Positions 1-21,750 of a DNA stretch of 21,750 bases are shown here, one piece after another. Origin of the DNA: a virus; IMG/VR virus record IMGVR_UViG_3300023112_000108, positions 1-21,750 of that record; one strand, 5' to 3'. Below the pieces are notes generated by a model that was not told where the DNA came from, did no database searches, and worked only from the letters and a program-made list of their open reading frames with translations. Positions within the stretch are counted from its first letter, which is position 1. Each line of letters opens with the position of its first letter. Both the position numbers and the translations under genes were made by a program.

Positions 1-581
1 CAAAGAAAAAGACCACCACAAAATATGGTAACGGTGGAAGCAAAACTAGAGTTTCTACAGGAACAAATAAGGGTAGTAAATTAACATATAAAGATAAATT
101 TAAAAAGCCAAGTTCTAATACTAGTAGATATAGTAAAGTAAAATCTGTAAGATTAGAAGAAGCGCCTGATGGTACATATTATAAGAGCAAAGCTAAAGGA
201 ACACAGATGGGAAAGGCTTCTGATAGATCACTAGCATCAAATAAAAAAGAAATAAGTCAAAATAAATACAATAGAAATAAGAAAAGAATAAATAAGGCTG
301 CTTCTAAAGGTGCTACTACAGAATTTATAAAAAATACTCCCGAATATGAGGCAGATAAAAAGGCAAAGCAATATCCAACATTTAAAAAGGCTGCTGACTC
401 AGTTCTGGGTGAAGGTGCAATAATAAATCCAACAAAATATCCTGACGTTGATAGGGGTCATATGAATATGTATAATGCGGCAAATACTGTAAATAAGATG
501 AATCCAATGAAATTCTTCAGAGAGGGTGCAGAAACAAGAAAAGCAAAAATGTTAGAGAGTGCTCGTAAATATAATAAATAG
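1..581 (+). CDS. Small lysine-rich phage protein, 5' end outside window
   Basis: The reading frame is open from base 3 with no stop, so the gene starts before the window and at least 192 residues are visible. An internal ATG at 207 exists, but the upstream part (starting KKKTTTKYGNGGSK) has the same lysine-rich composition and a Y..GG pattern like the next genes, so I read it as one partial protein. It is very rich in Lys, Asn and Ser, with no membrane segment. Its C-terminus carries NPMKFFREGAETRKAKML, a copy of a motif repeated in the next three proteins. It ends with TAG and the next gene begins 2 nt later. I do not recognise a function. Its position just ahead of the lysis and tail genes suggests a late or virion-associated protein, which is inference. 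Confidence 0.7.
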   Translation, partial: KKKTTTKYGNGGSKTRVSTGTNKGSKLTYKDKFKKPSSNTSRYSKVKSVRLEEAPDGTYYKSKAKGTQMGKASDRSLASNKKEISQNKYNRNKKRINKAASKGATTEFIKNTPEYEADKKAKQYPTFKKAADSVLGEGAIINPTKYPDVDRGHMNMYNAANTVNKMNPMKFFREGAETRKAKMLESARKYNK

Positions 582-583
582 TC

Positions 584-934
584 ATGCCAGCTAAAAAAAA
601 ACAATCAAGCTTATCAAAGACAAAGAGCACCACAACATATGCTCATGGTGGACCTATGCAGCATTTTAGAGAGATGCAGGAATCTAGAAAAAAAGAGATG
701 TTAAGCAATTCCTTACCAAAAGCTCAAAAAAATGTAGGAGATTCTGTTCAGAGTAATAAAAAAGAGGCACGAAAACATAAGCGGGATATTAAAAAAGATA
801 TAAGAAAATGGAAAAAAGAGACCAACTACAAGAAGGACCTAAATATTATAGGGAATGTTGGTAAGTACGGAACATTAGGTGGGTTTGCACTCCACGCATA
901 TTTAGCAGCCAAAAAGAAAATACAAAAACGGTGA
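584..934 (+). CDS. Small lysine-rich protein with PMQ-FREM motif
   Basis: A protein of 116 residues, strongly basic (Lys/Arg-rich), starting at ATG 584. Around residues 22-40 it carries GGPMQHFREMQESRKKEML, nearly identical to the motif in the following gene, and both continue with LPKAQK. The middle (about 62-85) is a highly charged, probably helical Lys/Arg stretch. A short apolar segment near residues 87-110 (NIIGNVGKYGTLGGFALHAY) is too weak to call a membrane span with confidence. The stop overlaps the next start (GTGA at 931-934), indicating translational coupling. Function is unknown. The basic character would suit a DNA- or membrane-contacting virion protein, but nothing here proves it. 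Confidence 0.75.
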   Translation: MPAKKKQSSLSKTKSTTTYAHGGPMQHFREMQESRKKEMLSNSLPKAQKNVGDSVQSNKKEARKHKRDIKKDIRKWKKETNYKKDLNIIGNVGKYGTLGGFALHAYLAAKKKIQKR

Positions 935-1284
935 AAGCAAAAAAAGAATATTATAGCGGTGGACCTATGCAATACTTTAGAGAGATGCATGAAGCTAGAA
1001 AAGCAGAGCTCTCAAAGAGGGTCTTACCAAAAGCTCAAAAAATTGGGGAGGCAAAAGAGAGTTGTGTATCAGGCAATTGTCCAGGTGGAGGAGACTCTAC
1101 ACAAGGCACATCAGCCCCAAAAGGCAAAAAGAGCAAGGGAAGATTTAAATCTGGACCAGGAGGAAGAGGGAAGACGAAAGAAGAAGAGTTGAGGGAATAT
1201 TGGACAGGTATGGGTAAGAATCGTAAAGATGTACCTGAAAGATTTCAGAAAAAATATATTACGCTGGAGTATGATAAACAGTAA
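931..1284 (+). CDS. Small basic protein with PMQYFREM motif
   Basis: A protein of 117 residues starting at GTG 931, which overlaps the previous stop. The GTG start is supported because it yields an N-terminus (KAKKEYYSGGPMQYFREM) matching the preceding paralogue. The motif lies at about residues 10-27 and is followed by VLPKAQK as in the neighbour. After that come a CVSGNC pair of cysteines, a Gly/Ser/Lys-rich low-complexity stretch (about 50-80), and a more ordered tail containing EYWTGMGKNRKDVPERF. A different-frame reading at 959-1192 is only a shadow of this gene. No function is recognised. The shared motif with very different tails suggests a common targeting or assembly peptide joined to variable ends. 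Confidence 0.7.
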   Translation: MKAKKEYYSGGPMQYFREMHEARKAELSKRVLPKAQKIGEAKESCVSGNCPGGGDSTQGTSAPKGKKSKGRFKSGPGGRGKTKEEELREYWTGMGKNRKDVPERFQKKYITLEYDKQ

Positions 1285-1290
1285 AATAAT

Positions 1291-1488
1291 ATGAAAAATC
1301 CAATGCAATACTTTAGAGAAGGTTTTGAAACCAAGAAAAAAATGATGCTTGGAGGAATGGTTCTTGATGAGGTGAATGTACCTGGAGATAAGGGTTCAAG
1401 AAAGAAGAAAAAGAGCTGGAAAAAAGCAAAAAGAAAAATGAGAAGCGAATGTAAGAGACACAGTAAAATCCCAGGGTGTCAAAGATGA
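1291..1488 (+). CDS. Very small basic protein with N-terminal PMQYFREG motif
   Basis: A protein of 65 residues from ATG 1291. The shared motif sits right at the N-terminus (MKNPMQYFREGFETKKKMML), closest in form to the C-terminal copy of the first gene in the window. The second half is almost pure Lys/Arg/Ser, followed by ECKRHSKIPGC with two cysteines. There is no hydrophobic segment. It lies 6 nt after the preceding stop and about 16 nt before the holin start, so it belongs to the same transcript. Function is unknown. Its existence as a gene is supported by the motif conservation rather than by length. Confidence 0.65.
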   Translation: MKNPMQYFREGFETKKKMMLGGMVLDEVNVPGDKGSRKKKKSWKKAKRKMRSECKRHSKIPGCQR

Positions 1489-1504
1489 AGGTAATAAGAT
1501 AATT

Positions 1505-1939
1505 GTGGCAACTTGGCTAGCAAAAATATTTGGAGGTCTTCTTGGTAAGACGGATAAAATCATTGATGATGTTGTTACATCCAATGAAGAAAAGCTTGTA
1601 CTAAAGAATGAGCTTGAAAATCTTTTAGCTAAAAGTGAGGAAGCTATAAATAATAATGTCACCAAAAGATGGGAGGCTGATATGGTCAGCGATAGCTGGT
1701 TAAGTAAAAATGTGAGACCTTTAGTTTTATTATTTTTAGTTTTTTGCACTGTGTTGATGGTCTTTATTGATGCTGGCTCTATTAAATTTGAAGTAGCAGA
1801 TAAATGGACAGATCTATTGCAGATAGTTTTAATAACTGTAATAGGTGCTTATTTTGGTGGAAGATCTGTTGAAAAAGTAGGCAAAGTAAAAAATTGGAGA
1901 GATAGGCGAGCTGAAAGAAAAGCAAATAAAAATGAATAA
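1505..1939 (+). CDS. Phage holin of the 3TM / GTA-holin type
   Basis: A protein of 144 residues starting at GTG 1505; no ATG is available upstream in frame before the stop at 1439-1441. The pattern W-E-A-D-M-x-S-D-S-W-L-S-K-N-V-R-P (about 56-72) followed by a hydrophobic span (72-89), a short polar loop, a second span (103-119) ending in GAYFGGRSVEK, and a Lys/Arg-rich tail is what I know from 3TM-type phage holins. The N-terminus (about 1-14) is amphipathic. Holins form lesions in the host inner membrane that let the endolysin reach the cell wall or trigger lysis timing. A candidate lytic enzyme lies downstream at 3318-3908. The family call is from recognised motifs, not a search. Confidence 0.85.
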   Translation: MATWLAKIFGGLLGKTDKIIDDVVTSNEEKLVLKNELENLLAKSEEAINNNVTKRWEADMVSDSWLSKNVRPLVLLFLVFCTVLMVFIDAGSIKFEVADKWTDLLQIVLITVIGAYFGGRSVEKVGKVKNWRDRRAERKANKNE

Positions 1940-1941
1940 AA

Positions 1942-2115
1942 ATGGCAAATAAAAAGTATAAATATAAAACCGGAGGATCTTTACTAACAAGATTACAAGG
2001 TAAATTGGATATGAGCCAACCTGGAATGGGAATGAAAAATAAAAAAGGATGCTGTTGCCAAAAGATGAATATGGGCGGCACTGTTCCTACATCAAATACT
2101 TATTACGGTAAATGA
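1942..2115 (+). CDS. 57-residue Cys-containing small protein
   Basis: A short reading frame beginning ATG 1942, 2 nt after the holin stop, and ending in TGA at 2113-2115, which overlaps the next start codon (ATGA, 4-nt overlap). The tight coupling on both sides is the main evidence that it is real. It begins MANKKYKYKTGGSL, the same Lys/Tyr-rich then Gly-Gly opening seen in the small basic proteins upstream. It has a GCCCQK cysteine triplet at about residues 36-41 and a Gly/Met-rich middle. No membrane span is visible. Function is unknown; the cysteines could bind a metal or form disulfides, which is speculation. Confidence 0.6.
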   Translation: MANKKYKYKTGGSLLTRLQGKLDMSQPGMGMKNKKGCCCQKMNMGGTVPTSNTYYGK

Positions 2116-3305
2116 ATATTCTAACAGACATACTGGGTCTTCTAAAAAGAAAGCAGCTCATCACCGTAGCAGGTGAAGAAGATGTTTTAGTTCTTGGTGT
2201 ACATGAACCGCCTGATATAGAAGGTATTGCATCACCAATTCCTTATAAAAATGTAAAGCTTATAAAGGTTAAAGACTTTGTTGATTTTAATAAATGTATT
2301 CATAGAAATATTCCTGCTGGAGATTCTTATGCGGGAGTATTTAAAGATGAAACAGAAGATATAGATGGAGAGTGTTATGTAAACTTAAGAAGATTAAAAA
2401 GCTTATCTCTGAATCTTACTATTACAGAAAATGGAGATTTTATAGATTTTGAAAATCTTGCTGAAGCTAATACGGTAATTAATGTTGGAACTGGAGCTGA
2501 GGTATATAAAGATAAAATTGGTGAAGAATTCAGACTAAGAACATTAGTGTCTTCAGATGCATCCCTAACAATTACACAAAATGCTGATGAGATAGATTTT
2601 GTTGTAGCCTCTTTTGTAAATATTTATAATACAGATGGCGTTCTTACAGGAAATAGAATTCTTGACGGTAACTCAACATATGCTCTTACTTTTGATAATT
2701 TAAATTCTTTTAGATCTTCTAGTTTAGGAGGAACTGCTCAGATTATTGATACACTTGCTGGCACAGGCACAGCTGAAGTTCTTGTAAGTGGAGGAGCATC
2801 TCTTAGTTTATCATTTATAGATTTAACAATTGGACCTGGAGCTCAACAAAGAATTGACATGCTAGGTTCGGCTTCAGGTTTTCTTGTTACAGACACGGCA
2901 AATAATAGAGGTATGGTTTATTCTGCAGATTACTCTCCAAACTTTATAAATGAATCTCTTGTTACAAAAAGATATGTTGACGCTCAAATATTAGATCTTA
3001 CATTCCAAACTTTAAGTGGAGGTCTTGTTACGTGGGATATTGATAATGGCGTAAATGCAAAAATCACACTAGCCGGTGGTAGTATATTGTCAATTACAAA
3101 TGCCCAAAATGGCGACTATGGAACACTTATAATAAAACAAGATGCTATAGGTGGTCATACTCTTGGCTTACCAGCAAATTTTAAAGTTGTAAATGGAGGA
3201 GGAGGCGCAATATCTATTAGCACAGGTCCAAATGAAGAAGATATTATATCTTGGGTGTATGACGGAACAGATTTCTTTGGTTCCTTTGGATTAAACTTTA
3301 CATAA
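2112..3305 (+). CDS. Tail fibre or tail-appendage protein with shared ends
   Basis: A protein of 397 residues, rich in Ser, Thr, Asn and Gly and predicted to be mostly beta structure, typical of phage tail fibre or appendage proteins. Residues 1-14 (MNILTDILGLLKRK) form a short hydrophobic and basic opening that is repeated in the protein at 3915. The middle (about 60-295) has regularly spaced beta-like segments. The last 100 residues (from FQTLSGG to GLNFT) form a domain that reappears at the C-terminus of the 3915 protein, including NGDYGTL, FKVVN-GGG and ISWVYDGT. A VTKRYVDAQI segment near residue 285 resembles linkers common in tail fibres. It is probably virion-exposed and may help bind the host. 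No catalytic motif is seen. Confidence 0.65.
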   Translation: MNILTDILGLLKRKQLITVAGEEDVLVLGVHEPPDIEGIASPIPYKNVKLIKVKDFVDFNKCIHRNIPAGDSYAGVFKDETEDIDGECYVNLRRLKSLSLNLTITENGDFIDFENLAEANTVINVGTGAEVYKDKIGEEFRLRTLVSSDASLTITQNADEIDFVVASFVNIYNTDGVLTGNRILDGNSTYALTFDNLNSFRSSSLGGTAQIIDTLAGTGTAEVLVSGGASLSLSFIDLTIGPGAQQRIDMLGSASGFLVTDTANNRGMVYSADYSPNFINESLVTKRYVDAQILDLTFQTLSGGLVTWDIDNGVNAKITLAGGSILSITNAQNGDYGTLIIKQDAIGGHTLGLPANFKVVNGGGGAISISTGPNEEDIISWVYDGTDFFGSFGLNFT

Positions 3306-3317
3306 CGTAAAATAATA

Positions 3318-3908
3318 ATGTATAGTATAGATCAAATAATTGAAGTTTTTAATGAAAAAGAATATGTTGTTTTTCATAATGATACTAGACCTTATAATCT
3401 TAATTATGTGGGCATTAGGGATATATCTGGTGTAAACTCTTTTAATGATGTTTTTGTTCTTTTTTGGAAATACAAAGGAGAGTGGAGCTCTATTTATTGG
3501 AAAGGGACCACGGATCCAGGAACTTATTGGTTAGAAAATCCAACGAATCCACATGGAACTGCTATCTTAAAAGAAGGGCAATGGAGAGGGTGTTGGAAGT
3601 TAGGATTACATCAAGGAAAATATGAAGCACTTGTTCAAAGAAAAGAAGTGACTGTAATAAGGGATGGGAATAAAGATAATGTTCTTGATATTGATGGAGG
3701 ATATGAAGACACAGGATTTTTTGGAATAAATCATCACAGAGCAAATGCCAAATCAGAAAGTACTCAAATTGATAAATGGTCGGCAGGTTGTCAAGTAACT
3801 GCTAATCCATACGAATATGATGTGTTTATTCAAATTTGTAAAGAGGCTCAAGAAATTTGGGGAGAGGGTATAACTTACACATTATTAAATAAAATAGACT
3901 TTAAATAA
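3318..3908 (+). CDS. Putative cell-wall lysis enzyme, L,D-transpeptidase-like active site
   Basis: A protein of 196 residues from ATG 3318. The C-terminal half has GINHHRAN (His139 and His140) and, fifteen residues after His140, WSAGCQV (Ser155, Cys158). This order and spacing resembles the H...S-x-G-C signature of YkuD-type L,D-transpeptidases, whose catalytic Cys acts on peptidoglycan stem peptides. The upstream part has HGTAILKEGQW and KLGLHQGKYEAL, a conserved-looking beta-rich segment. I have seen similar phage proteins annotated as hypothetical or lysis-related, but cannot confirm the family here. No signal peptide or membrane segment is seen, so delivery would depend on the holin at 1505-1939 or on tail incorporation. 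Sitting between two paralogous tail genes, it could instead be a tail-tip wall-degrading enzyme used at entry. Confidence 0.5.
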   Translation: MYSIDQIIEVFNEKEYVVFHNDTRPYNLNYVGIRDISGVNSFNDVFVLFWKYKGEWSSIYWKGTTDPGTYWLENPTNPHGTAILKEGQWRGCWKLGLHQGKYEALVQRKEVTVIRDGNKDNVLDIDGGYEDTGFFGINHHRANAKSESTQIDKWSAGCQVTANPYEYDVFIQICKEAQEIWGEGITYTLLNKIDFK

Positions 3909-3914
3909 AACAAT

Positions 3915-4445
3915 ATGCAACTACTACAAGACTTACTGGGATTATTTAAAAGAGACCTTTATATTAAGAGTCCTTCCCTAAAAGATGCAATCCCCATTAT
4001 GAAGACAAGAGGTCTTCCTAAAAACATGATCAACACGAGGGATAATGAAATTAGACCAGACATACACTTAGTTACTTTAGAAGATTTTATAAATGTTATA
4101 CCATCTGTAGAATCAGGCTTTCAAACATTATCCGGGGGCGATGGATCCAAAAATATAGATTGGAATTACTCGTTAGGATATAATGCAAAAGTTACACTTT
4201 CTGGAGTTCCAGGTGTTAGAACTTTAAATGCTCCAACAAATGTTTCTAACGGGGATTATGGAACTTTAGTAATTGACAATGGTCTATTCCCAGGTATGTC
4301 GCTTGTTGTCCCGGCATCATTTAAAGTAGTAAATAATGGAGGAGGAGTAGTAACAATTTCAGGTACAGCTGGTGCAATTGATGCAATCTCGTGGGTATAT
4401 GATGGTACTAATTTCTTAATAACAGAGGGGCTAAACTTTACATAA
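3915..4445 (+). CDS. Short paralogue of the 2112 tail protein
   Basis: A protein of 176 residues from ATG 3915. It begins MQLLQDLLGLFKR, matching the opening of the protein at 2112 (LLxDLLGLxKR type). Residues 69-176 match that protein's last 100 residues: FQTLSGG, YNAKVTLSG, NGDYGTL, ASFKVVNNGGG, ISWVYDGT and a shared final GLNFT. It lacks the roughly 220-residue middle of the longer protein, so it looks like the two ends joined directly. It ends 1 nt before the next gene. Probably a tail-appendage component that shares an attachment end and a tip domain with its larger relative. No catalytic residues are recognised. Confidence 0.65.
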   Translation: MQLLQDLLGLFKRDLYIKSPSLKDAIPIMKTRGLPKNMINTRDNEIRPDIHLVTLEDFINVIPSVESGFQTLSGGDGSKNIDWNYSLGYNAKVTLSGVPGVRTLNAPTNVSNGDYGTLVIDNGLFPGMSLVVPASFKVVNNGGGVVTISGTAGAIDAISWVYDGTNFLITEGLNFT

Positions 4446-4446
4446 T

Positions 4447-5361
4447 ATGAGCAATATACAAATAAGATTTTTCTCATCTTTAAATTCTGCGGTTCCTACT
4501 GTTCTTCTTTTAGATGAATACCCAAATGCAAAATTGGCTTATTCAATGAGAAAACTAAGAAATAGTTATGCAGGTTCTTGCATTAGAGTGAGGAGATCAA
4601 GTGATAATGCAGAGCAAGACATTGGATTTTCAAACAATGAACTTGATCAGGCAGCTTTACTTAGTTTTGTAGGTGCGAATGATGGTTTTGTAACTGTTTG
4701 GTATAACCAAAAAACAACAAGCAATAAGGCTTTCAATACAACAGCAATTTATCAACCTAGAATCGTTAGTAGTGGCGTAGTAGAAACTGTTAATGGAAAA
4801 CCTGCTATTTACTGTGGCCCAAATGCAGTATTGTATGCAGGTGATACATCCACTTTAAAATACCTACACGATGGAACTATAAGAAGTTCTACGGTTACAG
4901 TTATGCAAACCGCCTCTGTATTGTCAGGCTTGAAATTTTTGTGGTTAACAGGTACATCAGGTGGAGGTAGCATACAAGCACAAATGTATTTTTCAGGGAC
5001 ATCAATTCGTCAGCAAATAAAAAATGGACCCGGACAAATAAATAATACAGGCCCTACAAACTCCGTAAGCACGAGTTCTGATTATCTTGTTTGGCAAACT
5101 TTTGATGGGGGAAATCCAACACCATCTGAAAAGATAATAATGAGCTTAAATGGAGGTTCGGACATAGCAACAAATGCAGCTACATTTACACCAAGCACTG
5201 CGAACTCAACAATGAGCCTGCACCTGTTTAACTACCGATATCCACAAGTGGGTTACGGAACCAATGGTTATTGCCAAGAAATGATATTTTGGGAGTATGA
5301 TTATACAGGGGATAAGGCTGCTATAAGTGACAATATTAATAATTATTACGGAATTTACTAA
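4447..5361 (+). CDS. Lectin-like tail protein, arabinofuranosidase-B-like fold (copy 1)
   Basis: A protein of 304 residues. The segment at about 25-90 (YPNAKLAYSMRKL, SCIRVRRSSDN, QDIGF, NELD, LLSFVGAN, WYNQ) is a pattern I know from phage tail proteins with a concanavalin-A-like jelly-roll related to the alpha-L-arabinofuranosidase B catalytic domain. It is followed by QPRIV and NGKPAI (about 103-121), also typical. The C-terminus (about 272-304) has GYCQEMIFW and NINNYYGIY, an end strand common to such jelly rolls. The usual WYDQSG is here WYNQK. The likely role is carbohydrate binding on the host surface; enzymatic activity is not supported. The start overlaps nothing (1 nt after the previous stop), and the stop overlaps the next ATG by 1 nt. 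A diverged second copy lies at 5610-6518. Confidence 0.7.
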   Translation: MSNIQIRFFSSLNSAVPTVLLLDEYPNAKLAYSMRKLRNSYAGSCIRVRRSSDNAEQDIGFSNNELDQAALLSFVGANDGFVTVWYNQKTTSNKAFNTTAIYQPRIVSSGVVETVNGKPAIYCGPNAVLYAGDTSTLKYLHDGTIRSSTVTVMQTASVLSGLKFLWLTGTSGGGSIQAQMYFSGTSIRQQIKNGPGQINNTGPTNSVSTSSDYLVWQTFDGGNPTPSEKIIMSLNGGSDIATNAATFTPSTANSTMSLHLFNYRYPQVGYGTNGYCQEMIFWEYDYTGDKAAISDNINNYYGIY

Positions 5362-5594
5362 TGGATATTACAGGCTACAAATACTTAATAGAAGCTGAAG
5401 CGATAGATGCAAGAGCTCAATGTGCAGACTTTTATGGGTTACCAATAACCCCTGAGGATGAAACTATATATTGGGTAGATTATTTTGAAGCAAACTTAAA
5501 CACGCCCGTATTTTGGTACATTGCTTTTGATGACTCAATTGAGGAAATTTTAGGAGCTCCAACAACTTTTGATGTAATTTTAGATATAGAATAA
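5361..5594 (+). CDS. Small acidic protein between two tail lectin genes
   Basis: A protein of 77 residues whose ATG shares one base with the stop of the preceding gene, implying translational coupling. It is acidic (many Asp and Glu) and aromatic-rich, with segments CADFYGLPITPEDETIYWVDYFEA and VFWYIAFDDSIEEILG separated by a short Asn-rich turn; no membrane span. No family is recognised. Small acidic genes next to tail fibre genes are often fibre chaperones or cap proteins, so that is a reasonable guess from context only. It is not repeated after the second lectin copy. Confidence 0.6.
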   Translation: MDITGYKYLIEAEAIDARAQCADFYGLPITPEDETIYWVDYFEANLNTPVFWYIAFDDSIEEILGAPTTFDVILDIE

Positions 5595-5609
5595 TAAATT
5601 TAATTGAAA

Positions 5610-6518
5610 ATGAGTAGAAACGCACAAATAGGATTCTTCCAATCTTTATTAAACACAGAATCTGATGTATTTCTGTTAGATGCGTATCCTAATGCAAAAG
5701 TTGCTTATTCATTAAGAAAATTATCAAGTACTTATGCAGGATCCTGTATTAGAGTTAGAAGGTCAAGCGACAATGTAGAACAGGACATTGGATTTGTAAG
5801 TAATGAATTAGATACAACTTCATTGCTTTCCTTTGTTGGCGCAAATAATGGTTACGTGACTACGTGGTACAATCAAAAAGGAACAGGTGACAATGTTAAT
5901 AGCATAATTGCAGCTACTCAGCCACAAATAGTTGATGCAGGAAGTCTTGTAACTGTAGGTGGAAAACCTGCAATATTTGCCCTAGCAACGTCTTTACTTA
6001 ATGCAGGAAACACAAGCACGTTTAAATATTTACATGATGGAACTATAAAAAGTTCAAATGTAGCTGTAATCAAAACAAGTACCAATATATCACCATTAAG
6101 ATTCTTTTGGCTGACAGGGACCTCAGGTGCAACTAGCGTAGAAGCAAGTACTTATTTTTATGGTGCGGAGATAATTCAACGAACAAGGAATGGGACTGTT
6201 TTTATTCGAAATGATGACACAAATAGTGCATCAAAACACCAATCTATATTCCAAATTTATGATGTAGGTAATCCTACTCCTTCGGATAAACTAATTACAT
6301 ACATAAATGATGGTTCAGCAATAGCTACAAATACTTCAGCGTTTACCCCAAATACAGGGAACTCAACATATCCATTATTGTTGTTTAATTATCCTAACTA
6401 TTGGTCTAGTTACGGGCTTCATGGCTATTGTCAAGAATTGATATTTTGGGATGATGATTATTCTGCTGACAAAGCTGCAATTAATAGTAATATAAACAAC
6501 TATTATAGTATTTATTAA
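5610..6518 (+). CDS. Lectin-like tail protein, arabinofuranosidase-B-like fold (copy 2)
   Basis: I choose ATG 5610 over the in-frame TTG at 5604 because it gives MSRNAQIGFFQSLL, which lines up with MSNIQIRFFSSLN of copy 1; the product is 302 residues. It repeats the same landmarks: YPNAKVAYSLRKL, SCIRVRRSSDN, DIGF, NELD, LLSFVGANNG, WYNQKG, QPQIV, GGKPAI, KYLHDGTI, FFWLTGTSG, GNPTPSDK and the ending GYCQELIFW...NINNYYSIY. The first 90 and last 35 residues are clearly most alike between copies, while the middle is more diverged. This fits a conserved jelly-roll core with a varying binding face. The likely role is host-surface glycan recognition in the tail. Confidence 0.7.
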   Translation: MSRNAQIGFFQSLLNTESDVFLLDAYPNAKVAYSLRKLSSTYAGSCIRVRRSSDNVEQDIGFVSNELDTTSLLSFVGANNGYVTTWYNQKGTGDNVNSIIAATQPQIVDAGSLVTVGGKPAIFALATSLLNAGNTSTFKYLHDGTIKSSNVAVIKTSTNISPLRFFWLTGTSGATSVEASTYFYGAEIIQRTRNGTVFIRNDDTNSASKHQSIFQIYDVGNPTPSDKLITYINDGSAIATNTSAFTPNTGNSTYPLLLFNYPNYWSSYGLHGYCQELIFWDDDYSADKAAINSNINNYYSIY

Positions 6519-6522
6519 AAAT

Positions 6523-6578
6523 AGAGTAGTGTTCTTATCTTTTCTTAACTTTATATTCAATGAAGAAAATCATACTCT
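6523..6578 (+). other. AT-rich two-tier hairpin after lectin copy 2
   Basis: The 89-nt gap 6519-6607 holds no convincing gene. AGAGTA (6523-6528) pairs with TACTCT (6573-6578), enclosing TTTTCTT (6540-6546) with AAGAAAA (6563-6569). It starts 5 nt after the stop codon. The stems are short and AT-rich, so chance pairing is quite possible. It could be a weak pause or processing site before the last gene of the arm. No T-run follows, so I do not call it a terminator. Confidence 0.3.
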
Positions 6579-6607
6579 TAAATATTATAAAAACCAACTA
6601 AATCAAA

Positions 6608-6910
6608 ATGAAGATACTAGTAAACAAACCAACAATAATTAAAGCAAAGTTTGAAGATAAAGTAGATACAATGACATATTCAGATCTCATAAAGATCTTG
6701 ATGAATGTACCGCCTAAAAATGGTTGGACCACAAGTGAAATGAGATCAAGAATGAAAATTGAAGATAAGATTGAAGATGTTGAACTTAATAAAGAAATGC
6801 AATTTGAAGATGCAGAATATGATAAACTTGTTCAATGCTTAAATATTTCTTGGGAGTTTAAACATAAGGATATTATAGAATTTGAAGATTATATTTTATC
6901 ATTTAAGTAA
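6608..6910 (+). CDS. Conserved-looking phage protein of unknown function
   Basis: A protein of 100 residues from ATG 6608 in an A-rich leader. It is charged, with predicted helices: TYSDLIKILMNVPPKNGWTT and MRSRMKIEDKIEDV in the first half, then an acidic stretch and LVQCLNISWEFKHKDIIEF at the end. There is no membrane segment or catalytic motif. It is the last gene of the rightward arm, after the tail proteins, separated from them by an 89-nt gap, so it might be expressed differently. Its stop codon lies inside the strong stem at 6907-6955. Function unknown. Confidence 0.65.
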   Translation: MKILVNKPTIIKAKFEDKVDTMTYSDLIKILMNVPPKNGWTTSEMRSRMKIEDKIEDVELNKEMQFEDAEYDKLVQCLNISWEFKHKDIIEFEDYILSFK

Positions 6911-6955
6911 GAAGACCCGCTAGAACGGTAACTAGCAGGTGTTGGTTCTTCTTAC
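6907..6955 (+). ncRNA. Two-tier RNA stem containing a stop codon
   Basis: GTAAGAAG (6907-6914) pairs perfectly with CTTCTTAC (6948-6955), continues with ACC (6915-6917) against GGT (6944-6946) past a single bulged T, and encloses GCTAG (6919-6923) paired with CTAGC (6932-6936) around an AACGGTAA loop. The TAA stop of the preceding gene (6908-6910) is within the first strand. The following terminator at 6968-6994 is separate, so this element probably remains on the 3' end of the message. It could protect the end or bind a protein. No known RNA family is recognised. Confidence 0.5.
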
Positions 6956-6967
6956 AGCCATGAAGAT

Positions 6968-6994
6968 GCATGATGAATCATGCCCGTTTTTTTT
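6968..6994 (+). terminator. Intrinsic terminator of the rightward arm
   Basis: GCATGAT (6968-6974) and ATCATGC (6977-6983) form a perfect inverted repeat with GA between them, followed by CCG and eight T residues (6987-6994). It lies 58 nt after the last rightward stop codon and before the convergent leftward genes, where a terminator is expected. Confidence 0.8.
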
Positions 6995-7029
6995 ATCAAT
7001 AAACAGGAAAATAGTTTCTCTCTAGTTTT

Positions 7030-7058
7030 AAGTGGATTAAGATCTTAGTTTTCCACTT
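7030..7058. repeat. Inverted repeat with palindromic core in the convergence zone
   Basis: AAGTGGA (7030-7036) pairs with TCCACTT (7052-7058), enclosing the palindrome TAAGATCTTA (7038-7047). On the plus strand the repeat is followed by TTTTC, so it could be a backup terminator. On the minus strand it lies about 70 nt past the stop of the DUF932 gene. It may alternatively be a protein-binding site. Confidence 0.4.
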
Positions 7059-7074
7059 TTCTTTGAGAAAAATA

Positions 7075-7121
7075 TAATACTACCTATTGATAGTATTAGT
7101 AGTAATATGCTACTAATAGGT
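7075..7121 (-). terminator. Competing hairpins after the leftward arm, possible terminator
   Basis: Two foldings compete. TAATACTA (7075-7082) pairs perfectly with TAGTATTA (7091-7098). Alternatively ACCTA (7082-7086) with TAGGT (7117-7121) encloses TTAGTAG (7096-7102) with CTACTAA (7110-7116). The element ends 8 nt past the stop codon of the leftward DUF932 gene. Read leftward it is followed by TATATTTTTC, a weak T-run. It is probably the leftward terminator, although AT-rich and not strong. Confidence 0.45.
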
Positions 7122-7129
7122 TCCATTAA

Positions 7130-8206
7130 TTATATTTCTATCCAGGAATCATCTTCTTCAATTTCAAAATCATTTGCATTAGCAAAGCTTTCTTCTCTCT
7201 CATCAATGACCTGCTCAGTCTTTATCTCTTGCATTTCTGCATCAGCATCAAACTCATCATCAGTATCAGATAACTTGTCACCATCAGGTATTCCTGTAAT
7301 TTCAGGGCTATCATTTACTGGCTCATTGTCACCATCATCATCTCTAGTTTGCTGATCCCATTCTTTAGCAATTGGATCTTCTATAGCTGATGACATTTCA
7401 TCTTGAACATCTTGGATATCCTGCAGATCTATTTCATCTGCGGGTATTTCATTTGGAATAGAAACACCCATTTGAGTTAATACTTCTGCAGACATAAAAT
7501 CATGAAAGTTCTTTGTATCACTTAACCATGATCTTGGATGGGTTGTTTTTAATGCATGTGTTACATGATTATAAAAAGCCCAGGCATTCTCTCTATCTCC
7601 ATAGTTATATGAAGGCTTATCCATTTCTTGCTTTACAATTTGCATCTGTCTTGGACCAAGCATATCATTAACAAACAATCTGCCCATGAGCTCCGCTTGT
7701 TTCTTTTGAGAAAGAGGTGCTTGTTTAAGAGCGCTTACATCTTTTATGATGTCTTTGAATGCAAGCTCAGCTCTTTTAAGCTGATTAGATATTTGAGTTC
7801 TAACTTCAACATCCGCACTTCCAGTATGCTTACGTGCAAAATCTATTTCTCCGCAAAGCATTCCATTAGAACATACAAACACTCTAGCACCTACAGCACA
7901 CTGAAACTTTGTGCTTTTGTCATAAGAGTTTGTCCATGCGAACATCATTCCGAGTTCTGTTTCATTTTGAATATCTTTATCATTGCTGTTTATAGGTCTT
8001 ATGTAGTATATACCTTGAGCAACTCTTGCATTTCTATTTGCAATATATGTTTCTTTTTCAATTACAAAACCACTGTTAGCTAACATTTGTTTTGTTGTGT
8101 TAATCACATATTGATGCGATATAACTGTATACGTATCACCATAGTTGGGCAATGCTGCACGGACTAGGTAATCTTTATCTATTTGATTTGCTTTACTATA
8201 TCCCAT
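7130..8206 (-). CDS. DUF932-type phage/plasmid protein with long acidic tail
   Basis: A protein of 358 residues. The first ~240 residues show features I associate with DUF932 proteins common in phages and plasmids: YTVISHQYVINTTKQML near 27-43, FAWTNSYDKSTKFQCAVGARVFVCSNGMLCG near 89-119, and DRENAWAFYNHVTHALKTTHPRSWL near 203-227. Their biochemical role is not established to my knowledge. From about residue 250 to the end the protein becomes highly acidic and low-complexity, with many Asp and Glu, ending EEDDSWIEI. It is the last gene of the leftward replication arm, 52 nt after a tiny membrane gene. The 8207-8258 leader has a 6-bp AAACTT/AAGTTT pairing, too weak to call. Confidence 0.75.
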   Translation of the reverse strand: MGYSKANQIDKDYLVRAALPNYGDTYTVISHQYVINTTKQMLANSGFVIEKETYIANRNARVAQGIYYIRPINSNDKDIQNETELGMMFAWTNSYDKSTKFQCAVGARVFVCSNGMLCGEIDFARKHTGSADVEVRTQISNQLKRAELAFKDIIKDVSALKQAPLSQKKQAELMGRLFVNDMLGPRQMQIVKQEMDKPSYNYGDRENAWAFYNHVTHALKTTHPRSWLSDTKNFHDFMSAEVLTQMGVSIPNEIPADEIDLQDIQDVQDEMSSAIEDPIAKEWDQQTRDDDGDNEPVNDSPEITGIPDGDKLSDTDDEFDADAEMQEIKTEQVIDEREESFANANDFEIEEDDSWIEI

Positions 8207-8258
8207 AATAAACTTTTAAAGTGTAAATATATATAATTATTGTTTAATTTTCAAGTTT

Positions 8259-8354
8259 TTACATGTGAGTTAACCATATTACCGAAGAAATAATCAGTAA
8301 TACAATTAATATTCTTACACATTTAAAAACTATACTGTTTTCATCGTATTTCAT
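8259..8354 (-). CDS. 31-residue single-span membrane peptide
   Basis: ATG at 8354 lies 4 nt after the stop of the MazG-like gene, and the frame runs to TAA at 8259-8261. It encodes MKYDENSIVFKCVRILIVLL followed by IISSVIWLTHM. A polar, mixed-charge N-terminus leads into a span of about 16 hydrophobic residues (VRILIVLLIISSVIWL). Operon-like spacing and a clean membrane segment support a real small gene. The small size leaves room for chance. Possible roles such as a lysis regulator, exclusion or membrane anchor are guesses. Confidence 0.45.
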   Translation of the reverse strand: MKYDENSIVFKCVRILIVLLIISSVIWLTHM

Positions 8355-8358
8355 ATGA

Positions 8359-8658
8359 TCAATCTTTAACAAATTGACCATCAATCATTTTACCGGTTCT
8401 ATTGCTAATTACATTATATGCAGAACTTAAACATTCTTCCAAGGTTATACCTTGCATTTTAGCTTGTATTATAAGGGTGACCATAATATCACCCATGGCA
8501 TCTATTGTTTCTTCTTTGTCTTCCTTTTGCACAGCAACACATAACTCTGTTGTTTCCTCAAGAGTTTTTAAAGCTTGTGCCATAGGAGTTCCTTTTTCAA
8601 ATATACCTTTATCTTTTGCCCAGGATTCAACTGCGCATTCTAATTCAAAATAATCCAT
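8359..8658 (-). CDS. MazG-like nucleotide pyrophosphohydrolase
   Basis: A protein of 99 residues, the usual size for single-domain phage MazG-like enzymes. It has the metal-binding E-E-x-x-E motif (LEETTEL, residues 33-39) followed by E-x-x-D and the partner Asp (EETIDAMGD, Glu50, Asp53, Asp57), all on predicted helices. This all-alpha NTP pyrophosphohydrolase superfamily hydrolyses NTPs or dNTPs to NMP and pyrophosphate. In phages it is thought to adjust nucleotide pools or alarmone levels, though the actual substrate is not known here. It follows the DNA polymerase by 1 nt, so it is co-expressed with replication genes. Confidence 0.85.
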   Translation of the reverse strand: MDYFELECAVESWAKDKGIFEKGTPMAQALKTLEETTELCVAVQKEDKEETIDAMGDIMVTLIIQAKMQGITLEECLSSAYNVISNRTGKMIDGQFVKD

Positions 8659-8659
8659 A

Positions 8660-10660
8660 TCAAAATAGTTTTAGTTGATTTGCAGAAACTGACAATATCT
8701 TGTCAATTTCAGATTCTATTGCTTTTAAATAATAATTAAGATTTAAGTTATAATCTTCCCATTTAGGTTTAATGTCTAACTCATTAAAGACAGTTTGCAT
8801 CCACATACCAGACTCACATTGTATTTCTCTTCCATCTTTCTTATTTACTTTTATTATTTTAACACTATCTTTTCCTGGTCTGGATATAAAGTATCTATTT
8901 ATTTTTTGAAGATTCTTTTCTTTGTATTCTCCATCTTGTATATAACGAGCATTTTGTTTCCAATCACCTTTTGATTTCATACCAATGCAATAATCTAAAA
9001 TGTTCCGGTTGTCTTGTATGTACTGTTGAGGCAAAACTCCTTTTACAAAGAAGTTGCATATGCCTTTCTTTACTACAAGTTTAGATTTATTCTTATGTAA
9101 CTGAAGATCATGAAAATTAAATCTACCTTTTAATTTTACTGGAGCATACATGAACTTAGATCCTGATACCTCAAATAAATAATGAGGTTTAGATTCTCTC
9201 ATCTTTCTCCATTCTGTTATGTCCACAGATTTAAAATCATTTACAGCAATATAATTATTTACATCTCCAAGTACAATCTTCTGATAAGTATCATGCTCAA
9301 GATTTAGATTGGTTACATCTTCCCATTCTTTACAGATCTCTAAATAAAGATCTTTTTTATCTCTTGGGATTCTAATTTCCACACCATCTGTATTTTGCAA
9401 TAAACCTATAGCTTCCGGAATACCTTTAAGTATCATATCATATAACATCATCAGGGTAAGCTGACCATTTAAAGTTATACGCATGCATAATTCTGGATCA
9501 TAAAAGAAACTATTTTCCTCATTGCTCAAACCAAAAGTTGAATTAAGTATAATTTTATACACGTAATTCATTGGGTTAGACTTTGGAATTTTAACTCTTT
9601 CATCAAAGAACCATTCATACTGATCACAAAACTCTTCTTTTGGAAAGTGTGCAGGTGACCATTGATTCCGGATACATAGATTTGGATAGAAAGATGTAAC
9701 ATCTGAAGACATAATAATATGATCATCATCTGATTCATATACACCACTTTTTCTTGCACCGTGAATGCCGCCTAAAGCAAATGTAGTATGAACACCATTA
9801 TGTTCTAGTTCATATTTAAATTGACCTTTAAGTTTAGAAGCATCTAATTCTAAAGATTTAAATCTTTTCAATGCTTGTTTGAATACTGGAGAGTCAAACT
9901 TTATATAGGGGAGTATTAAATCCTCCACATTAATTGTACTCCGGTATGTTTTCATACGCTTAATTTCTCTTGTGGAAATATTAAGCTTCCTAGAAAGATA
10001 ATAAGCAAACAATTCCTTAGCAATTCTTGGTTCAGAAGCGCTAAATAAATTGATTTTATATTGAGAGGTTAGCTCTTTACGTAGCCTGATCTGTGATTTA
10101 GATCTATTAAATATTGCTTTAGTAGATGCTACATCATTTATACAATATTCAACAATTATATCAAGCTCTTCCTGATTTTGAATGTTTGTAGTATGATGTA
10201 TGGGCATATCTAAAAGATTTTCCCAATCCATACTATACTGAATCCACTTAAGACTAGAACGTTTAGCAGGATTATCCCAATGGTGTAATTTAAATAAATC
10301 AATCTGACCTATGTGCAATTGCCAGGGTGCAAATACTCCCCATTCTTTTCTATTTTGTCTATCTATAGTTTCTTGAGCAAAGTCATAAATAATACTAGCA
10401 ATTTCATCAGCTCCCATACTATGCCACATATGGTAGTTGTGTAATATATATTGAGTTACTTGAGCATCAAAAGCTAAACCATTAAATGATATATGCCATT
10501 GTTTCTCATCTCTGTTTTGAATTAAAAATTCTACAAAACTGTCAAAATCATTTTGTAACTTATGAACTACAAAAACTTTCTTTTCAGATGTTTTATAATG
10601 TTCAAATACAGCTACAAAGCAATTAGACAATGTTTCATAGTCCATTATCCAATGATTCAT
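8660..10660 (-). CDS. Family B DNA polymerase with 3'-5' exonuclease
   Basis: A protein of 666 residues. The exonuclease domain shows Exo I (MDYET, Asp7/Glu9), Exo II (FNGLAFD, Asn60-Asp65) and Exo III (EYCINDVAS, Tyr172-Asp176). The polymerase domain shows GGIHGA (298-302), motif A DVTSFYPNL (Asp320), motif B KIILNSTFG (369-377) and motif C QNTDGVEI (Asn423-Asp425). In motif C the usual D-T-D is N-T-D; the second, catalytic Asp is kept. A KLKGRF segment near 509-514 matches the thumb-side K-x-K-G-x-F motif. It is short for the family and is probably the phage replicative polymerase with proofreading. Its start lies 15 nt after a strong two-tier hairpin (10676-10734). Confidence 0.93.
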   Translation of the reverse strand: MNHWIMDYETLSNCFVAVFEHYKTSEKKVFVVHKLQNDFDSFVEFLIQNRDEKQWHISFNGLAFDAQVTQYILHNYHMWHSMGADEIASIIYDFAQETIDRQNRKEWGVFAPWQLHIGQIDLFKLHHWDNPAKRSSLKWIQYSMDWENLLDMPIHHTTNIQNQEELDIIVEYCINDVASTKAIFNRSKSQIRLRKELTSQYKINLFSASEPRIAKELFAYYLSRKLNISTREIKRMKTYRSTINVEDLILPYIKFDSPVFKQALKRFKSLELDASKLKGQFKYELEHNGVHTTFALGGIHGARKSGVYESDDDHIIMSSDVTSFYPNLCIRNQWSPAHFPKEEFCDQYEWFFDERVKIPKSNPMNYVYKIILNSTFGLSNEENSFFYDPELCMRITLNGQLTLMMLYDMILKGIPEAIGLLQNTDGVEIRIPRDKKDLYLEICKEWEDVTNLNLEHDTYQKIVLGDVNNYIAVNDFKSVDITEWRKMRESKPHYLFEVSGSKFMYAPVKLKGRFNFHDLQLHKNKSKLVVKKGICNFFVKGVLPQQYIQDNRNILDYCIGMKSKGDWKQNARYIQDGEYKEKNLQKINRYFISRPGKDSVKIIKVNKKDGREIQCESGMWMQTVFNELDIKPKWEDYNLNLNYYLKAIESEIDKILSVSANQLKLF

Positions 10661-10675
10661 ATTACTTGTAATTAA

Positions 10676-10734
10676 AAAAGGCGGCTTCTTTACAGATGCT
10701 TTTGCACATCAGTGAGTAAAGTTAACCGCCTTTT
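10676..10734 (-). terminator. Two-tier hairpin with T-run ahead of DNA polymerase
   Basis: AAAAGGCGG (10676-10684) pairs with CCGCCTTTT (10726-10734); inside, CTTTAC (10688-10693) pairs with GTAAAG (10716-10721), and inside that GATG (10695-10698) with CATC (10707-10710). Read leftward the outer stem is followed by six T residues, the hallmark of an intrinsic terminator for the preceding gene. The large structured interior is unusual for a plain terminator, and the polymerase start codon is only 15 nt away. Confidence 0.7.
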
Positions 10735-10755
10735 AATGTTTGTGTTAGTTATTCC

Positions 10756-11169
10756 CTACGTTGTAGGTAATATTAAATTTGATTGTTTTATGTTATTTGG
10801 ATCTTCTTCCAAAAGAGTTTTCCAATCAAACGTGTCACTATTTATAGCAAATAGATTTATAAAGTTTTCAATTTCTTCTTTTTCAGTAATATAAAATTCT
10901 GAAAAAGTGTCAACCGCAACTCTTTGTTCTTTAACCGTTTTTCCGGTTTCTTTATTTGGTACTTTAAGTCTTACAGGTTGACCGTTACTGTCTAACCTTG
11001 AAACCATATGAAATGATTCTTTTTTAATATTAGTTATAACCGCAAGAATACCACTTGTAGGATCAAACATAGATTCTACATAAGGGCAATCTTTTGTAAC
11101 AGGTACTAAACTAAAAGACTTTACGTTTCTAAATGCTGATGTGCATAACATCATATTTTTTCCAATCAT
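10756..11169 (-). CDS. Phage protein of unknown function
   Basis: A protein of 137 residues from ATG 11169. It appears soluble and beta-rich in the first half (SFSLVPVTKDCPYVESMFDPTSGILAVITNIKKESFHMV), then a charged segment with GQPVRLKVPNKETGKTVKEQR, and a helical C-terminal part with EKEEIENFINLFA and DTFDWKTLLEE. No motif is recognised. It is the last gene of the ligase block and is followed by the strong hairpin at 10676-10734, so it may be a replication accessory. That rests on position only. Confidence 0.65.
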   Translation of the reverse strand: MIGKNMMLCTSAFRNVKSFSLVPVTKDCPYVESMFDPTSGILAVITNIKKESFHMVSRLDSNGQPVRLKVPNKETGKTVKEQRVAVDTFSEFYITEKEEIENFINLFAINSDTFDWKTLLEEDPNNIKQSNLILPTT

Positions 11170-11193
11170 ATGTTAAATATATTGAATTATATT

Positions 11194-11739
11194 TTATTGT
11201 AACAAATCGTCAGGAATTTTTTCTTTTAATGTTTCTTTATTTAAATCTGGCACACTACATATTTCATAAACTTCTTCAATTGTTGTTATGTTTACTCCTA
11301 ATTCATTTGCATATAATTTATGATACTCATCAGGCTTTAAAAAACTTTTTATATATTCAGATATCTGACCAACATTACCGAAATAATCTATGATCTTATT
11401 TTTTGTTTCTTGTGAAAATTTAGAGTATTTACCCGCACAAAACATATTATAATCATACTCATATTCAGATAAGTCAAATATGCAACCATGTCTTGTAGCG
11501 TTTATTATAAAGCTTTTATAATAAAGTTTATTTTTCTTTAATATTTTATCTTCAAACAATTTAAATTTTAAATGTCTCGGACAACTATAGATAATTATAA
11601 ATTTATAATCATCTGTGGTAAATAAACCATCCCATGAAATATAAGCCTCTAAAGGAACATAAGATTCATTTTTTTTAATATCTAATAGAGGATACAGAAA
11701 CACTTTGCTTTTTTGAAAATATTCTGTATAAGTATTCAT
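11194..11739 (-). CDS. Phage protein of unknown function
   Basis: A protein of 181 residues starting 3 nt after the nuclease gene. The N-terminal YTEYFQKSKVFLYPLLDIKK and the YISWDGLFTTDDYKFIIIYSC region remind me of uncharacterised proteins in Bacteroidota phages, but I cannot name a domain. It is rich in Tyr, Phe and Lys, with alternating beta and helical segments and no membrane span. The C-terminus is helical and acidic (TTIEEVYEICSVPDLNKETL). Co-transcribed with ligase and nuclease, so a role in DNA metabolism is possible but unproven. Confidence 0.65.
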   Translation of the reverse strand: MNTYTEYFQKSKVFLYPLLDIKKNESYVPLEAYISWDGLFTTDDYKFIIIYSCPRHLKFKLFEDKILKKNKLYYKSFIINATRHGCIFDLSEYEYDYNMFCAGKYSKFSQETKNKIIDYFGNVGQISEYIKSFLKPDEYHKLYANELGVNITTIEEVYEICSVPDLNKETLKEKIPDDLLQ

Positions 11740-11742
11740 TTA

Positions 11743-12732
11743 TTATAATAAAGGTTTATTGACTAAAAAATTATAGGGCAATTTATAATTTCGTTCTAAA
11801 TAATGGTAATTAGCCATTTCTAGAGTTTGTTTTAATTTTATACCCCAATCTGACATTGTAGCATCGGATACATCAAAAACATATACCTGATCATATTTGT
11901 CAATAACAACAAATTTAAACAAAAAATCATATTCATTTAAAATGAATTCATCAACACTGCTCATAACTAGCTTTAAATAGATTGCGGCTTGCATCCAGTA
12001 GTTATAGTATTCAACTGTTTCATCAAATTCTGATATGGTTTTAGATGTGGTTTTTAAGTCACATATAATAACTTGTTTATTTTCATCATCTATTTTGTAA
12101 TAATCAATAAAACCATGCAAACCAAAAGGTTTATCATTAAGGTTGCATTGTATGTATTTTTCAGAGAATGATTTTGTTGAAGCAAGCTCAAAGTCATTTT
12201 TAGATTCATTTTTAAATAAAAATTCTACTTCTTTGTTGCTTTTTAATATCTCAACTGAACTGTTACATCTTTCAAAAGTTTCTTGATTTATTACATCTAT
12301 AATTGGATTACTTAAAAACTTCCAATATGGTTTGTGATCTTCTATTCTAATTTTTGCAATTCTAGCTTCATCAGCTTTCAAAGATTGATAAAGGTTCATA
12401 TGCTTTAAAGAATCTAATATAATAAAATCTTCAACTTGATCAAGATCAGAGGCATCAGTATAAAGCATCATGTCTTTCATCACCCGCCTTACATTATCAC
12501 TGGGACTTTTACCAGGAACAACATTAAACTTTTCTTCAAGTTTGTCCGGTTCAAATAAAAGACAATGTACAAGTTTACCTTCAATCAGGTGTTTGTCTGT
12601 TCTAACTTCTCTGTCTAACAATATATAGTCCTTATAAAATAAGGATGGTGAAAATAATAATTTGTTTAGAGATGAATAACTAAAATTAAATTCTTTAGCA
12701 TAAAACACCTCTTCTTTATATTTATCTGTCAT
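11743..12732 (-). CDS. PD-(D/E)XK superfamily exonuclease (RecB/Cas4/RecE-like)
   Basis: A protein of 329 residues. The nuclease core is visible as G-K-L-V-H (52-56), the lone acid in HGFIDYY (Asp210), the D-x-K signature in IICDLKTTS (Asp225, Lys227) and a downstream YWMQAAIYLKL with the Q-x-x-x-Y pattern (Gln248, Tyr252). This arrangement is typical of RecB, Cas4 and RecE-type exonucleases that resect DNA ends. With the Sak4-like ATPase, the ssDNA-binding candidate and the resolvase, it completes a phage recombination set. The ATG overlaps the ligase stop by 4 nt, indicating coupling. I see no Cys cluster for an iron-sulfur centre as in Cas4. Confidence 0.85.
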   Translation of the reverse strand: MTDKYKEEVFYAKEFNFSYSSLNKLLFSPSLFYKDYILLDREVRTDKHLIEGKLVHCLLFEPDKLEEKFNVVPGKSPSDNVRRVMKDMMLYTDASDLDQVEDFIILDSLKHMNLYQSLKADEARIAKIRIEDHKPYWKFLSNPIIDVINQETFERCNSSVEILKSNKEVEFLFKNESKNDFELASTKSFSEKYIQCNLNDKPFGLHGFIDYYKIDDENKQVIICDLKTTSKTISEFDETVEYYNYWMQAAIYLKLVMSSVDEFILNEYDFLFKFVVIDKYDQVYVFDVSDATMSDWGIKLKQTLEMANYHYLERNYKLPYNFLVNKPLL

Positions 12733-13838
12733 TTATCTAATCTAAATCCAACACATACAGGAAATCTTGGTAATCCGTCATCGGTATATTCAAAGAATCT
12801 TATTTCAGCTTTTTTGCCAATATACATTTCTTTGTTTTTAAGAATATCTTCTCTATCAGCTTGAGAAAACTTCATCCCGCAACCAAATGTAATAGTGCTA
12901 AGATGTTTACCACCGTTGGTGCTAAGCTCTGCACAATGCACAACACCTTGCTTAGGATTCTTATCCGAAGGAACTATGTCAACAACCTTATAAGTCATGT
13001 CAATAAAATCTTTATACTTCAGCAATGAAGAAGATCTTTTGTTTACTTCATAACCTTTATCAGAATGTCTTATAATAGCACCTTCATATCCAAGATTAAC
13101 ATAGTTATTATGCCAATCTTTAATAAACTCAGAACTCTTTATTTTAGATGTACTAATCAATCTGCAATGATCATATACATGCCTTTTAAGTATCTGACTA
13201 AGGTTTTCTAATCTATCTGTATAAGATGAATTAGTATCTACTATGTCATAGATTATAAATCTCACTGTTATACTTTCAGTTCTTTTCTTTTTGATAAGCT
13301 TCATATTCTCTTGAAAAGTTTTTCCATGAGCATATAATTCTCCGTCAAGAATGTAACTTTTATCATCTGTGATTTTATTTAGATCGGATGCTATATGATC
13401 CATAGTTATTATCTCTTTTCCTTTTCTGGATAATAATTGGACTTTTCCTTTAGAAACAAATGCAAGACATCGCATCCCATCTAATTTAGGTTGTATATGA
13501 ACTTCTCCTTCACTCCAATTTATTGATTTATCTGCGTAGGGTTTTGCAAGCATAGGTAGAATCACTTCTGAATTTTTTGCTTCATCAACTGTTTCAAAAT
13601 AACCTGTAGTCATTTTAGTTTCAATTTTTGATTTAGCTTCTAATACAGCCTGTTGTTCAGGCGTTGTTTCATTAGATTTACCAATATTTTTTCCTTCACA
13701 AGTGTGAATATGACTAACCATATTTTCACTACCGTGTACTCCAGAATTTTGAACTACATCAGAGCCTTTAGTATAAACGTGTAATACACGTACTTTTCCT
13801 TTACTATCTTTTTTATAAATTTTTTTTGAATACATCAT
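12729..13838 (-). CDS. ATP-dependent DNA ligase with N-terminal extension
   Basis: A protein of 369 residues. The nucleotidyltransferase motifs are clear: motif I QPKLDGMR with the adenylated lysine at about 118, motif III YILDGELY (162-169), IIIa FIIYDIV (194-200), IV YEGAIIR (251-257) and V LLKYKDF (272-278), followed by an OB-fold region (about 280-369). The first ~90 residues (with HTCEGKNIGKSNETTPEQQA near 45-64) form an extra domain resembling the WGR-like N-termini of some phage ligases. The enzyme seals nicks using ATP, for example between Okazaki fragments. It leads the middle gene block; a two-tier hairpin (13853-13908) ends 15 nt before its start. Two Met codons in tandem leave the exact start ambiguous by one residue. 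Confidence 0.93.
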   Translation of the reverse strand: MMYSKKIYKKDSKGKVRVLHVYTKGSDVVQNSGVHGSENMVSHIHTCEGKNIGKSNETTPEQQAVLEAKSKIETKMTTGYFETVDEAKNSEVILPMLAKPYADKSINWSEGEVHIQPKLDGMRCLAFVSKGKVQLLSRKGKEIITMDHIASDLNKITDDKSYILDGELYAHGKTFQENMKLIKKKRTESITVRFIIYDIVDTNSSYTDRLENLSQILKRHVYDHCRLISTSKIKSSEFIKDWHNNYVNLGYEGAIIRHSDKGYEVNKRSSSLLKYKDFIDMTYKVVDIVPSDKNPKQGVVHCAELSTNGGKHLSTITFGCGMKFSQADREDILKNKEMYIGKKAEIRFFEYTDDGLPRFPVCVGFRLDK

Positions 13839-13852
13839 ATATTTTTATTAAA

Positions 13853-13908
13853 GGGGTATGGATGTGCACATTTCTGTACACATCCAAAAATCAATTATGG
13901 CATACCCC
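13853..13908 (-). promoter_or_regulatory. Two-tier hairpin in the leader of DNA ligase
   Basis: GGGGTATG (13853-13860) pairs with CATACCCC (13901-13908), enclosing GATGTG (13861-13866) with CACATC (13879-13884), whose loop can add ACA/TGT pairs. It begins 2 nt after the upstream stop and its foot lies 15 nt before the ligase start. Read leftward only three T residues follow before AATAAAAA, so termination is likely weak; processing or translational control is as plausible. Confidence 0.6.
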
Positions 13909-13910
13909 AG

Positions 13911-15092
13911 TTAATATGGTAGATATTGAATTTCTAAATCATCCTTTTTTATTTTCTCTATAACATGTGCTTTAAGTTTTACATCTTTTAGGCTAATATC
14001 AAATAAGTTATGGTTTTGTCCAAAATTATGTTCTAAAACAGTTTCAAACATATGTTCACATATAGTTTTTACAGAAAACTCTGTTAATGAATCACTATTC
14101 ATAAGCTCCTTAATAAGTCTGCTATGAGCACCAGAATTTCCACGTTGGAAATAAAGCTCATATGCTTTAAAAGCATTTCTCATGGCTTTCACATTAATAT
14201 GATTCCAATTAGAGGCATATCTTAATTTCTCATGATTAAATGCATATACTAGACCTACTACATCTTTAGATTTTTCATAATTACAATTAGCCATTATTTG
14301 TACAGCCATATCTATATCTTGTCGGTCATGACTATTTATCATTGTTTTTATAGACTCATAATCTGATGATTTTAAAACAGCTAAAGATTCAGATGCGATA
14401 TCAATTAATGTAGAATCAAGAACATGCTTTTCTGTATCTAAAGTTGACGCATCATAGTTGTTCTTTGCTATATGAAACCATTGTTTATTTTTAGAAGGAA
14501 AAAGATTTTCCCACACATCTCTATATATTTTTATGCTTACACCATTTGTTACTTGTACATTAGGACGATACCAAGTAAAATTAAGATTTAAATAAACTGA
14601 TCTATCATCTAATGTAATATCCGGATTTTCAATACAAAACTCCGAAATCTTAAGATTAAGAGCTTCTAAAAAAAATTTGTTTTCTGCAGATGTCGTTTCT
14701 ATACGCTTATCTATGATTTCAATATTTTTTTTTAGTTGAGACATTGAGGTTTTTCTATACAGTTTAGTCGTACACATATGACGCATCATATCTGAACTTA
14801 TAATGTGATAATCTGCATTTTTTTTATCTCTTGTAACTTTTAAATTGCAAGAATTTTTTAGCAAATCTACTTTATCTCTTGGCAGCTTTATTTTAGAATA
14901 TCTATAAATGCTTTTATTCTTTAAATCTGCTTTATTTATTTTATTTTTTAAACTATAATCTTTTGCTTCAAACCCCAAATATTGTTTTTCAATTTTAAAT
15001 TCAAATTTAAAATCTGAAGATTGTAACGCATAATTAATATTATTAACTGGCGTATTTTCTTTAAAACTTATTTTTATTATTTCTTTGAACAT
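13911..15092 (-). CDS. Unknown phage protein, related to its upstream neighbour
   Basis: A protein of 393 residues whose start overlaps the end of the upstream gene by 16 nt. No named domain is recognised. Two segments resemble the neighbour encoded at 15077-16150: N-L-K-V-T...K-N-A-D-Y-H-I-I (83-98) and MINSHDRQDIDMA (251-263) followed by NYEKS; a HVLDSTL segment (223-229) also matches. The second segment also resembles residues 17-50 of the 18558-18917 product. Composition is soluble, Lys-rich and mixed alpha/beta. It belongs to the operon of the MoxR-like ATPase and VWA protein, so it may be a partner or substrate adaptor of that pair, which is inference. Confidence 0.65.
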   Translation of the reverse strand: MFKEIIKISFKENTPVNNINYALQSSDFKFEFKIEKQYLGFEAKDYSLKNKINKADLKNKSIYRYSKIKLPRDKVDLLKNSCNLKVTRDKKNADYHIISSDMMRHMCTTKLYRKTSMSQLKKNIEIIDKRIETTSAENKFFLEALNLKISEFCIENPDITLDDRSVYLNLNFTWYRPNVQVTNGVSIKIYRDVWENLFPSKNKQWFHIAKNNYDASTLDTEKHVLDSTLIDIASESLAVLKSSDYESIKTMINSHDRQDIDMAVQIMANCNYEKSKDVVGLVYAFNHEKLRYASNWNHINVKAMRNAFKAYELYFQRGNSGAHSRLIKELMNSDSLTEFSVKTICEHMFETVLEHNFGQNHNLFDISLKDVKLKAHVIEKIKKDDLEIQYLPY

Positions 15093-16150
15093 GTTTTATA
15101 TTTTTCGTATTCTGGTTTAACTTTAACTTTAAAAACATAAAGATTTCTATTTGATATATCTATTTCCGTTCTTGCTTTTTTTTCTAAATAACAAAAACTC
15201 TCAGAACATAATTTTTCTTTCTCATGAAGATGTAAAATCATGTCTTCAGGAGTATAGTATTTCACCTCATCGTAATTAATACAGTTTAGCCAAAATTTAA
15301 AATCTTTGTTTACATCTAACCTATAGAAACTGTCACGAATTTCTTTTGCTAATTCCCATATTAAATGAGGATTTTTATTATAGTCAATGGTTGGTATAAT
15401 AGTAGACAAAACCAGCAAATCTGATCTGTCTTCTGAATTCAGCCACCCGGTTATCTCTTCACTTAATTTACTATCTAAAATTAATTTGTGATTTCCAGAT
15501 AATATAAAATCCTCAGCATTTATTATTTCTATATTAGGATCTGTTTCTATTAAATAAGCAATATTTAATGCCATCCCTGTTATTATGTATTCTGTCATAC
15601 ACATTTCAACAGTTGTATCTATACTTGTTGGTCTATATGAATATAAATTACATAATTTATCAGTTATGTCACTTTCGCAGAGGACGTTAAATGGATAAGC
15701 ATCTATAAAAGGAACAACTCCTGAAGTACTTTCTACAACATCATAATTCCATAATTCAAATAAAAAACTTGTTGCTTTTATTTTTTCTCCACTTTTATAT
15801 ACCCTGCGAGGACTTTCATCTCCAATAAATAAATCAGCTATCTTATAATTACTTGTAATTTTTATATTGTTATCTGCGGCAACAGCTTTAATTCTTTCTG
15901 TAGATGCGCTGCATCCCGGAATAATAAAAGCTTTTTTATGCCCTTTTGGAGTTTTCACTCTTTTTTTATATTCATCATCGTGTAAGCAATGCTCAACTCT
16001 TTCAAACTTATCCTCAATTTGAGTCATTATTACTTTATGTATCTCTAGACTAGTCGGTGAAGATATGAACCCAATTACGGGTTCATCCTCCAACGAAAAG
16101 TGTTCAAGAGCATCTTGATTAAACTCTTGAAAAATTGATTTATTACTCAT
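15077..16150 (-). CDS. Unknown phage protein with N-K-T...AD motif
   Basis: A protein of 357 residues whose ATG shares one base with the stop of the AAA+ ATPase gene. Residues 74-110 read AFIIPGCSASTERIKAVAAD then NNIKITSNYKIADLFIGDE, a beta-alpha-beta-like unit ending in A-D followed by a hydrophobic strand, loosely reminiscent of a BRCT-type half domain. At 222-244 it has LILDSKL and GWLNSEDRSDLL followed by DYNKN, again like the protein encoded downstream. No catalytic motif is seen. The one-base overlap with the ATPase suggests a stoichiometric partner. The BRCT comparison is only an impression. Confidence 0.65.
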   Translation of the reverse strand: MSNKSIFQEFNQDALEHFSLEDEPVIGFISSPTSLEIHKVIMTQIEDKFERVEHCLHDDEYKKRVKTPKGHKKAFIIPGCSASTERIKAVAADNNIKITSNYKIADLFIGDESPRRVYKSGEKIKATSFLFELWNYDVVESTSGVVPFIDAYPFNVLCESDITDKLCNLYSYRPTSIDTTVEMCMTEYIITGMALNIAYLIETDPNIEIINAEDFILSGNHKLILDSKLSEEITGWLNSEDRSDLLVLSTIIPTIDYNKNPHLIWELAKEIRDSFYRLDVNKDFKFWLNCINYDEVKYYTPEDMILHLHEKEKLCSESFCYLEKKARTEIDISNRNLYVFKVKVKPEYEKYKTCSKK

Positions 16151-17409
16151 TATTTTACGGTCATTTTAATTATTTCAGGTTTCATCATTAATTTGCTAAA
16201 TTTTTGTTTGTTTCCATTATAAATGGTTCTAACAATCAAATACTTAAGATCATTAGTAAAATACTCGCCTGTACAAAGAGTTTCTAATCTATCCGTAATC
16301 TTTGCACTAATTGTATTTTTTAAAGAGTAGACAACAGCAAAGTTTGCAAGTCTAGTTGCAAGGATTGATGCAATGTCTGCACGATAATTATCATCTTTAC
16401 CAATACAACTGTTTAATTCACCAAGAATATGTTGTTCATTTTCATGAGTTAATAAGTCTTTTGGTGTAACTAGTTTATCCAACTTGTTGTTAATAAAAAT
16501 GGTAAACATAGATGCAAACTCTTCTCCAACAGAACCTTCGCCAATCATTTGAACCATAGGCAAAGACTTATCAAAATTTTCAAATGAACTAATTGCATTA
16601 AAAAATGTAGTAATAGATCTTGCATTTGTTTCTTGAGTTATTAGCTCAGGATGTAAAAGCAAAAAGTTAATACATCTAGTATCAATACTTGCTTCTTCTG
16701 CCCACTTAGCCCATACATCAATGTCAAATTTTAGATTAGCCGTAACATATCTTGTTTTTTGTGCAGAATCTACAGAATTAACCATATAGTCACCATTATC
16801 AGGATTTGCTGTTAAAATAATATGCCAATTTTTAGGCAATTTCCATGAAATATACTCCTGTCTATCAATGAGCTCCATTACTGCTTGAATAAATCTAACA
16901 TCAGCACGGTTCCAGTCATCAAGCAGTAGAATGCCTCCTTCTTTTTTGTCTGCAATCCATTCAGGAGCACAATAAGACATTCTGTTTTTACCTGTAACTT
17001 TCCAGCCTTGTTTTAAAAAGTCTTGAACAGCTAGTTCATCAACCCATTGACCAATTTTTTTCTTAACGGGCGTTTTTGCAATCTGTTCTTTTTGTGTAGC
17101 AGTATAATTTAGATTATCTAATCCTGAATGTAGTGGATTCATAATCTTCTCCTTATACATTTGAAATTGTCTTACTGGAAAACCTACAAGATCTCCCAAT
17201 TCCTCAATTTGCGCTAAGTTTAATTTTACAAATGCAAGGTTGTTTTCTTTTGCCAACTCAACTATAGTGGATGTTTTACCAATCCCTGATTCACCTACAA
17301 CCTCTACAGATACAGAATTTTTTTCATTCTCCTGTAAGAAGTTGTTATTTTTAATTATATGGTTTACAAAACCTTTTAATTCGTCGATGTTTAAATCTAC
17401 TTGTGCCAT
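16150..17409 (-). CDS. MoxR/CobS-like AAA+ ATPase
   Basis: A protein of 419 residues. Walker A is GESGIGKT (39-46), Walker B is GILLLDDWNRAD (159-170) and sensor 1 is ILTANPDNGD (198-207); Arg220 in QKTRYV and Arg264 in NARSITTF are candidates for arginine finger and sensor 2. The DDWNRAD form and the long insert between Walker A and B fit the MoxR/CobS branch, which typically works as a ring ATPase together with a VWA-domain protein. The VWA gene lies directly upstream in the same operon (13-nt gap). CobS-like ATPases occur in many phages with no settled role; remodelling of a protein complex is the usual proposal. Confidence 0.88.
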   Translation of the reverse strand: MAQVDLNIDELKGFVNHIIKNNNFLQENEKNSVSVEVVGESGIGKTSTIVELAKENNLAFVKLNLAQIEELGDLVGFPVRQFQMYKEKIMNPLHSGLDNLNYTATQKEQIAKTPVKKKIGQWVDELAVQDFLKQGWKVTGKNRMSYCAPEWIADKKEGGILLLDDWNRADVRFIQAVMELIDRQEYISWKLPKNWHIILTANPDNGDYMVNSVDSAQKTRYVTANLKFDIDVWAKWAEEASIDTRCINFLLLHPELITQETNARSITTFFNAISSFENFDKSLPMVQMIGEGSVGEEFASMFTIFINNKLDKLVTPKDLLTHENEQHILGELNSCIGKDDNYRADIASILATRLANFAVVYSLKNTISAKITDRLETLCTGEYFTNDLKYLIVRTIYNGNKQKFSKLMMKPEIIKMTVK

Positions 17410-17422
17410 AATTGTTTTAATT

Positions 17423-18571
17423 TTAATTTAATTGAATTTTTTGTCCAGGTAAAGCTTCATTTACAGAACATATAGAGCTATGAACCCATAATGCATTTTT
17501 TGGACAGTTATGTGGAATACCAGCTTCTCCATCTGTAAAATATATAAGGGCTGTATACTTGCCAAATTGATTATAATGATCTATAACGGGTTGAAATATT
17601 GTTCCACCTCTACCATGTATTTCCCAATCTTCTTTAGGATTAAAATCCTTAATTGAGTTTATTTCGGTATCACATTGAACAATTGTAATTTTATGTCCAG
17701 TTTTATGCATGTGAGTCAATTCACTAAAAAATTCTTTAAGTTCATTTTTACTTACAGATCCTGATGTATCTACACCAACGCATATATGATTTTTAAATTT
17801 AATTTTAAGTCCGGGATTCTCAGAATACCTTTTGTTATATTTTCTTCTGAGCTTCTTTGTAAAAACAATAGAAGAGTTTCCAACAAATCTTCTTAGATAT
17901 CCTTTCCAATCAAATTTGGCAGGTTCAACATGTTTTAATCTTTCAATAAGATCTGCAAGTTCACCAGGTATATTTCCGCATGTTTTTTCTACATGTTCAG
18001 CAACATCTTTTATTTGGTGTTCTATTTGTTTTTTAATTAATTTTTGATCTGTCTCAGCAATATCTTCAAATTCATCCCATGTTCCATGCATATCATCACC
18101 CACTTCATCTAACATGGAATTTAAATTTGGACATGTTCTATTTTCATGCTCTTCTTGCAATTTTTTATAATACCAGTCTGTACCCATTTTGGCAGGCAGA
18201 TGTATTTCGGGGAAACTTTCCATTGTTATTCCGCCTTCTGGTAAATAATCTGGATCAATATATTGGTTGATTTCAAGATCTGCAGCTATGTTAAATAGTT
18301 TTTTATCTGCATATCCAGTTCTAGATAGCATATGACCAAAAGATATATGGAGTATTTCATGTTTTAATAATCCTATTTTATGTTTATCTGAAAGATTACT
18401 AAAAAACTCAGAGTTAATGTATAATTGTACATTCATTCCGTTTTTAGATACACCAGCAGTTTGCACATGATCCCCATAAATTTTATTCATACTAATTAGA
18501 AAGAGACCATAAAAAGGCTCTTTAAATATTAGACTTTTTGAAGTTTTGGAGACTAAATCAGCTATTTTCAT
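17423..18571 (-). CDS. VWA-domain protein with metallopeptidase-like N-terminus (DUF2201/CobT-like)
   Basis: I choose ATG 18571 (382 residues) over a TTG at 18607, which would deepen the overlap with the upstream gene. The N-terminal half contains LKHEILHISFGH with a zinc HExxH motif (71-75) and NIAADLEIN (94-102), whose Asp98 could be the third ligand. The C-terminal half is a von Willebrand factor A domain with intact MIDAS residues: DTSGS (268-272), GGT (322-324) and FTDGE (345-349). The linker (about 140-215) is helical and acidic. This architecture matches the DUF2201/VWA-like family that partners MoxR-type ATPases. Either the peptidase site is active, or it is a structural relic; the sequence keeps all the ligands. 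Confidence 0.85.
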   Translation of the reverse strand: MKIADLVSKTSKSLIFKEPFYGLFLISMNKIYGDHVQTAGVSKNGMNVQLYINSEFFSNLSDKHKIGLLKHEILHISFGHMLSRTGYADKKLFNIAADLEINQYIDPDYLPEGGITMESFPEIHLPAKMGTDWYYKKLQEEHENRTCPNLNSMLDEVGDDMHGTWDEFEDIAETDQKLIKKQIEHQIKDVAEHVEKTCGNIPGELADLIERLKHVEPAKFDWKGYLRRFVGNSSIVFTKKLRRKYNKRYSENPGLKIKFKNHICVGVDTSGSVSKNELKEFFSELTHMHKTGHKITIVQCDTEINSIKDFNPKEDWEIHGRGGTIFQPVIDHYNQFGKYTALIYFTDGEAGIPHNCPKNALWVHSSICSVNEALPGQKIQLN

Positions 18572-18917
18572 ATTTATAATTTTTTTTTGTAAACTCAAAT
18601 AATTCAAACATATCTTGTTGAATATTTATTTCTTTTTTTATTGTTTCTAATAAACAGTCTTTACACCATTCTATAACAAAGTTGGGATGATGATCTTTCA
18701 GTATACTACTAAACTTACCATGCTCTATTATTAACAAAAAAATCCCTCTGTTATAGGGATTTAAATTTTTATAAAGTAATTTCAAATGAATGACCTTTGT
18801 ATTTGCATTATTTAATATTGATATAGCTAAATTTGTGTCATCTTTATTTGCTGATGAAATCATATTCAATATGTTTTTAAAGCTATCTATATCAATTTCT
18901 ATTTTTTCATATTCCAA
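18558..18917 (-). CDS. Small unknown protein sharing a motif with operon neighbours
   Basis: A protein of 119 residues. The start is a TTG at 18917, overlapping the resolvase gene by 19 nt; the ATG at 18908-18910 is in another frame and the first in-frame Met comes 18 residues later, so the true start is uncertain. It overlaps the VWA gene start by 14 nt. Residues 17-50 (NMISSANKDDTNLAISIL then NNANTKV) resemble a segment of the proteins at 13911-15092 and 15077-16150. The rest is helical and aromatic-rich, with HHPNFVIEWCKDCLLETI. Probably an accessory of the AAA+/VWA operon; function unknown. Confidence 0.55.
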   Translation of the reverse strand: MEYEKIEIDIDSFKNILNMISSANKDDTNLAISILNNANTKVIHLKLLYKNLNPYNRGIFLLIIEHGKFSSILKDHHPNFVIEWCKDCLLETIKKEINIQQDMFELFEFTKKNYKYENS

Positions 18918-19291
18918 TCTTTATTTATTTCTATTATTACTCCTGGTGATTCTTTGTCATATTTATATTCTTTAAAAACCGGTATTATAAAGGTCATATT
19001 ATCATCTTCAATCCATCCGTGTTTAACCATATCATCTTGCACTGTTTGTGCAGGATTGATATAATCAAATTTATGCCGCGTGCCTCTAATGAAAGTAAAT
19101 GAAATCATAACAGGTAGATTATGCTTTGTCAATTCTTTTTTAAATTCATCAGCATATTTCTCATAATAGGCGTTTGTATCTTTCCTATAGTTCATAACAG
19201 TTTTGCTTGCTATAAAATATTTTCCTGTCCACCTTCTTCCATTTTTACTTGATGGAACATTCCCAGGTATAAACCATTTTTTATTTTCCAT
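18899..19291 (-). CDS. RusA-like Holliday junction resolvase
   Basis: A protein of 130 residues, the usual size for RusA-type enzymes. The N-terminus has FIPGNVPSSKNGRRW with the S-K-N segment typical of the family, and the acidic core appears as FDYINPAQTVQDD (Asp76, Asp86, Asp87) followed by GWIEDDN (Asp96, Asp97), equivalent to the D-x-D-N...K...D...DD arrangement of RusA. The family Lys is replaced by Gln here. The enzyme would cut four-way junctions formed during recombination or replication so that DNA can be packaged. Its start overlaps the primase stop by 11 nt. Confidence 0.72.
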   Translation of the reverse strand: MENKKWFIPGNVPSSKNGRRWTGKYFIASKTVMNYRKDTNAYYEKYADEFKKELTKHNLPVMISFTFIRGTRHKFDYINPAQTVQDDMVKHGWIEDDNMTFIIPVFKEYKYDKESPGVIIEINKDWNMKK

Positions 19292-20249
19292 GAATTGCTT
19301 TTTTAAGTAAGGGCTTTAATTGTTGATGAACTTTTTCAAATCCATAATCTCTAACTGAATCAGATAAATCCTTACTCATATCTAAATATATTCCATTTAT
19401 ATTATAGACGCATTTATATTTAGTTATAGCATTTTTGCCAGCTTTGTCATTGTCAAATAACGTTATTATTTTTTTATACTTATTCTTTAGGTTTTCAATA
19501 ACATATGGCTTTATCAATGTATTCTCACTATTGGGCGCTACAACTTCAATATTGTATCCAAACCCGGATAAACACATAGCATCTTTTAATGAAGAACATA
19601 TAACCAAATATGGTTGGTCATATTTCAATTGATCTAAGCCTTGCATTCTACTAAATATATTAAAGAATCTTCTGCCTTTTTTAGAAAAGGGTTGATATAC
19701 TTTATATAGGCTGTTTTGAGTATCACAAAAACCATATACACGGCTATCTCGAATTTTAATTTGACTAAGCTGATCATCTTCTTTTATAAGTGTATAATAA
19801 TCTATTGCTTTTACATTGAATTTTTTTAAAATAGTTGTACCTATTCTAAATTGTAACCAGTAATTAGCATCATCTTTATTCCAAGGTCTTTCTTTGTAAA
19901 AATCTAGCTTCCATTTAGCTTCAACTTTTAAGTTGACTTTTGCAGATGGATTTTCGTTATAATCTTTTATAATTTTTTCTACAGCTACCGGATAGTTTAC
20001 ATTAAATAAATATTGAACTAAATTTATTTTATTGCCCCCTTTTCCAGAAGAAAAATCTTTAAACATATACACTTGTTTTATTCTATCTACATAAATGCAC
20101 ATACTAGGATCAGTATCTTCATTATTCCATATAGATTTTATCTTTATATCCTGCCCTGTTAATACTTGATTTAAATCCAAATAATATTGAAACACCCAAT
20201 AGCTGGGTATATCTGTTATTTGGATTGCTAAATTTTTGGTGTTAATCAT
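19281..20249 (-). CDS. DnaG-type primase with TOPRIM domain
   Basis: A protein of 322 residues. The N-terminal half has DPSMCIYVD (47-55) and MFKDFSSGKGGN (62-73), the core of a CHC2-like domain but without zinc-binding Cys/His. The C-terminal half is a TOPRIM fold: PYLVICSSLKDAM (213-225), VVAPNSE and ITLFDNDKAG (262-271, with Asp266 and Asp268). The position where TOPRIM proteins usually have the catalytic Glu of E-G-x-x-D reads S-S-L-K-D, so that Glu is absent; the DxD motif is intact. No helicase domain is fused. It likely lays RNA primers for the family B polymerase. It leads the first block, 12 nt after a hairpin with a T-run (20262-20298). Confidence 0.82.
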   Translation of the reverse strand: MINTKNLAIQITDIPSYWVFQYYLDLNQVLTGQDIKIKSIWNNEDTDPSMCIYVDRIKQVYMFKDFSSGKGGNKINLVQYLFNVNYPVAVEKIIKDYNENPSAKVNLKVEAKWKLDFYKERPWNKDDANYWLQFRIGTTILKKFNVKAIDYYTLIKEDDQLSQIKIRDSRVYGFCDTQNSLYKVYQPFSKKGRRFFNIFSRMQGLDQLKYDQPYLVICSSLKDAMCLSGFGYNIEVVAPNSENTLIKPYVIENLKNKYKKIITLFDNDKAGKNAITKYKCVYNINGIYLDMSKDLSDSVRDYGFEKVHQQLKPLLKKAIHGK

Positions 20250-20261
20250 TGTTTTAAAAAA

Positions 20262-20298
20262 AATAGAGGGGGACTAACTATGCAATCCCCCCGCTATT
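20262..20298 (-). terminator. Intrinsic-terminator-like hairpin ahead of primase
   Basis: AATAG (20262-20266) and GGGGGA (20268-20273) pair with TCCCCC (20286-20291) and CTATT (20294-20298). Read leftward, the hairpin runs into eight T residues and then AAAACAATG, placing the foot 12 nt before the primase ATG. This is the best terminator-like structure of the leftward arm, yet it leaves almost no room for a promoter before primase. Confidence 0.75.
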
Positions 20299-20303
20299 CT
20301 CTG

Positions 20304-20341
20304 TTTAACCTAAAAAACCTGTGTTAGCAGGAAGAGTTAAA
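20304..20341 (-). other. Upstream hairpin including the stop codon of the ssDNA-binding gene
   Basis: TTTAAC (20304-20309) pairs with GTTAAA (20336-20341), enclosing CCTG (20318-20321) with CAGG (20328-20331). Read leftward the stop codon (20339-20337) is in the first strand and the inner stem is followed by six T residues. It sits 5 nt from the terminator-like hairpin at 20262-20298, so the two form a tandem structured 3' end. Confidence 0.4.
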
Positions 20342-21008
20342 TATCAAAATCATCACCTGAATTGCTTTTGCTTGGCTCAAATGATTCTATTACTTTTTTC
20401 TTTAATTTTTGTACATGCTTGTTTGCATCAAATGTATAAAGTCTAGATTCTTCAGAACTTACATCTAAGCTCTCTAAAGGAATCCCATCTTTTGACATTC
20501 TTGGTAGAAAAAGATCATAATTAATATAACCTTCTTTGTTTTCCCACTCTCTACCTGCTATACAAGTATTAATGTATATGTCATTTCCTGATAATATACC
20601 ATTTGCACTTTCAACAAACTCAAATATATCTTCAGCGTTTATAACATCAAGCTCATTTCTTAAACCTAAAGTTTTAGCAACAAAAACCAAGTTCTTTAAA
20701 GCTTCTGTATCTCTTTTAATTTCAATACCGCTTGGAAGAGTTGTATCCTTAAAAGGATAAGGGCTTACTCTTACTCTGCCAACTTGACCCTTATATCTTG
20801 AGCCTTTTTCATCATCTTTATTTACTAAAAATCCTTGAAAACTGCCTTTCATTGGCTCAGATTCAACATGCAAAACCATGTTATAGGCCTCCTCATCATA
20901 AGGTGTTTGATCAAATGTTATACTATTAATTTTTAATTTCTGATTACCTACGCTGATAACCGGTTTAATTTTGCCAGAACCATCTGACATGTCTTTCGTA
21001 CTTAACAT
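20337..21008 (-). CDS. Putative single-stranded DNA-binding protein
   Basis: A protein of 223 residues. It is beta-rich in the first two thirds (KINSITFDQTPYDEEAYNMVLHVE, GSFQGFLVNKDD, GQVGRVRVSPYPF), consistent with an OB-like fold, and has a conserved-looking AGREWENKEGYINYDLFLPR near 150-170. The C-terminus is a Lys stretch followed by SKSNSGDDFDI, an acidic tip like that of single-strand binding proteins, which recruits replication and repair partners. Its position 10 nt after a Sak4-like ATPase and just before primase supports the call. No direct signature motif is visible, so another DNA-binding role is possible. Confidence 0.55.
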   Translation of the reverse strand: MLSTKDMSDGSGKIKPVISVGNQKLKINSITFDQTPYDEEAYNMVLHVESEPMKGSFQGFLVNKDDEKGSRYKGQVGRVRVSPYPFKDTTLPSGIEIKRDTEALKNLVFVAKTLGLRNELDVINAEDIFEFVESANGILSGNDIYINTCIAGREWENKEGYINYDLFLPRMSKDGIPLESLDVSSEESRLYTFDANKHVQKLKKKVIESFEPSKSNSGDDFDI

Positions 21009-21018
21009 AGTTTATTTT

Positions 21019-21702
21019 TTACTCTTGTTCATATTTATTTATACAATCATTTACATATTTAAGATCATTGTCTATAAATGTATCTTCAAACATACCCATT
21101 GGGGATTTTGCAGTAGTTTCACCATTGGTTTGTGTTTCAAAACCATATTTCATTGTACCATCATCTTGTTTAATAACATTTCCGAAAAGTACAATTGTAA
21201 ATAAGCCTTCTAAAGTTAAAGCATTATCTATCATTTTACCAACAGTTTTTGCTTTAATTATAATGTTGCCATTTCTATTTACCTCTTCAGGATGAGTTAA
21301 GAAATAAAGTTTTAAATCTTGTCTCATGTCTTTAGGCATCTTAGCAACAGATGCAATGTTAGTTGCTATATCTGTAAATTTATCATATCCTTTCTCATTA
21401 GCTCTATCAAAATATTCAAAAGCGGCCATGTATTGAAAATCATCTAAAATGATTGTTTTAATATGAGCCATATTTTCATTTATATGCTTTAATGCCTTCA
21501 TTATTCCGCTTGCAGTTGATGTATTACTTAAGTTACCTTTTGGATTATCTTTTGTAATTAAAGTATACTTGCTTTTAGAGCCTTTAAAAGGTAAAGCTTT
21601 ACCTGCAATATTAATAACGAATGTTTCAGCTGGATCAAGATTTCTCATAGAGGAGGACTTACCTTTGCCTGAATCAGCTATAATTAATGTACTTTGTGCC
21701 AT
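21019..21702 (-). CDS. Sak4-like RecA-fold ATPase (recombination)
   Basis: A protein of 227 residues with an in-frame stop at 21717-21715 upstream, fixing the start at ATG 21702. Walker A is ADSGKGKSSS (9-18) at the extreme N-terminus, Walker B is TIILDDFQYM (83-92), and YFLTHPE (133-139) is sensor-like. A short single-domain RecA-fold ATPase with the P-loop near the N-terminus, next to an ssDNA-binding protein, fits Sak4-type phage recombinases (AAA_24 family), which assist single-strand annealing. A C-terminal stretch with LFGNVIKQDDGTMKYGFETQTNG is typical of this family. A role in packaging or partitioning is less likely in this context. Confidence 0.78.
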   Translation of the reverse strand: MAQSTLIIADSGKGKSSSMRNLDPAETFVINIAGKALPFKGSKSKYTLITKDNPKGNLSNTSTASGIMKALKHINENMAHIKTIILDDFQYMAAFEYFDRANEKGYDKFTDIATNIASVAKMPKDMRQDLKLYFLTHPEEVNRNGNIIIKAKTVGKMIDNALTLEGLFTIVLFGNVIKQDDGTMKYGFETQTNGETTAKSPMGMFEDTFIDNDLKYVNDCINKYEQE

Positions 21703-21704
21703 AT

Positions 21705-21750
21705 TTATTTTATTTTATCTATATTTTCTAGTGTTACTGTTATTTTTTCT
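21705..21750 (-). CDS. Possible 3' end of an upstream gene
   Basis: Read leftward, one frame is open from the window edge and encodes EKITVTLENIDKIK before TAA at 21705-21707, 2 nt before the Sak4-like start. The operon-like spacing and protein-like composition suggest the C-terminus of another gene of the same operon. Only 14 residues are visible, so identity cannot be judged. Confidence 0.35.
   Translation of the reverse strand, partial: EKITVTLENIDKIK

Follow-up and report, generated by a model that had tools for sequence, protein, structure and literature searches.

A terminator-like hairpin in the replication operon of a marine crAss-related phage as a putative antisense RNA against the major capsid gene start

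Hairpins in the gaps before polymerase, ligase and primase

Are the hairpins that stand just before the genes of DNA polymerase (PolB), ligase and primase parts of one system, or are they separate elements that happen to share a position? The question is raised by the window, an IMG/VR virus fragment of 21,750 nt, whose leftward arm is encoded on the minus strand in the order Sak4, g20337, primase, RusA, g18558, DUF2201 protein (g17423), MoxR-like AAA ATPase (g16150), g15077, g13911, ligase, exonuclease, g11194, g10756, PolB, g8359 and DUF932. The gaps concerned, all read on the minus strand, measure 95 nt before PolB (10661-10755), 72 nt before ligase (13839-13910) and 87 nt before primase (20250-20336). 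It was originally predicted that no other gap exceeds about 60 nt, which holds if a 31-aa ORF (8259-8354) is counted as a gene, the remaining leftward gaps being then at most 52 nt. Without this ORF, a fourth gap of 152 nt appears (8207-8358), and its inspection revealed no hairpin comparable to the other three.

The hairpins themselves stand out clearly from shuffled controls, with folding energies of -23.9 kcal/mol against -12.0 for the PolB gap (z -4.5), -26.9 against -12.6 for the ligase gap (z -4.7) and -27.1 against -17.0 for the primase gap (z -3.1); for each of the three, at most 1 in 200 shuffles folded equally well. Their feet were found about 15 nt (PolB), 14-15 nt (ligase) and 11-12 nt (primase) from the start codon, in agreement with the predicted 15, 15 and 12 nt, and the predicted runs of six and eight T are present at the PolB (T6) and primase (T8) hairpins, the ligase-gap element ending in TTTAAT only. 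A specific link to polymerase, ligase and primase was not borne out, since hairpins of relatives stay with the upstream gene and short spacing is common. Terminators in the tandem gaps of relatives commonly lie 10-30 nt before the next start, so the distance is a habit of compact genomes. The three gap hairpins are non-random, but each is of a different kind, and in no case is there a tie to the gene that follows.

The PolB-gap hairpin (10677-10733, minus strand) has three tiers followed by T6 and is T-flanked on the other strand as well. Among 80 PolB relatives fetched and reduced to 52 non-redundant loci, the region 5' of PolB falls into two classes, with either a hairpin of G+C stem and T-run or a different gene abutting PolB without a hairpin. 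When PolB comes next after g10756, the hairpin follows g10756 in 24/26 loci; when another gene intervenes, it still follows g10756 in 23/26 loci and stands directly before PolB in none of the 26. Pairing at the same place in front of PolB, expected of homologues under the original prediction, is therefore missing wherever another gene has come to precede PolB. Because the hairpin tracks g10756 (10756-11169) whatever gene comes next, this comparison identifies it as the probable intrinsic terminator of g10756 and not as a PolB leader. In ten relatives (L005, L029, L031, L042, L055, L063, L069, L075, L077 and L079), a GGC[TA]NTAA-like stretch (TTTTTTTGGCTMTAA) is conserved after the terminator T-run, 5' of PolB, and may serve either as a promoter or to pair alternatively with the 5' arm AGCC.

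The primase gap holds, on the minus strand, a hairpin with T8 (20261-20299) and a small CCTG/CAGG hairpin with T6 (20318-20331), the latter read from sequence and fold. T-run hairpins of unrelated sequence occupy the same place in relatives, and the hairpin with T8 looks like a terminator of the unit before it. Both the PolB and the primase hairpins appear to combine a G+C-rich stem, a T-run and a position at the end of a transcription unit, as intrinsic terminators do. An interior too structured for a simple terminator, predicted for all three, was recognized in the ligase-gap element; the other two are terminator-like. Five relatives carry in the primase gap a separate conserved pseudoknotted RNA of ~80 nt that is absent from the window (L082:3631-3712; L084:5893-5972; L085, about 5893-5972; L212, on the minus strand before primase; L410, about 19610-19693). 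It consists of a GATG/CATC outer stem, a covarying P3 with the conserved loop TGGCNCAGGACTCATC, a pseudoknot AGTCCT/AGGACT and a conserved TACTATTT, with 100% of cells paired and double changes in 5 pairs. This second RNA has no match in Rfam at the gathering score; in the single genome searched, no gene start was antisense to it, and it serves as a negative control for what follows.

A conserved RNA element after g13911

The ligase-gap hairpin is of a different kind. Fold and covariance alignment define a two-tier RNA element (13853-13908, minus strand) with an outer stem P1 (13902-13908 with 13853-13859), a one-sided 5' bulge (13886-13901) and an inner stem P2 (13876-13885 with 13860-13869) closed by a loop (13870-13875). 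Within the bulge lies a conserved unpaired seed, GCCATAATTGAT (13890-13901), which recurs just behind the stop codon of g13911 in many relatives with entirely different stems; about 20 relatives have the whole arrangement of P1, bulge and P2, likewise following this gene. A covariance search from a two-sequence seed gathered 17 members, and in their alignment, which is model-fitted to the structure, 98.2% of cells are paired compared with 74% in shuffles, 13/15 pairs have changes on both sides, and the covariation score is 0.605 compared with 0.206. Pairing falls to 37-65% when the structure is slid. The bulge is nearly invariant while the stems vary freely, and G.U pairs occur within the stems, which points to RNA and not DNA. 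In single-sequence folds, the unpairedness of the seed ranges from 0.38 to 0.98 and is only 0.4-0.6 in some members. Altogether, the alignment indicates a structured RNA, conserved among relatives, in the ligase gap.

This RNA belongs to the 3' end of g13911 (13911-15092, minus strand), which encodes 393 aa with the C-terminus LPY. The element directly follows the g13911 stop in all members examined, and the gene after it changes: the ATP-dependent DNA ligase (12729-13838, minus strand) is next only in the window and in L007 among the loci examined, other genes lying there in most relatives, either an exonuclease or another gene. As the gene after the element varies, the element is not a ligase leader. 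With the PolB hairpin assigned to the preceding gene and the ligase-gap element kept without a ligase downstream, the proposal of a single system gating core replication enzymes does not hold. A pattern search for relatives of the ligase returned none. The 3' T-run amounts to T5-T7 in some members and is weak or absent in several, so that the element need not have a defined 3' end. No family in Rfam, searched at gathering and permissive thresholds with the window and its relatives, matches the element, and no enrichment of the Bacteroidota-type promoter TAnnTTTG was seen upstream of it. When viral contigs were scanned for a 14-nt version of the seed, about 110 matches were obtained outside the group, as expected by chance and without stems.

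Several other readings of the element were considered and set aside. Ribozymes, riboswitches and known leaders gave no match. A leader peptide reading TTG-ATT-GTT through the hairpin has an open frame in most members, but L033 lacks the TTG and no product is conserved. With the start of the gene immediately downstream, the bulge could pair only in part in L003, L006 and L010, and elsewhere not at all.

Two features of the neighbourhood may be added. Many g13911 relatives end in DDLPF or YLPF, so that g13911 and many of its homologues carry an SSB-like tail (DDLPF, YLPF, LPY), yet no SSB domain was found. In relatives, the boundaries after g13911 and after g10756 look, by eye only, like cargo sites, where ligase, a cysteine-rich protein (MDKEYICSICGK), small ORFs and other ORFs are swapped just 3' of both hairpins.

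Predicted pairing of the bulge with the capsid and ATPase starts

What, then, could the near-invariant bulge pair with? Besides the element, a scan for GCCATAATTGATTGTTAT picked out a gene start, in antisense orientation, in related 117-kb phages. In whole-record scans of 16 relatives, the exact 12-mer occurs at the hairpin and in few other places, the reversed control pattern giving 0-1 matches per genome and strand. The other exact match, wherever a genome has both the element and the gene, is the start AUCAAUU-AUG-GC of one 540-550-aa protein (MATPVLNNGIFLRDT...). This protein is the major capsid protein, the capsid of relatives matching Pfam Crass_capsid (PF23898, E 2.2e-29) and the PHROG major head protein (5.8e-30). 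The seed is the exact antisense of its start, AUCAAUUAUGGC, and covers nucleotides -7 to +5 of the gene with a bulge of 12 nt, up to about 16 nt. The capsid gene lies outside the window, and pairing in the window's own genome is inferred from relatives; the search for capsid homologues rests on query residues 1-40, and each start was read in the sequence. A Crass-type capsid in relatives places the phage near Crassvirales; cultured capsid relatives are distant, namely Leptolyngbya phage Lbo-JY46 (28%) and Cellulophaga phages phi4:1 and phi17:2 (26%).

Complementarity at the capsid start extends over 10-17 contiguous pairs, and the seed-capsid duplexes reach -14 to -25 kcal/mol, shuffled-seed means being -3 to -4.5. 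Ranked against the other gene starts in three near-complete genomes, 122-140 starts in total per genome, the capsid start comes first or shares first place (-18.5, -20.8 and -17.1 kcal/mol); the ties in G018 are with the ATPase start and with a gene (39911-42139) about 7 kb after the capsid start. Both complementarity to an initiation region beyond chance and a seed held single-stranded in a defined structure, here by the covarying stems round the bulge, are features of base-pairing regulatory RNAs. A second predicted target is the start region of the MoxR-like AAA ATPase, AACAATTATGGC (17405-17416, minus strand; gene 16150-17409), which forms 10 contiguous pairs with the seed. Complementarity at this start averages 10.6/12 in element-bearing loci (n=5), compared with 7.5/12 elsewhere (n=43). 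One relative without the element, L449 (CAKZOX010000136.1), whose ATPase start reads AAGTATGGC, lies inside a MAG named Campylobacteraceae; the host assignment is uncertain because of binning.

The capsid start is complementary at 12/12 positions, as AUCAAUUAUGGC, in all 13 genomes that have both element and capsid gene on one record (G002, G004-G011, G018, G032, G038 and G054), and in 2/17 genomes where the locus is present but the element is not (L052 and L079), a difference with a Fisher p of 1.8e-6 when kinship is ignored. On the PolB tree, the element switches between presence and absence about three times, and a kinship-aware pairwise test yields 2 usable pairs, nearly always concordant, a number that cannot reach significance. 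L017, L034 and L048 are nested among element-bearing relatives, have no element, and show degraded capsid complementarity. In L079, which has no element at the usual place, another terminator-like hairpin (GGGGTGT/ACACCCC, L079:10050-10110) carries GTCATAATTGAT and might be a relocated seed, a weak lead.

Changes in the bulge are informative as well. The hairpin after g13911 in G054 has new stems and the bulge GCTATGATTGGT, whose three differences each pair with AUCAAUUAUGGC as G.U; pairing kept by wobble favours RNA pairing over a shared DNA operator. L027 has the bulge GCCATAGTAT and, on the same contig, an ATPase start ACTATGGC in place of the ATTATGGC of others. A capsid start ATACTATGGC was found on a separate contig (L373) of the same metagenome, the nearest neighbour of which in 4-mer make-up is the L027 contig, so that this link is made by shared metagenome and similar 4-mers rather than by a single contig. 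The L027 bulge reaches -15.0 on its presumed own capsid compared with -11.1 on the common capsid start, and -13.4 on its own ATPase start compared with -11.1 on the common one. The common bulge reaches -15.1 on the L373 capsid with 8 contiguous pairs only, which means that energies alone do not separate that swap. In G032 and G038, the antisense is partial, with no more than 10-12 pairs, and the seed of L033 pairs with the common capsid start at only 9 positions. Taken over few independent events, bulge changes tend to preserve target pairing and include compensatory ones. If seed and start co-evolve, an L033-type capsid start would be expected to be GTTAATTATGGC-like, and an L027-type start to be ATACTATGGC.

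Proposed function, rival readings and related systems

Comparison of the genomes shows covarying stems, a near-invariant seed, start-codon complementarity and concordant variation; function and the direction of pairing we infer. The reading we favour, with a probability of roughly 0.65, is that the ligase-gap hairpin is an operon-embedded antisense RNA of a marine crAss-related phage that would pair in trans across the capsid start codon and block ribosomes. Transcription of the replication operon would yield the element, released by termination where the T-run is good or by processing, or contained in a longer mRNA. The bulge would pair over about -10 to +5 of the capsid mRNA and prevent initiation, a mode of action that fits phages whose start regions are A-rich and without Shine-Dalgarno sites. 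Capsid synthesis would be held back while the replication genes are transcribed and would rise as early mRNA falls, and pairing at the start of the MoxR-like ATPase, a gene of the same operon, would provide feedback. The wider proposal, to which we give slightly better than even odds, is that RNA sets the timing of capsid production in marine crAss-related phages: within the replication operon, at one of its internal boundaries, a terminator-like hairpin would carry an exposed antisense seed that co-evolves with the start codons of major capsid and MoxR ATPase, coupling replication-gene transcription to delayed structural translation.

It might be asked whether all three hairpins are merely intrinsic terminators or protectors of mRNA 3' ends. 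T6 and T8 at the PolB and primase hairpins, both tied to the upstream gene, and the T5-T7 ending of some ligase-gap members speak for this. We consider it improbable as a full account, as termination has no need of an invariant 12-nt bulge in stems that vary, several ligase-gap members lack the T-run, and nothing in this reading explains why one gene start should match in antisense. Somewhat less improbable, although still unlikely, is that the pairing works in reverse, so that rising capsid mRNA binds the element within the early mRNA of the operon and causes shut-off, RNase III-like cutting or read-through of early transcription. Complementarity is symmetric, the element sits inside the operon ahead of varying genes, and capsid mRNA should be abundant late; but the capsid start is conserved with the element and drifts without it, its exact start-codon cover suits blocked initiation, and a second start, that of the ATPase, pairs with the same seed.

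Two further readings appear very improbable. A protein binding double-stranded DNA could read the same 12-bp word at both sites as a shared operator, antisense then being a matter of orientation only; an identical double-stranded word is indeed present at both sites in most genomes, and L027/L373 differ jointly from the rest. The DNA words of G054 differ at three positions with RNA pairing kept by G.U, and the word is the unpaired bulge of covarying RNA stems, antisense to start codons, which is hard to reconcile with an operator. We give just as little weight to a cis-acting leader that binds a protein or ligand (riboswitch-like, or serving autoregulation by the g13911 product) and controls the next gene. 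Such a leader might well have a conserved bulge between variable stems and lie 15-50 nt ahead of a start codon, as the element does, but the downstream gene varies (ligase, small ORFs, exonuclease), no Rfam family fits, and complementarity to the capsid start with compensatory changes would go unexplained.

An antisense RNA against the capsid start would join several from other phages. P22 sar and P1/P7 c4 are phage antisense RNAs. Others include lambda OOP, lambda aQ and BTP1 STnc6030, the last directed against the tailspike (PMC12197685). The element is like them in being a phage-encoded RNA predicted to pair with phage mRNA, several of them near the translation start. In OOP, aQ and STnc6030, the antisense complementarity to the target is long, whereas the element would reach a distant target through 10-17 nt of a bulge. 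A review of phage-derived sRNAs from 2025 (PMC12197685) does not use the word capsid in its main text. The closest proven parallel, by analogy, is CisR of Vibrio cholerae, a proven Hfq-dependent sRNA derived from a host 3'UTR that represses the CTXphi major coat gene cep (PMC13250501). In both cases a 3'UTR segment pairs, or is predicted to pair, with its own operon as well as with a phage major coat gene at the ribosome-binding site, but CisR is host-encoded and Hfq-dependent, while the element is phage-encoded between phage replication genes and has its seed in a one-sided bulge between two stems. With the intrinsic terminators of its own phage group, the element shares a place after a stop codon, a G-rich 5' arm, a C/T-rich 3' arm and sometimes a T-run; it alone among them shows a conserved 12-nt bulge and a two-tier form. 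Scaffold, place and predicted target are what is new compared with known phage base-pairing regulatory RNAs.

crAss-related phages are abundant and mostly uncultured, and the translational separation of replication from virion assembly has been little studied. A phage RNA that is aimed at the start of the phage's own major capsid gene, and whose seed co-varies with that target, would be a concrete and testable mechanism. The element would also offer a natural seed-and-scaffold design, and P1-GCCATAATTGAT-P2 could be used as a marker for such regulation in metagenomes. Terminator-like hairpins in phage gaps are worth checking for antisense seeds.

Elsewhere in the window, the convergent junction of the two arms (6911-7129) has hairpins on both strands, as expected of a bidirectional termination zone. 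Two 304-aa genes (4447-5361 and 5604-6518) each have a weak arabinofuranosidase-like match at about residues 33-103; the pair possibly represents a duplicated virion protein, the second (5604-6518) matching a virion structural PHROG.
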